This document shows, piece by piece, positions 1-60,441 of a stretch of 60,441 nucleotides of DNA. The stretch lies in IMG/VR virus record IMGVR_UViG_3300028835_000118, positions 1-60,441 of that record; one strand, given 5' to 3'. Position 1 is the stretch's first letter. Each line of letters begins with the position of its first letter. The stretch comes from a virus. The position numbers and the translations under genes are program-made. Below the pieces are notes generated by a model. The model ran no database searches, was not told the DNA's origin, and was given only the letters and a program-made list of their open reading frames with translations.

Positions 1-136
1 AATGACGATACTTGAGTCACGCCCAACTATCACCTTGGAACAATGACCCAAGTCGCCAAAGTTTATTAGGCTTAAGTCATCTCCTGTTTCACCACTAAAG
101 TATTTAGCTCCTACTGACAAAGCTATGTCTTGCATT
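1..136. repeat. Left copy of the 136-bp terminal redundancy
   Basis: Positions 1-136 are identical to 60306-60441. Both copies lie inside groEL and the frame runs on unbroken, so the contig closes into a circle. This is most simply the assembly overlap of a circular or circularly permuted genome. It could be a true short direct terminal repeat, but a repeat inside an essential-looking gene makes that less likely. Confidence 0.95.
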
Positions 137-999
137 AATTCATGTTGCCTATATCCAAAGTCAGGTGGTGCAATGTTAACAAGCTTTAAGTTGTTCTTCA
201 TTACGTTGGCTGCTAATGTATTTATAAAACCTTGTGAGCATGGAGCTATGATTAATAACTTCTTCTGCTCATTGATAATTGGTTTTAAAACATTTTCTAT
301 TTGGAGTATACTATTTATTTCCGTATCACATACCAACACCATCACATCCTCGTGAATACACTCGTCATGCTTTTGGTCGTTTACAAATAGATGAGAAGTA
401 TAACCTCTATCTATTTTAATTCCTTTTGTAGTTTCAAAATAAGTAGTGTTTGTTTTTGATTTCTCAACTGTAACAATTCCATCTTTGCCTACTGACTTAT
501 ATACGTCAGCAATTTGTTTTCCTATATGCTCATCATTGTTAGAAGATATAACAGCAACGTCTTTTAATTTTTTTCCTGTAACCTTCTTACCTTTATTATG
601 AAGAGACTTTACTATTGCATCGCATTCTTTTTGTAGCCAAGATAAAACCTCCGGTGTATTTGCGTCTTCGTCTATCAGCTCCATACCTACCTTGACTAGA
701 GCTTCGGTTAATACAATAGCTGTAGTTGTTCCGTCACCTGCTGTAGTGGCAGTTCGGTCTGCAGCTTCTTTCATTATACGCACAGCAAGATTTTCAACCT
801 CATCCATAAGGAAGATTGATTTAGCTACAGTCACTCCATCTTTGGTGACTGTGATTCCGTGAGTATGTTCGGGGGATTCAATAAGGACTGTATTACCTCT
901 TGGTCCTAGTGTGGACTTTACTGCTTTAGCGATTTGAGAAATTCCGGCTAACAGCTTTTCTCTACCCTCGCTGTCGAAGTGTAGTTGTTTTGGATTCAT
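1..999 (-). CDS. groEL: Chaperonin GroEL, N-terminal 333 residues (continues at the right end)
   Basis: Start ATG at 999-997; the gene runs off position 1 and continues from 60305 to 59709, giving 531 aa in total (bacterial GroEL is about 548). Seen motifs: STLGPRGNTVLIE near residues 29-41, TKDGVTVAKS near 52-61 with the nucleotide-site Asp, and AGDGTTTAIVL near 86-96, all matching the equatorial ATPase domain. It would form a folding chamber in the host cytoplasm, probably for virion proteins. It lies downstream of an 86-aa gene and upstream of a SET protein and a GroES-like gene on the same strand. A TACATTTG box lies just upstream. Phage chaperonins are known but uncommon; identification is secure from the motifs. 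Confidence 0.95.
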   Translation of the reverse strand, partial: MNPKQLHFDSEGREKLLAGISQIAKAVKSTLGPRGNTVLIESPEHTHGITVTKDGVTVAKSIFLMDEVENLAVRIMKEAADRTATTAGDGTTTAIVLTEALVKVGMELIDEDANTPEVLSWLQKECDAIVKSLHNKGKKVTGKKLKDVAVISSNNDEHIGKQIADVYKSVGKDGIVTVEKSKTNTTYFETTKGIKIDRGYTSHLFVNDQKHDECIHEDVMVLVCDTEINSILQIENVLKPIINEQKKLLIIAPCSQGFINTLAANVMKNNLKLVNIAPPDFGYRQHELMQDIALSVGAKYFSGETGDDLSLINFGDLGHCSKVIVGRDSSIVI

Positions 1000-1023
1000 A
1001 AATGTATTTAATTAAATTCTATA

Positions 1024-1031
1024 CAAATGTA
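1024..1031 (-). promoter_or_regulatory. Bacteroidota-type -7 box upstream of groEL
   Basis: Minus strand reads TACATTTG, fitting TAnnTTTG, 24 nt before the groEL ATG. No clear -33 TTTG lies upstream, so it may be weak or chance. Confidence 0.45.
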
Positions 1032-1036
1032 TAAAA

Positions 1037-1297
1037 TTATTCTTTAACCTCTCGCTCATTCATTACGGAATTAAAATAGTCTTTATAAAAATTATTAATA
1101 AAGTAAATCTCAATTACCTTTCCTTTATGTCTAATACTATTAATGTAATTAAAGGCTTCGTCTTTGGTATAAAAGACTAAACGCTTTTTATGGTTTTGCA
1201 ACCATTTGTTTTTCTCACATAATATTAGTGGTTTAGTTGGGTGGTGGATTTCATATTCATAATAGTCATCCTCGTAGGAAGTTAGTGGTGTATTCAT
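1037..1297 (-). CDS. Hypothetical protein, 86 aa
   Basis: No family recognised. Acidic N-terminal stretch (EDDYYEYE near residues 9-16), aromatic-rich middle, charged C-terminus; no signal peptide or membrane segment. It is the first gene of the minus-strand chaperone operon, 37 nt before groEL, behind a TATCTTTG box at 1321-1328. Its position suggests co-expression with GroEL; function unknown. Confidence 0.7.
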   Translation of the reverse strand: MNTPLTSYEDDYYEYEIHHPTKPLILCEKNKWLQNHKKRLVFYTKDEAFNYINSIRHKGKVIEIYFINNFYKDYFNSVMNEREVKE

Positions 1298-1320
1298 AAT
1301 GTAGTGATTTTTAATTTAGA

Positions 1321-1349
1321 CAAAGATACGAAAAAAATTCGACATAAAC
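1321..1349 (-). promoter_or_regulatory. Promoter of the 86-aa/groEL operon
   Basis: Minus strand has TATCTTTG at 1328-1321 with a TTTG about 19 nt upstream, the Bacteroidota -33/-7 layout. About 23 nt of leader precede the ATG at 1297. A short CT microsatellite (about 1376-1393) lies behind it. Confidence 0.7.
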
Positions 1350-1419
1350 AAATTAACCTGTTGAGTTCAACTCGCTATACTCTCTCTCTCTCTATTACTA
1401 CACAATAATTTTATTTCCA

Positions 1420-1529
1420 TATACGACCCCTTAAAAGTTAACAAGGTTAACAGAAGTCTTGATTATCAAGGAGTTAGGTTTTAAAAGTCAACAGAAAGTC
1501 AACAGAAAGTTAACAGGAAGTTGACATAT
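1420..1529. repeat. Iteron-bearing element, copy A (origin-like)
   Basis: Four consecutive 11-bp units start at 1486, 1497, 1508 and 1519: agtcaacagaa, agtcaacagaa, agttaacagga, agttgacat. Upstream are TATACGA (1420-1426), two GTTAACA words 9 bp apart (1437, 1446) and GATTATCAAG (1461). The same layout recurs at 12479-12566 before the primase gene. Known iterons act as replication origins or operators; here either role is inference. The phage makes two DnaA-domain-IV-like proteins that could bind. Confidence 0.75.
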
Positions 1530-1533
1530 ATAT

Positions 1534-1564
1534 AAAAAAAGAAGGGGATGTGAGAGTCCCCTTC
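1534..1564 (-). terminator. Intrinsic terminator of the 68-aa gene
   Basis: GAAGGGGA (1541-1548) pairs with TCCCCTTC (1557-1564) around an 8-nt loop. On the minus strand seven T follow (1540-1534). It sits about 60 nt after the stop of the minus gene at 1624-1830. Confidence 0.85.
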
Positions 1565-1623
1565 AATTATTAGGATAAGAAAAACACTACTAAAACTTAT
1601 CCCTTACACACACTAAACTTGTG

Positions 1624-1830
1624 TTATCTCTTAAATAGATTGATATTAGCATTTGCTAGTTCATTCCCTTCAGCAATCATTTGCACTTTCTTATATCTTT
1701 TAGCTGAAGCTCTCATGTCTGCTAATTCACTAATACCCATTCGTGGAGATGGAGCCATATTAATAAGTCTACCATCCTTTACCTCGTATCCCTGCATCGA
1801 AGGAGGGATGTTAAAATTACTTCTTTTCAT
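1624..1830 (-). CDS. Hypothetical protein, 68 aa
   Basis: Small basic protein with no recognised domain; MAPSPRMGISELADMRA near residues 25-41 is followed by a lysine/arginine-rich helix-like segment. It is a single-gene unit with its own promoter box (1851-1858) and terminator (1534-1564), inside the control region between the divergent chaperone and early operons. That isolation suggests a regulatory role, but nothing in the sequence proves it. Confidence 0.7.
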   Translation of the reverse strand: MKRSNFNIPPSMQGYEVKDGRLINMAPSPRMGISELADMRASAKRYKKVQMIAEGNELANANINLFKR

Positions 1831-1850
1831 AATGCGATTATTTATATCTA

Positions 1851-1858
1851 CAAAGATA
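1851..1858 (-). promoter_or_regulatory. TATCTTTG promoter box for the 68-aa gene
   Basis: Minus strand TATCTTTG, 20 nt before the ATG at 1830; -33 element not clear. Confidence 0.65.
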
Positions 1859-1865
1859 GGAAAAA

Positions 1866-2263
1866 TTTATTTAGATACTTAGGGCATTTGGGTTATATAT
1901 GGGTGCACGCAAGGGGACGGCTTCAGGAAACACAAAATTTTTTCATAGGGGGGGTGATGTTTTCCCTGTTGCACTTCTGATTTTTTTAGCTTTTTTCTAT
2001 GGGGTAGCTCTACTCTGTTGAGTACCTCCTATTTGCTACTCTCCTACAGGTTACGCTGTTATATATATATACTCCTGTTAACCTTCCCTTGATACCTTCC
2101 CTTAATCGTCCCCTGATATGAACATAAAACTCAGGTAATACCTTCCCTTCGTTAGCCCCTGTCCGAAGTGATATATATATAAACAAACCTTAGTAATCGC
2201 ATTGTTAATAAGTCGTTGATAATGAAAATTTTAACCTGTAAACGAAAGAAAGTTATTAACAAA
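1866..2263. other. Non-coding control region with C-rich repeats
   Basis: No convincing gene. A 24-bp imperfect repeat beginning ATACCTTCCCTT and ending CCCCTG occurs at 2092-2115 and 2138-2161 (46-bp period), and its ACCTTCCCTT core also at 2081-2090. Runs of alternating AT occur at 2061-2070 and 2172-2180, and a run of seven G near 1948-1954. The cytosine-rich repeats stand out in an AT-rich genome and sit upstream of the early promoter, so they may be operators or part of an origin. Confidence 0.55.
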
Positions 2264-2295
2264 TTTGGAAAATTGAAATAGTTGAACTATATTTG
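2264..2295 (+). promoter_or_regulatory. Early promoter
   Basis: TTTG at 2264-2267, then 20 nt, then TATATTTG at 2288-2295: a good fit to the Bacteroidota -33/-7 consensus. The start would fall near 2300-2302, about 38 nt before the first early gene at 2339. Confidence 0.8.
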
Positions 2296-2338
2296 AACCG
2301 AAATTAAAAATTAATTAATAACAAAAAACACAAAAATT

Positions 2339-2518
2339 ATGAAAAATTTAGTAACAAATCAGGTAGAAATCAGTACAATCGAAGAACAAGCACAAGCTCA
2401 GTTTTTTGCAGAAGACAAGCTCGAAAGAGATTTTCATTCAGGGTTCATCTCTGAAGAAGAGTACAACGAAGGTTTACAGGGTATATTCAGAAACTTTCAA
2501 GATATCTACGGATTCTAA
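2339..2518 (+). CDS. Hypothetical protein, 59 aa; first early gene
   Basis: ATG at 2339 follows an AT-rich leader; the acidic product has glutamate-rich helical stretches and ends IYGF. No family recognised. It is the first gene after the early promoter, and a structured RNA including an apparent hammerhead ribozyme begins 7 nt after its stop. An overlapping frame at 2406-2603 reads through that RNA and is not credible. Confidence 0.7.
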   Translation: MKNLVTNQVEISTIEEQAQAQFFAEDKLERDFHSGFISEEEYNEGLQGIFRNFQDIYGF

Positions 2519-2525
2519 AAAAACA

Positions 2526-2594
2526 GGGGGCTATGCCCCCTCTGTCGAGAGCTGTGTGGCTCTCCTGATGATGACTCAAAAGAGTCGAAACAGA
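2526..2594 (+). ncRNA. Hammerhead ribozyme (type III layout) with an upstream hairpin
   Basis: A GGGGGC/GCCCCC hairpin with a TAT loop (2526-2540) is followed by the hammerhead order. Stem III 5' strand TCTG with U at 2541-2545, cleavage triplet GTC ending at C2546, stem I GAGAGC/GCTCTC (2547-2552/2559-2564), core CTGATGA (2565-2571), stem II GACTC/GAGTC with AAAA loop (2573-2586), core GAAA (2587-2590), stem III 3' strand CAGA (2591-2594). One extra U (2572) lies between the core and stem II, which is atypical. ACAG/CTGT pairing with the upstream hairpin could compete with stem III. Predicted cut is after C2546, between the 59-aa gene and ardC. Confidence 0.8.
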
Positions 2595-2624
2595 AATAAT
2601 TAACTTAAATAAAAACTTAAAATT

Positions 2625-3566
2625 ATGACAACACAGAGTAAAAATGCAGTTCTAAAGAAGGTGAAAGACACCTTGTTAGAAGGGCTTAAGAAGGATGGGC
2701 TACAATGGTTCAAACCTTGGAAATCAGGGGAGAATCACCCCATCAACAACAAATCAGGTAGAGCTTACAGGGGTTTTAATACTTTCATCCTAAACTATCA
2801 GATGGTAACAGAAGAGTATGATTACAACGAATGGGACACCTTCAAGAGCATATCTGCAAGGGGTGGAAAAGTTAAGAAGGGTCAAAGGGGAACGGATATT
2901 TTCTTTTGGTTAATCTCTTACTGCTCGAAGGAAAACTTCGGCACTTGGTACAGAACGAAAGCAGAGTGTATGCAGAAGGAAAATTGTACAGAAGATGAAG
3001 TTTTTACAAACTTCGACTTGAGATATTACAGAGTATGGAATATCGGACAATGTGAAGGGTTAAAGCCCCTGAGAAAATTAGGTGAGACGAAAGAAGTTAA
3101 GCCAATCGAAAGTTGCGAAAAAATCGTAGCGAAGTACAAGAAGATAGCTAAGAAGTTAACCTTCAAAGACGTTGAGCAGGACAGAGCTTACTACTCACCT
3201 TCGAAAGATATGATTGTAATGCCGTTAATGACTCAGTTTGATTCTGAAGATAAATATTATCATACTCTGTTCCACGAGATGATACATTCAACAGGTCACG
3301 ACTCGAGATTAAACAGAGAAGGAGTTGCTACAGCATATCAGTTAAATAAGACCAAACACGACTACGCATTTGAAGAGCTAATTGCAGAGAGTGGTGCGAT
3401 GGTGTTATCAGGTATGGCAGGAATCAACACAGATGACGAAAGCAAGCAATCTCAGGCGTATGTGAACGGATGGGTGAAGGCAGTAGAGAAAGCCGATGAG
3501 AAGGCAGTTGTTTCAGCTCTAACGCAGTCAGCGAAAGCTACTGACTACATCTTAGGGGTTAAGTAA
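2625..3566 (+). CDS. ardC: ArdC-like antirestriction protein with zincin domain
   Basis: 313 aa. N-terminal about 130 residues match the ArdC N-terminal ssDNA-binding domain (LQWFKPW, SGRAYRGFN, GGKVKKGQRG). The C-terminal half is a zincin metallopeptidase of polyvalent-protein type: HEMIH near residue 216 and EELIAESGA near 249 supply the two His and Glu ligands. ArdC proteins protect incoming DNA from restriction, fitting its place as the first sizeable early gene. It is flanked by the ribozyme upstream and a miniature tRNA-like element 11 nt after its stop. The family is confident; restriction targets are unknown. Confidence 0.9.
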   Translation: MTTQSKNAVLKKVKDTLLEGLKKDGLQWFKPWKSGENHPINNKSGRAYRGFNTFILNYQMVTEEYDYNEWDTFKSISARGGKVKKGQRGTDIFFWLISYCSKENFGTWYRTKAECMQKENCTEDEVFTNFDLRYYRVWNIGQCEGLKPLRKLGETKEVKPIESCEKIVAKYKKIAKKLTFKDVEQDRAYYSPSKDMIVMPLMTQFDSEDKYYHTLFHEMIHSTGHDSRLNREGVATAYQLNKTKHDYAFEELIAESGAMVLSGMAGINTDDESKQSQAYVNGWVKAVEKADEKAVVSALTQSAKATDYILGVK

Positions 3567-3577
3567 CCTCTAAGATA

Positions 3578-3619
3578 GCTGAGAATGGTTGCAAAGGGGT
3601 TCGATTCCCCTTCTCAGCT
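3578..3619 (+). ncRNA. Miniature tRNA-like element 1 (acceptor plus T arm)
   Basis: GCTGAGA (3578-3584) pairs perfectly with TCTCAGC (3612-3618). T arm AGGGG/CCCCT (3595-3599/3607-3611) carries the canonical loop TTCGATT. Only 10 nt (ATGGTT GCAA) replace the D and anticodon arms; the GG could still contact the T loop. CTAA follows at 3620. It cannot decode, but resembles the minimal substrate of RNase P and RNase Z. A further AGGGATT/AATCCCT hairpin lies at 3633-3657 before the next gene. Confidence 0.75.
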
Positions 3620-3679
3620 CTAAGTGGTCAACAGGGATTACCACAATCAAAATCCCTTTAATTAAATATATATATAACT

Positions 3680-3946
3680 ATGACAAACACACACATTTGG
3701 GAAGGTTGGACGGCTCAAGATTTTATTGACCATCTCGAAGTAACATTTCCCTATGCGACATTCCACACATACGAAGAGCTGAAGGAGTGGTGCATAGCTG
3801 AGCAACCTTACTACAAGAAGCATATACCTGAAGTATATGAACACTTTGTAAGGAAGGTAATTTTTGAGCCAATAGAAGTGCCATCGGATTGGCAAGCAGA
3901 TTTGGAGGCGCAAGAGAATTATTTATGGGGAGATAAAAAAATTTGA
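3680..3946 (+). CDS. Hypothetical protein, 88 aa
   Basis: Unrecognised acidic, tryptophan-rich protein (WEGW near residues 7-10; EELKEW near 33-38). No signal or membrane segment. The ATG follows the leader ATATATATAACT that recurs before several neighbouring genes. It is bracketed by two miniature tRNA-like elements, so it would be released as a single-gene message if both are processed. Confidence 0.75.
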   Translation: MTNTHIWEGWTAQDFIDHLEVTFPYATFHTYEELKEWCIAEQPYYKKHIPEVYEHFVRKVIFEPIEVPSDWQADLEAQENYLWGDKKI

Positions 3947-3963
3947 TTGCAACTTGGCTGTAA

Positions 3964-4005
3964 TTCAGGAATGGTTAAGTGGGGGTTCGATTCCCCCACC
4001 TGAAC
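3964..4005 (+). ncRNA. Miniature tRNA-like element 2
   Basis: TTCAGG (3964-3969) pairs with CCTGAA (3999-4004); the seventh acceptor position is an A-A mismatch. T arm GGGGG/CCCCC (3981-3985/3993-3997) with loop TTCGATT. The 10-nt linker ATGGTTAAGT shares ATGGTT with element 1. CTAA begins at 4005 and the next gene starts 28 nt on. Same 42-nt architecture as element 1 but different stems, so the structure is conserved rather than the sequence. Confidence 0.75.
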
Positions 4006-4032
4006 TAATTTTAATTTAATATATATATAACT

Positions 4033-4380
4033 ATGGGAAAATCTAAAGAGCAATTCTTACAGCTAAGAGAAAGCCGTAAGGCGTATCGAGAGATACAGGA
4101 AATCATTGCCTTTAACAAGGCAAATAAACAGCAAGGCATTACGCTTAGGTGCGTGCATTGTCGCAGTTGTGAAGTAACATATCATCAGAGTGTAGGGGAC
4201 GCATACTGCTCTGATTGTGGAGAGTGGCAAGCAGGCGAAGAGTTTGAGCAAACTGAATTACATATAGCCGAACAAATACAGGAAAATTTGCTAACGCTGT
4301 GTTCTGCATACGGACTGAATGACATAGAATTCCAAGACAAGATGTGCGATATCGTTGTTCAGGGGCTGAAAAAAAATTAA
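4033..4380 (+). CDS. Zinc-ribbon protein, 115 aa
   Basis: N-terminal basic helix, then CVHCRSC (residues about 40-46) and YCSDCG (about 58-63), a likely four-cysteine zinc ribbon, then an acidic helical C-terminus. Such ribbons bind nucleic acid or protein partners; the target is unknown. The ATG follows ATATATATAACT. Flanked by miniature element 2 upstream and a promoter plus tRNA-like element 3 downstream. Confidence 0.75.
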   Translation: MGKSKEQFLQLRESRKAYREIQEIIAFNKANKQQGITLRCVHCRSCEVTYHQSVGDAYCSDCGEWQAGEEFEQTELHIAEQIQENLLTLCSAYGLNDIEFQDKMCDIVVQGLKKN

Positions 4381-4409
4381 CCTGTTGGCGAAAAAAAAGT
4401 GTTAAAAAA

Positions 4410-4441
4410 TTTGCATATGTCGAAACTTTGTCGTATGTTTG
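4410..4441 (+). promoter_or_regulatory. Promoter just upstream of tRNA-like element 3
   Basis: TTTG at 4410-4413, 20 nt, TATGTTTG at 4434-4441: the same geometry as the early promoter. The predicted start (about 4446-4448) falls only a few nt before the tRNA-like element, so that RNA would be near the 5' end of its transcript. Confidence 0.7.
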
Positions 4442-4450
4442 TTCAAAATT

Positions 4451-4519
4451 CGTGGGGAGTCGGTCTAAATTGGGGACTTGAAAACCCTAAGCAAGAAGGT
4501 TCAATTCCTTCCCCCACAA
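4451..4519 (+). ncRNA. tRNA-like element 3, degenerate, no proper D arm
   Basis: GTGGGG (4452-4457) pairs with CCCCAC (4512-4517); flanking C4451 and A4518 would be a 1:72 mismatch. T arm GAAGG/CCTTC with loop TTCAATT (4495-4511). An anticodon-like arm is present at about 4471-4488 with loop CTTGAAA (anticodon would be TGA, Ser), but its stem has mismatches and no D arm forms. CTAA begins at 4520. Probably a structural element rather than a working tRNA. Confidence 0.6.
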
Positions 4520-4542
4520 CTAACTTAAAATCAAAAACCACT

Positions 4543-4674
4543 ATGAGAAATTTAATTAAATATCTTACGTTAGGGAATGTTATAACATTCGCAGTATTAA
4601 CTTTCATCCTTGTCACTTGGAGTGCAGTAGTGTTCCATATCATAGCGACAGGGGGTTCAACAATTTCATTTTAA
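4543..4674 (+). CDS. Small membrane protein, 43 aa
   Basis: One strongly hydrophobic helix (about residues 10-36) after a short basic N-terminus and before a polar tail. The ATG at 4543 is chosen because a longer frame from 4399 would read through the tRNA-like element. Probably inserts in the host inner membrane early in infection; phages often use such peptides for superinfection exclusion, but no function can be assigned. Confidence 0.65.
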   Translation: MRNLIKYLTLGNVITFAVLTFILVTWSAVVFHIIATGGSTISF

Positions 4675-4685
4675 TATATATAACT

Positions 4686-4931
4686 ATGAAAGGAAAAGGT
4701 TGGATAAACGACACCACTTACAGAGATTTCCCCTTGAATTTTATAGGGGACTCTGCAGGTGAAGAGCTTAGCTACTACGACAGGTTAGCTAACTATATAA
4801 AACACAATGACTTGCTTGACGAAGAACAAACACTTGAATTATTCGACAGGATTGAATCATTTATTGAGCAAGAGATTGAAGAAATTAAAGTGGAATCATC
4901 CTTAGATAATTGGATGATTCAACAAGGATAA
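4686..4931 (+). CDS. Hypothetical acidic protein, 81 aa
   Basis: ATG at 4686 chosen for the preceding ATATATAACT leader; a longer frame from 4617 overlaps the membrane peptide. The protein is highly acidic with a helical C-terminal half (IESFIEQEIEEI). No family recognised. Its stop is 9 nt before the tRNA-Met gene. Confidence 0.7.
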   Translation: MKGKGWINDTTYRDFPLNFIGDSAGEELSYYDRLANYIKHNDLLDEEQTLELFDRIESFIEQEIEEIKVESSLDNWMIQQG

Positions 4932-4940
4932 ATAATAATA

Positions 4941-5014
4941 GCGAGGTAGAGCAGTTGGTCAGCTCGTTGGGTTCATATTCCAAAGGTCGCAGGTTCGAAT
5001 CCTGCCCTCGCAAC
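4941..5014 (+). tRNA. tRNA-Met(CAU), initiator-type
   Basis: Complete cloverleaf: GCGAGG/CCTCGC acceptor, TA linker, D arm GAGC/GCTC, anticodon stem TTGGG/TCCAA with loop TTCATAT, T arm GCAGG/CCTGC with loop TTCGAAT. Positions 1 and 72 are A and A (unpaired), and the anticodon stem has G29-C41, G30-C40, G31-U39. The unpaired 1:72 and the G-rich stem are hallmarks of initiator tRNAs, and GAGCAG...GCTCGT...AGGTCG resembles bacterial tRNA-fMet. CCA is not encoded. A phage-borne initiator-type tRNA is unusual. Confidence 0.9.
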
Positions 5015-5015
5015 A

Positions 5016-5151
5016 ACCGAGTAGAGCAGTAGGTAGCTCGCTCTAACTTAACTGAAGACGGCAAGCAATGAGCTTAATTAACTCAAGCGAGTAGATGCAT
5101 ATACCAATCTTCAGGTTAGAGAAGTCGTGGGTTCGAGTCCCACCTCGGTAG
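5016..5151 (+). tRNA. tRNA-like gene with about 60-nt insertion in the anticodon arm
   Basis: ACCGAG (5017-5022) pairs with CTCGGT (5144-5149), flanked by A5016/A5150 as an unpaired 1:72. D arm GAGC/GCTC and the TA linker match the adjacent tRNA-Met. T arm GTGGG/CCCAC with loop TTCGAGT. The anticodon stem CTCTAAC/GTTAGAG is extended by CTGAAGA/TCTTCAG, leaving a long central loop (about 5060-5106). No anticodon can be assigned. The insert is far too small for a group I intron. CTAA begins at 5152. Confidence 0.7.
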
Positions 5152-5171
5152 CTAATTTTAATATAATAATT

Positions 5172-5414
5172 ATGGGAATAAAAAACCTGACATTTTGTAA
5201 CGATGAGAATGAACAAGTAGGTTTGTTTCTCTTGAATACCAAGGAAGGACAAACGATTTGGAATTTAAGCGAGCAACATTGCGAGTTAGAATTTCTTGTC
5301 AGAAAATATCACGGAAAAATTGGAATTCCTGATTGGGATTTTGCAGACAACTACGATGAAGGAATCGAGTGGGTTTGCTTTGAAGATTTGTTTAACACAC
5401 TAAATACTATATAA
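5172..5414 (+). CDS. Hypothetical protein, 80 aa
   Basis: ATG at 5172 follows an AT-rich leader 21 nt after the tRNA-like gene; a longer frame from 5127 would read through that RNA. Acidic protein with several tryptophans (TIWNL, PDWDFADNYDEGIEW). No recognised domain. Confidence 0.7.
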   Translation: MGIKNLTFCNDENEQVGLFLLNTKEGQTIWNLSEQHCELEFLVRKYHGKIGIPDWDFADNYDEGIEWVCFEDLFNTLNTI

Positions 5415-5416
5415 CT

Positions 5417-5761
5417 ATGGGAAAAACACACGAAATCAAGCATTATATATTTGATTACTTAGGCACAGCCGATGGATACGAAATCGGTTGGCTACACGAA
5501 GAAGGTCAGAAAAACATTGATGACCCTGATTCAGAATTATTCTATGATAAATATGGGATGATGGATGTAGCGAAAGAACTTATTTTAGAAGGTCACAATT
5601 TCACTAACTATTGGTTAGATGATGAAGACATAGAAGAATGGGAAGAAGAAAGAGACAGATGTGAAGAGTGCGAAGGGGAAGGAACGATTATCTGTTCTAC
5701 TTACGATGACCCATACAACGAAGAGCCGTGTCCTGAATGTTCAGACCCACACGACTTATAA
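5417..5761 (+). CDS. Zinc-finger-like acidic protein, 114 aa
   Basis: The C-terminus has CEECEGEGTIIC (about residues 86-97) and CPEC (about 107-110), resembling half of a DnaJ-type CxxCxGxG zinc finger. The N-terminal 80 residues are acidic with many aromatic residues. Possibly a partner-binding adaptor; no enzymatic motif. Preceded by ATATAACT and followed by a strong hairpin at 5775-5809. Confidence 0.7.
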   Translation: MGKTHEIKHYIFDYLGTADGYEIGWLHEEGQKNIDDPDSELFYDKYGMMDVAKELILEGHNFTNYWLDDEDIEEWEEERDRCEECEGEGTIICSTYDDPYNEEPCPECSDPHDL

Positions 5762-5774
5762 TATATATATAATT

Positions 5775-5809
5775 ACTCACACCCCCCTTCATTTATGAAG
5801 GGTGTGAGT
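5775..5809 (+). terminator. Strong GC-rich hairpin, possible terminator or processing stem
   Basis: ACTCACACCC (5775-5784) pairs with GGGTGTGAGT (5800-5809), with further CTTCAT/ATGAAG pairing inside. No long T run follows (ATTATATAAATA), so termination is uncertain; it could instead protect the 3' end of the upstream message. Confidence 0.6.
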
Positions 5810-5852
5810 ATTATATAAATACGAATCGATTAGGGACGAAGTGCCGATGTTG

Positions 5853-6028
5853 ATTCAACTAACTTTTACTTGTATGAATTGCGAACGACAAGAAGAGTTA
5901 GACCACAGAGCAGATGATACCTTGGAGGTCGGAGTAGTTTTAGGGAACACAACCCAAGTTTGCTACAACGTCAGTTAATCATCTCACGGATGTAAAACAG
6001 GGGTTCGAATCCCCGTCTGCTCTCTAAC
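5853..6028 (+). ncRNA. Large structured RNA ending in a tRNA-like acceptor/T arm (element 6)
   Basis: AGAGCAGA (5907-5914) pairs perfectly with TCTGCTCT (6016-6023). T arm GGGG/CCCC with loop TTCGAAT (6000-6014). The 85-nt interior forms possible hairpins ACCT/AGGT, GTAG/CTAC and GGG-AACACAA-CCC rather than normal D and anticodon arms. A preceding hairpin CTAAC/GTTAG with inner CTTGT/ACAAG spans 5853-5901, and GTTAG there can alternatively pair with CTAAC at 6024-6028. No coding frame fits. It fills the gap before the 406-aa gene. Confidence 0.6.
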
Positions 6029-6045
6029 TTTTAAACACTACAAAT

Positions 6046-7266
6046 ATGGAAAAAGCAACCATTAAAAATTATGACCATCTTTTAAAGATAGATTGGTTCA
6101 ATCAGGTCTCTACTATAGAGGTTAACCTACACGAGAAGGGGGATAACTCGAAGACCACAACCTATAACTTTCGTTTGAATGAAGAGCAATCTGTATGTGA
6201 TGTTCTTACTGAACAGAAACTTATCAAAGATACAGACGAGGTTCGTCAACAAATTAACAGCGAAATTAATAAGCATATCAATAGTATTATTCAGAAGCGT
6301 CTAAATAACTATACTACAGCAGTTGACGTTCACAATATGTTAGTGGACTTAGATGTGAAAGACAAGAGACAATGGTCTTGTGGCGAAGCATACGAAGGTA
6401 AAATAAAATGGGGTGACGAAGTAGATTCAAACTTTGCGAGCCATCCATCCGAGGAATCATTTGTGTGTCCTACGGAAAACCTATGTTACTTCAATCCAAA
6501 AGCATTTGTGATTCGAATGGCTTGTCCCTATGACTACGATTGGAAAGCTGATAGATATAAGCATATATATAACAAAGATAAGTGCGTGGTAAATGTTAAT
6601 AGCTTTGGCGTATGCGACCTTGAGTTGCGTTTGGAATTCAAAAGCAAGGACTACAAAACAGGAGAGAGGTTTAACATTCCTAACCCTGCGTTATTCTATA
6701 ACCTTAGACAAAAAGATAATACCATAAGTAAGGTTAGCTTTATCGATGTGGCACTCTCAGAAAATAAATATAAGCCAATGGGAAAAGGACTTACTAAAAC
6801 ATATAAGTTTCAATCTTATTATGTGGGTAACGACTCGAGAAGTTTATCGTTAAATACATTTATAGTATACTGCCGTGAGAAATCTGACACCAACAGAAAG
6901 TTCTTTCTTCAGGATGTAGTTGAATCGGTAAACAAAGAAGAGATGTTAAAAGAGTTGAAAGAAAAGTTTGGTGAGGAGAATGTATTCAAGACAACAGCTT
7001 ACCAAAGCGATGTGAACTTTAAGAAGATGGATAGTTGGGGCAGGTATGGGTCGAAGGTAGTTAAGGTAATCCTGAAAGATGAGAGCTACTTGTTATATGA
7101 TTATACTGAGATAAAAAGAAACAAGAAATTAGAGCTTAGAGGTTTGTGGGATTCAAGCTACACAAAAGAATCAGTTAGTGATGCGTTTGAAAGAGTTATG
7201 AATAAGAATATAGAAGACAAATCTCTTGTCTCTGATATGATAGAAACAACATTTAACAATGAATAA
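6046..7266 (+). CDS. Hypothetical protein, 406 aa
   Basis: Largest unknown early protein; soluble, charged, without signal or membrane segments. There are scattered cysteines (WSCGEAYEG near residue 112, VCPTENLCYF near 138) but no clear metal site. Probably nucleic-acid or host-protein directed given the early position; this is only context. The ATG lies 23 nt after the tRNA-like acceptor stem. Confidence 0.8.
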   Translation: MEKATIKNYDHLLKIDWFNQVSTIEVNLHEKGDNSKTTTYNFRLNEEQSVCDVLTEQKLIKDTDEVRQQINSEINKHINSIIQKRLNNYTTAVDVHNMLVDLDVKDKRQWSCGEAYEGKIKWGDEVDSNFASHPSEESFVCPTENLCYFNPKAFVIRMACPYDYDWKADRYKHIYNKDKCVVNVNSFGVCDLELRLEFKSKDYKTGERFNIPNPALFYNLRQKDNTISKVSFIDVALSENKYKPMGKGLTKTYKFQSYYVGNDSRSLSLNTFIVYCREKSDTNRKFFLQDVVESVNKEEMLKELKEKFGEENVFKTTAYQSDVNFKKMDSWGRYGSKVVKVILKDESYLLYDYTEIKRNKKLELRGLWDSSYTKESVSDAFERVMNKNIEDKSLVSDMIETTFNNE

Positions 7267-7423
7267 AATGCTTAAGATAAATAAACTAAGAACCAAAGTG
7301 ATTTGTGTGTTTGATGAGGATGAAGGGGGACGTATAGAAGTGTATCGTCCCTCGGATTCCAAATACCAAATCTATTTAGAAATATATAATAACAATAAAA
7401 ATAAAAACAAATACTATGGGTAG
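7259..7423 (+). CDS. Hypothetical protein, 54 aa
   Basis: Starts in the overlap with the previous stop (alternative ATG at 7268) and ends 8 nt into the next gene. A basic N-terminus is followed by DEDEGG and a lysine/asparagine-rich tail. No family recognised; translational coupling is likely. Confidence 0.6.
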   Translation: MNKMLKINKLRTKVICVFDEDEGGRIEVYRPSDSKYQIYLEIYNNNKNKNKYYG

Positions 7424-7802
7424 ATATTATTACGGAGACATCGAAGGTAAGTTTATGTTCGCTGTCCAACCAAGTGACGCAGGAGAAAGGTTCGGTGCGT
7501 ATGAGACACCACACGAACCATCATCAATTGACTATTCTGTATGCAGAAAAAGTTCATACGATGACCTGTGTAAAGAATTAAAAAAGATAGAAGATTCAGG
7601 TGCAGTAAAGAGGTGCTTGCATATGTATGACGAGCTAGAGAAGGAAGGTCAGTTAGGTTACAACGAGAAAGATTGTGAAAGGTTTGGCGTATCTAAAACC
7701 GACCTATCGGAGTATGCTGATTGGAGGATGGGTACACATATGAAAGATTACTTTGACGAGAATCCTGATGCAGAACATTTATATTTTAATGCAGAGCTAT
7801 GA
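7416..7802 (+). CDS. Hypothetical protein, 128 aa
   Basis: Acidic soluble protein beginning MGRYYYGDIEGKF, with a central charged helix and C-terminal DENPDAEHLYF. No known domain recognised. Overlaps both neighbours by a few nt. Confidence 0.7.
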   Translation: MGRYYYGDIEGKFMFAVQPSDAGERFGAYETPHEPSSIDYSVCRKSSYDDLCKELKKIEDSGAVKRCLHMYDELEKEGQLGYNEKDCERFGVSKTDLSEYADWRMGTHMKDYFDENPDAEHLYFNAEL

Positions 7803-7951
7803 TAAATAAGGAAGAACAAAAACACATTCTAGACAATTGGAAACGCAAGGCGTGTGCCGATGAATTAAGAGAGATAGTTATGTATGGTGAGGACGACAGA
7901 GATTTGGTTGTTCGAGATGCCATGATGATAATAGATAAATACTTTGAATAA
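7799..7951 (+). CDS. Hypothetical protein, 50 aa
   Basis: ATGA overlap with the preceding stop at 7800-7802. Helical, mixed charge, no recognised family. Spacing and frame support a real coupled gene. Confidence 0.6.
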   Translation: MINKEEQKHILDNWKRKACADELREIVMYGEDDRDLVVRDAMMIIDKYFE

Positions 7952-7952
7952 T

Positions 7953-8126
7953 ATGGAACTAGCAATAATAAGATATACCGAAGGCAATGGCAGGACGTAT
8001 ATAGTTGACATTACAAATGATGTTGACAAGTGGATAGTCGATAACAATTCTACTAGGGATGAAGACCAACAAGAAAAATTATCTGACTTTAATATAGAAT
8101 ATAAATCAATTAAACTTTATAAATAA
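7953..8126 (+). CDS. Hypothetical protein, 57 aa
   Basis: ATG at 7953 is preferred over a TTG at 7944 in the same frame. It starts 1 nt after the previous stop and its stop overlaps the next ATG (TAATG). Acidic; no recognised domain. Confidence 0.65.
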   Translation: MELAIIRYTEGNGRTYIVDITNDVDKWIVDNNSTRDEDQQEKLSDFNIEYKSIKLYK

Positions 8127-8416
8127 TGAAAGTAAAAATTCAAAACCGAAGTGTCTACCACAAATTTGCTGAGGTAGAAATAGAAGTAGACAAGGATGAC
8201 TTGGAACATTTCATTCTTGATAGAAAAGGAATGGACATCCTTGATTACCTACAATATAACTGCCACCTTTATGATGAGCAGATAGATAAAGCTATGAGTG
8301 AAGCAGAGTATGAATATGGAAGTGGAGTAGATGACTACAGGGGAATGGTAGATGAATTAGATACAAGCGAATGGAGATTCGAGTGTGAAGAATTAAATAC
8401 AGGAGGTCACCTATGA
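8126..8416 (+). CDS. Hypothetical protein, 96 aa
   Basis: Acidic: N-terminal basic strand-like segment (MKVKIQNRSVYHKF), then mostly acidic helices. No family recognised. Overlaps both neighbours by 1-4 nt. Confidence 0.7.
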   Translation: MKVKIQNRSVYHKFAEVEIEVDKDDLEHFILDRKGMDILDYLQYNCHLYDEQIDKAMSEAEYEYGSGVDDYRGMVDELDTSEWRFECEELNTGGHL

Positions 8417-8661
8417 AAAATCTACAATACACTAACAGCGATATAGCTGAAGAGCTTAGCGAGTGTGCATCCGATTTGTTTTTCGAGTTGATGTTAGAGC
8501 TTGAAGGAACAGAGCTATATGATAAATATATAATAGACCACGGAACACACACACAAAGCACAGCTTTAGGTCAGGAATTATTCTACCGAATAGAAGATAG
8601 ATTGTTCAAGCTAAAGCTAACAGATATAGAAGAGCATTCTATATTTGATGTTAAAAAATAA
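8413..8661 (+). CDS. Hypothetical protein, 82 aa
   Basis: ATGA overlap with the previous gene. Leucine/glutamate-rich, likely all-helical, without cysteine motifs or membrane segments apart from one cysteine near residue 15. Last gene before a hairpin at 8661-8700. Confidence 0.7.
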   Translation: MKNLQYTNSDIAEELSECASDLFFELMLELEGTELYDKYIIDHGTHTQSTALGQELFYRIEDRLFKLKLTDIEEHSIFDVKK

Positions 8662-8700
8662 TTACGAAATGATTAGGAATTGTCGATTTCTTTTCGTAAT
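8661..8700 (+). terminator. Inverted repeat after the 82-aa gene
   Basis: ATTACGAAA (8661-8669) pairs with TTTCGTAAT (8692-8700), extended inside by GAAAT/ATTTC. AT-rich with no T run, so it may be an RNA-stability stem more than a terminator. Confidence 0.45.
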
Positions 8701-8726
8701 ATTGTCGAACTTAAAATTAAAACACT

Positions 8727-9092
8727 ATGACAAAATTATTATCTTATGAAGGGGCGACCTTCAGAACACTAGAGAAAGACGAAATGTATTTCGATGGTGG
8801 CAGTTGGAAGGTAGGTTCATTAAACAATGTATGCTACCAAGAATTAATTGACCTCTTTGGACAACCCACTTGGAATAGAGAGAGTGGAGATTTCAAAGTG
8901 CAAATGGAATGGGCGATTGAAGTGAACGATGGTGACAAGGTTTATATCCTACGCATCTATGATTGGAAAACTTATGACAGAGATTACACGATGTCACAGC
9001 TTAAAACTTGGAGCATAGGAGGTAACGATGATGGGAATCCATATCTGCTAAAGTCGTTTGTTCATACACATCAATCAGTATTATCTAATTAA
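8727..9092 (+). CDS. Hypothetical protein, 121 aa
   Basis: Soluble protein rich in tryptophan and tyrosine (GGSWKVG, PTWNRESGDFKVQMEWAI, KTWSIGGNDDG). The N-terminal LFGQPTWNRESGDFKVQMEW segment resembles small conserved phage proteins of unknown role. No catalytic motif. Confidence 0.7.
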   Translation: MTKLLSYEGATFRTLEKDEMYFDGGSWKVGSLNNVCYQELIDLFGQPTWNRESGDFKVQMEWAIEVNDGDKVYILRIYDWKTYDRDYTMSQLKTWSIGGNDDGNPYLLKSFVHTHQSVLSN

Positions 9093-9099
9093 ATATATT

Positions 9100-9459
9100 A
9101 TGGCTAAAGAAATAAAACACCCACAGGAAGTTATTCAAACAGCAATGAAAGTTCTTGAAGAATGTGGATATGCAACAAGAAACTTATGGCACATAGATGA
9201 TGTTACACAGAGTCATCCACACCTAAACCTAACTAAAGATGAGTGTCTTGAAGTGCTAGACCATACATTATCTAACGAGCAATTAACTGAAGAGACATAT
9301 AGGGTGATGGATGATTCAGTAGCTTGGATGTTTAACCCTGAGAAAGATGATGAAGGTCTTGACATTCCTGTTGATATGTATCCTGATGAAATTCTAAGAA
9401 TGAAAATGGAGGGAGCAAGCAAGAAAGATATACAAAAAAAACAACAGGACAATGAGTAG
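9100..9459 (+). CDS. Hypothetical protein, 119 aa
   Basis: ATG at 9100 is preferred; the frame opens at 9058 but that would overlap the previous gene by 35 nt. Acidic, helical, with two repeated-looking halves around conserved LxxxE spacing. No family recognised. Confidence 0.7.
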   Translation: MAKEIKHPQEVIQTAMKVLEECGYATRNLWHIDDVTQSHPHLNLTKDECLEVLDHTLSNEQLTEETYRVMDDSVAWMFNPEKDDEGLDIPVDMYPDEILRMKMEGASKKDIQKKQQDNE

Positions 9460-9751
9460 ATTATATACCACAAAAGATAACTTTAGTTGGTGGATAGTCA
9501 CCGATAAAGCTGACAAGATATTTGAGACAGACAGCATTCCTTTATATGTTATATATGAGGACGAGTCTGAAAGTTTAATCGAAAGTTTGGACGAGCTTCA
9601 CGAAGCAATCAATCTTAATCTTCCTGTTGCTATGGAGTTAGGATATATAACAACCCAACCATCCTTGTGGGAGAAATGTGAGAGAGTATTGAGGAATGGG
9701 CATTGGTATGTGAAGCTGTCCGATGTAGTAAAACAATTTAATAATGGTTAA
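9452..9751 (+). CDS. Hypothetical protein, 99 aa
   Basis: Overlaps both neighbours by 8 nt. Contains WWIVTDKADKIFETD and a long acidic helix (ESESLIESLDELHEA). No recognised domain. Confidence 0.65.
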   Translation: MSRLYTTKDNFSWWIVTDKADKIFETDSIPLYVIYEDESESLIESLDELHEAINLNLPVAMELGYITTQPSLWEKCERVLRNGHWYVKLSDVVKQFNNG

Positions 9752-10052
9752 GATAGGACATAATTATAAAAACACAGAGGACTTAATTAAAGAGGTAGCA
9801 CGAGATGTAGTTATGCTATTGCTTGAAAAGAATAAAGCGTATGGTGACACAGCTAACAATCCCCCTCAGATTTTTAGTAAGCTGTCAGCACGAGAAGGTA
9901 TACTCGCAAGACTTGATGACAAGTTAAGCAGAGTTAAAAACAAAGGACTGACCGACAAGACAGAGGATACCATTGACGATATCATTGGGTATCTCATCTT
10001 GTATAAAGTTCAAGTTATAAAAGAGGAGTTAAATAAAAAGAAAGACAAATGA
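9744..10052 (+). CDS. DUF1599/MazG-like protein, 102 aa
   Basis: Matches the DUF1599 pattern: LLEKNKAYGD (about residues 26-35), IFSKLSAREGILARLDDKLSRV (about 43-64) and EDTIDDIIGYLILYKVQ (about 73-89), the latter with paired acidic residues for metal. The family is predicted to act on nucleotides, like all-alpha NTP pyrophosphatases; the substrate is unknown. Next to replication genes, it may adjust the nucleotide pool. Confidence 0.7.
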   Translation: MVKIGHNYKNTEDLIKEVARDVVMLLLEKNKAYGDTANNPPQIFSKLSAREGILARLDDKLSRVKNKGLTDKTEDTIDDIIGYLILYKVQVIKEELNKKKDK

Positions 10053-10342
10053 AATTAAATATTTTTAATGACTATGTTAAAGGGGTAGCTCTCCTATATA
10101 ATATAGAGGAAGAACAGATATTTGAGAAGACAAAAGAGAGAGGAATAGTAGATGCTAGACATTTACTTTACTATCTTTGCTACTATCGACCTATGAAGTT
10201 GAAGTATATTCAGGACTATATGGAACAAAGAGGTTATAGTATCGGTCACTCGAGTATCATTCACGGAATTCAAAGTGTTCAGAAAGCAATTGATGAAGAC
10301 GGAGATTATCAAAAGGTTATTAATCAATTCAATGACAGATAA
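10049..10342 (+). CDS. DnaA-domain-IV-like DNA-binding protein, 97 aa
   Basis: Residues about 36-80 (DARHLLYYLCYY...IQDYMEQRGYSIGHSSIIHGIQSV) follow the pattern of the DnaA C-terminal domain: RHxxxYL...L.xIG..x..R.HSTVxHxIxxI, which reads DnaA boxes through its helix-turn-helix. No AAA+ domain is present. This suggests a short initiator-like or origin-binding protein. It overlaps the genes before and after, within the replication block. A second such protein lies at 17355-17798. Confidence 0.65.
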   Translation: MKLNIFNDYVKGVALLYNIEEEQIFEKTKERGIVDARHLLYYLCYYRPMKLKYIQDYMEQRGYSIGHSSIIHGIQSVQKAIDEDGDYQKVINQFNDR

Positions 10343-10736
10343 ACTAACCTTGAAAGATGTATGGACGGAAGCTAAGAAAGATTCTTATGCGTCAGGACTT
10401 AATGGAGGTTCATACGAAGCACGCATGGTATTCGGAGTCAAGATAGTTTACGACCACGATACCGATAGCGTAACCATTTGGAACACATCAAGAGGTGGAG
10501 ATTTCTACACGGAAGTAGCCAACCTTGAGCCGTTCTTAGAACGAGGATGGAGGTATGGGGTTTACCAAACAGCGTTAACCAACTATAGATTCAAGTTAAA
10601 TAAAGTTGAAGAGTCAATGAGAAACGAAGTAAATGGTAAAAGAAATCCCAAGCAAATCAAATCGTTAAAGAATGCAAGAGTAAGATTACTCAGCAAGTAT
10701 AATAATATAAGTGAAAAATTAAATCAAATAAAATAG
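10332..10736 (+). CDS. Hypothetical protein, 134 aa
   Basis: ATG at 10332 (MTDKLTLKDVW) is preferred to an upstream in-frame ATG at 10275. N-terminal half mixed; C-terminal half basic and helical (KRNPKQIKSLKNARVRLLSKY), compatible with nucleic-acid binding. No family recognised. Confidence 0.7.
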   Translation: MTDKLTLKDVWTEAKKDSYASGLNGGSYEARMVFGVKIVYDHDTDSVTIWNTSRGGDFYTEVANLEPFLERGWRYGVYQTALTNYRFKLNKVEESMRNEVNGKRNPKQIKSLKNARVRLLSKYNNISEKLNQIK

Positions 10737-10738
10737 AT

Positions 10739-11278
10739 ATGGCAAAATTAAAATCAGTAAACATTAAAGGAAAAGAGTATGTGGAAGTACACGAGAGACT
10801 TCGTTACTTCAGAAGTACATACCCAAATTATTCTTTAACATCAGAAGTGTTAGAGAAGACAGACAAATCAATTCTTATTCTCGCTTCTATTATCAATGAA
10901 GATGGTAGGGTTATTGCTTCAGGTATGGCTGAGGAAGAGAAAGGAAGTACATTCATTAACAAGACATCTTATGTAGAGAACTGCGAGACTTCAGCTTGGG
11001 GCAGGGCGTTAGCCAACTTTGGAATCGGACTTGATACCTCAGTTGCTTCGGCTGAAGAAGTGCAGAATGCAATAGCAAATCAAGATACTGCATCCACTAA
11101 AGACGTATTAATGGATTTGAATGATGAGAAGATGATAGACGTTCTTAAGTATGTAGTAGCCAACAAGAGTAAAGGTCTTGAGTGGATTGTGAAAAACATA
11201 GGTAAGAAATATAATGTTACAACTAAGGTAAAGAACACAATAAAAAAGACACTACAAGATGGAGAAAAAGGTAACTAA
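10739..11278 (+). CDS. Probable single-strand annealing/ssDNA-binding recombination protein, 179 aa
   Basis: Contains VHERLRYFRSTYPNYSL (about 17-33), ILASIINEDGRVIASGMA and SYVENCETSAWGRALANFGIG (about 79-99). The ENCETSA-GRAL-GIG pattern is shared by a common phage protein group that I place near ERF/Rad52-type annealing proteins. It directly precedes a PD-(D/E)XK exonuclease, matching the usual two-gene phage recombination pair. The family assignment is from memory of motifs and context. Confidence 0.6.
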   Translation: MAKLKSVNIKGKEYVEVHERLRYFRSTYPNYSLTSEVLEKTDKSILILASIINEDGRVIASGMAEEEKGSTFINKTSYVENCETSAWGRALANFGIGLDTSVASAEEVQNAIANQDTASTKDVLMDLNDEKMIDVLKYVVANKSKGLEWIVKNIGKKYNVTTKVKNTIKKTLQDGEKGN

Positions 11279-12017
11279 AAAAGTAATTAACTTACTTAAA
11301 TCTGATACCGAATATTACACAGGGATTGGAAAACAATTCTTATCCAATTCAGATATCGGCACATTACTTAAGAACCCTCAGCAGTATGGGATTCCTCAAC
11401 CTGATAATAAAAATTTTATTATGGGTAGGTATTTTCATTGCAAGATGTTAGAACCTGAAAAGCTAGGGGATTATTTAATAGCTAATGTGAGTAGCAGAAA
11501 CTCAAAAGCATACAAGGAATTTTGTGCTGAGCATTTGATTCCCTTTGCAATGCTTAAACCTGAACAGGAAATGGTGGATGAGTGGTGTGAAACTATGTTA
11601 GGTAACATGGACTTCTATGATTTGATTCAGCATGGAGATAACACATATGAAGTACCTAATGTAAAGAACATAGGTGAGTACGAGGGTGGAGCTTTATGGA
11701 AAGGTAAAGCTGACATCGTACATAAAGATTATGTGATAGACCTGAAGACAAGTGGGGACATCACTAAATTTAAGAACAGCGTTTATAATTATAATTATGA
11801 TTCACAAGGTTATATATATCGTGAACTCTTTGGGAAACCAATTCTCTTCCTTGTTATTGACAAGTCAACTCAAGTATTGGGAATGTATGAGTTATCTGAA
11901 GAGAGTTACGAGAGAGGTAAGTACAAAGTGGAGCAAGCTCTTGAAGTTTATAAGACTTTCTTTGGAGAGAATAGAACAAAAGATATTGAGCTACACTATC
12001 TTAAGGGTACCATATAA
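11259..12017 (+). CDS. PD-(D/E)XK exonuclease (DUF3799-type), 252 aa
   Basis: GKADIVHKDYVIDLKTSGD (about residues 148-166) gives the nuclease core, with Asp then DLK; upstream GRYFHCKMLEPE and downstream YNYDSQGYIYRELFG complete the RecE/lambda-exonuclease-like pattern. It would degrade one strand of linear DNA to load the preceding annealing protein. Overlaps that gene by 20 nt. Confidence 0.8.
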   Translation: MEKKVTKKVINLLKSDTEYYTGIGKQFLSNSDIGTLLKNPQQYGIPQPDNKNFIMGRYFHCKMLEPEKLGDYLIANVSSRNSKAYKEFCAEHLIPFAMLKPEQEMVDEWCETMLGNMDFYDLIQHGDNTYEVPNVKNIGEYEGGALWKGKADIVHKDYVIDLKTSGDITKFKNSVYNYNYDSQGYIYRELFGKPILFLVIDKSTQVLGMYELSEESYERGKYKVEQALEVYKTFFGENRTKDIELHYLKGTI

Positions 12018-12258
12018 ATGGGTAGCTAGTAAGATAAAAAGAAAACAGACACATTTGGTTCTTCAAGTTCCATTGGAATTCAATAGTGTCGAAGACTATA
12101 ACAAGTTTATAGTATTAACAAGTAAATTAATGGAACACAATATTAAAATTAAAAACTATAGACTATGGCACAGACTGAAGAAAAAATCTTTGCTGACGGA
12201 TTCTCTTTCAAGAAGAGAGAGAACGCTCCTGACTTCGTTGTCGGAAGAATTAGTGTGA
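11986..12258 (+). CDS. Possible small protein between exonuclease and SSB-like genes
   Basis: A frame ending at 12258 contains a protein-like segment (THLVLQVPLEFNSVEDYNKF), but has no ATG in the gap; TTG at 11986 is the nearest plausible start. It overlaps the exonuclease by 32 nt and the SSB-like gene by 94 nt, so its C-terminus may be chance. It otherwise explains the 150-nt gap. Confidence 0.35.
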   Translation: MSYTILRVPYKWVASKIKRKQTHLVLQVPLEFNSVEDYNKFIVLTSKLMEHNIKIKNYRLWHRLKKKSLLTDSLSRRERTLLTSLSEELV

Positions 12259-12419
12259 AAGTAGATGACGCTATTTCTTTTCTGAAGAAACATCAGAAAG
12301 GTGGATGGGTTAATCTAAATTGTAATCAAGCAAAGAGTGGTAACTACTACTTGGAGTTAGATACTTTTGTACCTAAATCTAATGAAACAAAAGAAGAGAA
12401 GGCAGACCTTCCGTTCTAA
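12165..12419 (+). CDS. SSB-like protein with acidic tail, 84 aa
   Basis: Short strand-rich protein (VVGRISVKVDDA, GGWVNLNCNQAKSGNYYLELDTF) ending in an acidic tail with EEKADLPF. Bacterial SSB ends DDDIPF, which recruits replication partners. Length is half that of normal SSB, so it may be a minimal ssDNA-binding fold. Its place after the annealing protein and exonuclease and before a terminator supports a replication/recombination role. Confidence 0.55.
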   Translation: MAQTEEKIFADGFSFKKRENAPDFVVGRISVKVDDAISFLKKHQKGGWVNLNCNQAKSGNYYLELDTFVPKSNETKEEKADLPF

Positions 12420-12426
12420 AAAAAAT

Positions 12427-12457
12427 AGGGAGGGGTTTTTTCCTCTCCCTTTTTTTA
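12427..12457 (+). terminator. Terminator of the first early operon
   Basis: AGGGAGGGG (12427-12435) pairs with CCTCTCCCT (12442-12450, one G-T pair) around six T, followed by seven T (12451-12457). Confidence 0.92.
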
Positions 12458-12478
12458 TTTATTTTTATTTTATTCTTG

Positions 12479-12566
12479 TATACGAGGGCTAAAAAGTTAA
12501 CAAAGTATACAAGTGACTGATAATCAAGACTAAACTTAACAGAAAGTTGACAGAAAGTCAGCAGGA
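12479..12566. repeat. Iteron-bearing element, copy B, before the primase gene
   Basis: Three 11-bp units start at 12534, 12545 and 12556: acttaacagaa, agttgacagaa, agtcagcagga. Upstream are TATACGA (12479-12485), GTTAACA (12496), GTATACA 9 bp on (12505), and GATAATCAAG (12519). The order and most spacings match copy A at 1420-1529. It ends 13 nt before the primase ATG and no TAnnTTTG box is seen here, so it may also control primase expression. Confidence 0.75.
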
Positions 12567-12579
12567 GAACCACTAAAAT

Positions 12580-15000
12580 ATGACATCAGAGCAGAAAATT
12601 ACTATATTCAAAAACATAAAAGAGACAGACACACCATTTCATAGACCTGTCAAGCACATACTTAAAAGAATTAAAGACGGCTCAACTAAGGAGCTTGTTA
12701 AACAAATCAGAGCTGAGAAAAGAAAGGCAGAACGAAACGAATTAAAGAAGAGTTTACCTGCTATATGTTTCTCAGGTATATTTAATAAACGAAACGACTC
12801 ATCAATACAAGAACACACAGGAATTATATGTCTTGACTTTGATGGGTACGAAAAGAACAAAGACTTACTACAAGATAAAGAGAACCTCACCAAGAATAAT
12901 TTTGTTTACTCGGTATTTATTTCTCCTTCAGGTCTTGGCTTAAAGGTATTAGTAAAGATACCAAAGGATGCAGAGAACCACATCAATTACTTTAATGCTT
13001 TATCAAAACACTTTGATAACCCAAGGTTTGATGAGACATGCAAAAACATTTCAAGGGTTTGCTACGAAAGTTATGACCCTCTTATATATATAAACGAGAA
13101 CTCAAGTGAGTGGGATAAGATTGAAGAAAAGGAATACCAAGAGAAACATTCCTTGCGTGACCTTCCCACGATACCAATAACAGACGAGAATAAGATAGTA
13201 GATATACTTACGAAGTGGTGGGTAAAGAAGTATCCTATGGATGAAGGTCAGCGAAACAATAATACATTTGTTTTGGCTTCAGCATTCAATGACTTTGGAG
13301 TTAACAAATCTCTTGCTAGTTATGTGTTAAGTAATTATCAAACCAAAGACTTTGGTCTCAATGAGATACAACGAACTATAGATTCTGCCTATGCACAAAC
13401 TCAAAACTTTGGGACGAAATACTATGAGGATGACGAAAGAATAAATACCATCAAGCTTAAGCTCAGACGAGGGGTTTCGAAAAAAGAAATCAAGAGTCAG
13501 TTATTAGATACTGAAGTGGAAGCAAATGTAATTGACGCAGTCTTACAAAGAGTTGACGAAGAAAACAAAGAGCAGAAGTTTTGGTCAAAGAGTGACAAGG
13601 GTGTAATCAAAATAGTTCACATCTTATTCAAACAATTCTTAGAGGACAATGGGTTCTATAAGTATTGTCCTGAAGGCAGTAAGAACTATGTGTTTGTTAA
13701 GGTAACTAATAACCTCATCGACCATACTGATGAGAAACAAATCAAAGACTTTGTATTGAATCATTTGTTTCAGCTAGATGATGCGAGTATCTACAACTAC
13801 TTTGCTGATAACACAAGGTTCTTTAAGGATGAGTTCTTATCGATGTTATCTACTATAGATATATACTTTATAGAAGATACCAAGAACACCTCTTATTTAT
13901 ACTTTAAAAATTGTGCAGTAAAGATTACTAAAGATTCATTAGACTTACTTGACTATCTAGATTTAGGTGGGTACGTTTGGAAAGACCATGTGATAAATAG
14001 AAACTTTAATGTTTGTGATTTTGAGACAGCAGACTACAAACAATTTGTATCTAACATATGTAAACGAGAAGATGACAGAGTCAAGTCGATGGAATCAACT
14101 ATTGGTTTCTTAATGCAGGGTCACAAGAACCTGAGCTATTGTCCTGCTGTTATATTAAATGATGAGGTTATCTCGGACAACCCTGAAGGTGGAACAGGGA
14201 AGGGGATATTTATGAACGCATTAGCTCAGATGAAGAAGGTAGTTACTATAGATGGGAAATCTTTTTTCTTTGAGAGAAGCTTCGCTTATCAATTGGTTTC
14301 AGCAGACACGCAGATTCTAGTATTCGATGATGTGAAAAAAGCATTTGACTTTGAAAGGTTGTTCTCGGTAGTGACTGAAGGTCTGACCTTAGAAAAGAAA
14401 AATAAAGATGCAATTAAAATTCCTTTTAGTAAGTCTCCTAAGATTGCAATCACAACTAACTATGCAATTAAAGGAGCAGGTAATTCTTTTGCTCGAAGGA
14501 AGTGGGAGCTAGAGTTACACCAACATTACAATAAAAGTTACACCCCTTTAGATGAATTCGAAAAGTTAATGTTTGGTGATTGGGATGATGGAGAGTGGTG
14601 TAAGTTTGACAACTATATGATTAGTTGTTTGCAGTTATATCTAGCGAAAGGATTAGTTAAAAGTAAATTCGTAAATTTAAAGATTAGACAGCTATCGGCT
14701 GAGACCTGTCATGATTTCATAGAATGGTGTGGAGTTATTAATGGTTCGATAGCAAACGATAAACTGCGAGTGGACAATAAGATTAACTTACAGGATTGCT
14801 ACTATGATTTCATAGAACAGTACCCTGACTACGCACCTAAAGCTAAGTTAACTATATCAAGGATTAGGTTTAATAAATGGATGGTTTCATACGCACATTA
14901 TCAAACAGGTGGAGCACCTGATGAAGGAAGAGATGAACACGGAAGATGGATAAGATTAAAAAGACAAGACGAACTTAACACACAAACTAAACTAATATGA
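12580..15000 (+). CDS. Primase-helicase, 806 aa
   Basis: N-terminal about 200 residues match the BT4734-like/VirE N-terminal primase-associated domain (ICLDFDGYEKNKDLL near 86, FISPSGLGLKVLVKIP near 111, CYESYDP near 165). The C-terminal part is a helicase ATPase: GGTGKG Walker A near 537, ILVFDDV Walker B near 585, and IAITTNY near 625 as sensor. It probably primes and unwinds at the phage origin. No phage DNA polymerase was found, so it should hand over to host Pol III. Directly downstream of iteron copy B. Confidence 0.85.
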   Translation: MTSEQKITIFKNIKETDTPFHRPVKHILKRIKDGSTKELVKQIRAEKRKAERNELKKSLPAICFSGIFNKRNDSSIQEHTGIICLDFDGYEKNKDLLQDKENLTKNNFVYSVFISPSGLGLKVLVKIPKDAENHINYFNALSKHFDNPRFDETCKNISRVCYESYDPLIYINENSSEWDKIEEKEYQEKHSLRDLPTIPITDENKIVDILTKWWVKKYPMDEGQRNNNTFVLASAFNDFGVNKSLASYVLSNYQTKDFGLNEIQRTIDSAYAQTQNFGTKYYEDDERINTIKLKLRRGVSKKEIKSQLLDTEVEANVIDAVLQRVDEENKEQKFWSKSDKGVIKIVHILFKQFLEDNGFYKYCPEGSKNYVFVKVTNNLIDHTDEKQIKDFVLNHLFQLDDASIYNYFADNTRFFKDEFLSMLSTIDIYFIEDTKNTSYLYFKNCAVKITKDSLDLLDYLDLGGYVWKDHVINRNFNVCDFETADYKQFVSNICKREDDRVKSMESTIGFLMQGHKNLSYCPAVILNDEVISDNPEGGTGKGIFMNALAQMKKVVTIDGKSFFFERSFAYQLVSADTQILVFDDVKKAFDFERLFSVVTEGLTLEKKNKDAIKIPFSKSPKIAITTNYAIKGAGNSFARRKWELELHQHYNKSYTPLDEFEKLMFGDWDDGEWCKFDNYMISCLQLYLAKGLVKSKFVNLKIRQLSAETCHDFIEWCGVINGSIANDKLRVDNKINLQDCYYDFIEQYPDYAPKAKLTISRIRFNKWMVSYAHYQTGGAPDEGRDEHGRWIRLKRQDELNTQTKLI

Positions 15001-15233
15001 ACCTTGAAGAATACGTTGACGTAGCCCACAGAAATTCTTATGATGTAATAATTAATGATAAAGAAGCGAAGGATATAGTAATGAGTGACGATGGATATTT
15101 TATTCATCACCCTGCCGAACCTGTTACGAAAGATATTCTTGATGGGTTGAGAGAATACTTTGCTGAAGTAGAAGAGTACGAGAAGTGTATTAGAATAATA
15201 AAATATATAGATGAAAACATTGATAAACTTTGA
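14997..15233 (+). CDS. Hypothetical protein, 78 aa
   Basis: ATGA overlap with the primase stop. Acidic and helical, ending YIDENIDKL. No domain recognised; coupled to replication genes. Confidence 0.65.
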   Translation: MNLEEYVDVAHRNSYDVIINDKEAKDIVMSDDGYFIHHPAEPVTKDILDGLREYFAEVEEYEKCIRIIKYIDENIDKL

Positions 15234-15456
15234 AGGAAAAGGATATAACGATTATGAGTGTCTGCAACAGGCAAAGATATTAAAGAAGGTTATGTTTAAA
15301 ACAACAGAAGTTAAATCAGGCAGGGGTAAGAAAGCAATTGTAACACATAAATTTATTTTTAACACAGAGGCAGATGACGAAGTAAGAGACAAAATAATAA
15401 ACACTATAAAACACTATGAAAATAAATTGGAGACCATACCAAACACGAATAATTAA
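15211..15456 (+). CDS. Hypothetical protein, 81 aa
   Basis: Overlaps the previous gene by 23 nt and the helicase by 41 nt. Mixed charge with a basic centre (KSGRGKKAIVTHKFIF). No recognised domain; the large overlaps lower confidence in the exact start. Confidence 0.6.
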   Translation: MKTLINFEGKGYNDYECLQQAKILKKVMFKTTEVKSGRGKKAIVTHKFIFNTEADDEVRDKIINTIKHYENKLETIPNTNN

Positions 15457-16651
15457 TAAGGCACGAGAAGTCCTACACAAGTATAGATTTGTTTATCTCG
15501 CTATGGAAGTGAGAACAGGGAAGACTCTAACTGCATTGGGTACAGCTCAAGCATGTGCCTTTAGGAATGTAGTTTTTCTTACCAAGAAAAAAGCTATCTC
15601 ATCTATTGTTAAAGATTATGAATTACTTAATCCTAACTTTAAGTTTGATGTAATCAACTATGAGTCTATGCATAAGCTTTATCTTAACCGATGTGACTTC
15701 TTGATACTTGATGAAGCACACGGCTTAGGAGCTTTTCCTAAACCAAGTAAGAGAGCTAAGGCAGTTAAACAGTTTATTAATAAATATAATTGTGCAGTCT
15801 GCTTGATGTCAGGAACTCCTACTCCTGAAAGCTACAGCCAAATGTATCATCAGGTGTATGGCATACCTGCTAATCCTTTTAATCATTTCAAAAACTTCTA
15901 CGCTTTTGCTACTGACTATGTAAAAGTAACACGAAAGAAGATTAACTCTTTATATATAAATGATTATAGTAATGCGAAGACAAGTGTGTTGCGAACAATG
16001 GAACCCTATACCATAAAATATACACAGAAGGAAGCAGGGTTTAAGGTTCAAACAACTGAGCAAGTATTGAAGGTTAAGATGGATGACTCTACTTATCAAG
16101 TAGCTAAGAGATTAAAGCGACACCACATCGTTGAGGGTAAAGAAGAAATTATATTAGGCGATACCCCTGCTAAGCTGATGAATAAATTACACCAACTATA
16201 TTCAGGGACTATTATATTTGAATCTAACAATGCTACTACGCTAGATTTAAGTAAAGCAAATTTTATTAAAGAACATTTTAAAGGAAAGAAGATAGCAATA
16301 TTCTATAAGTTCCGTCAAGAATTAAAAGCTTTGAAGGAAGTTTTTAGTGGTACTTTAACGACAGAGCTAGATGAATTTAATTCAACGGACAAGTGTATTG
16401 CTCTTCAGATTGTTAGTGGGAGGGAAGGGATTAGTTTATCCCAAGCTGAATGTCTTGTTTATTATAACATAGATTTCTCAGCGACCTCCTATTGGCAATC
16501 AAGAGACAGGATGACAACCAAGGAGAGATTAAAGAATAATGTCTATTGGATTTTTGCTGAAGATGGAATTGAGAATGAGATATATAAGACAGTAATTAAG
16601 AAGAAAGACTATACAGTAAATCACTTCAAGAAGGATTTGTTATCTTTGTAA
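15416..16651 (+). CDS. SF2 helicase, 411 aa
   Basis: WRPYQ (residues 5-9) is the Q-motif-like entry; EVRTGKT (31-37) is Walker A; LILDEAHG (96-103) is the DEAH box; SGTPTPE (about 125) is motif III; the C-terminal domain shows QIVSGREGISLSQA and YWQSRDRMT, matching motifs V and VI with the Arg finger. A compact SNF2-like phage helicase for replication or recombination. Followed by a membrane peptide and a VRR nuclease. Confidence 0.88.
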   Translation: MKINWRPYQTRIINKAREVLHKYRFVYLAMEVRTGKTLTALGTAQACAFRNVVFLTKKKAISSIVKDYELLNPNFKFDVINYESMHKLYLNRCDFLILDEAHGLGAFPKPSKRAKAVKQFINKYNCAVCLMSGTPTPESYSQMYHQVYGIPANPFNHFKNFYAFATDYVKVTRKKINSLYINDYSNAKTSVLRTMEPYTIKYTQKEAGFKVQTTEQVLKVKMDDSTYQVAKRLKRHHIVEGKEEIILGDTPAKLMNKLHQLYSGTIIFESNNATTLDLSKANFIKEHFKGKKIAIFYKFRQELKALKEVFSGTLTTELDEFNSTDKCIALQIVSGREGISLSQAECLVYYNIDFSATSYWQSRDRMTTKERLKNNVYWIFAEDGIENEIYKTVIKKKDYTVNHFKKDLLSL

Positions 16652-16652
16652 T

Positions 16653-16859
16653 ATGAGGTTTATCAAGTTTCTATTGGTTTGGATTAGCCAAAACTTAGCG
16701 ATTCCTTTTTGGGTTGTTGGTCATATACACTTATCCATCCATGATTTTCATGACCTCTACGAGCTATTAAGTTCTATAGCTATGAACATTATAGTAGCCG
16801 TTGGATTTTTAATTGACTATAATAATGACCGAACAGCAGATACAAAGGAAAAGAATTAA
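16653..16859 (+). CDS. Small membrane protein, 68 aa
   Basis: Two hydrophobic segments (about residues 4-22 and 38-55) joined by a His/Asp-rich loop, and a polar tail. Starts 1 nt after the helicase stop and overlaps the VRR nuclease gene. No family recognised. Confidence 0.65.
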   Translation: MRFIKFLLVWISQNLAIPFWVVGHIHLSIHDFHDLYELLSSIAMNIIVAVGFLIDYNNDRTADTKEKN

Positions 16860-17064
16860 GGAACTTGAGAGTGAAGGATACTATGTGATAAAACTAACTG
16901 TGACTAACAAGAACGGAATACCTGACTTGATAGCAATACCAAAAGACTCAGAGGTTTTATTTGTAGAATGTAAAAGGAAGAACGGTAAGCTGTCCGAACT
17001 TCAGAAATATAGAATAAAAGAATTAAAAGACTATGCTAAGACAGAAGTATATAGGGGAAGTTAA
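16825..17064 (+). CDS. VRR-NUC endonuclease, 79 aa
   Basis: Minimal VRR-NUC fold: helix, then NGIPDLIAIPKDSEVLFVECK (PD...ExK) with catalytic Asp, Glu and Lys, then a basic helix. ATG at 16825 preferred over a TTG at 16813. VRR-NUC proteins cut branched DNA; stand-alone phage forms accompany SF2 helicases, as here. Confidence 0.85.
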   Translation: MTEQQIQRKRIKELESEGYYVIKLTVTNKNGIPDLIAIPKDSEVLFVECKRKNGKLSELQKYRIKELKDYAKTEVYRGS

Positions 17065-17398
17065 ACACTACGAGGTAGATGATTACTTTGTTGATAAGAT
17101 TAGAGACCTTCCTACTGAGGTTGGCTTTGATATAGCTAAGCAAATAGACCGAGCTGCTTCTGATTTACCTGAACTAGATTTTTGGGAGCAACAGGTAGCT
17201 GTAGTAACAACAGCTTCACACCACCCAATGTATTTCCTTGTAGAATATATTCACTCGGAAGATGTAGCTCCTGTATTTTTAGACCTACATCAAATAGAAG
17301 TAGATGACTACTTAGATTATTATAATGAAAACAAAGCAATTAAATTAAATATGTATGATAACAGACGCACAGATAAGATACCTAAAGAAAATAGTTGA
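17033..17398 (+). CDS. Hypothetical protein, 121 aa
   Basis: Acidic protein (VDDYFVDKIRDLP, ELDFWEQQ, IEVDDYLDYY). Overlaps the nuclease by 32 nt and the next gene by 44 nt. No domain recognised; the start may be internal. Confidence 0.6.
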   Translation: MLRQKYIGEVKHYEVDDYFVDKIRDLPTEVGFDIAKQIDRAASDLPELDFWEQQVAVVTTASHHPMYFLVEYIHSEDVAPVFLDLHQIEVDDYLDYYNENKAIKLNMYDNRRTDKIPKENS

Positions 17399-17798
17399 CA
17401 ACGAATTTGATGTCGACATCCTAGATAAAAAACGCACAATGAATCTAGTGAATGCTCGCTTAGTATATAGTTATATATTAAGGAACAGAGGAACAGGGCT
17501 AGTTAGAATAGCTGAATCTATAAATAAAAACCACGCTACTATAGTATACTTACTTAAAAATGCTCCTTCTTATTTGAAACAAGATGAAGAATTAAACCTC
17601 AAGTATAAGTCGTGCTTAAGTCTTTTTGAAAACCATCACTCACCTCTTATGGACTACACAAGAAGAGAGTTATTGAAAGCATATATAACCCTAGATTCAC
17701 AATATGATATGCTAATTAAACACAATGAAGAGTTGACTCAAGAGAATGAAGAGTTAAAAAAAACTATAGAAGAGCTAGATTTATTAAAAAAATATTAA
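17355..17798 (+). CDS. DnaA-domain-IV-like protein with coiled coil, 147 aa
   Basis: Residues about 28-72 (VNARLVYSYILRNRGTGLVRIAESINKNHATIVYLLKN) match the helix-turn-helix region of DnaA domain IV, with the conserved basic/His-Ala-Thr-Ile segment in the place of HSTV. The C-terminal 50 residues are a glutamate-rich coiled coil (ELTQENEELKKTIEEL) that would dimerise it. A second protein of this type is at 10049-10342. A DNA-binding role at the iterons is inference. Confidence 0.6.
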   Translation: MITDAQIRYLKKIVDNEFDVDILDKKRTMNLVNARLVYSYILRNRGTGLVRIAESINKNHATIVYLLKNAPSYLKQDEELNLKYKSCLSLFENHHSPLMDYTRRELLKAYITLDSQYDMLIKHNEELTQENEELKKTIEELDLLKKY

Positions 17799-17814
17799 TA
17801 AATTAGACATCGCT

Positions 17815-18045
17815 ATGGAATACACCATTAAAGATATTGACAAGATTATTGATTTCAAATCTTGGAGCAGTCGCAGAAAGCTTGATGAGCTTCTCAGAAT
17901 TGATTGCCAACAATACACCAATCTAGGTAGTGATTCTTCGAAAGCAGAAAGAGAAGAAGTAAAAAAATATTCACGCAAAATTTATCGTTTAATTAGAACT
18001 ATAGATAAGAAACTCGGTGATGAGTTCTTACACTATATGGATTAG
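17815..18045 (+). CDS. Hypothetical protein, 76 aa
   Basis: Helical, lysine/arginine-rich, with no cysteine pairs or membrane segment. Lies between the DnaA-like and small nuclease genes; no family recognised. Confidence 0.6.
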   Translation: MEYTIKDIDKIIDFKSWSSRRKLDELLRIDCQQYTNLGSDSSKAEREEVKKYSRKIYRLIRTIDKKLGDEFLHYMD

Positions 18046-18050
18046 AGATT

Positions 18051-18236
18051 ATGATGACAGCATTAGAGCAGGAGAGAATAACATACATCAACACCTTGAT
18101 GAATGACCTCCACTCTGATAATGTAATCATATATGAGTCATTGTGTGACCGAGAATATGGAGATACTAAACTTGCTATTGCAAGAATGCAAGAAAGATTA
18201 AAGGCTCTTAGCGAGTCTATTCAGGATGAAATATAA
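18051..18236 (+). CDS. Hypothetical protein, 61 aa
   Basis: Predicted helical, with a basic C-terminal helix (RMQERLKALSES). Overlaps the HNH gene by 11 nt. No family recognised. Confidence 0.6.
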   Translation: MMTALEQERITYINTLMNDLHSDNVIIYESLCDREYGDTKLAIARMQERLKALSESIQDEI

Positions 18237-18618
18237 AAAGTGTTTGAAGTGTTTAAAGAAAAAACCTACAACCTCTTTTTATGGTTCAGGTAAGTATAAC
18301 AGTCAGGGAGTAGAATATCTTTCTCGTCTGTGTAAAAAATGCAAACATGCCTACAAAACTCAAAGGAGAAAAGAAAGAAAGGCATGGATGGATAAAATTA
18401 AATTAGAATTAGAATGCACCAAATGTGGATACTCCAAAGAAACCCATCCAAACTTTACAACCAAAGCGTTAGAGTTTCATCACGCACAAAACAACAAAGT
18501 GTTTGCTATTGGAGATGCAGTACACCGAGGGTATTCTAAAGAAAAAATAATGAAAGAGATGAGCAAGTGTGTAGTTCTCTGCACACGATGTCATACAGAA
18601 ATACATTATGGAGAATAG
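18226..18618 (+). CDS. HNH endonuclease-like protein, 130 aa
   Basis: N-terminal CLKCLKKKP and CKKCKHAY are a four-Cys zinc knuckle; CTKCGY follows near residue 63; the core is LEFHHAQNN (about 84) and CTRCHTEIHYGE at the end, giving an H-N-H/Cys-metal arrangement. Likely a small DNA endonuclease for processing, host DNA attack or homing; no intron context is seen. Confidence 0.8.
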   Translation: MKYKKCLKCLKKKPTTSFYGSGKYNSQGVEYLSRLCKKCKHAYKTQRRKERKAWMDKIKLELECTKCGYSKETHPNFTTKALEFHHAQNNKVFAIGDAVHRGYSKEKIMKEMSKCVVLCTRCHTEIHYGE

Positions 18619-18703
18619 ATATAAACATAAAATGAGAGCTTTGTTTATTAGCTACTTAGGGGTAATAGTTACATTGCTTTACATTTATTTTACTCGTACA
18701 TGA
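18608..18703 (+). CDS. 31-aa single-span membrane peptide
   Basis: Basic N-terminus then one hydrophobic helix (about residues 10-27). Starts inside the HNH stop region and its TGA overlaps the next ATG, so it is coupled on both sides. Function unknown. Confidence 0.55.
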   Translation: MENRYKHKMRALFISYLGVIVTLLYIYFTRT

Positions 18704-19113
18704 GATTTGAAAAGGATAAAGATTTAGCAAGAGAAAAGAGAGCTATTGAATATTTTGTTAAAAGATTTAAAGGCTCTTATAAAAAGCTAGGACCTAACGA
18801 TGTGGACTATAAGGTCTTTGATGAAGACAAAAATCTTATTGCTTATGCTGAAGTAAAGGGACGATACCGAAGCTTAGCTAACTGCTATCCCTTACCTATT
18901 GCGTGTCGCAAGGTTGTGAAGCTATGTGATAAACGCTTAAATCCTGTAATGATATGGGCTTGTGATGATGGTATAGTGTATGGACAACCTGCACAACTTG
19001 ATGGATATGTTAAGTGGGGTGGAAGAAAACCAAGAGAGGGAGCAGTTAATGACCAAGAGCTTATGATATATTATGATAAGCAAAAGAAACTCCGATACTT
19101 TAGGTACTACTAA
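18700..19113 (+). CDS. PD-(D/E)XK nuclease-like protein, 137 aa
   Basis: VDYKVFDEDKNLIAYAEVKGRY (about residues 33-54) has the D...ExK arrangement of the restriction-endonuclease fold, with a helix before it. Probably DNA-processing (resolvase or nicking); specificity unknown. It is the last gene of the plus-strand block and its stop overlaps the converging late gene by 4 nt. Confidence 0.6.
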   Translation: MRFEKDKDLAREKRAIEYFVKRFKGSYKKLGPNDVDYKVFDEDKNLIAYAEVKGRYRSLANCYPLPIACRKVVKLCDKRLNPVMIWACDDGIVYGQPAQLDGYVKWGGRKPREGAVNDQELMIYYDKQKKLRYFRYY

Positions 19114-19265
19114 CGACCATATCTTTTCCCCGGTCTTAATCCTCTAGGTTTCTTGGGAGATTTTTTAAACCCATCAGTAGCATAATACAATCGCACCTGT
19201 GCCTCAGTAAAGGTTCTTCCACTTGGACTTTGATATTTGTTGTCTCCTATTTTTTTAAATGGCAT
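19110..19265 (-). CDS. Small basic protein, 51 aa, end of the late block
   Basis: ATG at 19265; begins MPFKKIGDNKYQSPSGRTFT and ends in a basic PKKPRGLRPGKRYGR tail. Small proteins of this pattern are frequent next to virion genes of marine phages; role unknown. It begins 2 nt after the 2946-aa gene stop and converges on the early block. Confidence 0.65.
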   Translation of the reverse strand: MPFKKIGDNKYQSPSGRTFTEAQVRLYYATDGFKKSPKKPRGLRPGKRYGR

Positions 19266-19267
19266 CT

Positions 19268-22200
19268 CTATTGTATTGGGTCGAACACATTTTTTCTTGT
19301 TCTTCTAGTTCGAGTTCTATTTCTTTGGTTGATTGGTGCGAACACATCACTATTGTTTAGATTATTGCTTTGTCTTTTCTTTCTTTCTTGTTCTTTGTAA
19401 TACTCTGCATTCTGTTCAGCTATACTTTTTGTTTTTTTGGTAGACTTTTTTTGTCCCCCTTCAATTACATAATCAGAAAAGTTGAACAATCTTAAAATGT
19501 CTGTACCTATATCACCTGTCTTACCCATTTTCTCTAAGTTATTTACAAACCTAGTTACTTGAGTGGCAGGTAAACCTGTGGTGTTTACTATCTCTATATA
19601 TAACTTAGCAAAGTTTGCTGCTCTTTTCTCAGGGTCTTTAGTATTTAAAGCTCTTGTTGCAAGTTGAGAAATTCTAGCGATAGACATTAGTGGAGCAATA
19701 CTTTTACCTTGCTTACCTGCGTATGGCTTCTGCTGTATTACATCAGCAATTTGATTTACAGCATCACCCACGATAAACAAAGCATTCAGGTTACCAATAA
19801 CCATAGCTCTAATTAAATCTTCTTCATCATCAGGACGCACAGGTCTAAGTAATCCCGGTAATCCTAATGCTACATATTGGAATAGAGTAGGAGCTAATAA
19901 ATGATAAGTAATAAAGGTTCTTAAGTTTTCACCTAGTGTACCTTTACCTGCGTTTCTATCCCAAGCTTTTAACTTTCTCCAAAGATTACGAGTAGATTGA
20001 ATTTCTTTTCTTAAGTATTGTTTAGGTGTAGTTAAGAACATATTCAAACCTCTTTGTAATGCACCTGCAGTTTGGTAGTAGTCTCTATCCTGTAAGTCCA
20101 TCGACTGCTGTGTTCTCTTGGTATCTTTTTCAAATTTAATTATAGCTTCTTTCTGTGCTTGTTCTTCAGATAACCCACGCTTTAATGCTTGGTCTTTGTA
20201 GTATAAATAGTTAGGCATACCTCCAAGATAGATAGCTGCCTTATCTCCAAACTTAGTTGAGTACATAATAAAGTTTACATAGAAATCCCAATACTGATTA
20301 GGAACAAACTCTGTCATTCCATCCTCGGTGTAAGACTCAATAACTCTAGTAATCGATTGTCGGTTTCTGTCTTGCATATAAACAGAGTTCTCAGATATTT
20401 CTTTAAACGTCTTCTTAATCTGAGGAATATTTTTTAGAGAATACTTTAACCAATTCCTAAAGCCGATATCATTTGCATATGTAATCATAGATGTTAACTG
20501 CTTTAACATAACAGTTGGGTTCAAACCAATTCTAGAAAATATAAATAGGTTGTTCATATAGTTAACGAATCTATCTGCTCGGTTATCCCTCACTCCTTTG
20601 TTAGCTATCTTACCTATCATATCCCTAATCAATCTGTTTACATAGTCTCCATGAATAGCACCGATAGCATCTTTAACTTGCTTGTTGGTAAACATTTTGT
20701 ATATGTCTCTAATGGTTTCACCATAAGCTGCAAAGTATTCCATGTCTCTTAGGTACGTTGCCATTACATTCATATTGTTCATCTTTCTAATAGGAAGATT
20801 GTTTTGGGTTCGAGACTTAGTAGACGAAGCACCAACCGAGGTATTCATAATAGATTTGTCAGACAACATATCAAGAGGTTGTTGTTCAATTGGATTACCT
20901 TGAGTGTCGTTTCTATATATCATCCCTGCATAAAATCTATTCCAAGGAAGATTAGTTCTATATAATGCTTTATATGTTTTGTTATAGTGCTCATACAACG
21001 AAGGGTAGAATTCATTTACTTGCCAATCAGCAAACTCTTTTACCTCATCTTCCATTTTAGATTCTATCTCCTCCATAATTCTTACATAGTCTTTTCCAAA
21101 AGTAGCTTTGAACGAACCTGCATTAGCAGGGTCTTTGTAAAGGTTATAGTAATACATCATTTCATTTTGACTAAGATGTACTGAGTTTTCTAGAAGAGCT
21201 TTTTCTAAAGCTTGCTTGTTTTCTAAACTTGGATTAGTATTAAAATCATTTTCTGCTTTAGCAACTGCATCAGGGTCTAATAAATAAGTAGCTTCTTTTG
21301 CAGGCTTATTATTATCTCTTACTTTATTTCTCCATTTTTTCCCATATAACTCTTCAAACTTTTTAGATATAATACCTTCTTGTTCCATCATCCTTCTCTT
21401 AAACATTCTACTAGACGCATCAACTCTTCCGGTTACCATCTCCTGCAGTCTACCTCCAAACATTTCCCCGGGCAAAGTAGATATCAAATCCATAAGACCA
21501 TCTAAGGCTTCAGCTTCATTAAAGAATTTAGTAACCATTGTGTTAAGCTTGGTTGTAAATTTTCTTAATACCCCTTTAAGTTTATTTCTTTTAGCGTTTA
21601 ATCTTTTCTGATTTTTAAGGTCCACTTCGGAACGAGTACCTTTATCTCCTAAGTCTGTCTTCTCACCTGTAACTTCTTCATAAGCGATAGACGCATCTTC
21701 ATTATATTTATTATGTTGGTCTTCAAGCTGTTGCTTTAACTCACTCCTACCTATTTCAATCATCTCCTCTAATGCTGCAAGAGCTGTATCTAAAGAACCT
21801 GTCTTATTGACATCTGTATTCTCCATTAACAATGAGTTGTTTAGATTAATTAAAATTTGAAGGTCAACCATACGGCTAAAATCTCCTTCAGTCGTTTGAG
21901 ATTTTGCTGCTATACTATTAAACTCTTGAGTTAGTGCTTCGTTCTCAGCCTCTATTTGTTTGGCTGTGGAATTCTTGCCTAACCTATCTTGTTTAATCTT
22001 TTCAATTCTTTCTTTAATATTTAAACTAATCTTAGTCCCCTTCTTTCTGCCTGATACTTTAGTTTCATACTTACCGTTAAGAATATTTTCAATTTTATTC
22101 TCTAGCCTTGCATTATTTTTTTTGTTTACAAACTCTAACACTTCCTCAAATATATTCTCAAGGTTTGTTTCGTTTGCATTAGTAACTTTTCTAATAAGGC

Positions 22201-25200
22201 TCATCACTTCACTACGAGTATATATATCTGCAGGTAAAGATTTTCTGATAAAGTTTCTTATAGCTGCCTTAGCTTTCTGTAAATCTTTAGCACCACGCTT
22301 TCTTTGTTGTACCATTCTACGAGCAGCAGTAAGCTTCTCTTGTACGTTTTCACTTGTCCTAGTACCCACAGCTCTTTGGAACTCCACTTGAAGCATAGCT
22401 TGTTTAGTAGTTAGATTTTTAGTTCCATCACCTTCGTTCTTATATTCAGGTTGTTGAGTTAGGAATTCAATAGTTTGGTCTGCTATTTGCTGTTCTGTAA
22501 GCTTGACCTTTCTCCTCTTATTTCCTTTAATAAGTTTTTGTTCAAAAGCTTTTACTCTTTTAAACAACTTGACACCTGCTTCCATACCACCCTGTATGTT
22601 GGCAAATGTTTTAGGTAAAGTGTTAAATAAATCTACATCGATATTCATTAGCTTGTTAACTACACTTGCAGGATATCCCTTAACTCTAACCAAATAATCT
22701 TTGATAAGTTCATCTCGGAAATTGTATTCAGTTCTACCTTCTACAATTATATCTACTATATCTTTTTGCTCTCGTCCTCTAGGACTCAAGATAATCTTTT
22801 TAGTTTGAGCTTCATCTAATATTTTACCTGTTAATGGAGTGTTTTCTTGAATAGCTTTTTCAACTCGGTGATGTCCATCTATTAACAACAAACCATCTTT
22901 GGTTGTAGCAATAATAACAGGCTGACTAAGGTCTGCATTTTCAATTCCCTCTTCAGTCTTTGTAACAAAAGCATAGGTCATCTTAGGAAGAATATCCATA
23001 GGTAATTTTACAGACTGAGTTTCTTGAGTGTTAACTATATTCATGGCACCATCTATGTCATAATTTGTTTCTCCAAAAGTAAACACCTGACCATCTGCTT
23101 CTTGCTGTTGTTCTCTACCCCTAGGCTTAGCAATTATTTTTTCAGTTATCTGCTCAAATAATGGGGGTTTAGATTGTGCAATTAAACTTGTCGCTGAAGC
23201 CTGCCCTACTACCATTAAGTCTTTGTTCTTATATTTAAACTCTACTTTATTCTCACCTTTAAGGTCGGTGTAAGTACGCTGTGATAAAGGTTTATTTCTT
23301 ACTTCCGGCTTATAAAACTTATCATCTTGATATTGCTCTATTACTCTTTCATTAATCTCCACCTCTTTAGTCTTATCCTTCAATAAAGTTTCAGGCATAA
23401 AAGGTTGTAACGATTCCTTCACGCTATATAGTCCATCAAATATTACTGCTGAGTTAGCCTCGGAAGGAACTTTACCAACAAAGAAAGGATGAGTGATTCC
23501 TTTATCTTGTGTTTCTTCCACTAAAGATTTGGTGTCTTCCGGAACTACATAAGTAAATCCACCTACTACATATCCTCCCTTGTTTTCTTTTAAAACTGTT
23601 TCGCCTAGCAATGCTTTATCTCCATACTCTAAGTTAAAGTCTTGAGTGTTAGTTCCATTATCAAGTAATGCTTTTTTATAGGCAGGAGTAGACTTGTTTG
23701 TTTTTAATGAAGGTGAACTTGGTATAATACCCTGCATATAATATCTTCTTCTATCAAAGCTTTCATTCTTCATAGCGTCTGTGAATTCAGTTTCAGAAAA
23801 AGAACTTGGGTCTATAATTATAGCTTGAACTTCCGGGGAAAGAGCTCCACCCATTCTACTGTTTGAATAGGAAGCCATCTCTTTAGAATACTTCTTATAC
23901 GCAGCAGGGTCTTTTCTTTGTAAGTCTTCTAATGCATCATATAAAAATTCTGACCCATACATATTTCCATACATAGCATCAGGGGTCTGTATCATAATTG
24001 CCACACCAACCCTATCGCCTGCCTTGTATTTATTTTTAAGCTTATTCATATTGCTTAAAGCTTTGCCGGCATTCTCAGATGCAAACCCTACACCATTCTC
24101 ATTGTTATCTTTTAGAGCTGCATAACCAAAACCACCAAGTAAATCTTTTTCAGGGTCTAAAGCTGTAGCATCAGAATTAATTACATAAATATTTCCATTG
24201 TGTTGCGCAGCAAAATCGTTAAGAGTAGTTGTAGGTAGGTCGGATACATTCTCTCCTTTATAAACTTGCTGTTCTCTGCCCGGAACTTTTTCAGCTTTAG
24301 CTTTAGGATTTACTGTAGCTGCTACTCCATTATCAGAATAAGGCTCTGACTTTTCTAGTACCTTAAAGTCATTAACAAAAACTTCTTGACCCATTGCCAC
24401 TTTATCTGCCAAAGTGTTAAGTAAATCTACTACTGCTGCATCGTCTTGAGTTATATTAGGACTAATGTCTATTAGCTTATCTATTCCTAAAGTTCTAGCT
24501 GTAGATTTTAAAAAGTTTAATATAGCATTTTGCGCAGGTCTCTCTAGTCGCTGATAGTTGCTTGACATAATACCAAATAATTCTGCTAATCTCTCCTCGT
24601 TTTGAACAGTCATTCCTTGGCTTTTATATTGCTTCGCAAATGCGTCAGCTTTTTTATAAAGCATTGTGTTTTTATCTACAGCACTCATTACCCCTTTAGT
24701 AAGCATGTTAACTGCCTTTGCTATATTGGCTTCGCCTAATCTTTCAAACAACATAGCGTGAAAAGCTTCATGAGCCACGGTAGTTTCAATAGCTTTATTC
24801 ATATCTATATGAATGGTATTAGTATCAAAGTCGTAAAACCCTCTACCTTTTCTACCTGTAGCATTATTAAACTCATCCGAAGATTCGTGTAAAACTATTT
24901 TAGTTTTAAAATTTTTAGCTAATGACTTAGCTGCTTTCACGGCTCTATTTATAACCTTGTTACGCATAGAAGTTTGTTCCTTATCTAAAGCACCTTTAGG
25001 TTTACCTTTTCTATTAAAGAATAAATTATTTGTTACTCCTGTTTGGTCTTCTTTACTTCCAAAAGCTTCTTCAATGTCTTGCTTTTCTTCTATAGTTATA
25101 TCTCCATCACTATCCGTTTCTTCTGTTTCTGTTTGGGTTGCAACTGTACCTAACTCCGGTATACTTGCCTCTGCTTTTGCAGCAGCTTCTTGTTGTTGGG

Positions 25201-28108
25201 CAGCAATAACTGTAATGTTTTCAAGTTGCTCATTTATTTCAGCTATTCTGTCTTGGTCTTTTTTGGTTAGCTGTTTATTTTTACCATCAATTTTATTCTC
25301 TAGGTTTTGTTTTTCTAACAATAAGTTTAAGGCTACTCTTGATTGTTGAACTGTATAATCAGTCGGAATAGATGGCATCAAGGCTTCTATCTGATTATAG
25401 TTAGCTAATAAACCATCAGCACCTGCCTGAGTTAGTGGGTCGTTAGGGTCAGCTACTCTTTGTTTTAGATTGGTAACAAACATTTTTTTGTATGAGGGGT
25501 CTTTCAACATCTCTTGATACCACGCAAAAGCTTCGTCAGAAACTAAATCTAAATCGTTAGGGTTACTTGCCATAGCAGATATAGCTGTAGGTACTGCCAT
25601 TACTTTACCACCAAGAGCTTCAAGATATCCTTGATACGCTACCTCTTTAAAAAATGCTCCTACTGATTGAGGAGTATTAAACGCTGCATCTTTTCCTAAA
25701 AGTTTTTCTCTAGCTAAGTTATATATATACTCTGAACTTAATTCAGCTACAGTTTGTAAAGCTCCTGTTTCAAATTCAGTCGCTGCACCTGCACCTAATA
25801 CTAATCCACCTTGAGCTGCTGCAATTTTCCACGCATCTTTACCTTGGTCACGCATCAGGTTTTTTAAATCTTTTCTAATAAATTCAGCAAAGGTTTTACT
25901 TGTTGTTGTTTTATTAGTTTTTAATAAAGCTCTTCCTACTAAACCATTTACAAACCCTTGTTGTGTTAGTAAGTTTCTGAAACCATAATCTTCTAATATA
26001 GCAGTAGCAATAGCTACAGGATATGCAATTATTCTTTTTTCTCCTTCATTTATGTTGTCAAAGTTTGGATTCATTGCCATCTTTTGCAATTGAGCGTCTG
26101 TACTTTGAGCCATTAATCTTACAATCCTCGTAGTCTTGTTTATATTTTTACGATTCTGAATCAATTTTTTCCCAAGCTCAGGACCATACTTCATCGTAAG
26201 TTCTCCTGTTTTTTTGGCACCTGTTTTTAAAATACCAATGAAAGCCGGAATAGAATAGGTCACCCCATGCATAGCTTTTTGAAAATCATTCCCTTTATTT
26301 TTATAGGCTTTTCTTAAAAATTCTTGTGGGGTATCTTCTTGTCCTAAATATCTAGTAAATATGGAATTAAATGCTTCTCTACTTCCTGACTCTAACTCTC
26401 TTCCAATAAAACCTGCTTGTCCCGTGTAAGGATTACGATTAAAAGCATCACCCCTCGCTGCACTTTTAGCTCTATCTACCCCTGTAATAATTTCTCCTGT
26501 ACCAATTCTAATTCCACCTTCTCCCTTCTGTGTGTCAAGTATATCGGTTGCATAAAAACCGGTAGGGTCTCCCCCTCTTTCTTGAAAAGATTTTCTATAA
26601 ACTTGATTCATTGCATTTACGGTATAGTCTCGTAAATCATCACCATCTGCATTCTCTATGCTTTGAAACAAAGCCTTACCATTAGTGCTTCCAATTTCTA
26701 GCATTAATTTTTTTAACCTCTCTTGGTCATAAGCATCAAGATTAGTTCCCTTATCTAATATTCCTTTTATCTGTGCTACCTCATCAGCATACTCGCCTCC
26801 TAGTATATTGACATCATCTACCTTATATTTCTGCTCTCTATTTTGGGACAATAAATCTATAGCAAAATCTACATGAGAATCAAAATCTTCATCTACATCT
26901 ACAGGGTTAAGTGCGTATTCTATAGGTGCTATAATTCCTGAATATAATTCATTAGGTAACGAAGTAATAGCTCCACCAACACCACCTAAAAAAGATTTAA
27001 GAAGTCGTTCTATACCTAACAATCCTCCCTTGGCTTCTGTAGCAGCATAACGAGCATCTACAAATTCTCCTACCATCAAGTCAAACTCTCTTCCTTTCTG
27101 CTGAAAACTTAATTGACGCTTATGCAATGCGTCTTGCACCATATCAAGACGGTCTGAAGCCATCTTATAGGTGTTGTAGTTAGGGTCGGCAGCTAGTTCT
27201 TGAGGAGTTTTTCCGGCAAAAGAGTTCTTATATATTTTTTCTAATCTAATTTTTTCTGCTGAATAAGCTTTTACATCTTCAGCAAACCTATCCACTTGTG
27301 TATTAAACAAAGTGTTTAAAGCCATCAACTCTTTTTCGTCTTGAATTTTATTTAGCTTAAATTCTTCCTTTTTCAGACCTTCAGCAAAAGCTAGTTCAGA
27401 TGCTTCTCTATTATCTTGTAGAAACTTTTTAAGTTCATTAGCTCTTTTCTTTGCATTAATTTCTAGACCTTCAAAGAATGGCATACCAAAAGCATCTAAT
27501 GGTACAGTCATTTCCTCACCGTTGGCTGAGGTTACTTTCATTTTATCACCTGCACCTGTCTCTTCAAACTTAAAACCATACTGCCCAAACTTGTAGTTCA
27601 TTTCAGGGACTACTGATTCTTCTTCTCTATCTGAGGTTAGCTTTTCATCAATAAAATCTATATTAGCTTGAAAGACATTATCGTCTAAATTTTCCCCGTA
27701 CTCTTTTGATAAAATAGTATTTGCAAATGGGTCAGAGGTATCAAATGTTCTCTGAGTTAAATATGATTCCGAAGTAATATCGTCTCCCGTTAAACCGGAA
27801 GGAGATGCCGGAGGTGTAAGGGGGGTTTGTTCCGGAGGTAGATTGATTTCGTTTGGCTGATTTAAGTCTACGTTTAGATTTTTTTTTTCATCCACATCTG
27901 TCGATACTATTTCTACAGATTCACCTCCAAAACCTATATCATTTTTAAAAGTATTCATGTCAGGCATATCAAAATGCTGCAGCATACTTTCTCTAAACCT
28001 TGCTAGCTTCTCTTCGTCTTGCATATCTACCACAAACTGTTCGTAGGGTGGCATATCAAAATGTTGTTGCGCACTTTGGTAGACTCTTTGTAATACTTCC
28101 TCATTCAT
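19268..28108 (-). CDS. Giant polyvalent internal virion protein, 2946 aa
   Basis: Largest gene (8.8 kb). The N-terminus has two QHFDMP motifs. A zincin site (HEAFH near residue 1113) lies inside a metallopeptidase-like block; a ParB-like motif (IDGHHRVEKA near 1744) follows. PGREQ-type motifs recur near 1275, 1661 and 1774 (two as PRGREQ). Coiled, charged regions occupy the middle and the C-terminal third carries long helices and hydrophobic segments (FIVGDAVNQIADVI). This matches phage polyvalent proteins carried in the capsid and injected with DNA. Precedes two further internal-protein genes in the late operon. Confidence 0.85.
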   Translation of the reverse strand: MNEEVLQRVYQSAQQHFDMPPYEQFVVDMQDEEKLARFRESMLQHFDMPDMNTFKNDIGFGGESVEIVSTDVDEKKNLNVDLNQPNEINLPPEQTPLTPPASPSGLTGDDITSESYLTQRTFDTSDPFANTILSKEYGENLDDNVFQANIDFIDEKLTSDREEESVVPEMNYKFGQYGFKFEETGAGDKMKVTSANGEEMTVPLDAFGMPFFEGLEINAKKRANELKKFLQDNREASELAFAEGLKKEEFKLNKIQDEKELMALNTLFNTQVDRFAEDVKAYSAEKIRLEKIYKNSFAGKTPQELAADPNYNTYKMASDRLDMVQDALHKRQLSFQQKGREFDLMVGEFVDARYAATEAKGGLLGIERLLKSFLGGVGGAITSLPNELYSGIIAPIEYALNPVDVDEDFDSHVDFAIDLLSQNREQKYKVDDVNILGGEYADEVAQIKGILDKGTNLDAYDQERLKKLMLEIGSTNGKALFQSIENADGDDLRDYTVNAMNQVYRKSFQERGGDPTGFYATDILDTQKGEGGIRIGTGEIITGVDRAKSAARGDAFNRNPYTGQAGFIGRELESGSREAFNSIFTRYLGQEDTPQEFLRKAYKNKGNDFQKAMHGVTYSIPAFIGILKTGAKKTGELTMKYGPELGKKLIQNRKNINKTTRIVRLMAQSTDAQLQKMAMNPNFDNINEGEKRIIAYPVAIATAILEDYGFRNLLTQQGFVNGLVGRALLKTNKTTTSKTFAEFIRKDLKNLMRDQGKDAWKIAAAQGGLVLGAGAATEFETGALQTVAELSSEYIYNLAREKLLGKDAAFNTPQSVGAFFKEVAYQGYLEALGGKVMAVPTAISAMASNPNDLDLVSDEAFAWYQEMLKDPSYKKMFVTNLKQRVADPNDPLTQAGADGLLANYNQIEALMPSIPTDYTVQQSRVALNLLLEKQNLENKIDGKNKQLTKKDQDRIAEINEQLENITVIAAQQQEAAAKAEASIPELGTVATQTETEETDSDGDITIEEKQDIEEAFGSKEDQTGVTNNLFFNRKGKPKGALDKEQTSMRNKVINRAVKAAKSLAKNFKTKIVLHESSDEFNNATGRKGRGFYDFDTNTIHIDMNKAIETTVAHEAFHAMLFERLGEANIAKAVNMLTKGVMSAVDKNTMLYKKADAFAKQYKSQGMTVQNEERLAELFGIMSSNYQRLERPAQNAILNFLKSTARTLGIDKLIDISPNITQDDAAVVDLLNTLADKVAMGQEVFVNDFKVLEKSEPYSDNGVAATVNPKAKAEKVPGREQQVYKGENVSDLPTTTLNDFAAQHNGNIYVINSDATALDPEKDLLGGFGYAALKDNNENGVGFASENAGKALSNMNKLKNKYKAGDRVGVAIMIQTPDAMYGNMYGSEFLYDALEDLQRKDPAAYKKYSKEMASYSNSRMGGALSPEVQAIIIDPSSFSETEFTDAMKNESFDRRRYYMQGIIPSSPSLKTNKSTPAYKKALLDNGTNTQDFNLEYGDKALLGETVLKENKGGYVVGGFTYVVPEDTKSLVEETQDKGITHPFFVGKVPSEANSAVIFDGLYSVKESLQPFMPETLLKDKTKEVEINERVIEQYQDDKFYKPEVRNKPLSQRTYTDLKGENKVEFKYKNKDLMVVGQASATSLIAQSKPPLFEQITEKIIAKPRGREQQQEADGQVFTFGETNYDIDGAMNIVNTQETQSVKLPMDILPKMTYAFVTKTEEGIENADLSQPVIIATTKDGLLLIDGHHRVEKAIQENTPLTGKILDEAQTKKIILSPRGREQKDIVDIIVEGRTEYNFRDELIKDYLVRVKGYPASVVNKLMNIDVDLFNTLPKTFANIQGGMEAGVKLFKRVKAFEQKLIKGNKRRKVKLTEQQIADQTIEFLTQQPEYKNEGDGTKNLTTKQAMLQVEFQRAVGTRTSENVQEKLTAARRMVQQRKRGAKDLQKAKAAIRNFIRKSLPADIYTRSEVMSLIRKVTNANETNLENIFEEVLEFVNKKNNARLENKIENILNGKYETKVSGRKKGTKISLNIKERIEKIKQDRLGKNSTAKQIEAENEALTQEFNSIAAKSQTTEGDFSRMVDLQILINLNNSLLMENTDVNKTGSLDTALAALEEMIEIGRSELKQQLEDQHNKYNEDASIAYEEVTGEKTDLGDKGTRSEVDLKNQKRLNAKRNKLKGVLRKFTTKLNTMVTKFFNEAEALDGLMDLISTLPGEMFGGRLQEMVTGRVDASSRMFKRRMMEQEGIISKKFEELYGKKWRNKVRDNNKPAKEATYLLDPDAVAKAENDFNTNPSLENKQALEKALLENSVHLSQNEMMYYYNLYKDPANAGSFKATFGKDYVRIMEEIESKMEDEVKEFADWQVNEFYPSLYEHYNKTYKALYRTNLPWNRFYAGMIYRNDTQGNPIEQQPLDMLSDKSIMNTSVGASSTKSRTQNNLPIRKMNNMNVMATYLRDMEYFAAYGETIRDIYKMFTNKQVKDAIGAIHGDYVNRLIRDMIGKIANKGVRDNRADRFVNYMNNLFIFSRIGLNPTVMLKQLTSMITYANDIGFRNWLKYSLKNIPQIKKTFKEISENSVYMQDRNRQSITRVIESYTEDGMTEFVPNQYWDFYVNFIMYSTKFGDKAAIYLGGMPNYLYYKDQALKRGLSEEQAQKEAIIKFEKDTKRTQQSMDLQDRDYYQTAGALQRGLNMFLTTPKQYLRKEIQSTRNLWRKLKAWDRNAGKGTLGENLRTFITYHLLAPTLFQYVALGLPGLLRPVRPDDEEDLIRAMVIGNLNALFIVGDAVNQIADVIQQKPYAGKQGKSIAPLMSIARISQLATRALNTKDPEKRAANFAKLYIEIVNTTGLPATQVTRFVNNLEKMGKTGDIGTDILRLFNFSDYVIEGGQKKSTKKTKSIAEQNAEYYKEQERKKRQSNNLNNSDVFAPINQRNRTRTRRTRKNVFDPIQ

Positions 28109-28109
28109 T

Positions 28110-30080
28110 TTAGTAGGATTTCGGTTTACCTTTTCCTGATTGTCTTGGACCTATAAGTTTTGCCAATAAAGCTTCGTTAGCTGCAATATTCTCGGCAGCA
28201 ACTGCGCCCATTATATATGTATTTAATGCGTTCAACTGCCTTTGCATCTCTTCAGGTTCCTTGTTTGTATAAAGTATAAACCCTTCATCTGTAGCTCCCT
28301 GTGGTCTGATTTGAACACTATTGCTCCAATTGCTATAGTTATTAGTCTCTAAACCTAATGCATCTAGATAAGGTGTTAACTTATTCATTACTTCTATATC
28401 ATCTGTTATCTGTCCACCTCCTGTATCTTGAAGAACATTGTTGTAAGTTAAGGCTGTTTGTAAGTACCTGTTTAAGTATTGTTGGTCGCCTTCCTCAGTA
28501 GTTGCTCCTGCTCCTGCACCTGTAGGTGTAATAGAACCTAACTGATATGTTTCACCTATTTTGAAAAGCTTGGTAACATCAGCATCTTTACCAAGGGTTC
28601 TTACCTCTTCTCGAACAGAGCCATCCGGTAGTCTGAACTTGATTACATAGTCACCCTCTTTTTCTCCTGCTTTAACGCTTGCAACTTTACCACTTCGTAC
28701 ACCACCTGCTAAGTCAACACTATCTCCAATGTTAGATACACCTGTTAATAATGCTGCAGATTCTGCAAAGGTTTCAAAATCCATTATGTTACCACTTGAA
28801 TCTACCATTGGAACAGGTTTAGTTACTCCGTCTTTAGTTACATATATTATGTTTCCTTTCTTTTGTACATCGTCTGCACCTAATACATCTCTAAAGTAAG
28901 TCTCGGCTGCATCCACTTCTTTTTGGTTACCGTAAAAGATATCACCCAACATATTAAAGGTCTTTTGATTTTTCTTATCAGTCTCTCCTTTTATAATATT
29001 ACTTGCTGATTCAAATGGTTGTCTGCTTGCTGAAGCTTTAATCTTTTTATCTACTGAATCATTTAATCTTTCTATAATAGCGTCTTTTACTGCTTTCTTT
29101 TGGTCGTCAGTAAACTCAGGTTGTCCACCCATATCGGTGTCTCGGTTCAAATATATCTCATTTGCTTTTCTTTTATTGGGGTCTTTCTCATAAGTAAAAG
29201 TATAAGGAACTTTTTTACCCCCTACTTCAACCGTTAAGTTTTCATTAGTTAAAATAGAAGTTACGTTGAATGGATTAGCCATCATTGCATCTGCCGTGTA
29301 ACCTGCCCACTCGTTATATTCTTTAATTAATTGTGCGTCTCCACTATATTTTCCACCTTGAGAAGTGGTAGTAATAATCCTATCTAACCCTCCTTCTTTT
29401 CCTGATAATTCTATAGACAATTCATCAATCAATCCTAAATCATCTACAGCAGCATTAACATCGGCACGCACATCATAATAATTATAAGTACCTTTTAGAT
29501 TAGACATTAACTCAGGTACTGTTTGAAAGCTTGATGGGTCTGTATCCATTTTCCCATCTTTCCATAATCCAATTGACACCATACCATTATTAGGATTGAT
29601 TAAGGCTTTGGTGTTTCGTAAGTTATATAGTCCTTCTGCTTGCTCCATCTTCCATTGCTCTAGCATTTGAGAACGAGTAGCCGGGTCAGCCGAATTCATT
29701 CTCTCCATCTTAAGCTTATACGCTTCTTGATAAGCCTCGCCTAACTTAAACATCTGCTTGTTTGAGTCATTAAGATTGGCTCTAACTATAGAATATTCTC
29801 TAGGTTTTAAAATACCTTGTCTTAAAAGTCTGTCTTGTGTAAGTAGAACTTGCTGTGCAGAAGAAGCATAGTCAGCTACAAAGGTATTTCCATCTACATA
29901 GTCTCCGGTTGGAGCATTCTGTAATGTTTCCACCATCTCTCTAGAAGCCTTGTCAATCTCAGCCTTTTGGTTTTCTCTTGACTTTGCTTCTTCATTTAAT
30001 ATTGTGGTAAACTGTGTAGCTACTGCACCCCAATCTACTTGGTCGGTTGCTTCTCTTCTTACATATCCAAATTTGCTCAT
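28110..30080 (-). CDS. Internal virion protein, 656 aa
   Basis: Starts MSKFGYVRREATDQVDWGAV; long helical N-terminus (about 160 residues), mixed middle, and a glycine/alanine-rich region near residue 530. No enzyme motif. Position between the 351-aa alanine-rich protein and the giant polyvalent protein fits an ejected core protein. Immediately upstream of the giant gene with 1 nt spacing. Confidence 0.7.
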   Translation of the reverse strand: MSKFGYVRREATDQVDWGAVATQFTTILNEEAKSRENQKAEIDKASREMVETLQNAPTGDYVDGNTFVADYASSAQQVLLTQDRLLRQGILKPREYSIVRANLNDSNKQMFKLGEAYQEAYKLKMERMNSADPATRSQMLEQWKMEQAEGLYNLRNTKALINPNNGMVSIGLWKDGKMDTDPSSFQTVPELMSNLKGTYNYYDVRADVNAAVDDLGLIDELSIELSGKEGGLDRIITTTSQGGKYSGDAQLIKEYNEWAGYTADAMMANPFNVTSILTNENLTVEVGGKKVPYTFTYEKDPNKRKANEIYLNRDTDMGGQPEFTDDQKKAVKDAIIERLNDSVDKKIKASASRQPFESASNIIKGETDKKNQKTFNMLGDIFYGNQKEVDAAETYFRDVLGADDVQKKGNIIYVTKDGVTKPVPMVDSSGNIMDFETFAESAALLTGVSNIGDSVDLAGGVRSGKVASVKAGEKEGDYVIKFRLPDGSVREEVRTLGKDADVTKLFKIGETYQLGSITPTGAGAGATTEEGDQQYLNRYLQTALTYNNVLQDTGGGQITDDIEVMNKLTPYLDALGLETNNYSNWSNSVQIRPQGATDEGFILYTNKEPEEMQRQLNALNTYIMGAVAAENIAANEALLAKLIGPRQSGKGKPKSY

Positions 30081-30087
30081 ACTAATT

Positions 30088-31143
30088 TTAATTTATAGAA
30101 TTTCTTAAATTAGCTAACTCTGTTTGTTCCTCTAGTGTTAACCCACCACCAAAACTCATTTTATTCATAAGCTCTTTTAGTCTAGCCATTTTTACCTCAT
30201 TAGTATTTGTTATGGTTAAATCCTTTGTTGGAGTTCCATCTACAACTGCTGACTCAACTGTAGTATCAACTTGTGTGGTTGGGTCAAAATTTCGTGCAGC
30301 AGATAAAGTATTATTTGCCGACAAACCTAAAGCATATTGGTCTTGAAAAGATTGACTTCCAAATAACAGAGCTGATTGCTCGTTAGTTAAACCTCTTTTA
30401 AATTGTCTAAACTCTTTGTTAGACATACCCGGAATCGTGGTTAAATCTAAATTTGTAAATCCATCAGTCCCTGCTTCACCCATACCTTTCGATACGTTTC
30501 CTATCGCTGCAAATTCATCAGCCGTCAATTGTGTATTTCCTAAAGCTGATTTTTGAAGTGCCATGTTTTGTTGATATAAAGGAATTTGAGATAACCCTTG
30601 CTGTAATGCTGTACCTGCAGCCTGTATACCTGCTTGAGTGGATGCAGCAGCAGCTCGTTGAGCATCAGCAGCAGCTTTTTGTTGTCCTTCTATTTCTCCT
30701 AAATCTAATTGTACATTAAGGTCTCTTAATCTTGAATCTTCTTTTGCAATAGCCATCTCAATCATTTGCTGTTCTTTGCTCATAGCAGCACGGGTTTGAC
30801 CTTGCGCTTGGTTTTGTGCTTGTTGTAATCTTCCTGCCGTTGCAGCAACTCCTCTTTGGTCTCCTTCTCTCGCAGCATCTAAAGCCGTAGCTCCTGATTG
30901 TAACATTGCTTCTCTCTGTAATTCATATGGTTCTTTTTTAATTGATAACTGTTCCATATAATTTACATCTAATCTTCTACGAGCTGTACGCATCATAGCT
31001 TCTGCTTCTGATTCTGCGTCTCTCATAGCTCTTTTACTTTTACCGGCTTGAGCAAACGAGGCACCTGCTGAACCTGCAGCAATTGCTGTAGAACCAATAG
31101 CTAACCACGCTGTTAAACCAAGACCTGTTGCGACTCCTGACAT
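30088..31143 (-). CDS. Alanine-rich internal/ejection protein, 351 aa
   Basis: Hydrophobic glycine/alanine N-terminus (about residues 5-30), then a long Ala/Gln/Glu coiled-coil (30-200). This resembles the ejection proteins that make a channel across the envelope (T7 gp14/P22 gp7-like). The assignment is from composition and position. Its start overlaps the upstream gene by 31 nt. Confidence 0.65.
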   Translation of the reverse strand: MSGVATGLGLTAWLAIGSTAIAAGSAGASFAQAGKSKRAMRDAESEAEAMMRTARRRLDVNYMEQLSIKKEPYELQREAMLQSGATALDAAREGDQRGVAATAGRLQQAQNQAQGQTRAAMSKEQQMIEMAIAKEDSRLRDLNVQLDLGEIEGQQKAAADAQRAAAASTQAGIQAAGTALQQGLSQIPLYQQNMALQKSALGNTQLTADEFAAIGNVSKGMGEAGTDGFTNLDLTTIPGMSNKEFRQFKRGLTNEQSALLFGSQSFQDQYALGLSANNTLSAARNFDPTTQVDTTVESAVVDGTPTKDLTITNTNEVKMARLKELMNKMSFGGGLTLEEQTELANLRNSIN

Positions 31144-31658
31144 ATTTTTACTGCTTTATTTATTACTTCTTGTGGCAGTTCCATAAATGAATCTGCATAA
31201 ATTTCTTTCTCTGCATCCTCTACGTTTGTTTTATCAGTTTTATAAACACAAATCCAAATTGAATCTTTGTGTACATAAAACACTCTTTGAGTTCCTACCT
31301 GAGTAAAAACTGTATGAGGTGCTTCTATAATTTCTACTTGACCTTCGTCAGTCAAGTAAGATAATTTTCCCTTTACTAAAAAAGAAGGGTGTTGTTGTCG
31401 ATGTATCATACTCACAAGCATCATTCCTTGTGGCATAAATAGTTCACGAGTATAAAGCCCTCCTTCAAAATGATGTTTCAAAGGAAGAATTTTTTTCATC
31501 TCTTTACTTTGTTCATCACCGGCTTTATGAGTGACCACTCCTTCAATCTCTTCTAATTGAGATTGAAACTCAGCTATTTTTTCCCACAACAAACCTGTTA
31601 ACTGTGGGATACCTCCTAATACCTTTTTTGCAAGGACTGATTCATGTCCATCAACCAT
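31113..31658 (-). CDS. Cupin-like virion-associated protein, 181 aa
   Basis: Residues about 78-145 alternate strands with MIHRQQHPSFLVKGKLSYLTDEG and PHTVFTQVGTQRVFYVHKDSIW, a pattern like a cupin barrel (His, Gly, Pro-His spacing). Role unknown; small cupin-like proteins often sit among phage structural genes. The promoter box TATCTTTG ends 4 nt before the ATG. Confidence 0.55.
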   Translation of the reverse strand: MVDGHESVLAKKVLGGIPQLTGLLWEKIAEFQSQLEEIEGVVTHKAGDEQSKEMKKILPLKHHFEGGLYTRELFMPQGMMLVSMIHRQQHPSFLVKGKLSYLTDEGQVEIIEAPHTVFTQVGTQRVFYVHKDSIWICVYKTDKTNVEDAEKEIYADSFMELPQEVINKAVKICQESQQVLV

Positions 31659-31662
31659 GTAG

Positions 31663-31670
31663 CAAAGATA
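31663..31670 (-). promoter_or_regulatory. Leaderless-type promoter box before the cupin-like gene
   Basis: TATCTTTG then exactly 4 nt (CTAC) to the ATG at 31658, so the transcript would start at or near the A of ATG. A -33 element is not obvious. Confidence 0.6.
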
Positions 31671-31676
31671 CTAAAT

Positions 31677-32513
31677 TTAAGGAAAACTTTTCATTACATC
31701 CGATTCTACAACAAATAACTCCGATGGGGTTGTAACATCCAATGTTAGCTCAAACACACAATAATGACCTAAAACTCCGTGAGATTCAGCTATAGGATTC
31801 TTAATAAAGAACCAATAATTATTACTTAAAGGTAAAACTGTAGGCTGTGGTGAAGGGAACGGAGGGTTAATTGTCGAATTTATTGTAATAGTATATACAG
31901 CTCCATTTCTTGTTATGCTTGTTAATACTCCTGCAAACTGAGGGGTGTCATAGTTAGGAGCTATAGCGAAATACATAAAGTCTCCGACACTAATTATACT
32001 TCCCACACTTATGCCTGCCGGAAAAGTTATAATTATATTAGCAGGGTCAGCCGTGTTGAAGGAATCACTAACGCCAATACCGTTAACGCTTCTTAACTCC
32101 CATTGACTTTCATCTGTATTAGGTCCTGTTGGTCCATCGTTTCTTACAAACGCAAACCACGCTCCTTCTTTTTGTTCAAAGTATGCTGCCTCTATTTCTC
32201 CATCAATCTGTATATCTGTTTGTAGAGTAGCACTCCACGCATCATCACCTTCAAGGTTTAAAGTTTTAAATATTTTATTTTCTAATGGTTGCTCGTTAAA
32301 TACACTCGTAATTCGTGAAGGATATTGGTCTCCATAATATTCATTTCTTGTCTCATTTGTATTATGTCTCCACAAATTTCCATTTTTAAATGTATATAAA
32401 TATTGATTCATTCCTTTTATAAATTCAGGACAATAAGTATAGAATGAAGGAAATCCTTTCGAGTCTTCGCTATAAGTAATAGTACATTTATTTTGGTCGG
32501 TTATTGGTATCAT
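31677..32513 (-). CDS. Hypothetical structural protein, 278 aa
   Basis: Strand-rich, with many aromatic and Gly/Asn residues and no signal; the N-terminus reads MIPITDQNKCTITYSEDSKG. Lies between the fibre-like 309-aa protein and the cupin-like gene. Likely a tail or baseplate-like component; no family recognised. Confidence 0.65.
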   Translation of the reverse strand: MIPITDQNKCTITYSEDSKGFPSFYTYCPEFIKGMNQYLYTFKNGNLWRHNTNETRNEYYGDQYPSRITSVFNEQPLENKIFKTLNLEGDDAWSATLQTDIQIDGEIEAAYFEQKEGAWFAFVRNDGPTGPNTDESQWELRSVNGIGVSDSFNTADPANIIITFPAGISVGSIISVGDFMYFAIAPNYDTPQFAGVLTSITRNGAVYTITINSTINPPFPSPQPTVLPLSNNYWFFIKNPIAESHGVLGHYCVFELTLDVTTPSELFVVESDVMKSFP

Positions 32514-32514
32514 A

Positions 32515-33444
32515 TTATGGACAGTTTACTAAATTAGTTATTACTCCGTTAGCATCCACCGTCATTTGTTTTTGACCTGATGGTGGATTTATTGTGTAGT
32601 CACCTGCAGCTAATTTTGTTACCCCACTAGAATCAGTAAAGGCAAACTCAAATATAGCAGGCTCACCTGCTGTACCTCCTCTGTTTGGTGCAGCATAAAA
32701 TATATCTTCGGTAACAGCACAATTTTCTCCTTCCACTCCTAGAGGTGTAGAAGTTAATGGTTCGGGACAAGCAATTTCAATATCCCATGCTGTACTACAA
32801 AAACCTACTATCTGTACTAGACATTCGGTAGCAGTATTACTTGGTCTTGGTATTACCATTGTACAATAACCCGGAGGACCTGCTGTTAAATTTACATCTG
32901 TTCCTGTACCGGTAACAACTCCTGAGTTTCCTACTAAATCAAAAACCAATGTGCTAGGATTAAATTCATATTCATCTAAATTGGTATATCCTCCTGCATT
33001 TAATGTAACTGCAACTCCGGGGGTACAATCACTACCTGAGTTTCCAAGCACCACATAATTTCCGGGTGTGGCAGATGCTAAATATCCAAAGTTAGGACTT
33101 GTCACTTCATTGTAAGTAACTCCATCAAATATAGCTCTAAGACCATCAGGGACGCTTTGAGGGTCAAAGTATATTAACATTGCTCCTAAATCCTCACCTG
33201 TAGAATAAGTTACGTCATAAATCCCTGTACCTCCTGAAGCTGATATGGTGGTTGTACATGGTGCTACACAACTTGGACACGAAGCTGCTGCTTGTAAAAG
33301 GCAATTAAATTGATATCTAACAGTTGTACCATCAGAATACCATCCATCTGCTGCACATATCGTTAAATCAATATCGGTATATACTGCAGTTGCTGTCGCT
33401 AATGTTGGTCCGTCTATATAATAATTTCCTAAAGTTGCTGCCAT
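32515..33444 (-). CDS. Fibre/adhesin-like structural protein, 309 aa
   Basis: Cysteine-, glycine- and threonine-rich (QAAASCPSCVAPCTTT near 55-70), with repeating beta-structure segments, resembling the C-terminal repeats of the 1832-aa protein. Disulfides or metal knots would help only outside the cell. Likely part of the tail nozzle or a side fibre. Confidence 0.6.
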   Translation of the reverse strand: MAATLGNYYIDGPTLATATAVYTDIDLTICAADGWYSDGTTVRYQFNCLLQAAASCPSCVAPCTTTISASGGTGIYDVTYSTGEDLGAMLIYFDPQSVPDGLRAIFDGVTYNEVTSPNFGYLASATPGNYVVLGNSGSDCTPGVAVTLNAGGYTNLDEYEFNPSTLVFDLVGNSGVVTGTGTDVNLTAGPPGYCTMVIPRPSNTATECLVQIVGFCSTAWDIEIACPEPLTSTPLGVEGENCAVTEDIFYAAPNRGGTAGEPAIFEFAFTDSSGVTKLAAGDYTINPPSGQKQMTVDANGVITNLVNCP

Positions 33445-33454
33445 ATCTTAATTT

Positions 33455-36400
33455 TTAACTTGAACATCCACATCCATACCATGTTACACTAAAGTTGATT
33501 TGAGGTACGGTGTATGATTTAACACATCTAATAGCTACCTCTGTTGGTAGTAATGTAACTGTTTGTACTAGGTCACTACAATCTGTATATGTAAAGGTTG
33601 CACTTTCTAATCCTACATTTTCAATAGTATACTCGTCACATGCACACTCTGCTACGATAGTATTTAAAACTGCAGTTTGCCCTATGTTAGACGATTGTAT
33701 TACCTCAAAGGTACATGCACCAAATCCTTGTAAAGTTACAATATCTCCTATCATTACTACTCCATCTTGCTGTATATATTCTGTTACCACAGGACCTGTA
33801 GCGTTAGGTAGTAAACATCTTTCTACTTCCCAAGTAAGAATACATCCACAATCCATCTCTGCAGTTACATTAGTTAAACTTAACTGTCTTGCACAAATTT
33901 GAATGGTACTTCCTTCGGTTAGCTCTCCTGATTGAGAGGTGCTACTACAATCTATATAAGTATAGGTACCACCACCGACTCCACCTGTTAAAGTGTAAGT
34001 GCTACATACTTCATTACAATCAGTAATTGTCGGAAGGATAGTGCTAACTACTGCATTGGACGCATTCACCGTTTCAGCACCAACTACATACACACAATTT
34101 GGGTCTGAAGTAATTTGAATAAATGTACCTGAAGTAACCCCCGATGTTGGTGGAATTACTACTTCTGTTCGCTGACCACTTGCAGGAGTTGCTTCTGCAT
34201 CTATACATAATGCAGCAAATCTATTTGCATCCGGCACAGGTTCTCCATCACAATCACAACAAGCTTCAAATGCCGAAACATTAGAGTAGCATAAGTCTAC
34301 ATTGGTTGGTTTTCTGTAATCCCATATTAAATAAAGTTTATTATCTGTAGTCGCAGGCATAGTAAATAAAGCCTCATAGGTGTTAGGTCCACCCACAATA
34401 GGAGTAGCATCTAAGGTGCTTGGATTTGCTAGTAATGCAGCTACAGAAGCTTGACTATTAGTGTACACCGTATTGGTTCTTAGATATTTAAACTTATTTA
34501 CTAGAGGGTTGAAAATAAAATCATCACCATCAGGAATAATTTTATTACTAAGAATCCTAATAGTAGCTCCATTTGCAGGTACTAAGTTTCCTCCTTGTGG
34601 AGCTTGAGTTTGTGAAAACTGAGATACAATTAAACCTGTACCTCCACCAAACACAACTTGCTCTGACTGTAACGCACTTACAAATACACCATCGGTCCAT
34701 CTATATTCATCATGAATTAATTGACCGGCTTCATTGTTTGAGGTAACAGCTACTTGAATAATATCTATTAATGGAGCGTCAGGACAAGTTACTGTAAACT
34801 CAATAGTAACATTATCGTTAGTCATCAGCACAGCTCCAAATTGTAAAAACAATTCCTCTTCCGACACCACATCTTTGTCGAAGTTAAAACTAAATGCTCC
34901 ATCTGCATTTAAGACATCATTAATAACATTAACACCATTATAAACTCCTAATATTGGAATTGGAGTTCCATCATAACCTGTCACAAAGACAGTTACATCT
35001 ACCGGTCCTACTAATGCACCAAGGTTATATATATATTGTTGGTCATTTTCTCCTGTCCAAAGTATAGTTTGAGTTAATCCACACTCAATAATCTCAGGCT
35101 CTCGAGGTTGAAGTCTATCAGAACGAGTTAAAACATATTCATTCATATAAGGGTCATAACCTCCAAACTTAAAAGTATTAAAACTTTCAATAAAATAATC
35201 TCTGAAGAAAGACCTCATCCCTGTCTCCGATATTATGAGTAGCTGCTCATTTTGTGCTGCACTACCTTTAAGCTGAAGTACAGCTCCACGCTTGGCATCA
35301 GTAAAGAACTTATCTGAACCCCATTGAACATAACTTTCAGGGTTATTACTATTTCCATAGTCTTCTACTCTTGCTATCTGAGTTCCCAATACTTCAGGTA
35401 CAGAAGCAATAGACCCACCACCTGCAGAATCCGAAAGTAAATTTTTCCCTGTTAATACATAAGAAATCTTATCTTCTTGTAAACATAATATATCAGTCTC
35501 TCTCCCGTCTAAAACTGTAATAGGACCATATTTGTCTTCAAGAGGTTTAAAGTTGAGTAACCCTAGATTAAACTGATTTAATCTATTTACATTAGTTTCA
35601 TCGTTTATTACTCCACTATATGTTATATCGGCAAATCGATGAGCTTCTTTATAGTCCTGTTCTGAGGTACTTGTTACCCTATTCCCAAGCTCTAAAGGTT
35701 TCCCAATTATAGAATCTTGAATTTTATAACTCTCTACTCCGTTACCAAATGTATAGCAATTAAAAAATAAACTATCAACTATTGCAGGTTGTGTAGGAGT
35801 TTGGTCTTGAATATTACCTGTATGAATTGCTGCCGGTAAAGGAGTGTCTGTAATTGTAACATTAGCAGGGTCTACAGGAGGAGTGCCTGCGCTAACTGCT
35901 GCCGAACCACAGTCTCCATAAACCACTTGTGTTGCTCCGGGATTTACTGTAACACTTTCTGTAACTCCTTGAACCGTATATTCTATTATTAAAGGACTAG
36001 GCTCTGCTGCGTCTACACTAATTTCAATAGAACACTCTTCACTAAAAATAGGATAGGTTTTACTAGACTCATACCATAAATCAGGCTGTGCATCTTGTGG
36101 GTCTGACTCGAAAATAATTAAAGTATTAGTTCTAATAATTGTTATTTCTACATCTAAGGTAGACCTTCTATTTCTGTTTCTTCCACACCCTTTGGTACCT
36201 GTCATAGCTAGAGTTTGCTGCCCTGAATAATCAGTATCAGCTCCATCGTATTCTAAAAATCTAATATAGTTAGTACCCAACGAACAACCAATATCTGTAG
36301 TAGTACGGACAAGTAATCCAAAAATAGTAATGTAGTCAAAACCACCTAATGCAGAATCATATGACCAAGTAGAAGGTGCGTCAGAAGTATCTGTCCTACA

Positions 36401-38953
36401 TTCAGCTTGGCTTGTTAAGCCAAATATATTATCCCCATCCCACCAATCTTTTACACTAGCATAGTCTTGAGAAGCTGTAGCTGTAGTTTCCCATATACAT
36501 TCTCTAAGTTCACACGCTTGTCCTGAACCTCCATTTCTTCTATTAAAATATTCTATTCGCATAGTGGAACCTGCAGGAATATCTATAGGTAAAAATGCCC
36601 AAGTTGTAGGGTCTAATGGGTCATAAGTTGCAGGGTCATAGTCAGGATTAGGAATGGTACAAACATTCATAAATACTCTAGGACACTCATCCCTATTTCC
36701 TCTACCATCTTGAGTGTCCGATATCACAGGATTATCTCCTAGCTCGGTTGCAATTTGGTTAGTGGAAATAAGCATATATGTTCCTTTAGGTACTACAGCT
36801 TGGTCTCCGGCTGAATCCACAGGGAAAGGGTTTATAAAGTCTGCCGGTTGAGCCTCTTTTTCTAATACAGTTACTTCTGTACATCTTAACTTTGGTCCAT
36901 TGGTATCAGCCTTTACAAATAATGTATCTCCGGCTTCTATCTTTTGCGAGTTTTCCCCTTCAAGCCTAAACCATGTTGCACCTAAAGCTTGGTCTCTAAA
37001 GAATAAATTTGTATAAATAATATCATAACCTTCTTTATCAGGCTTTATGCATAGCTTATAATATTTAGCATAAGCAGGTGGAAGCTGAGTAGTTGGTATT
37101 TCTACTCTAATTTTGTTTTGAGTTATAGACTTGTCGCAAGACACATACTGTGTATTGTTAGGACTCACTAGAGCTGTTGAAGCTCTAAGGTATTCATCTA
37201 AATATATAATACCAACCTCATAACCTCTGTTGCTTTTTAAGCTTGTAGCATTAGCCACCTTAGTGTACTCGGCTTCAGCTAATGCAATATTAAGATATTC
37301 ATAAGCTATGTTTGCCGGATTAGTAGTATCAACATACTGAGCAGCGTTGATTTGAATTAGTAAAGTGTCGGGATTACCCGGAGCATCTGTGGCTACCGAA
37401 AATGGTTCGTTAATACCTGTTATACCTGTCCCTGTTTTTTCGTAATTTGTATCTAATGTTAATTGCAAAGCACAATTAAACTCATCAGTTAATGAAGTGC
37501 CATCACATGCATCAGCAAAAACCGGCTCAAGTAACTGTATTGCCTCAGTAAATGCAGGGTCGGCAACTAAGTCTGCTAGAGAAGCATAGTCTTGTGTAAG
37601 GATATAAACAAATGTAAGTCCTATATTGCTATTAGTTTCTGTCAATGAATTACCCGTAGCTCCCCATGAGTCGTGTACTAAATCCATATCTATAGCAATA
37701 CTTGCACCTGCAACTAAATCTATACCGGTGAAGTCTATTTCTAGTACGGTGTCAATTATAGTTACTGCCGGTCCTGCCTCTATGGTATATGTTCCGGCAC
37801 TTTTGGATGATTCTAAAACTTGAAACTCTACAGCTTCACTTAATAATTCTGTAGTGTATTCTAATTTTATTGGGATGCCGTCAGCATCAACTAAATCATA
37901 ACCTTCAAAATAATTTCCATACATCAATCGATTTCCCATTAAGGTTTGAGCCTTTGCTTTTAATGGTACATTATCATAAAGTCTTAGAATTTCTGAGTCA
38001 GCTAGTATAGTAAAAATTTTACTATTACTAAAAGTATATAGCTCCTCACTATTATCAGGTATACCTAGGTCTGCCTTATCAAGTTTTTCAATAACTTTTA
38101 TTGTACCTGTATTCATATCTTTGAATAACAAGTCTATTGCTACCACTAATTCTCCACCTGAGTTATAAGTTATCTCAGCAATGTTAGTGGTATTCAACAT
38201 TCCTTCGTTCAAATACGTTGCCGTAGAAAAAGAAAAAGGACCGGGTATAAAAGATGGAGGTGAAAAAGGTGATGTTGCAGAATACTCATTGTCTGCGTAC
38301 TTATATCTATATCCAAAACAAACAAATCTATCTTCTAAATAATTATTCTGTCCTCCGGATGTTGGTACAATTGATGGTGCTGTATAAGGGGGACGCTTAA
38401 TTACTAATAAAGCTTCTGCAGTAAATTGGTCTACAAAGCTTCCGTTAGGATTAGCGTAGTTTCTTTCTATATTAATAAACCTAGGAGGGTTATTGTTGTC
38501 GGTAAAAAATAAAAGGTTATCTACCCAATCTACTCCTAAAGCTAAATACTCAGGGTCAAAATTTAAAGTAGTGTTTACACCTCCTCCATCATCAATACTA
38601 ATCACATGATAAACTAAAGTTTGAGTGTTAGTATTAAATGATACTATCATATCACATTTACCTGTTGCGCCTTGTGTATACGATGGGTCATGAACAAACC
38701 AAAACATTGTTTCTTGTTCTCCCAAAGCATAAGCTCCAATACAGATAGCGTCTGCTGACAGAGCTACTCCATCATAATTAAGGGTAGTTAATTGCTCATT
38801 ACCTTTGGAGTTTTCAACTGCACCAATTTCCGTAGTCTCAGTTGAACCCAAACGAACATTAACAGCATCAATATACTGCCCATTAGGTAAGAGTCTTTCG
38901 TCAAGACCCTTATTCATTTTTCCTGCTACAAAGTTTCTGCTTGTATTTGCCAT
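33455..38953 (-). CDS. Tail nozzle/muzzle-like protein, 1832 aa
   Basis: N-terminus (FVAGKMNKGLDERLLPNG..YIDAVNV) matches the start of T7 gp12/P22 gp10-type nozzle proteins, in which the segment clasps neighbours. The body is long and strand-rich. From about residue 1620 on, cysteine-rich modules recur with TYTYIDCS, ICARQ, CDEYTIENVGL and TYTDCS: at least three repeats of about 80-90 residues. These look like a receptor-facing adhesin appended to a nozzle. Follows the two ring-protein genes in the expected order. Confidence 0.75.
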   Translation of the reverse strand: MANTSRNFVAGKMNKGLDERLLPNGQYIDAVNVRLGSTETTEIGAVENSKGNEQLTTLNYDGVALSADAICIGAYALGEQETMFWFVHDPSYTQGATGKCDMIVSFNTNTQTLVYHVISIDDGGGVNTTLNFDPEYLALGVDWVDNLLFFTDNNNPPRFINIERNYANPNGSFVDQFTAEALLVIKRPPYTAPSIVPTSGGQNNYLEDRFVCFGYRYKYADNEYSATSPFSPPSFIPGPFSFSTATYLNEGMLNTTNIAEITYNSGGELVVAIDLLFKDMNTGTIKVIEKLDKADLGIPDNSEELYTFSNSKIFTILADSEILRLYDNVPLKAKAQTLMGNRLMYGNYFEGYDLVDADGIPIKLEYTTELLSEAVEFQVLESSKSAGTYTIEAGPAVTIIDTVLEIDFTGIDLVAGASIAIDMDLVHDSWGATGNSLTETNSNIGLTFVYILTQDYASLADLVADPAFTEAIQLLEPVFADACDGTSLTDEFNCALQLTLDTNYEKTGTGITGINEPFSVATDAPGNPDTLLIQINAAQYVDTTNPANIAYEYLNIALAEAEYTKVANATSLKSNRGYEVGIIYLDEYLRASTALVSPNNTQYVSCDKSITQNKIRVEIPTTQLPPAYAKYYKLCIKPDKEGYDIIYTNLFFRDQALGATWFRLEGENSQKIEAGDTLFVKADTNGPKLRCTEVTVLEKEAQPADFINPFPVDSAGDQAVVPKGTYMLISTNQIATELGDNPVISDTQDGRGNRDECPRVFMNVCTIPNPDYDPATYDPLDPTTWAFLPIDIPAGSTMRIEYFNRRNGGSGQACELRECIWETTATASQDYASVKDWWDGDNIFGLTSQAECRTDTSDAPSTWSYDSALGGFDYITIFGLLVRTTTDIGCSLGTNYIRFLEYDGADTDYSGQQTLAMTGTKGCGRNRNRRSTLDVEITIIRTNTLIIFESDPQDAQPDLWYESSKTYPIFSEECSIEISVDAAEPSPLIIEYTVQGVTESVTVNPGATQVVYGDCGSAAVSAGTPPVDPANVTITDTPLPAAIHTGNIQDQTPTQPAIVDSLFFNCYTFGNGVESYKIQDSIIGKPLELGNRVTSTSEQDYKEAHRFADITYSGVINDETNVNRLNQFNLGLLNFKPLEDKYGPITVLDGRETDILCLQEDKISYVLTGKNLLSDSAGGGSIASVPEVLGTQIARVEDYGNSNNPESYVQWGSDKFFTDAKRGAVLQLKGSAAQNEQLLIISETGMRSFFRDYFIESFNTFKFGGYDPYMNEYVLTRSDRLQPREPEIIECGLTQTILWTGENDQQYIYNLGALVGPVDVTVFVTGYDGTPIPILGVYNGVNVINDVLNADGAFSFNFDKDVVSEEELFLQFGAVLMTNDNVTIEFTVTCPDAPLIDIIQVAVTSNNEAGQLIHDEYRWTDGVFVSALQSEQVVFGGGTGLIVSQFSQTQAPQGGNLVPANGATIRILSNKIIPDGDDFIFNPLVNKFKYLRTNTVYTNSQASVAALLANPSTLDATPIVGGPNTYEALFTMPATTDNKLYLIWDYRKPTNVDLCYSNVSAFEACCDCDGEPVPDANRFAALCIDAEATPASGQRTEVVIPPTSGVTSGTFIQITSDPNCVYVVGAETVNASNAVVSTILPTITDCNEVCSTYTLTGGVGGGTYTYIDCSSTSQSGELTEGSTIQICARQLSLTNVTAEMDCGCILTWEVERCLLPNATGPVVTEYIQQDGVVMIGDIVTLQGFGACTFEVIQSSNIGQTAVLNTIVAECACDEYTIENVGLESATFTYTDCSDLVQTVTLLPTEVAIRCVKSYTVPQINFSVTWYGCGCSS

Positions 38954-38954
38954 A

Positions 38955-39878
38955 CTATTTTATCCATTTATCTCTACCTCTAAGATTCATTAACAATCTT
39001 CCCGGGTGTATATTGCTTATTCTAATTTTTGCGTTGCGTAGCAATGAAGCTTTCTTTTTTCTTACTCTATTAACTATGTACTCTTGCACACCAACCTTTG
39101 AACTTAGAATAGCATATTCGATATATGCATAAATATAATCTTCAAATAATTTATTTACCGTAACCAATGAGTCGTCACCATTCTCCATACCATCTGATAC
39201 ATATTCTAAGATACATTTTTCGTTAGCCATACCGGAGCTAAAATTAATTACTCCCCCTTTTCTATCAATAGAAAAAGTCGGGTTAGCATTTGCTGTCTCG
39301 GTGTTTAACCCAAACCTTGCTCCAATTGCATAATCAAAATACCAATACCCATCACAACACCAACCTTCATAGCCATAGAAAATACTATTTTTATTTAAGT
39401 AAATGCTTTTTAATCCTGACGTAATTCTTTCATAATCTAAATCTGAATACTGAGGCTTCAATACATTTCCATCTTGGTCGAATAAAATTCTACAATCGTG
39501 GTCTTGAAGATAGGCATCACTATAATTTGTCTGTATGTTTTCTACTAATGGATATAATAATCCATCTCTAAATACTTGTATTCTCACCCAATTAACATAG
39601 TCAGGTGGTAGTACAAATCTTAATGTGTTACACACATCAAGTTCTAAAATTTTAATTTCTTTGAATGCATCATAATTTAATTCTTGTATCCCTCGTTTTG
39701 CATGGAATAAAATTCTGTATCTTTCTTCGTTGTTAACCAATGAATGATTTCCTGCGTACATTAACTGAAAGTTAGTAACTATGTCTTCTAAACTGACATA
39801 TTGATATGACCCCCAATTAGCATTCTCAGGTGGATTACCTCCGTTTTCATAATATTGATAAGCTGATATATAAGTCAT
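38955..39878 (-). CDS. Ring/adaptor protein, 307 aa
   Basis: Begins MTYISAYQYYENGGNPPE; the middle has RILFHAKRGIQELNYDAF and LDVCNTLRFVLPPDYVNWVRI, a pattern seen in phage tail ring proteins that sit between portal and nozzle. Position immediately before the nozzle gene supports this. Confidence 0.65.
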   Translation of the reverse strand: MTYISAYQYYENGGNPPENANWGSYQYVSLEDIVTNFQLMYAGNHSLVNNEERYRILFHAKRGIQELNYDAFKEIKILELDVCNTLRFVLPPDYVNWVRIQVFRDGLLYPLVENIQTNYSDAYLQDHDCRILFDQDGNVLKPQYSDLDYERITSGLKSIYLNKNSIFYGYEGWCCDGYWYFDYAIGARFGLNTETANANPTFSIDRKGGVINFSSGMANEKCILEYVSDGMENGDDSLVTVNKLFEDYIYAYIEYAILSSKVGVQEYIVNRVRKKKASLLRNAKIRISNIHPGRLLMNLRGRDKWIK

Positions 39879-39884
39879 AGTCTA

Positions 39885-40844
39885 CTATTTTTCTTCTTGA
39901 TTTTCTAATTGGTCTAATTGTGTTCCAAACTGAACAGCCGTTACTTCCCTAATCGACATACCTGCAAACTGTAATATCTTCATCACTAATGCATACTCAT
40001 CATCTATCGGTAATTCAAAATCCTGATACGATGGATTCGATTGATTGAATACAGGTTCTCCTCCGGTCAAAGTAGTATAAGTCCATTGTGGGTCTCTAGG
40101 ATATCTAATGTATTGACATTGCACTCCTCCCACTTCATTAATACTATTTGGGAATACCGTTAGTAAAGATTCTTGTTGTGTATATGCAGGATATAAATTG
40201 TTTGGAGTAGTAAGTAAAGACCTGTTAAGTAAAGTGATTTTACTATGAGTAACTTTTTCTGCTTCTGCAACTACACTTGCATCATAAACTAGATAAGACT
40301 CAGCAAGATTTAAAAATATATCTGCCGGATTTCCGAAAGCATCTACTAAAGTTAAAGTAGTAGCCGTCACTACTGAAACAAATGCTGTTTGGTTAGTTGT
40401 GGTATTTGCAACTATATCACCCACCTCAACACCATCAGCTACGAATGTTGCTCCTCCATCTACCAAATCATTAACTTGAACTAAGGTGTTTGTGCCTGAT
40501 GCCAATATCGTAGGGTATACAAGAACTTTATTAAGCAAATAGTAATCACTATTTGTTGTGGCTAAACTTGGAGTAAAGAATGTATTATTATAACTATGTA
40601 ATAAAAAATCAGTTACTGAAAACAAATCTATAACTTCTTCATATCCCTTTTTAATATCTGCATATCCGGTACCGGATTGCCTTGCATTTTCTTTAATGAC
40701 TTGATAGTTGTACTGATAAAAATAATCCTCAAAGATATCTAACTGAGCTTGTTTAGCATAAAGGTTAAAATCTTGTGGAGATATGTATCCATAATTATTT
40801 TTATTAAGTATAGCTAATACCGTGTTTCGGACTGAGTTTATCAT
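39885..40844 (-). CDS. Ring/adaptor protein, 319 aa
   Basis: Starts MINSVRNTVLAILNKNNYGYISPQDF, a typical head-to-tail connector pattern for these phages, followed by YAKQAQLDIFEDYF. Mixed helix/strand, no enzyme motif. First gene of a unit with its own promoter box at 40861-40868 after a terminator. Confidence 0.65.
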   Translation of the reverse strand: MINSVRNTVLAILNKNNYGYISPQDFNLYAKQAQLDIFEDYFYQYNYQVIKENARQSGTGYADIKKGYEEVIDLFSVTDFLLHSYNNTFFTPSLATTNSDYYLLNKVLVYPTILASGTNTLVQVNDLVDGGATFVADGVEVGDIVANTTTNQTAFVSVVTATTLTLVDAFGNPADIFLNLAESYLVYDASVVAEAEKVTHSKITLLNRSLLTTPNNLYPAYTQQESLLTVFPNSINEVGGVQCQYIRYPRDPQWTYTTLTGGEPVFNQSNPSYQDFELPIDDEYALVMKILQFAGMSIREVTAVQFGTQLDQLENQEEK

Positions 40845-40860
40845 CTATAAATCTTTTTTA

Positions 40861-40868
40861 CAAAGATA
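40861..40868 (-). promoter_or_regulatory. Promoter box for the ring/nozzle operon
   Basis: Minus-strand TATCTTTG, 16 nt before the ATG at 40844, immediately after the terminator of the preceding unit. Confidence 0.65.
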
Positions 40869-40871
40869 AAC

Positions 40872-40905
40872 AAAAAAAAAAGAGGACTATTTTTTTTAGC
40901 CCTCT
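40872..40905 (-). terminator. Terminator after the 80-aa gene
   Basis: On the minus strand AGAGGGCT (40905-40898) pairs with AGTCCTCT (40888-40881, one G-U) and runs into nine T (40880-40872). Confidence 0.85.
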
Positions 40906-40930
40906 CTTCATTTCTTTAACAAAACAATTG

Positions 40931-41173
40931 TTATGCAACTGTTGTTATTGCTTGACTTAAGGTTACGTCAATGGTTGAGTCAGTATACGATTGAGCCCAA
41001 ACAGCTACAAGTGCGTTTTCAACTGCAGTTTTATCTGCTGCTCCAAAACTTCCTGCTCCTGTAAGGTCAATTTGCTTGTCGTCATAATTTAGAGTTAAAG
41101 TTCCTCCACTTACACCAACATAGTTTACACTTCCTCCAAAAACATAATCTCCCATTTTTAAAAATTTATTCAT
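40931..41173 (-). CDS. Small virion-associated protein, 80 aa
   Basis: Glycine/threonine-rich beta strands (GGSVNYVGVSGGTLTLNYDD) then a C-terminal helix. Resembles its neighbour of 97 aa in layout (strand-rich front, helix at VWAQSY). Possibly a capsid decoration protein; not proven. Confidence 0.6.
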   Translation of the reverse strand: MNKFLKMGDYVFGGSVNYVGVSGGTLTLNYDDKQIDLTGAGSFGAADKTAVENALVAVWAQSYTDSTIDVTLSQAITTVA

Positions 41174-41185
41174 AGTTTCTAAGTT

Positions 41186-41479
41186 TTAAAAGGTGAATGT
41201 TACTGCGTTTACGTCTTCGCTTAATGCAGGTATCGTATACTTTACCTTGCTCCACTTTTGTTGTTGAGCTTGTTTAATAACACCGAACACTATATCTGCG
41301 TCTGCTTGTACTAATGCTACAAGCCCACCTGTTATAGTGATACTCGAACCGTTATTATAATCAATGATTACATCATCTGCTGCGTCAAGATAGCAAGATG
41401 CAACATTGGTTAATGAAATAAGTCCTGAGGTTTGTACTCCAAGACCATCCGTTGTGGTTATTTCTCCATACTTGTTCAT
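41186..41479 (-). CDS. Small virion-associated protein, 97 aa
   Basis: N-terminal strands (LISLTNVASCYLDAADDVIIDY) and a glycine segment then a helix (IVFGVIKQAQQQKWS). Similar in plan to the 80-aa neighbour, possibly diverged paralogues. Between capsid-region genes; a decoration role is plausible. Confidence 0.6.
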   Translation of the reverse strand: MNKYGEITTTDGLGVQTSGLISLTNVASCYLDAADDVIIDYNNGSSITITGGLVALVQADADIVFGVIKQAQQQKWSKVKYTIPALSEDVNAVTFTF

Positions 41480-41509
41480 AATAAAAAAATTTATGAGGTT
41501 AATAAAGTA

Positions 41510-41517
41510 TAAAGATA
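41510..41517 (-). promoter_or_regulatory. Weak promoter-like box TATCTTTA
   Basis: Minus strand TATCTTTA, differing from TAnnTTTG in the last base, 30 nt before the ATG at 41479. Confidence 0.4.
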
Positions 41518-41523
41518 CAAAAT

Positions 41524-42270
41524 TTAATCAAGCAATTTTTCCAAGTATTCTAACTTCTCCACTCCCTCATCAGTCTTGAAATAAGCCGACATTACACGCA
41601 AAGGTTCTTCGCCAAAAGGAATAGTTAAAAGCCTCTTTTTATTAGAAGGAAGATTAAAGTATACATCTTTCTTTTTATTTCTGTATGTTATTAATCTTTC
41701 TTCAAAGAACTTTTGTATAGTAGAATGAAGTTTCAATGCAGGGTCATCAATAGCTTGTAAAAATTCTGCAGGATAATTGCGAGCATATACTAACATATCT
41801 CTTTTCAATTCAGCCGTTGACATCTTATTGACATCACCTTGAAGTAATACCCTACCTACACTTTCCATTACATCTACCGTCATTTGTTTAGCTGCAATTA
41901 AAGCATCTACTTCTACATTCATCTCTGCAACCTCTTGAGCTGCATCTCTCGCTGTGTCTACCTCTTCAAACTTTTTACCATTTAAAGGGTGATAGGCTAA
42001 GAATTTCTGTAATGCTTGGTTTTCTTTTCTAACTGTTAGTAATCCTGATTCAAAAATAATTGGTCTTACAATAGCGTTGCCATCTTGCTCATCTTTAAAA
42101 GGACTCGGTTGATTAGTTGCGTATCTGATTTCTCTATTCTCCCCTGTATCTTCATCAAAATAAAGTAAGGGTCTACGCTTGGAGCTTTTGGAAGGAAGCA
42201 TAAAGCTCAATGGAGCTGCTCCTCTTTTGAGTCTATAGACTCTGTTTTTTAATTCTTTTTTTTCTTTCAT
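41524..42270 (-). CDS. Head-associated protein, 248 aa
   Basis: Basic N-terminus (KKELKNRVYRLKRG), then a charged helical protein. Conserved-looking segment RRPLLYFDEDTGENREIRYA near 34-53. No enzyme motif. Lies just after the major capsid gene and its terminator, so it is probably a minor head or head-completion protein. Confidence 0.6.
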   Translation of the reverse strand: MKEKKELKNRVYRLKRGAAPLSFMLPSKSSKRRPLLYFDEDTGENREIRYATNQPSPFKDEQDGNAIVRPIIFESGLLTVRKENQALQKFLAYHPLNGKKFEEVDTARDAAQEVAEMNVEVDALIAAKQMTVDVMESVGRVLLQGDVNKMSTAELKRDMLVYARNYPAEFLQAIDDPALKLHSTIQKFFEERLITYRNKKKDVYFNLPSNKKRLLTIPFGEEPLRVMSAYFKTDEGVEKLEYLEKLLD

Positions 42271-42300
42271 TTCAGTAAAATTTAATTCAATTAATAAATA

Positions 42301-42327
42301 AAAAGATAGGGGTGCCCGAAGGCACCC
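42301..42327 (-). terminator. cUUCGg-capped terminator after the capsid gene
   Basis: Minus strand: GGGTGCC TTCG GGCACCC with a C-G closing pair, the very stable UUCG tetraloop, followed by CTATCTTTTTATTT. It lies 20 nt after the capsid stop and would let capsid mRNA exceed that of downstream genes. TATCTTTT within the T tract could also serve as a -7 box. Confidence 0.85.
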
Positions 42328-42346
42328 TTATCAATATATATAGGTA

Positions 42347-43828
42347 TTATTCTTCAAATAATACGAAGTTGTTAGCACCCATAACACAAACACATCTTTC
42401 TGATAAGAAGTTAACTCTCATCTCATCAATGTCTGTAGTAGCTGCTCCACCTGCTGAACCTGTTATCCAAGTCTTGTAACGTCTGTCTTCAGTTTCTGAA
42501 GCTCTATAACGTACATGAAGGAAAGGTCTCTTAGCGTTTTTACCAAGAACTTGGTCATAAACACTTGTAGAACCTGCCGGTACTAATAAACCTGTGATAG
42601 CACCTGAACCTGCAACTGCCGGAGTGCTTGTTAAGCCACCTCTCATTGTTGGGTCATTCAGATACTTCCAATCAGACTTATAGAAGTCATAACCTCTACG
42701 GAATCCTGTGAATCCTAAGTTAAGAGCCATCTCCTCATCGTTGTCAAATAGTCCGTAAGACGTACCACCTGCACCATATGAGTTTTGAGCTGCTAACATA
42801 TCATCAATATCAAATCCGTATTGTCTGTTAACGAAGATTACATTTTCTTCGATTGCTCCTTGCTTGTCTAATCTATCAATAACTGCATCAAAGTCAGCTA
42901 ATGCATCAGGGTTACCACCACTCCACAGATTTCCTCTAGTTCCTACAGCGTGGAATACACCTTCTGAACCTAGTAAACCTGCTGTTGCTGCACCTGAACC
43001 TGCTTCTGCCGGTACTGCTTCAATCATTGCAGTCTCTAAATAGTCATCGAATCTTAATCTAGTTTCGTGCTCTGATTTTAGATACCATAAGTATCCTGTA
43101 GCACCATCTTCTGTAGTAATCTCAACCCATCCAATTTGAGCCATGTCCGAACCATTTACAAGATAAGTATCTTTTAAAATGATTGGCTTGTTCTCAAAGA
43201 TGTAGTCATCAGACTCTAAAGAACCTTGCATTCCTGCAGTTCCTTTTTCGAATTCAGAACCATAGATGAATACTGTAACATCAGCATTACCTAATCCTGT
43301 ACCTGCAGTTACTAAACCACCTGCTTCGTAGAAAGCTACATCGAATTGAAGAATATTACCACCAACATCTACTGCTGTAATAATACCTTTGTTTTCACCT
43401 GAGCCATCGTTCTGACTTATCACAACTGTTTGACCTACTCTTAGACCCGGAGACCCTTGAGCATCAAACGGATTGCTACCTGTTATAACTGTCCCTGCCG
43501 GGTTTGCACCGATTGCCGGGTCGTTAATTTGGAACGTAGCATTGTTTGCTGCTGCTGCTGCTGCTGTTCCAACTTCTACATATTTAATATGTAGTCTACC
43601 TTGCTCTGCCCACTTGATAAGGTCAGAGTTAGAAGGCATCTCAGCTCCCACCATTCTTAGGAACGAGCTAAGTGTACGATTACCATACCTTTCAAATTCT
43701 TTCTCATATGTATCAGGAAGATACTGATTTAAGAAGTCAAAGTTGGTAATGTAATTTGTTTCCAACGGGACTCTCTGCGCTGAAGGCTGTAGAGACCATG
43801 TTGGATTTGCTGCTAAATTACCTGCCAT
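42347..43828 (-). CDS. Major capsid protein, 493 aa
   Basis: Begins MAGNLAANPTWSLQPSAQ; N-terminal region with FDFLNQYLPDTYEKEFERYGNRTLSSFLRM is typical of capsid proteins of podoviral Bacteroidota phages (HK97-fold). Rich in Gly/Ala, no signal. It sits in the classical order terminase-portal-scaffold-capsid and precedes a strong terminator. Family by order and motifs; not tested structurally. Confidence 0.85.
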   Translation of the reverse strand: MAGNLAANPTWSLQPSAQRVPLETNYITNFDFLNQYLPDTYEKEFERYGNRTLSSFLRMVGAEMPSNSDLIKWAEQGRLHIKYVEVGTAAAAAANNATFQINDPAIGANPAGTVITGSNPFDAQGSPGLRVGQTVVISQNDGSGENKGIITAVDVGGNILQFDVAFYEAGGLVTAGTGLGNADVTVFIYGSEFEKGTAGMQGSLESDDYIFENKPIILKDTYLVNGSDMAQIGWVEITTEDGATGYLWYLKSEHETRLRFDDYLETAMIEAVPAEAGSGAATAGLLGSEGVFHAVGTRGNLWSGGNPDALADFDAVIDRLDKQGAIEENVIFVNRQYGFDIDDMLAAQNSYGAGGTSYGLFDNDEEMALNLGFTGFRRGYDFYKSDWKYLNDPTMRGGLTSTPAVAGSGAITGLLVPAGSTSVYDQVLGKNAKRPFLHVRYRASETEDRRYKTWITGSAGGAATTDIDEMRVNFLSERCVCVMGANNFVLFEE

Positions 43829-43851
43829 TTTTTCTAATTTTTAAATGATTA

Positions 43852-45000
43852 TTATTTACTTTTTTTACTTTTAATTTTGAGTCCTCTTCCCTCACTAGGG
43901 TTAAGAGCTCTAATTGTCATACCATCCTTCTTCGTAACTTGAGGTGTATTCCTCGTAGACATATTGACATTTTTAATTTTCTTTGTCACATCTGTCGTTG
44001 CGTCAGCTAAACCTTGTTCATAAAAGAACTTGGCAAACCTTTCAGGATTTTGAGCAACGGATGCAGCTCTATGGTAACCTACTGCGTCTTTAATTAAACC
44101 TGTCTCTGTATCAAGAAATCTTTTTACAAAATTTGTTGAATCAGAATTTAAGGCTTTCATCTCCGACACATTCGTAGAAGGTAAAAAAGTAATCACTTTG
44201 TCTTCACCAACTTTGAAGTCAAAACCTTTGAACTCCGGGGAAAAAACAGAATCGGTTTCTTTTAAAAACCATTCTCGTTTCCTTTTTGCTTCCTCTTCAT
44301 AGGTCTGAGCATCCTTTACATATTGATTATAAGCTTCAATTGCTTTTTGTTGCTCTTCAGAAATAGATGCCGGACTTGACTCAAGTGGCTCTTTATACAT
44401 TTCTTTTTGAGCTTCGAAAAACTTTCTTGCTTTACCAATCTCTTTTTTAAAAGCTAACTTCTTTTTCTTTATTACGTTTTCTTCATCAACATCTGCATCA
44501 TATGCAAAGTCTTCAAGCATGTAATTAATATCATCTCCATCTAATGAATCTTCAGTAGCATGATAATATTCTCTAAGAAGCTGCTTTTCATCCATAGCTT
44601 TAAAGTCTCTATTCAACTTTGAATAGTCTTCAAAACTACGTCCTGTCTTTTTTCTATACTCCAAATATGCAGCAACGTCTTCAGGTATTTCTTGGTTTGC
44701 TTCTTTTTCAGCAAACAAATCTGAAACTGATGCAACATCTTTGTCGTATCTATTCTTAATAAACGAAAGAACATCTTCCTCTTTTAACTCTGAGGATTGA
44801 GTAACTTCTTCAGGTGCTTCACCTTCCGGCTGCACACTTTCTTCAACTTGTGGAGTAGGCTCGCTAGCTGTGCTTGCATCTGCTTCTTCCACTTTTGGTG
44901 CTGCTTCTTCTTTAGCTGCAGCATTATCAAGAACTTCTTGTTCTTTTTGAGCTATGGATTTTTCCTCCACAGACCCAAGGTCTTTTACTTTTATTTCCAT
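43852..45000 (-). CDS. Scaffold protein, 382 aa
   Basis: Acidic Glu/Pro/Ala-rich disordered N-terminus (about 1-75), coiled helical centre, and basic C-terminus (GRGLKIKSKKSK). This charge layout and the place between portal and capsid genes are typical of capsid scaffolds. Promoter box TAACTTTG upstream at 45017-45024. Confidence 0.75.
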   Translation of the reverse strand: MEIKVKDLGSVEEKSIAQKEQEVLDNAAAKEEAAPKVEEADASTASEPTPQVEESVQPEGEAPEEVTQSSELKEEDVLSFIKNRYDKDVASVSDLFAEKEANQEIPEDVAAYLEYRKKTGRSFEDYSKLNRDFKAMDEKQLLREYYHATEDSLDGDDINYMLEDFAYDADVDEENVIKKKKLAFKKEIGKARKFFEAQKEMYKEPLESSPASISEEQQKAIEAYNQYVKDAQTYEEEAKRKREWFLKETDSVFSPEFKGFDFKVGEDKVITFLPSTNVSEMKALNSDSTNFVKRFLDTETGLIKDAVGYHRAASVAQNPERFAKFFYEQGLADATTDVTKKIKNVNMSTRNTPQVTKKDGMTIRALNPSEGRGLKIKSKKSK

Positions 45001-45016
45001 TAGATTAAATTTTATA

Positions 45017-45043
45017 CAAAGTTAATAAATATTTTTCGTTCAA
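45017..45043 (-). promoter_or_regulatory. Promoter upstream of scaffold/capsid
   Basis: Minus strand: TTG at 45043-45041, 16 nt, TAACTTTG at 45024-45017, then 16 nt to the ATG at 45000. Confidence 0.65.
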
Positions 45044-45051
45044 ATTATTTA

Positions 45052-45150
45052 CTATCTAGGGTCAAATTCTGCCAAGTCGAATCCGTCTAGACTATCCTCA
45101 TTTGATTCAAAATTTTGAGGTGGTAAATTATTTTTACGTTGAGCAATCAT
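45052..45150 (-). CDS. 32-aa acidic protein
   Basis: ATG at 45150, 1 nt after the portal stop; basic start MIAQRKNNLPPQNF, acidic end LDGFDLAEFDPR. It fills the gap between portal and scaffold genes. Small and unrecognised. Confidence 0.55.
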   Translation of the reverse strand: MIAQRKNNLPPQNFESNEDSLDGFDLAEFDPR

Positions 45151-45151
45151 T

Positions 45152-47410
45152 TTAGATTGTTCTACCACGAAGCTGTTGATTATAATTAAACTCTTCTTCC
45201 ATTAGTTTACTTTTCAATGCAGCTTCATTGTTCATCTTTTCTATTTCAAAAGCAATCTCAGCTTGTTTAAGTTGCATCTTGCCTTGTATTTCTTGTTGTG
45301 ACTTTTGCATTGCCATTTGTGCAGCCATCTGTTGTGATTGCATTTGAGCTTGAGCTTGAGCTTGTTGCTGTTGCATTTTCATTTTCTGCTCTTGTTCTGC
45401 TTTTTGTTTACGTTTCAATTTCAATAATTGATTCGCTAGCTTGAGATTCTTTAACTCTCTTATGTCAATTGCATCTTCTAGGTTTATATCATTTTTAGAT
45501 AAAGCCATTTGGATGTTTTGCTCTAACTGTTGTCTTTGCTCTTCATCCGGTGCTACATCAATAAAGATTCCAAAATCATATATATATAAGTCTGAGATAT
45601 CATTCAAAATACTTACATTGTATTTACCAATCTTATTTATAAAGTCATCTTTAAAATCTGAATACTCAAGAATGTCAGCTACTCTGTAAGTTAAAGCTTC
45701 GGCTACACTTCTATAGATATATAGTGCTCCGTCAAGAATATGACGAGTAGCTACATTAGAGTTTAGTGCTGCAAGTTTTTGTAAACCTACTAAAGAGTTA
45801 GGGTCAGGTATACTTGCGTCTCGAGCTTCATTTAAACCTGTTACTTGCCTAATCATTCCTAGATAATGATTATAGTTAGCAATTAACATTTGTGCTTTAG
45901 AGGCACCTGAACTACTAGAAATTTCTTTAATCGGAACTCTACCTTGATTAAACTCTCCATCCTGAGTATAACTTCTACCAATAACAGAACCTGTTTGAAA
46001 ATACAAACGTAATGCATCTTCCGGATTGTAAGCGTTTCCTGTCCCAAGGTCTACTTCATTTAATCCATCTGCATCTATATATACACCATCCGGTACAGTT
46101 CGTGCTATTACTTGCTGAAGTTTTAAATGAGTCATTTGTATTAAATCAGCAAATGGAATCATTCTTCTAACTAATGATTCAACCACTCCTTTGTACATTC
46201 TTGGAGCTACAGCCACATAGTTTGGTAATGCATGTTGAGAAGCAGACTTAGGTCTAACCATATTATGAGCCAACTCCCATTTTAATAAAATGTTTGTACC
46301 CATAACCATTACTCCATCATACCATACATCAATAGTTTTTTCTAGCTTTTCAAAGTTACCTTCTTCCATAACCTCTACAGGTGGATTAAATTGGTCATCC
46401 TTTTCAATAACCTTATTACCACCGGTAGCTAATATTTTTTTCTTATATACTATTTTTTTAGTTGTCTTATAGTTAAAGTAAAGTAAAGTACAGGTATCTC
46501 TATAAAACATATCGTTTTCATAGTATTGAGCTACATTGTAATAGTCATACCAATTCTGACTATACTTGCTTATCTCATCTAAATCTTCATTAGTTAAAGA
46601 TGGGTCTATCTTCATCAACTCAATAATAGGAAGAGTCTTAACTTCTCCCCAATAAAAACAATCTTTAAAGTGAGGGTCTTCCGTATAACTATATACTATA
46701 TTTGCAGGGTCAACATATTTAACTTCAACTCCTGCTCCCGGTAAGAACTCATGTTTAGTAACTGCGATACCTAAAACGGTTAAGTCATAGTCTAATCTTT
46801 TTCTTAAATCTATATAGTGGTTCTCCTCAAAGATTGTATTGATAGCTTCTTCTTCTGCAATTTCAATTGCCGGTTTATAGTTAAGCTCCATGTATAAAGA
46901 TAACTCCTCATCGGATTGAGGTAGCTGTTCAGGTGAAACCATAAACGGGTCAAAGCCTGAGTTTGCCTGTAAGCTTTGTAAGAAATCTTTTGAAACCATT
47001 TGAGCCTCTACCATATCTTGATACTTGCTCCTTTTGGATTGTGACATTGCGTCTTGCGCATATGCCTTAACCTTGAATAACCTGTCGGACATTCCGTTGA
47101 CAACTATATCTACAAACTTAGGAATGACAGGAACCGGTGTCCAATCTAAGTTTAAATAACTTAAATCTCCATCGATAGCTAATTCATTCTTGTATTTCCC
47201 TACAGATTGTTCTCCTCTTGCGTATAGCCGAAGTCTATGGAATTGTCTGAATTGGTCATAGAATCTACAACTAACCCCATCCCTACGGAACCATTCGTAT
47301 TGTATTGCTTGACCTATTTGCAAGCCATACTCCTGAGTTTCTTTTTCTGCGTCAGATACAAATTGACTTGGGAAAGCTGCTTCGGTTATGTTTACTTTTA
47401 CATCTTTCAT
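45152..47410 (-). CDS. Portal protein, 752 aa
   Basis: Long helical protein with the portal pattern: acidic N-terminus, wing/stem region around residues 170-480, and a Gln/Met/Lys-rich C-terminal coiled coil (about 660-740). It overlaps the terminase stop by 4 nt, the standard pairing. Twelve copies would form the DNA gate of the capsid. Confidence 0.85.
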   Translation of the reverse strand: MKDVKVNITEAAFPSQFVSDAEKETQEYGLQIGQAIQYEWFRRDGVSCRFYDQFRQFHRLRLYARGEQSVGKYKNELAIDGDLSYLNLDWTPVPVIPKFVDIVVNGMSDRLFKVKAYAQDAMSQSKRSKYQDMVEAQMVSKDFLQSLQANSGFDPFMVSPEQLPQSDEELSLYMELNYKPAIEIAEEEAINTIFEENHYIDLRKRLDYDLTVLGIAVTKHEFLPGAGVEVKYVDPANIVYSYTEDPHFKDCFYWGEVKTLPIIELMKIDPSLTNEDLDEISKYSQNWYDYYNVAQYYENDMFYRDTCTLLYFNYKTTKKIVYKKKILATGGNKVIEKDDQFNPPVEVMEEGNFEKLEKTIDVWYDGVMVMGTNILLKWELAHNMVRPKSASQHALPNYVAVAPRMYKGVVESLVRRMIPFADLIQMTHLKLQQVIARTVPDGVYIDADGLNEVDLGTGNAYNPEDALRLYFQTGSVIGRSYTQDGEFNQGRVPIKEISSSSGASKAQMLIANYNHYLGMIRQVTGLNEARDASIPDPNSLVGLQKLAALNSNVATRHILDGALYIYRSVAEALTYRVADILEYSDFKDDFINKIGKYNVSILNDISDLYIYDFGIFIDVAPDEEQRQQLEQNIQMALSKNDINLEDAIDIRELKNLKLANQLLKLKRKQKAEQEQKMKMQQQQAQAQAQMQSQQMAAQMAMQKSQQEIQGKMQLKQAEIAFEIEKMNNEAALKSKLMEEEFNYNQQLRGRTI

Positions 47411-49629
47411 CTAATTAATTCGCTTTGTATGCCGGTATTAGTATACCTTGCAAAGTTAAGTTTTATTTTTGAATCTTTTCTTTCAGGCACATACAAATGC
47501 TTCTGACAAGCCATTATAGCTAAACCTGAGCTAATACTAGCATCATACTTAGTTCTATGGTTAATATCAAACTTTGCCCAATCTAAAAGAGTTCTATTAA
47601 AAGGCATAGTCCCCATCTCGTCTTGTGGTCTAAAGATGTTTTCAAAATCAATTCCAATATGTTTTTCAATATAAGATTCGAGGGCAGCAGCATGTGCTTG
47701 CTTTACTTCCTCACTTGTGTTTGGAATACCCCCTAATTCTTTTTCGGTTTTAGATAATTTATTAAACTGTTTGTCAGGTCGATTCATACAATACTTTCTA
47801 TATCCTCTATTTTTAAAATGGTATAACAGTCTAGGTTTATTATTTTCTATTAAGATTGGCATACCATAAAATACACAAGCCATTAGAACATCTTCAAAAA
47901 ATATTTCAGCAGTTTGTGGTCTTGCAATATACTCCAAAAAAAACTCATTACTTGGAGCATCATCTACGTTGAACTTTGTTAGTCCGTGTAAAGCTCCATT
48001 AGAACCACCACCACCAACTACTCCACTAATATCATAGGAGTCACAACCAAAAGCACCTAAGTGTTCGTTGCCGGGAATCTTTAGTCCGTTTCTTTCATGA
48101 GCATGGTTTTGAATATTAGCTGAAGGCAACCACGAAATATTAAACCTTCCCTTTTTGTCCGGAATCCATATTACTTGTGAATCTTTAATTCCATCCTTCC
48201 ATACAAATTTACCTGTAGTGATGTGGTGCTCCTTAATCATAGAGTCATTATAATCTATTTGCTGATATAACTTACTTAGATTAAATATAGATGAAACACT
48301 TTCATCTCTGAATGCGTGAGCTGTGGTTCTAGGAAACTGTCTATAAAATTCATTTAGATTATCAGGGTCTGACTTTAACGAGTCAACCTCACCCTTCCAA
48401 TACTCTATAGCACTTGTATATATAGGCTGTCCATCCACTCCTTCTGCTTCTACTTTTGGAACTTCTAGAACAGGCATTCCATACCTATCAATAAACCCCT
48501 CCATATTCCACTCCATAGGAATAAACAAATTATATAATCCACTTTTAGTCTGACCATTAGCATTTCTTTCCGATGCAATAGAATCATCAAATAGCTTTTT
48601 AAAATTACTCCCTCCTTTTTCTAAAGCATTAGATGTAGAACCCATCATACATTTGCCGATAATTTTACTACCTAATCTTAAACAAGTTTTAGTTACATTC
48701 CAATTGTTTAAAATGTTATTTGGCTTTACCCACTTACCACTTTCATCGTGTACTAAAAGCAAAAGCTTCTCTCCATCATAAGAGTTGTCGTCAGTATTTT
48801 TCCAATCAATAGTAGTATCTAATCCCTGCATATCATCTTCAAAAACCTCGTGCATGTTTTTCTTGGTAATCTTAGATGCCGGAACCCTATACGCAAGTTC
48901 CGATTTAGGCTTATCCATTCCGTCTTGAATAGGTTTAAAAAAGAAAGGAAGTCGATTGGAGATTGGCACTACCTTATCGGTAAACATCTTTTTAGCATCA
49001 GCACCTGTCTTAGATAGTATTCCTATTCTTGAATCTTTAGCTAAGGTTGCTGTATTAACACATTCAGAAGAACCCATAAACGAAAATCCTGAACGTCTTA
49101 TTTTAAGATATATCATTCCATAACTTCTTGGGTCAGCTTTGCAGGCTTCCCAAAAAATAAAGAATGCTCTATTAGCTTCACGATAGTCAGGATAACCTAC
49201 GTCAATTTTAGTCCATTGAAGATACATATAATGTGAGCCTGTAATATAAGTAGGCACACCTCTATTCATAAACCAATATCCTTGTTCTCTATAATCAAAC
49301 TCTTGTTCTATGTAATCAACATATTTATCTTTGAATGAGTTAGGCATTTCATTCCATTGAAATATAGATTTAATTCTAGATAAGTTTTTAGGCAGCTCTT
49401 GTCTTTCCCAATATTGTTTTAATTTACTTTCATGTCTTTTGTAAACTTCTTTAGGAATTTTAGGTAGTGCTATTTTTAAATCAGAGATTTTTACAATCTC
49501 ACCTATCTGACCATTCTTTGAGATAATTACTATATCATATTTTTTATCATAACCATACAGCCAACTTCTAGCTCTGTTTTTATTAGAGACTACGTTTTTA
49601 GGTATATAGCTTTTTAATACTTCAATCAT
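47407..49629 (-). CDS. terL: Terminase large subunit, 740 aa
   Basis: ATPase: KIRRSGFSFMGSSE near 173 (degenerate Walker A), LLLLVHDESGKW near 288 (Walker B with catalytic Glu). Nuclease: FGCDSYD near 520 and KYDASISSGLAI near 704 supply acidic residues of the RNase-H-like domain. It packages DNA into the prohead through the portal. Length is on the long side. Confidence 0.9.
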   Translation of the reverse strand: MIEVLKSYIPKNVVSNKNRARSWLYGYDKKYDIVIISKNGQIGEIVKISDLKIALPKIPKEVYKRHESKLKQYWERQELPKNLSRIKSIFQWNEMPNSFKDKYVDYIEQEFDYREQGYWFMNRGVPTYITGSHYMYLQWTKIDVGYPDYREANRAFFIFWEACKADPRSYGMIYLKIRRSGFSFMGSSECVNTATLAKDSRIGILSKTGADAKKMFTDKVVPISNRLPFFFKPIQDGMDKPKSELAYRVPASKITKKNMHEVFEDDMQGLDTTIDWKNTDDNSYDGEKLLLLVHDESGKWVKPNNILNNWNVTKTCLRLGSKIIGKCMMGSTSNALEKGGSNFKKLFDDSIASERNANGQTKSGLYNLFIPMEWNMEGFIDRYGMPVLEVPKVEAEGVDGQPIYTSAIEYWKGEVDSLKSDPDNLNEFYRQFPRTTAHAFRDESVSSIFNLSKLYQQIDYNDSMIKEHHITTGKFVWKDGIKDSQVIWIPDKKGRFNISWLPSANIQNHAHERNGLKIPGNEHLGAFGCDSYDISGVVGGGGSNGALHGLTKFNVDDAPSNEFFLEYIARPQTAEIFFEDVLMACVFYGMPILIENNKPRLLYHFKNRGYRKYCMNRPDKQFNKLSKTEKELGGIPNTSEEVKQAHAAALESYIEKHIGIDFENIFRPQDEMGTMPFNRTLLDWAKFDINHRTKYDASISSGLAIMACQKHLYVPERKDSKIKLNFARYTNTGIQSELIR

Positions 49630-49898
49630 TTAGAACGGCTTTCTGCAAATCCTTGTTTAGACCTCGGCTTTCCTTCCCCCATTTCAATAGCTTCCTTTTC
49701 AGCTTCTATGCGTGTAAGTATTTCAAACGCATCGAAGATGGCTAATTTTTTTGTAGCTGCAGCATTCTTTAATCTATCAGCAGCTAAGTCATCATCATTA
49801 TCTAATTTTATAATATCTTCTTTAGCAACTTTAATAAGTTGCTCTACTGCTCTATATCCGGCATTTATTATCTTAAGTTTAGTCTCTTTTAGATTCAT
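49626..49898 (-). CDS. Hypothetical protein upstream of terL, 90 aa
   Basis: Helical, with KEDIIKLDNDDDLAADRLKNAAATKKLA near residues 26-53; basic C-terminus. Position before terL is where small terminase subunits often lie, but no helix-turn-helix is evident. ATGA overlap with terL; overlaps the next gene upstream by 20 nt. Confidence 0.6.
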   Translation of the reverse strand: MNLKETKLKIINAGYRAVEQLIKVAKEDIIKLDNDDDLAADRLKNAAATKKLAIFDAFEILTRIEAEKEAIEMGEGKPRSKQGFAESRSK

Positions 49899-50454
49899 AA
49901 GCTATTATATTTTTAGAACGAATACGATAAAGTATTCTGTCATCTAATCTAAATTCATATTCAGAGTCAGGCATAAAAGTAACTATATCTCCTTGTTTTA
50001 TTCCCTGACTATCAATTGAGGGACAAGTATATTCCATCACCCCCATTAAAGGTTCATTAGTTATATTCTTATATATATATGTATCAATTTTTGGCAATGG
50101 TGCTACAAAACAAAAAGGCTCAACAGCTATCCATTGAGTCATTTTTTTATACATAAAATATTGAGTGTCGTCTACAAAAAACTTGTTATCACGAAAAAAA
50201 CTTTTGCCACTTTGCCTTCTTCCATGCATATCATTAAAGAATTTAAAAACATTGTGATGAACTAAAATAGTATCACCTTCTTCAATGGGTCCTTGATAAT
50301 CAATCGGTGTGGAAAAAACAACAGCCTCACGGTTTGAAAAAGAATGTGATTCTTCTGAGGAATCTAAAATAACTTGAGTACCTCCTATATCTTTTATATT
50401 GTCGTACCTTCTGTCATTTTTAGGGACAACTATAAATTGATTGGGTGACTTCAT
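49879..50454 (-). CDS. Possible tandem GroES-like protein, 191 aa
   Basis: Two halves share the GroES/Cpn10 order. Half 1 (about 42-115): EAVVFSTP, IEEGDTILVHHNVF, FFVDDTQYFMYKKMTQWIAVE. Half 2 (about 135-186): MGVMEYTCP, IKQGDIVTFMP, YEFRLDDRILYRIRSKNIIAYE. In Cpn10 the order is GEVVAVG, VKVGDTVLF, then an hydrophobic strand with YLIMREDDILAVVE. A tandem co-chaperonin of this kind is known in chloroplast Cpn20. It lies next to terL, not to groEL. Inference from pattern; an alternative is an unrelated beta-barrel protein. Confidence 0.5.
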   Translation of the reverse strand: MKSPNQFIVVPKNDRRYDNIKDIGGTQVILDSSEESHSFSNREAVVFSTPIDYQGPIEEGDTILVHHNVFKFFNDMHGRRQSGKSFFRDNKFFVDDTQYFMYKKMTQWIAVEPFCFVAPLPKIDTYIYKNITNEPLMGVMEYTCPSIDSQGIKQGDIVTFMPDSEYEFRLDDRILYRIRSKNIIAYESKRD

Positions 50455-50468
50455 TATATTTCATTTGA

Positions 50469-50699
50469 TTAAAAGTGGATATTAAATTCTAGAGATATAG
50501 GCATAGTTCCATTAAATTGTTTCCACAACAGAACTTCTTGCTCATCTTTATCTTCTATGTAGATTTGATAAGCATCCTGTGCATCGCTATATTTAATTAA
50601 GTGAATAGTATGCCTACCATTAAGAACTGATTGACCTACCAAATAGTGCATTCCTCCTGATTTATAATCAGGACCTATAGAAATTTTTCTTATTTCCAT
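50469..50699 (-). CDS. Hypothetical protein, 76 aa
   Basis: Start MEIRKISIGPDYKSGGM at 50699, 10 nt after the tail-fibre stop, is preferred to the longer 50735 frame that overlaps it. Strand-rich, with no signal. Proteins of this type occur near phage structural modules; role unknown. Confidence 0.6.
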   Translation of the reverse strand: MEIRKISIGPDYKSGGMHYLVGQSVLNGRHTIHLIKYSDAQDAYQIYIEDKDEQEVLLWKQFNGTMPISLEFNIHF

Positions 50700-50709
50700 T
50701 TGATTAAAA

Positions 50710-52443
50710 TTACTTTCCTGCCTTACACTCGTCAAGCTCTGCCTTGAGTTCTTGAATAGCTTTTACTAACACAGGTATAAGTGCTGCGTTACCAACTTCC
50801 CAAGCGTCAGGATTATTTTTATTTACTAAAGAGGGTAATATATCTTCTGCTTCCCACTCTTGAACAGTCTCATCAATTTCTTGAGCTACAAAGCCGGAAC
50901 CTTTTTTACCCTTCATAGTTCCATCTCTTCTTTCCCAATCCCATGATACAGGTTCTAAGTCCATTATAAAATCTAGACCACAAGATAATTCTTCAATGTT
51001 ATCTTTATCTCTTACATCAGAAAGACCTGAAATAACCGGAGTGTTACATCTTAAAGTTGTAACTGCATTATCTCCTAATACTATCTCATCATTGGCTTGT
51101 GGTTGAGAGTTATGTCCTACAGAAGTTGTGTTACTAAAGTTTACATTCGTAGAACCTGCTGCTTTACCAACAGCCGTATTATTAGTAGCAGTTGTCATTT
51201 GCTGTAACGCATCATTACCTATAGCTACATTAAAGTCTCCACCTGTCTGACTCTGTAAAGAGTTTACACCCACGGCTGTATTATAAAACCCTAGGTTTGA
51301 TGCAGCGTTGGAGTTTTGCCCAATCCCTACATTACCTACGCCTTCTGCTTCAGCTCCTGCGTCTGACCCTATATATATGTTATGCTCATAAGCTACAACA
51401 TTATTATTAGCACCTGCCCAACCTGCTCGATATCCAATTAAAACATTATCATTGATAGGCTGTCCATTAGGACTGTTACCAAGTCCTAAATTAAGTGCAG
51501 CTCTAGAGCCAAGGACTGTATTCCTTTGATTTGCATTCTGAACATTAGTGCTCTGATTTGAATTCGCCATAGCAAACGTACCGATAAAAACATTTTCAGA
51601 TACTAACTCGTCACCTATTTGGGCTCCAACTCCATATCCAATAGCTACCGTTTCATTTAATCTTGTTTCAATTAATCCTCCACCTCCTGAATAGTTTAAA
51701 TCTTTAAAGACATCTCTACCTATCACTACACTTTGAAGAACCTCCTCAGCTTGCTGAAGACAAGAACGACCTATAACAATCGTGTCTTGTATCTCTTTAG
51801 GACCTGAAGCTGTAAAGTCACCGAGCACTATAGTGTCCTCACAAATGGATAAATCGTTTGACAAGGAAGCATGTCCTATAGCAATAATTCCATCAAAATT
51901 TCCTGTAGCATTATTACCTGTATTTCTACCAATCATAACGGTATTTAATATACTTCCGGCATTAGATGCAAGACCTTGACCCAAGGCTTCCATAGATGTT
52001 ACACCTGTGGCAATGTCTGCAATATTTTTACCCACCAAAGTTACATTTTGAGGGTTAGCAATTCCTGTGAAGTTAATATCTTGTCCATACATAATTGAGT
52101 TGCTATGAATCTGCTCTATGTTAGAACCAATATTTAAGGAGTCTTTATCATTAATAGATGATGCTGTTAATGACATTGTCCCGTCAATAACTACAGTATC
52201 TTCATTAACTGAACCTAACCCACCTTGTATATACGATAGCTTATCTGTGTCTACACCTATACCTGCAGCGTCACCATAAAGCAACTTTGTAGGTAAAATT
52301 TTAACATCAGTAGGAACTAAATCGATTATACTCTGAACTGTAATGTTCTTAGTAACATCCGGTGGAGTACCGTTGACTTGTGTGATTATAATTTTATCTC
52401 CACCTACGGGATTTACTACGGGGTATAGTTCTATTTTACTCAT
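50710..52443 (-). CDS. Tail fibre with YadA-like repeats and S74 chaperone domain, 577 aa
   Basis: The centre has multiple left-handed repeats (TAVGKAAG, NVAIGNDAL, GVNSLQSQTGG), each about 14 residues, as in YadA/Hia head domains. The C-terminal ~110 residues start SDVRDKDNIEEL near 467, the mark of a peptidase S74/ intramolecular chaperone that trims itself after trimerisation. Probably the host-recognition fibre. Overlaps the upstream gene by 8 nt. Confidence 0.85.
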   Translation of the reverse strand: MSKIELYPVVNPVGGDKIIITQVNGTPPDVTKNITVQSIIDLVPTDVKILPTKLLYGDAAGIGVDTDKLSYIQGGLGSVNEDTVVIDGTMSLTASSINDKDSLNIGSNIEQIHSNSIMYGQDINFTGIANPQNVTLVGKNIADIATGVTSMEALGQGLASNAGSILNTVMIGRNTGNNATGNFDGIIAIGHASLSNDLSICEDTIVLGDFTASGPKEIQDTIVIGRSCLQQAEEVLQSVVIGRDVFKDLNYSGGGGLIETRLNETVAIGYGVGAQIGDELVSENVFIGTFAMANSNQSTNVQNANQRNTVLGSRAALNLGLGNSPNGQPINDNVLIGYRAGWAGANNNVVAYEHNIYIGSDAGAEAEGVGNVGIGQNSNAASNLGFYNTAVGVNSLQSQTGGDFNVAIGNDALQQMTTATNNTAVGKAAGSTNVNFSNTTSVGHNSQPQANDEIVLGDNAVTTLRCNTPVISGLSDVRDKDNIEELSCGLDFIMDLEPVSWDWERRDGTMKGKKGSGFVAQEIDETVQEWEAEDILPSLVNKNNPDAWEVGNAALIPVLVKAIQELKAELDECKAGK

Positions 52444-52678
52444 CTGTCTTTTGTTTTACAATTCCTGTATTCATATTGATAATGGAATCTTGTCCATATT
52501 TTTCAATTAGTTTATTTTCCATCTGAGCAAACGCTTGTTGTAGTTTGGTTACAGAGTCAAATAAACTTTTCTTTTGCAGTTCTAAATCACCTATGGCTAA
52601 TTTATATCTATCTAATTCAAGCTTTGCTTCTTTTAGTTCTGCTAATTCTTTTTCTTCTAGTTTTACTTCTTTACTCAT
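52436..52678 (-). CDS. Coiled-coil protein, 80 aa
   Basis: Almost entirely a charged coiled coil (residues 3-70: EEKELAELKEAKLELDRY). ATGA overlap with the fibre start. Possibly a fibre-trimerisation or chaperone helper; no direct evidence. Promoter box upstream at 52699-52706. Confidence 0.6.
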   Translation of the reverse strand: MSKEVKLEEKELAELKEAKLELDRYKLAIGDLELQKKSLFDSVTKLQQAFAQMENKLIEKYGQDSIINMNTGIVKQKTDE

Positions 52679-52698
52679 TTTATTAAATTTTATTTATA

Positions 52699-52706
52699 CA
52701 AAGATA
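52699..52706 (-). promoter_or_regulatory. Promoter box before the coiled-coil/fibre unit
   Basis: Minus strand TATCTTTG immediately after the holin stop, 20 nt before the ATG at 52678. Confidence 0.6.
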
Positions 52707-53114
52707 CTATTTTTTATTTTTACCTTGTTTTATCTTTTCAAAACTACGCCCACCAAAGTAAGCTGAAATTACGGTAATTAAAGTAAGCTGCAAAAGGTCT
52801 GTCCATTTGTCTTCTACTTCAAATGTTATCATGCCTGCGTCAATAAATATCATTACCACCGTAGACACCACAAGAAACAATAATACTATAGGTCTTATGT
52901 TTTGTGTTAGTTTGGATGCTGAGTTGTCCGAAACCCAACGGTCAGTTATATTCTTTTCTATATCAGCCTCATGTTTCATAAAGAGCTGTGTCATTTCTTT
53001 TTCGAATTCATCTCGCTCATCAGGAGTTCTTACAAACTTATCTACTATTCCTGAAAGCCCATCAGCTACATTGCTAGCTGCACCCCCAAATATTTTACCT
53101 AATATATCTTTCAT
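52707..53114 (-). CDS. Holin-like protein, 135 aa
   Basis: N-terminal amphipathic helix (FGGAASNVADGLSGI), then two strong hydrophobic helices (about 74-92 and 108-121). It matches the 3-TM phage holin family and is followed upstream by the amidase with 4-nt overlap. Would permeabilise the inner membrane at lysis. Confidence 0.75.
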   Translation of the reverse strand: MKDILGKIFGGAASNVADGLSGIVDKFVRTPDERDEFEKEMTQLFMKHEADIEKNITDRWVSDNSASKLTQNIRPIVLLFLVVSTVVMIFIDAGMITFEVEDKWTDLLQLTLITVISAYFGGRSFEKIKQGKNKK

Positions 53115-53530
53115 AATGTTTCATATTCTTTAGTGGCATCAAAACTTGGACAAGCTTTATTAGCAAAATCTCTATGTCCATGAATCTTTGCTTTAGGTTG
53201 TAATAATTTTAAAAAGTATAATAGATACTCTAAAGCTTCTTTTTGTTTTTGAGTCCTAGTATCCTTTGGAGTCTTTCCATCTTTTTCAACTCCACCGATA
53301 TAACACACTCCCCACGACTTGCAATTAATTCCTTTTGTGTGAGCTCCACACTCATCAATCTTTCTTCCGGTTTCTATTTTACCATCCATCAAAACAATAA
53401 AATGATATCCGTTTCCTTTCCATCCCCTAGCCTTATGCCATCTATCTATTACTTCTGCATTTACTGAGTCGTCTCCTTCTCTTGTTGCAGAACAATGTAC
53501 TATTATTTTTTCTACGTCTTGTGCTTTCAT
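53111..53530 (-). CDS. N-acetylmuramoyl-L-alanine amidase (T7-lysozyme-like), 139 aa
   Basis: Amidase_2 fold: HCSATREG (His12), HTKGINCKSWGVCYIGG and HGHRDFANKACPSFD at about residues 64-80 and 117-131 supply His and Cys zinc ligands. Length is close to T7 lysozyme. Cuts peptidoglycan at lysis; adjacent to the holin. Confidence 0.9.
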   Translation of the reverse strand: MKAQDVEKIIVHCSATREGDDSVNAEVIDRWHKARGWKGNGYHFIVLMDGKIETGRKIDECGAHTKGINCKSWGVCYIGGVEKDGKTPKDTRTQKQKEALEYLLYFLKLLQPKAKIHGHRDFANKACPSFDATKEYETL

Positions 53531-53649
53531 CTTCCTTGTCCTTTATATGGTTTCTTATATCCTGTTTGCCCTCTACTAGCATTCTTGCTATGAGGGTGGG
53601 ATTTACGTTTTGGTTTTACATATGTTACTACGTTTGCTCTTCTTGCCAT
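53527..53649 (-). CDS. 40-aa basic protein in lysis cassette
   Basis: Starts MARRANVVTYVKPKRKSHPH and is strongly basic throughout. Overlaps the amidase ATG by 4 nt and its own ATG overlaps the barrel-protein stop (TAATG). Unknown; perhaps coupled translation. Confidence 0.6.
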   Translation of the reverse strand: MARRANVVTYVKPKRKSHPHSKNASRGQTGYKKPYKGQGR

Positions 53650-54878
53650 TATAATCTTAAATTAATTCCTATTGAACTGTTATATAATTTGGAGTCCCAA
53701 AATTTAGTATACTCTGCTTCAACAAATACACCTAGGGTTCGGGAAAGTTTCCATCCTACAATTAAGCCTGCCTGATAATCATCCCATTGTTCTAGCTCAG
53801 CATCTTGTATTAATCCTCCGAGTCCCCAATTATTTCTGTTAAGATAAGAAAAATCTTCATTGCCTTGTATGTATTTATGATAAGGGAGTATCCAATTTCC
53901 ATATGCGTGTAACCAAAAGTTTTTCTTATACTCATAAAAATCAAATCCAACCACCGGTGCAATTTCACCAAACACATCTAGTTCAGACCATGCTTCTTCA
54001 TTAAACCTGTTCATTAAAGAACCAAATATTAAATCCCTAAATTGTACATCCGTATGGGCAACTACTTCGCCTTGTGGGTCTATCCAATACCAATCATAAG
54101 TTTCATTTCCATAAGCATCTGTTTGAGTATATCCTATGTCTTCATATCCATACTCATACCCTAAGCTATACCATGGGTTTACAGGCATACCATCATCATT
54201 GGTTTCATTTAACCATATCTCAATTGGATTGTATCCATAAGGACGTTGGTGAGTACGATATATAACTCCGGCTGAAATACTAAACTTCTTTCCGATTGGA
54301 AGTCTTGCTCTAACTTCTCCTGACATATATTTAAAACCTACATTCCCTTGTTCTCTTTGCTCAAACTTTACAATATGATAATCTCCTGTATGTCTTACAA
54401 AATATCTTGTATTAATAAACTCTTGACTTCTTTCTCTTTCTTTTTCATAGTGAACAAGATACTCAAACCCTTTTACTGCTGAGGTAGGAGAAGATAGAGC
54501 GATGTTGTTTTCTTTTCCATCATAATAGTTCTTTGCTTTTATCTCATAGTCAAACCTTGCTAGCTTACGAAAACCAATTCCCATTCTATAATCAAAAGGG
54601 TGATAAACTGTATTGTCAATCACTTGGGGTACAGCGTAAAGATTGTCGGGGTTTGTTCTTACAAAGTAACTTGGGCTTTGTGTTTCATATGCGTTTGAAA
54701 CTTCACCGGCTACATATACGGTTCCGTATTTTAAAAAATCATTATAAAACTTATTAAATAAATTTTCTTTTTGTTCCTGTGCTTGTGCTCCTACTGCAAA
54801 GAATGCTAGTAATAAAAAAACTATTATATATAGCAGAGCATTGGTTGCAAACCTTTCTGTTTGTTTTTTTCTATCCAT
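53649..54878 (-). CDS. Phage-encoded outer-membrane beta-barrel protein, 409 aa
   Basis: Signal peptide: basic start, hydrophobic core (about 17-33), likely cut after AQA. Rest is Tyr/Trp/Gly-rich with alternating strands (YVAGEVSNAYE, RYFVRHTGDYHIVKFE, WGLGGLIQDAELEQWD) and a C-terminal strand ending NLRL. ATG at 54878 chosen because it follows the upstream stop; an upstream ATG at 54896 overlaps. It would insert in the host outer membrane; superinfection exclusion or lysis roles are inferred only from place and form. Confidence 0.7.
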   Translation of the reverse strand: MDRKKQTERFATNALLYIIVFLLLAFFAVGAQAQEQKENLFNKFYNDFLKYGTVYVAGEVSNAYETQSPSYFVRTNPDNLYAVPQVIDNTVYHPFDYRMGIGFRKLARFDYEIKAKNYYDGKENNIALSSPTSAVKGFEYLVHYEKERERSQEFINTRYFVRHTGDYHIVKFEQREQGNVGFKYMSGEVRARLPIGKKFSISAGVIYRTHQRPYGYNPIEIWLNETNDDGMPVNPWYSLGYEYGYEDIGYTQTDAYGNETYDWYWIDPQGEVVAHTDVQFRDLIFGSLMNRFNEEAWSELDVFGEIAPVVGFDFYEYKKNFWLHAYGNWILPYHKYIQGNEDFSYLNRNNWGLGGLIQDAELEQWDDYQAGLIVGWKLSRTLGVFVEAEYTKFWDSKLYNSSIGINLRL

Positions 54879-54879
54879 G

Positions 54880-55215
54880 TTAAAACTTGCTTTCAATTAT
54901 TAAATCAATCTCTTCTTGAATAACGTCTAAAGCATCTTCAGGAAGCTTTAAAGTTATGTCACTTTCTACTCTAACAATTTCTTTGCCGTTGTGATATAAA
55001 ACAAGGGTTGGCAGAAAAATAATTTTTTCTCTTTCAAAAACGTCAGGGTGTTTGCCCATTAATAAAAGATGTGTGCCTGCATCTTTAATAGGGTCTAAGG
55101 AAATAGTGTTTTCGGATAAAAAGGCAGCGTTGAATTGTACAACTGATATGCCCTCTTTAAAATCTTGGGAGAATAAAGATTGAGAATATAGCAGAAAAAT
55201 TATTAGCCATCTCAT
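54880..55215 (-). CDS. Secreted thioredoxin-fold protein without active-site cysteines, 111 aa
   Basis: Signal peptide (MRWLIIFLLYSQSLFSQ). Core strands VVQFNAAF and IIFLPTLVLYHNGKEIVRVE match a thioredoxin fold including the cis-Pro loop, but FNAAFLSENT stands where WCxxC should be. So it is not a disulfide oxidoreductase; more likely a chaperone or binding partner in the periplasm. Lies between the barrel protein and the TM/coiled-coil protein. Confidence 0.65.
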   Translation of the reverse strand: MRWLIIFLLYSQSLFSQDFKEGISVVQFNAAFLSENTISLDPIKDAGTHLLLMGKHPDVFEREKIIFLPTLVLYHNGKEIVRVESDITLKLPEDALDVIQEEIDLIIESKF

Positions 55216-55217
55216 CT

Positions 55218-55532
55218 TTACTTCTTGCTCATTTCATAAAGACGTTCATCCATTTTTTCTAAGGACTTTTTGATTTCACTTACATCTTCTTTTACTGTGG
55301 TTACATCAGCATCAATCTTTTCAATGGTCGACCTTATTAATTTGTCTTTATATTCGAATTCAACTTTTTGAATTTCCGGCTTTGGAAGTTCCATGGCTTC
55401 TTGGATTTGAGCCTGAAGAGTAAAGTACATCCCCATTAAGGAAGACAAGCCTATTACTACTGCTATTATTTCTTTTATAGATAAATTAAACTTCGTATCT
55501 GAGCTGAGTTGTTGTTCCTTTTGATTTGCCAT
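55218..55532 (-). CDS. Membrane-anchored coiled-coil protein (spanin-like), 104 aa
   Basis: One TM (about 21-40) after a short N-terminus, then an outward coiled coil (IEKIDADVTTVKEDVSEIKKSL). This is the layout of an inner-membrane spanin, which helps disrupt the envelope. Adjacent to lysis genes. No lipoprotein partner was found. Confidence 0.6.
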   Translation of the reverse strand: MANQKEQQLSSDTKFNLSIKEIIAVVIGLSSLMGMYFTLQAQIQEAMELPKPEIQKVEFEYKDKLIRSTIEKIDADVTTVKEDVSEIKKSLEKMDERLYEMSKK

Positions 55533-55611
55533 TTTCTTTTTTATCCGACTTTACTAATTCATATATTACTACTATGTCCATTAAATAAGAGTTAGTTTGA
55601 ATAAATTCCAT
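55486..55611 (-). CDS. Possible 41-aa protein after a leaderless promoter
   Basis: ATG at 55611, exactly 4 nt after TATCTTTG, and reads 41 aa to a stop at 55486, overlapping the spanin-like gene by 47 nt. MEFIQTNSYLMDIVVIYEL is protein-like but unrecognised. It may instead be the 5' leader region of the spanin-like gene. Confidence 0.4.
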   Translation of the reverse strand: MEFIQTNSYLMDIVVIYELVKSDKKENGKSKGTTTQLRYEV

Positions 55612-55615
55612 TTAG

Positions 55616-55623
55616 CAAAGATA
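55616..55623 (-). promoter_or_regulatory. Leaderless-type promoter box (lysis unit)
   Basis: TATCTTTG then 4 nt (CTAA) to an ATG at 55611, the same geometry as at 31663, 57257 and 58492. -33 element weak or absent. Confidence 0.6.
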
Positions 55624-55646
55624 AAGAAAAAAATGCAGAGAGTTTT

Positions 55647-56450
55647 TTAGTTTATATACTCTACGCAAATGTTAGTAACAAGGTTGTTATCTACGGAAGG
55701 GAAAGGACTTGGAGCTCCTGTACCACCGGTAAATTTTATACGGAATTCAATAGCGTCATTAGCTGTAGCTGAGAAGGTACCGGATGCTGAATAGTTAATA
55801 TCTGTCTTAGCTCCGGATGCTGCATTACCTACATCATCAATCATTCCATAGTCTTGACTTCCTGCTGTTATGTTTCTAATAAATCCTTCTACTATGATAC
55901 CGTTAGCTTGGTCAAAGAAGTGCATGTTGACTGTAGCTTTGTACCGTCCTGTCTTTGGTACATTCCAATTTGTATTACCTAATGAACCGGCTAACCCATT
56001 CCAATTAAACGTACATGCGCCTGCTACCGAGTCGGTTGAGATATTTGTTATAGCATTATTAAAAGGCACATTAATGTCAGCACCATTAGTAAAGTTGAAG
56101 TAGTTTACATTACCTGCACCGGGTAAATATTCAGCGCAGAGTGTGATTCTTACCGGTACTCCCGGAAGTTGAGATGGGTTTATAAATGCAGCTACATTAC
56201 TAGGACCTGAACCATCAATATATAATATGTCATTTGCTACTTGACTAGCAGCATCGGTTAATGCATCTAAAGCTAAAGGTTGCGTAGTTTGTCCTGTACC
56301 ACCATTTAAAATTGATAAAGGTAGTCCTGTAAGATTACTTATATCTATATCTCCTACTGCAAACTTTGCGTTTGACCCTCCATCTAAACCTACTATCTCG
56401 GTAGTTGCTGATGGACCTACTGCCGGAAATGCTGAAAATTTTGTTGCCAT
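55647..56450 (-). CDS. Fibre-like protein with C1q-like jelly-roll C-terminus, 267 aa
   Basis: N-terminal GLPLSILNGGTGQTTQP is a tail-fibre motif. C-terminal part (about residues 145-262) has the C1q/TNF-like order: FNWNGLAGS, GRYKATVNMHFF, FSATANDAIEFRIKF and a closing strand ICVEYI. Likely a trimeric head or tail fibre tip. Followed by two small structural-like genes in the operon. Confidence 0.7.
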   Translation of the reverse strand: MATKFSAFPAVGPSATTEIVGLDGGSNAKFAVGDIDISNLTGLPLSILNGGTGQTTQPLALDALTDAASQVANDILYIDGSGPSNVAAFINPSQLPGVPVRITLCAEYLPGAGNVNYFNFTNGADINVPFNNAITNISTDSVAGACTFNWNGLAGSLGNTNWNVPKTGRYKATVNMHFFDQANGIIVEGFIRNITAGSQDYGMIDDVGNAASGAKTDINYSASGTFSATANDAIEFRIKFTGGTGAPSPFPSVDNNLVTNICVEYIN

Positions 56451-56453
56451 ATT

Positions 56454-56609
56454 CTATTCTACTATTAAAGGTACTCCACCTTCGGTTTCTATTATATCAT
56501 TTGGAGGGACAAAGGCAGCTTCTGTAATTATATAGTTTAATACAGGTGGTGTTGTTCCAACTTGTTGCTGAAACGGTATCCCTATCCCTATTCCTATTCC
56601 TAACGGCAT
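56454..56609 (-). CDS. Hypothetical small protein, 51 aa
   Basis: ATG at 56609, 1 nt after the previous stop; ends 3 nt before the fibre-like gene. Alternating Gly/Ile N-terminus (GIGIGIGIPFQQQ) gives a short strand, then a proline-rich tail. Unrecognised. Confidence 0.55.
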   Translation of the reverse strand: MPLGIGIGIGIPFQQQVGTTPPVLNYIITEAAFVPPNDIIETEGGVPLIVE

Positions 56610-56610
56610 A

Positions 56611-57075
56611 TTACCAAAGTGCTAATATGTCACTAGCTGTTGTATCGGTAGCCCATACTTTAATACAGTTAACAGGAATAAATGTTCCTGCCGGCACTCC
56701 AACAAATGTTACATCATCGTTTCCTGCAGTAAGAACTCTTAAGTCTCCTGTGGTTCCAACATACAATACTGCTCCATTATTTTCTCCCCCATATATTTGG
56801 TATGCATTACCAATTACAAATACATTGGCATTAACCGTCAGCGTATCACCACTTACTGCTAGTATAATAGTTGAAGCGTTGGTAGTAGTATTAACTAATA
56901 TCATTCCACGCTTAACTCCTAGTGTAAGAAAATCTTGAGTGTTATCTGTTACGGTAGTTGCAGTTGTTCCTGTAGCTGTGCCGTTTCCATCCCTTACCAT
57001 TATCTGTGGAATGGGTGCGTCATCACTTGGGGTTACTGCCCATGCTCTGCTTGCATTTAACTTTTGATAAGCCAT
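56611..57075 (-). CDS. Structural-type protein, 154 aa
   Basis: Begins MAYQKLNASRAWAVTPSDDAPIP; strand-rich with RGMILVNTTTNASTIILAVSGDTLTV. Similar small proteins occur with phage decoration and fibre genes. No signal; role not known. Confidence 0.6.
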   Translation of the reverse strand: MAYQKLNASRAWAVTPSDDAPIPQIMVRDGNGTATGTTATTVTDNTQDFLTLGVKRGMILVNTTTNASTIILAVSGDTLTVNANVFVIGNAYQIYGGENNGAVLYVGTTGDLRVLTAGNDDVTFVGVPAGTFIPVNCIKVWATDTTASDILALW

Positions 57076-57084
57076 AATTCTTTT

Positions 57085-57252
57085 TTATTTGTTATAAGGA
57101 AAAACTCTATTTAAAGTATCTCTCCTTTTGTTACATCCACATTCACTATTGGTGATAGTAGATACTGTGTTTACAACTTTCTTAATTCCGGTGGCAGTTG
57201 TTATCTTTTCCACCGTGTCACCTAGACCTCTCGATTTAGATTTCCATTTCAT
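57085..57252 (-). CDS. Conserved small protein, 55 aa
   Basis: ATG at 57252 exactly 4 nt after TATCTTTG, preferred to 57318. MKWKSKSRGLGDTVEKI and ECGCNKRRDTLNRVFPY form a pattern common in phages of marine Bacteroidota; the C-terminal CGC/KRR may bind metal. Role unknown. Confidence 0.65.
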   Translation of the reverse strand: MKWKSKSRGLGDTVEKITTATGIKKVVNTVSTITNSECGCNKRRDTLNRVFPYNK

Positions 57253-57256
57253 TGTA

Positions 57257-57264
57257 CAAAGATA
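57257..57264 (-). promoter_or_regulatory. Leaderless-type promoter before the 55-aa gene
   Basis: TATCTTTG, then TACA (4 nt), then ATG at 57252. A clear example of the repeated spacing. Confidence 0.65.
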
Positions 57265-57268
57265 ATCT

Positions 57269-57409
57269 TTATTTTTTACACATACATTTAGATACCGGGC
57301 AAGTGTCAACTTTAACAATGAGCTTTGACACTAACCAATTCCATTTGCATAGCATCTTAATCCAAGTCTTAGAAATCCAAGTCCCTATCTTAATCAATAA
57401 TTTTCCCAT
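57269..57409 (-). CDS. Small basic protein, 46 aa
   Basis: ATG at 57409; starts MGKLLIKIGTWISKTWIK and ends CPVSKCMCKK. One amphipathic helix and a C-terminal cysteine cluster. Fills the gap between the 65-aa and 55-aa genes. Unrecognised. Confidence 0.6.
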   Translation of the reverse strand: MGKLLIKIGTWISKTWIKMLCKWNWLVSKLIVKVDTCPVSKCMCKK

Positions 57410-57415
57410 ACTGTT

Positions 57416-57613
57416 TTATTTACTACAGCCGAAGTTCTTAGCAAAGTTTGCCATCTTGACTACAGGAGCTTTGTACTTCTTTTTGTTTTTCATAACTGCT
57501 GTTGCAGCAGCACAAACAGATTTACCCGGCATATTCCTTTTAGCCCATGCCGTGAACTTGCCCTGATTATCTTTGCTAATCATTTCGCCTAAAGGTTTCT
57601 TTTCCTTAGCCAT
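57416..57613 (-). CDS. Small basic protein, 65 aa
   Basis: Lysine-rich with GKFTAWAKRNMPGKSVCAA; three cysteines. Likely nucleic-acid or virion associated. Followed downstream by the 46-aa gene with 6-nt spacing; role unknown. Confidence 0.6.
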   Translation of the reverse strand: MAKEKKPLGEMISKDNQGKFTAWAKRNMPGKSVCAAATAVMKNKKKYKAPVVKMANFAKNFGCSK

Positions 57614-57619
57614 AAGTAA

Positions 57620-57832
57620 TTATTTTTTGATTACTCTAGTTAAGTGACCGTGCACATCTTTTGGATAGTGCTTGTCTTCTGTCATTGAGTGATTGCCTGA
57701 ATAAGCATGACCTGTCATTTTTTTAGCCATACCTTTAGACTCGTCTCTCCTATCTTTTAAAGATTGTTTATGAGCACCTCTGTGCTTCATTCCTAAAGAC
57801 TCATCTAGTCTTGCGTTATATCCTTGTTTCAT
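57620..57832 (-). CDS. Small basic protein, 70 aa
   Basis: Highly basic with repeating DESLGMKHRGAHKQSLKDRRDESKGM, giving two DESxGM repeats. Such proteins may coat DNA or bind a capsid. Promoter box TATATTTG at 57865-57872 with a 32-nt leader. Confidence 0.65.
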   Translation of the reverse strand: MKQGYNARLDESLGMKHRGAHKQSLKDRRDESKGMAKKMTGHAYSGNHSMTEDKHYPKDVHGHLTRVIKK

Positions 57833-57864
57833 GATAATTTATTTTTAATGATTATTACTGTTTA

Positions 57865-57872
57865 CAAATATA
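57865..57872 (-). promoter_or_regulatory. Promoter box for the 70/65/46-aa unit
   Basis: Minus strand TATATTTG, 32 nt before the ATG at 57832. Confidence 0.6.
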
Positions 57873-57888
57873 CTAATTATTTGCTTGT

Positions 57889-58029
57889 CTATTTTTCGGT
57901 TTCTTTTTTTAATGCCTCCATTACATTCATCAGTTCTACATAATTGTTTACCCATTCTTCAGGGGTTCTATTTCTGTTGTACTGTTGAACGTACCATTCT
58001 TTAGAATGACCTGTGTTATTAATACCCAC
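57889..58029 (-). CDS. Small protein with GTG start or frameshift continuation, 46 aa
   Basis: A frame running to a stop at 57889 encodes NTGHSKEWYVQQYNRNRTP, clearly protein-like, but has no ATG. GTG at 58029 is the only start-like codon after a stop in the frame, overlapping the upstream gene by 11 nt. Alternatively it is reached by frameshifting from the 53-aa gene. Confidence 0.5.
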   Translation of the reverse strand: MGINNTGHSKEWYVQQYNRNRTPEEWVNNYVELMNVMEALKKETEK

Positions 58030-58180
58030 TTTCCGTCATAGGTTTATCAGGGTTGTCTTTACCTGACCCATCCATTAATCTTTGTAAAGTATCAGCTTGT
58101 GCTTTTCCTACGGCATTGTAAGGAAAAGACTTTGTCATTTTTTTTCCCGTCTTCGGGCAAGTGTAGCTTACTGTTGGCAT
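58019..58180 (-). CDS. Small protein, 53 aa
   Basis: MPTVSYTCPKTGKKMTKSFPYNAVG; the CPKTG/KK motif is common in small phage proteins. ATG at 58180, 10 nt after the stop of the previous gene. Ends in the overlap with the GTG-start frame. Confidence 0.65.
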   Translation of the reverse strand: MPTVSYTCPKTGKKMTKSFPYNAVGKAQADTLQRLMDGSGKDNPDKPMTESGY

Positions 58181-58190
58181 AACTATTTAT

Positions 58191-58487
58191 TTATGTTAAT
58201 TTCTTTTTTGGTTTAGTAGAACCCATAAAGCCTTGTAGCTTAGCTAGACCTATAATCGTTCTACTCTTGTTATCTCTTGATGGCTTGGTAATGTTATCGG
58301 TATTACTTTTCTTTGTCCCTTTATCTATAGCTGCTGCTTGAGCATTGCTTACAGCAAGCTTAGCTGCGTCTTGAAATTTTAATAGGGAAGATTGTATATC
58401 TGCCGAAGATGAACTCCATCCTGTCTCACTTTGATTAGCTCTATCTATGATAGAGTCAATTGTTTTTTTGTTATCTTTATCTGCCAT
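58191..58487 (-). CDS. Hypothetical basic protein, 98 aa; first gene of the late strand
   Basis: Basic, Ser/Ala/Lys-rich, with a predicted helix (SSLLKFQDAAKLAVSNAQAA) and a C-terminal KPKKKLT tail. First gene from the divergent control region; the ATG is 4 nt after a TAnnTTTG box. Unrecognised. Confidence 0.65.
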   Translation of the reverse strand: MADKDNKKTIDSIIDRANQSETGWSSSSADIQSSLLKFQDAAKLAVSNAQAAAIDKGTKKSNTDNITKPSRDNKSRTIIGLAKLQGFMGSTKPKKKLT

Positions 58488-58491
58488 AGTA

Positions 58492-58499
58492 CAAATTTA
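58492..58499 (-). promoter_or_regulatory. Leaderless-type promoter at the head of the late strand
   Basis: TAAATTTG, 4 nt (TACT), ATG at 58487. It faces the divergent winged-helix gene, whose start codon is only 16 nt away, so that protein could act on its own and the late promoter. Confidence 0.6.
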
Positions 58500-58514
58500 C
58501 TAAATTAATTTAAC

Positions 58515-58919
58515 TTGAATTCAGAAGATTATCTTAAGTATTGGAGAGTCGTAAGATACTATATAAAAAAGAAATACAAACTAACTACATCAGAATTAGA
58601 AACTCTTTTGTTTTTAAAAACTGAAGGAAGGTTTTCTAGAGATGACTTTCAAAAGTTTAATGAAGTCATTAGTTGGAATAAAGACCGATTTGAAAAACTA
58701 CGCAGAGATGGGTGGATAGTGGTCTTTAGAAAACGAGTAGGAAAACGTAGAGCCTTGTATGAATTATCGTATAAGTCAAAGAGAGTTATCTCTTCAGTTT
58801 ATTCAAAACTAAATGGCAGCGAGATTCCTACTTCTGTATTTAATGATAAGAAGTATACAGATAAAGTATATAGGAATTTTATAAAACAACTACGACATCT
58901 CTCTCCTGAATCACAGTAA
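58515..58919 (+). CDS. Winged-helix (MarR-like) DNA-binding protein, 134 aa, TTG start
   Basis: Helices then LTTSELETLLFLKTEGRFSRDD (about 22-43), FEKLRRDGWIVVFRKRVGKRRALYELSYK (about 59-87): the recognition helix and beta wing of a winged-helix/MarR-type repressor or activator. In-frame upstream is TAA at 58506, so TTG at 58515 is the most likely start. The only plus-strand gene in this area, divergent from the late genes and convergent with groES (41-nt overlap), so a regulator of late expression is plausible. Confidence 0.7.
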   Translation: MNSEDYLKYWRVVRYYIKKKYKLTTSELETLLFLKTEGRFSRDDFQKFNEVISWNKDRFEKLRRDGWIVVFRKRVGKRRALYELSYKSKRVISSVYSKLNGSEIPTSVFNDKKYTDKVYRNFIKQLRHLSPESQ

Positions 58920-59136
58920 CTTTCTTTCCTTCTATCAATAGTGTATGCGCATTACGGAAGTCATAATATATTTCTTCCGTTGGAATGATAGTACACACTT
59001 CATTACCTACAGCTAAGACTTTACCTTTATGGTATCTGCGTCTTTGGGCTTCATCATTAGTTAACAAGATTCCCGATTCTGTTTTGAGCTCTTCATCAAT
59101 TTGCTCAATCAGAATGTATTTAGATATTGGTCTCAT
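58879..59136 (-). CDS. groES: GroES-like co-chaperonin, 85 aa
   Basis: Cpn10 pattern: ISKYILIEQIDEELKTESGILLTNDEA (mobile loop region, about 4-30), KGKVLAVGNEVCTIIP (about 37-52) and VTVIQERDVVVVL at the end. About 10 residues short of the family and divergent. Caps GroEL rings. Last gene of the chaperone operon, which starts with groEL, and overlaps the 43-aa gene by 17 nt. Confidence 0.8.
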   Translation of the reverse strand: MRPISKYILIEQIDEELKTESGILLTNDEAQRRRYHKGKVLAVGNEVCTIIPTEEIYYDFRNAHTLLIEGKKVTVIQERDVVVVL

Positions 59137-59251
59137 GTTGTTTGTCTTTATTAAAAACTATATACCCGTTATCTTCTAATAACTTTTTAGCTTTTGCAAG
59201 TTCTCTTGCGTTTGCTCTAAAGTGTTCAAATATTTGATTTGTTATCGGCAT
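59120..59251 (-). CDS. Hypothetical protein, 43 aa
   Basis: ATG at 59251. Amphipathic helix (ELAKAKKLLEDNGYIVFNK), resembling short helical phage proteins. Overlaps the GroES-like ATG by 17 nt, suggesting coupling. Unknown. Confidence 0.6.
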   Translation of the reverse strand: MPITNQIFEHFRANARELAKAKKLLEDNGYIVFNKDKQHETNI

Positions 59252-59256
59252 AATAA

Positions 59257-59616
59257 TTATTTTAATTTTGGATGTCTGTAATCAACTACAATCTCCTCGT
59301 CTTTTAAAATATCTTCTAAGGCATATCCTACTACGTCTTCATTTACTTTAATAAATTCTATGTTAGGATTTTTGCTATGGTTAGTATATCTAGCTAGTGG
59401 AGTTCTGTTGTCTTTAATAGAAGCAACTCCTACAACTGCACCTTTTTCAATATCGGTTAAGGCAAACAAACCTTCACCATGGATATTAGAATTGCTTTTA
59501 TAATAAACATCACTTGGGATATCTATATAATAATAGTTATCCATATAAGTCATCCAATCAATTAATTGTTGTTCAGATATTTTATTTTCTTCTAAGTACA
59601 ATTTAAAGTCAGACAT
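59257..59616 (-). CDS. SET-domain protein (lysine methyltransferase-like), 119 aa
   Basis: SET signature: SNIHGEGLFA (about 43-52), RYTNHSKNPNIEF (about 76-88, the NHS-xxPN motif) and EEIVVDYRHP (about 107-116). Binds SAM and would methylate lysine of a protein. Located between groEL and groES; methylating chaperonin or virion protein is possible but not shown. N-terminal 40 residues precede the SET core. Confidence 0.85.
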   Translation of the reverse strand: MSDFKLYLEENKISEQQLIDWMTYMDNYYYIDIPSDVYYKSNSNIHGEGLFALTDIEKGAVVGVASIKDNRTPLARYTNHSKNPNIEFIKVNEDVVGYALEDILKDEEIVVDYRHPKLK

Positions 59617-59708
59617 TATTTATTTTCTTTAGTCCATAATACTAATAGTCCCCATCCGATAAATTGGACAACTACTATTGCTAACATTGTTTGTTCAAAG
59701 GAGCTCAT
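59616..59708 (-). CDS. 30-aa single-span membrane peptide
   Basis: MSSFEQTMLAIVVVQFIGW with a hydrophobic helix (about 8-26) and a basic tail. Starts 1 nt after the GroEL stop and its TAA overlaps the SET ATG (TAATG). Unknown; in the chaperone operon. Confidence 0.6.
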   Translation of the reverse strand: MSSFEQTMLAIVVVQFIGWGLLVLWTKENK

Positions 59709-60441
59709 TTATTTTTTTTGTCTATGCATAGTTATAATAGCATTAGTGGATAGCAGAGTTATTGCAACACTAATTGCATTTTGTAAAGCTGACCTAGTTA
59801 CTTTAACCGGGTCAATCACTCCCATACTAATCATATCTCCCCACTCTTCGTTCTTAACATCATATCCTTGTCCCCATTCTAAATCATCTTCCTTTTCATA
59901 TAGGTAACTATCTCTACCTGCATTATTCAAAATCTGTACTAGAGGTGTCTTTAAAGCACGACCTAAAATTGCGTAAGCAATTTTTCGAGCCGAATTTTTT
60001 AAGGACATAGATTTATCTTCATACTCTAATCCTAGATAATATAAAGACAATCCACCTCCCGGAAGTATACCTTCTTCAAGAGCAGACTTAACAGCACATA
60101 CTGCATCGTCCACTCTATCGTACAACTCTTTCTGTTCTAGGTCGGTGTTACCACCAACATGGATTACACCTATACCACCTGTAAGCGAAGCTATTCTTTT
60201 CTCAATAAAGTTTTTAAGTGCTTTATCTTGAGTTGCCTCATGCTGTACCCATAGGTCATTTACTCTTTCATCAATAGCCTCTTGGTTTTCTGCAGCCTCA
60301 TCTTTAATGACGATACTTGAGTCACGCCCAACTATCACCTTGGAACAATGACCCAAGTCGCCAAAGTTTATTAGGCTTAAGTCATCTCCTGTTTCACCAC
60401 TAAAGTATTTAGCTCCTACTGACAAAGCTATGTCTTGCATT
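59709..60441 (-). CDS. groEL: Chaperonin GroEL, C-terminal part (right copy, joins position 1)
   Basis: Encodes the apical end and second equatorial part: CAVKSALEEGILPGGGLSL (matching GroEL AVEEGVVAGGG) and DDAV with the ATP-hydrolysis Asp. No GGM tail; it ends ITMHRQKK. The last 136 bases here repeat positions 1-136, so the complete gene is 999..1 followed by 60305..59709. Confidence 0.95.
   Translation of the reverse strand, partial: MQDIALSVGAKYFSGETGDDLSLINFGDLGHCSKVIVGRDSSIVIKDEAAENQEAIDERVNDLWVQHEATQDKALKNFIEKRIASLTGGIGVIHVGGNTDLEQKELYDRVDDAVCAVKSALEEGILPGGGLSLYYLGLEYEDKSMSLKNSARKIAYAILGRALKTPLVQILNNAGRDSYLYEKEDDLEWGQGYDVKNEEWGDMISMGVIDPVKVTRSALQNAISVAITLLSTNAIITMHRQKK
60306..60441. 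repeat. Right copy of the 136-bp terminal redundancy
   Basis: Identical to 1-136; see the left copy. Shows the ends belong together. Confidence 0.95.

Follow-up and report, generated by a model that had tools for sequence, protein, structure and literature searches.

Hammerhead ribozymes and miniature tRNA-like elements exchange places in phage gene gaps: candidate devices for dividing a polycistronic transcript

The genes between 2.3 and 6.05 kb of the viral record IMGVR_UViG_3300028835_000118 (60,441 nucleotides, referred to here as the window) are separated by a series of structured RNAs, which raises the question of what these RNAs do to the transcript that carries them. Each of the six gaps exceeding 11 nt is occupied by a structured RNA, with the tRNA-Met and the expanded tRNA sharing one gap, and the two element-free junctions are 11 and 2 nt long. 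A sequence-only reading had noted a processing-type RNA in nearly every gap between 2.5 and 6.0 kb, and all the elements that it named were located (Table 1). Sought in related phages, as that reading had suggested, the elements recurred, and their covariation was far above shuffled and slid controls.

Table 1. Features of the gene gaps, genes and promoter-like sites in the analysed region (positions in the window)
Feature	Position	Strand	Evidence and remarks
Promoter-like site TTTG-N20-TATATTTG, Bacteroidota type	2264..2295	+	Pattern scan; start of transcription unit 1
Small gene, 59 aa	2339..2518	+	ORF list; conserved in L003
Stem-loop directly 5′ of hammerhead cut site	2525..2541	+	Fold
Type III hammerhead ribozyme	2541..2594	+	Model R2; predicted cut between 2546 and 2547
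ArdC-type antirestriction protein, 313 aa	2625..3566	+	PF08401, PF18818; PHROG 7245
Mini tRNA-like element A	3578..3623	+	Model R1, 57.7 bits; fold z -2.8
Small gene, 88 aa	3680..3946	+	ORF list; Pfam search without match
Mini tRNA-like element B	3964..4009	+	Model R1, 53.3 bits
Small gene, 115 aa, zinc-ribbon-like CxxC pattern	4033..4380	+	ORF list; C-terminal end conserved in L003
Second promoter-like site TTTG-N20-TATGTTTG	4410..4441	+	Pattern scan; Bacteroidota type
Degenerate tRNA	about 4452..4518	+	Fold; homologues in L003, L004; first element of transcription unit 2
Small membrane-type gene, 43 aa	4543..4674	+	ORF list; present in L003
Small gene, 81 aa	4686..4931	+	ORF list; present in L003
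tRNA-Met (CAT), full cloverleaf	4940..5014	+	ARAGORN; RF00005 62.9 bits
tRNA-like RNA with greatly extended anticodon arm (expanded tRNA)	5016..5150	+	Fold z -2.7; tail G-CTAA
Small gene, 80 aa	5172..5414	+	ORF list; absent from L003
Small gene, 114 aa	5417..5761	+	ORF list
Large tRNA-like RNA	5907..6028	+	Homologues in L003, L004, L006, L098
406-aa gene 3′ of large tRNA-like RNA	6046..7266	+	ORF list; no Pfam match

Two of the gap elements are stripped-down tRNA-like RNAs of a type that is 41-47 nt long, here called mini elements. Mini element A (3578-3618, and up to 3623 with the tail) combines a 7-bp acceptor, the linker ATGGTTGCAA, a 5-bp T arm and the tail T-CTAA, and the upstream stop codon ends 11 nt before it; mini element B (3964-4004, and up to 4009 with the tail) has a 6+6 bp stack, the linker AATGGTTAAG and the tail CTAA. 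Mini elements possess neither an anticodon arm nor a D stem and are therefore not filed as canonical tRNAs; no Rfam 15 family matched at its gathering score, the only matches being sub-threshold ones to tRNA-Sec and tmRNA. Pattern and model searches yielded 161 distinct copies, in which all 12 pairs show covariation (score 0.670 vs 0.159 for shuffled sequences); conservation of the AATGGTT motif is partly selected because the copies were gathered by that pattern and model. Chance pairing of the acceptor is ruled out by a set collected with an acceptor-blind pattern, in which 42 of 43 copies are paired against a chance expectation of 24%. Within a genome the copies are usually of different sequence, with double changes preserving the fold; in L149 and L152, some copies have an acceptor in common. 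The single-sequence folds of mini element B (z -1.8) and of the degenerate tRNA (z -1.2) are not significant; for both, the support comes from sequence comparison rather than from the fold of one sequence. The mini element is to be regarded as a new RNA family. Its 3′ tail copies the CCA-less pre-tRNA trailer of the host: C74 is present in 43 of 51 copies and CCA in 1 of 51, as compared to 34 of 34 host tRNAs with C74 and 5 of 34 with an encoded CCA.

The mini elements are closely tied to gene ends. An upstream stop codon is located at -20 to +7 of the element in 101 of 141 copies (72%), as compared to 9.8% of random positions, and the downstream ATG mostly follows after 10-60 nt. In many unrelated uncultured phages, gene gaps hold either a self-cleaving ribozyme or a mini element; mini elements are rare in bacterial genomes. 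They occur in successive gaps on the same strand, with eight in L079, five in L080 and five in L081 (eight at a looser cut-off), and L149 carries six in 2.6 kb, its sole element-free junction being a gene overlap. Many contigs hold just one or two copies, and most operons there are therefore unpunctuated. Fifteen named phages, for the most part from Bacteroidota and in some cases related, lacked mini elements, and BLAST searches of L079, L085, L087 and L017 gave no named cultured phage with a mini element. There is none in MW202828 (terminase 74% identical), the gaps of which carry a repeated palindrome instead.

The hammerhead of the window (model R2, E=6.9e-12) possesses the CUGANGA ... GAAA core, stems I, II and III, and an open stem III; it departs from the canonical hammerheads of L003 and L005 by a single additional U in front of stem II. 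The extra U made MAFFT misplace this copy, which was left out of model R2. Covariation in the hammerhead family scores 0.898 vs 0.237 for shuffled sequences. The window copy is not listed by RF00008, for which the L085 copies reach 41-43 bits vs a gathering score of 48.5; all stems and the core are there, and the miss reflects the detection threshold and not a defining trait. Some hammerhead matches from the structural scan that lie inside genes, for example on the minus strand of L085, were treated as false. A stem-loop like the one directly 5′ of the cut site folds at most type III hammerhead loci (L003-L006 and L085, weakly in L087) and, after a cut by the hammerhead, would be left at the 3′ terminus of the upstream message.

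The two types of device replace each other at equivalent positions. The gap upstream of ArdC contains a hammerhead in the window, L003-L006 and L011 and a mini element in L010, and the gap downstream of ArdC contains a mini element in the window, L003, L004 and L006 and a hammerhead in L005 and L007, an exchange which implies one shared job. Additionally, L085 carries four hammerheads in successive gaps together with one mini element, and the elemo phages have one hammerhead.

The remaining gap elements are larger. The degenerate tRNA has the acceptor GTGGGG/CCCCAC, an anticodon-like arm, a T arm and the tail A-CTAA, lacks a proper D arm, and scores below the Rfam cut-offs; its homologues in L003 and L004 have a changed anticodon-like stem. 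It begins about 11 nt after the second promoter-like site, similar sites being present in L003-L006 (read by eye), as is a counterpart of the first promoter-like site in L003 (also read by eye). Because of this spacing, the element, which had been taken as a gap element and is present as such, is probably also a promoter-proximal 5′ leader. The tRNA-Met is the sole ordinary tRNA called by ARAGORN or Rfam. Its description as initiator-like is based on the A1.A72 mismatch, but the GC run of the anticodon stem is missing; the tail is A-CAA. The tRNA-Met, the expanded tRNA and the 80-aa gene are all missing from the closest relative, L003, and a search for homologues of the expanded tRNA gave only one distant pattern match. 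The large tRNA-like RNA (5907-6024, and up to 6028 with the tail) consists of an 8-bp acceptor, a conserved D-like region TACCTTGGNGGTCG, a T arm and the tail CTAA; its acceptor covaries, and seven pairs, mostly in the acceptor, show double changes. Pattern matches to this element in L095, L097, L099 and L100 lie inside other sequence and look like chance.

We consider it reasonably probable that the gaps hold interchangeable RNA-processing devices which split a polycistronic phage transcript into separate messages. Beyond the observed structures, covariation, position, strand, exchange of devices and trailer mimicry, we infer the cleavage, the enzyme and the effect on the messages. Hammerheads would separate messages by self-cleavage. 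The tRNA-like elements would present a minimal elbow, that is, a 12-bp acceptor/T stack with a stemless GGU D-loop docked on the T-loop, and offer a host-type trailer N73-C74-notC-A, after the N73 of which a host tRNA 3′-end endonuclease of the RNase Z type should cut. The tRNA elbow is recognized by RNase P, RNase Z and CCA-adding enzymes (PMC4810234). The upstream message would retain its stop codon and terminate in a compact 3′ structure, and the 5′ end of the downstream message would fall about 15-60 nt ahead of the ATG. Placed after the second promoter-like site, the degenerate tRNA probably serves as a 5′ leader of this kind. RNase P may cut too where the stop codon precedes the acceptor, although this is not required.

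The sequence-only reading went further and proposed that, as in mitochondria, a 5′ cut by RNase P and a 3′ cut by RNase Z excise the elements. Gap position, sense orientation, recurrence, exchange with hammerheads and the host-like trailer agree with its general claim of intercistronic RNA processing; the double excision is unlikely. Anatomy and position are alike, RNase P recognizes its substrates by the 12-bp stack and the elbow (PMC4810234), this enzyme also cuts pre-tmRNA, phage M3 and C4 RNA and some mRNAs (PMC11143913), and the stop codon is clear of the acceptor in 104 of the 141 copies that have an ORF close upstream. In the other 37 (~26%), however, the acceptor stem contains all or part of the stop codon, so that RNase P, cutting in the standard way, would damage the codon. 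The host preference for U at -1 is missing (4 of 36 copies vs 14 of 34 host tRNAs, Fisher p 0.006), and the CCA preferred by E. coli RNase P (PMC11143913) is not encoded in the mini elements. Because of the stop codons in acceptors and the missing U(-1) preference, a single 3′ cut fits better than excision; similar to the hammerhead cut, it would spare the upstream stop codon in every copy.

Much of this anatomy would also be expected if the elements were not cleaved and acted as compact 3′ or 5′ structures that stop exonucleases, prevent ribosomes from reading through or attenuate transcription. The tight placement at stop codons, the stem-loops adjoining the hammerheads and the palindromes in the MW202828 gaps favor such a role, but a plain hairpin would be enough for it, it does not explain why the elbow GGU and C74 are conserved outside the fold, the elements have no following U-tract, and exchange with a self-cleaving ribozyme suggests a cut, so that we consider it quite improbable. 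Mimicry in trans, with released elements occupying SmpB, elongation or defence factors or becoming aminoacylated, could be read from the stemless D-loop, which is similar to its counterpart in the tRNA-like domain of tmRNA (host tmRNA GAAATTGGTTTCGAC), and from weak sub-threshold matches to the Rfam tmRNA model. This is very improbable: acceptor sequences are unconstrained, the anticodon is absent, and action in trans does not call for a copy in every gap. Mimicry of tmRNA was set aside since the G3.U70 alanine pair occurs in 0 of 61 copies and the tmRNA model scores ordinary tRNA-sized loci of host genomes above the mini elements. Whereas the joint gain or loss of element and downstream gene between the window and L003, and the acceptors shared among copies of one phage, would suit a marking of gene cassettes in the DNA by insertion or recombination sites derived from tRNAs, double changes that keep the fold are predicted by selection on RNA and not by sequence-specific recombination, which makes such a DNA-level feature extremely improbable. 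For the cleavage model in its specific form, we see an even chance that a widespread and undescribed stripped-down tRNA has as its only job to be cut by host tRNA-processing enzymes at each gene end, interchangeably with hammerheads, leaving tRNA-like 3′ ends on the messages.

If the cleavage model is true, tRNA punctuation evolved in phages independently of mitochondria, with phages outsourcing message maturation to the host tRNA machinery, and the minimal element reveals the tRNA parts on which its processing enzymes depend in vivo. The model would also provide a likely reason for the many tRNA-like scraps in phage genomes, a short, portable part for intercistronic processing, and a direct way of testing if operons of phages get cut into single messages. 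Ribozyme and tRNA mimic are linked here as two devices of the same gaps.

The likeness to mitochondrial tRNA punctuation lies in tRNA-shaped structures in the gene gaps of one transcript. The mitochondrial elements are functional tRNAs, whereas most elements described here lack an anticodon, the acceptor can contain the stop codon, and a single 3′ cut appears favored. With the tRNA-like domain of tmRNA the mini elements share an acceptor, a T arm, a stemless D-loop with GG and the lack of an anticodon arm, and an N-C-A-A tail is common to them and several host tmRNAs; at 41-47 nt, however, they are too short for a messenger-like region and have no G3.U70. Theta (HDV-like) ribozymes of gut phages are tied to tRNA maturation, the Bacteroidota hosts mostly having no encoded CCA (PMC10879173). 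They adjoin functional tRNAs, whereas the purpose of the elements described here appears to be message ends; a cmscan of window positions 1000-9000 with E up to 10 gave no HDV-like match, though Rfam may lack a theta model. The earlier remark that such punctuation had not been described for a phage operon stands for its tRNA part among open-licence papers, where searches for phage tRNA punctuation, minihelix and mini-tRNA gave nothing relevant and no earlier report of the mini-tRNA form, but not for hammerheads. In the available text of Perreault et al. 2011 (PMC3088659), successive self-cleaving ribozymes are described between phage genes, in one case around ardA, which is an antirestriction gene, and long phage RNAs are proposed to be cut into operon- or gene-length messages; tRNA-like elements are not mentioned in that text, whereas here hammerheads share and exchange gaps with them. 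Similar to bacterial mRNAs, pre-tmRNA and phage C4/M3 RNA cleaved by RNase P (PMC11143913), the elements would be tRNA-like RNAs that are cut without being tRNAs, but those substrates are single cases, unlike the repeated, dedicated element at gene ends found here.

Between positions 2339 and 6046 of the window, reading of genes and gaps gave eight gene junctions, and all six that are longer than 11 nt contain a structured RNA, which bears out the claim of the sequence-only reading that nearly every gene gap in this region holds such an RNA. The remaining two junctions, of 11 and 2 nt, contain none. Rfam at its own thresholds recognizes nothing among these gap elements except the tRNA-Met. In the family behind the type III hammerhead model 95% of cells are paired, with a covariation score of 0.898 as compared to 0.237 for shuffles.

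RNA elements and promoter-like sites of the window, and palindrome-bearing gene gaps of its relative MW202828.1 (L072)
Feature	Position	Remark
Promoter-like sites	window 2264 and 4410	pattern TTTG-N20-TAnnTTTG (Bacteroidota form)
Type III hammerhead	window 2541-2594	matched by a model built without the window copy, E = 6.9e-12
Mini elements	window 3578-3618 and 3964-4004	
Degenerate tRNA	window 4452	
tRNA-Met	window 4940	sole element above Rfam's own thresholds
Expanded tRNA	window 5016	
Large tRNA-like RNA	window 5907	
Palindrome GTGTCGTTAACGACAC	L072 4755, 5077, 5872, 6162, 7929, 9205, 10150	

The mini elements are tRNA-like RNAs composed of a 6-7 bp acceptor, a linker of 9-12 nt in which GGT is near-invariant (its usual form is AATGGTT), a T stem of 5-6 bp and a TTCGANY T-loop; acceptor and T stem stack to ca. 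12 bp (11-13 bp in 147 of 156 copies). An IMG/VR scan in which only the linker and T arm were fixed returned 60 stretches, and the acceptor, on which the pattern placed no constraint, forms a helix scoring at least 10 in 42 of 43 distinct copies, against 24% by chance when flanks were exchanged between copies. In an alignment of 32 sequences all 12 pairs show changes on both sides somewhere, and the covariation score is 0.670 versus 0.159 after shuffling and at most 0.267 after sliding; the collected copies come from contig fragments and are in part related, and their pattern-based collection is biased toward AATGGTT and G-rich T stems. The mini element is a new RNA family. A looser IMG/VR scan found at least 120 stretches, the true number being larger. 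Across bacterial and archaeal genomes totalling 257 Gb the strict pattern has 6 matches, and the mini-element model matches in at least 5 of 296 Bacteroidota genomes (20 candidates scored per genome); with so few matches, the family is essentially viral. None of fifteen named phages examined carries it. Stretch L152 (927-1777) harbors six near-identical copies about 150 bases apart, with a CCTGA tail instead of N-C-notC-A; this tandem arrangement may represent an array of another kind.

Most mini elements are located at gene ends. An upstream ORF lies nearby for 141 copies, and in 101 of these its stop codon ends at -20 to +7 relative to the first paired base, as against 9.8% of random same-strand positions (binomial p about 5e-69, relatedness ignored; gene calls mechanical). 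The following ATG mostly comes 10-60 nt after the element. Runs on one strand with one element per gene gap comprise eight copies in L079 and five in L080, while L081 has five plus three more at a looser cut-off. In L149, with six copies within 2.6 kb, the sole junction without a mini element was by eye an ATGA overlap.

The gap architecture can be followed in relatives, as the sequence-only reading had proposed: the two gaps flanking the ArdC antirestriction gene (2625..3566, plus strand) hold either a hammerhead or a mini element, part of the identification being by eye. Upstream of ArdC a hammerhead is found in the window, L003, L004, L005, L006 and L011 (type I in L011) and a mini element in L010; downstream, a mini element is present in the window, L003, L004 and L006 and a hammerhead in L005 and L007. 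The strongest indication that the mini element, too, would act as a cutting device is this same-gap interchange with a self-cleaving ribozyme. In L085, four consecutive gaps (2120-4345) each contain a type III hammerhead behind an almost identical stem-loop (GTGTCTT..AAGACAC), and a mini element occurs farther along. MW202828.1, which has different early genes and contains neither hammerheads nor mini elements, carries an identical palindrome in seven gene gaps; its gap 4755-4851 also has an acceptor-like pair followed by ACTAA. The cultured Flavobacterium phage elemo (L256, MT497017.1 16500-23500) has one type III hammerhead (record 19085-19137, minus strand) in the leader that separates two divergent groups of genes; two other elemo records have it as well.

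The sequence-only reading had invoked recognition by RNase P and RNase Z together; the sequence evidence favours the 3′ side of this proposal over the 5′ side. Two features outside the fold bear on this. The tail has C74 in 43, A76 in 45 and CCA in 1 of 51 copies (C74 102/156 and CCA 2/156 in a larger set with rigidly anchored tail), and chromosomal tRNAs of host type have C74 in 34/34 and CCA in 5/34, a yardstick of two Bacteroidota genomes for a presumed host. The mini elements mimic the pre-tRNA trailer of the presumed host. On the 5′ side, U at -1 occurs in 4/36 copies versus 14/34 host tRNAs (p 0.006), and in 37/141 copies the upstream stop codon lies partly or wholly inside the acceptor, where ordinary RNase P cleavage would destroy it and cleavage of the RNase Z type after N73 would spare it. 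Together, the GGT of the linker and the T-loop would make up a tRNA elbow, a feature recognized by RNase Z, RNase P and CCA-adding enzymes (PMC4810234). In L005 (9620-9700) the upstream gene's stop codon falls within stem I of a type I hammerhead; similar TTAACTGANGA arrangements are seen in L047, L053 and L057. With such ribozymes, as with type III hammerheads whose cut site is preceded by a stem-loop, the upstream gene would stay intact and end in a 3′ structure. Since trailer mimicry, low U(-1), stops in the acceptor and hammerheads likewise sparing the upstream gene agree, we favour cutting at the 3′ end, with RNase P optional.

The degenerate tRNA starts about 11 nt downstream of the promoter-like site 4410-4441, and as its homologues in L003 and L004 also follow similar sites, it probably heads a second transcript. 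L003 lacks, as one block, the tRNA-Met, the expanded tRNA and the next gene, which suggests modules made of elements plus a gene. The full tRNA may have an additional role in translation. Five sequences are known for the large tRNA-like RNA, with a covarying acceptor and an interior of conserved sequence and uncertain fold. Between it and the gene at 5417-5761 lies a strong inverted repeat, ACTCACACCC..GGGTGTGAGT (5773-5812), kept in L003 and not in L004, possibly a terminator or another 3′-end hairpin.

The window, an IMG/VR virus record of 60,441 bases, begins and ends with an exact direct repeat of 136 bases and so probably represents a complete genome of ca. 60.3 kb. A phage-encoded GroEL (label taken from MW202828) spans the contig ends (1-999 and 59709-60441). 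By terminase and portal the nearest relative is MW202828.1 (74-78% identical), with elemo (45-47%) and Cellulophaga/Tenacibaculum phages as more distant kin; from this kinship we infer a Bacteroidota host, with which the form of the promoter-like sites agrees.

The statement of the sequence-only reading that punctuation is undescribed in phages holds for the mini-tRNA form, as a search of the open-licence literature gave no paper on a mini-tRNA element dedicated to gene gaps, and fails for the hammerhead form. Among known systems, phages of Bacteroidota hosts have theta ribozymes associated with their tRNAs (PMC10879173), and various mRNAs and phage RNAs are RNase P substrates (PMC11143913). 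Perreault and colleagues describe prophage hammerheads flanking single genes, one set around ardA, and already propose cutting into gene-length messages (PMC3088659); the hammerhead part of the window system thus adds a new member to a kind already known.
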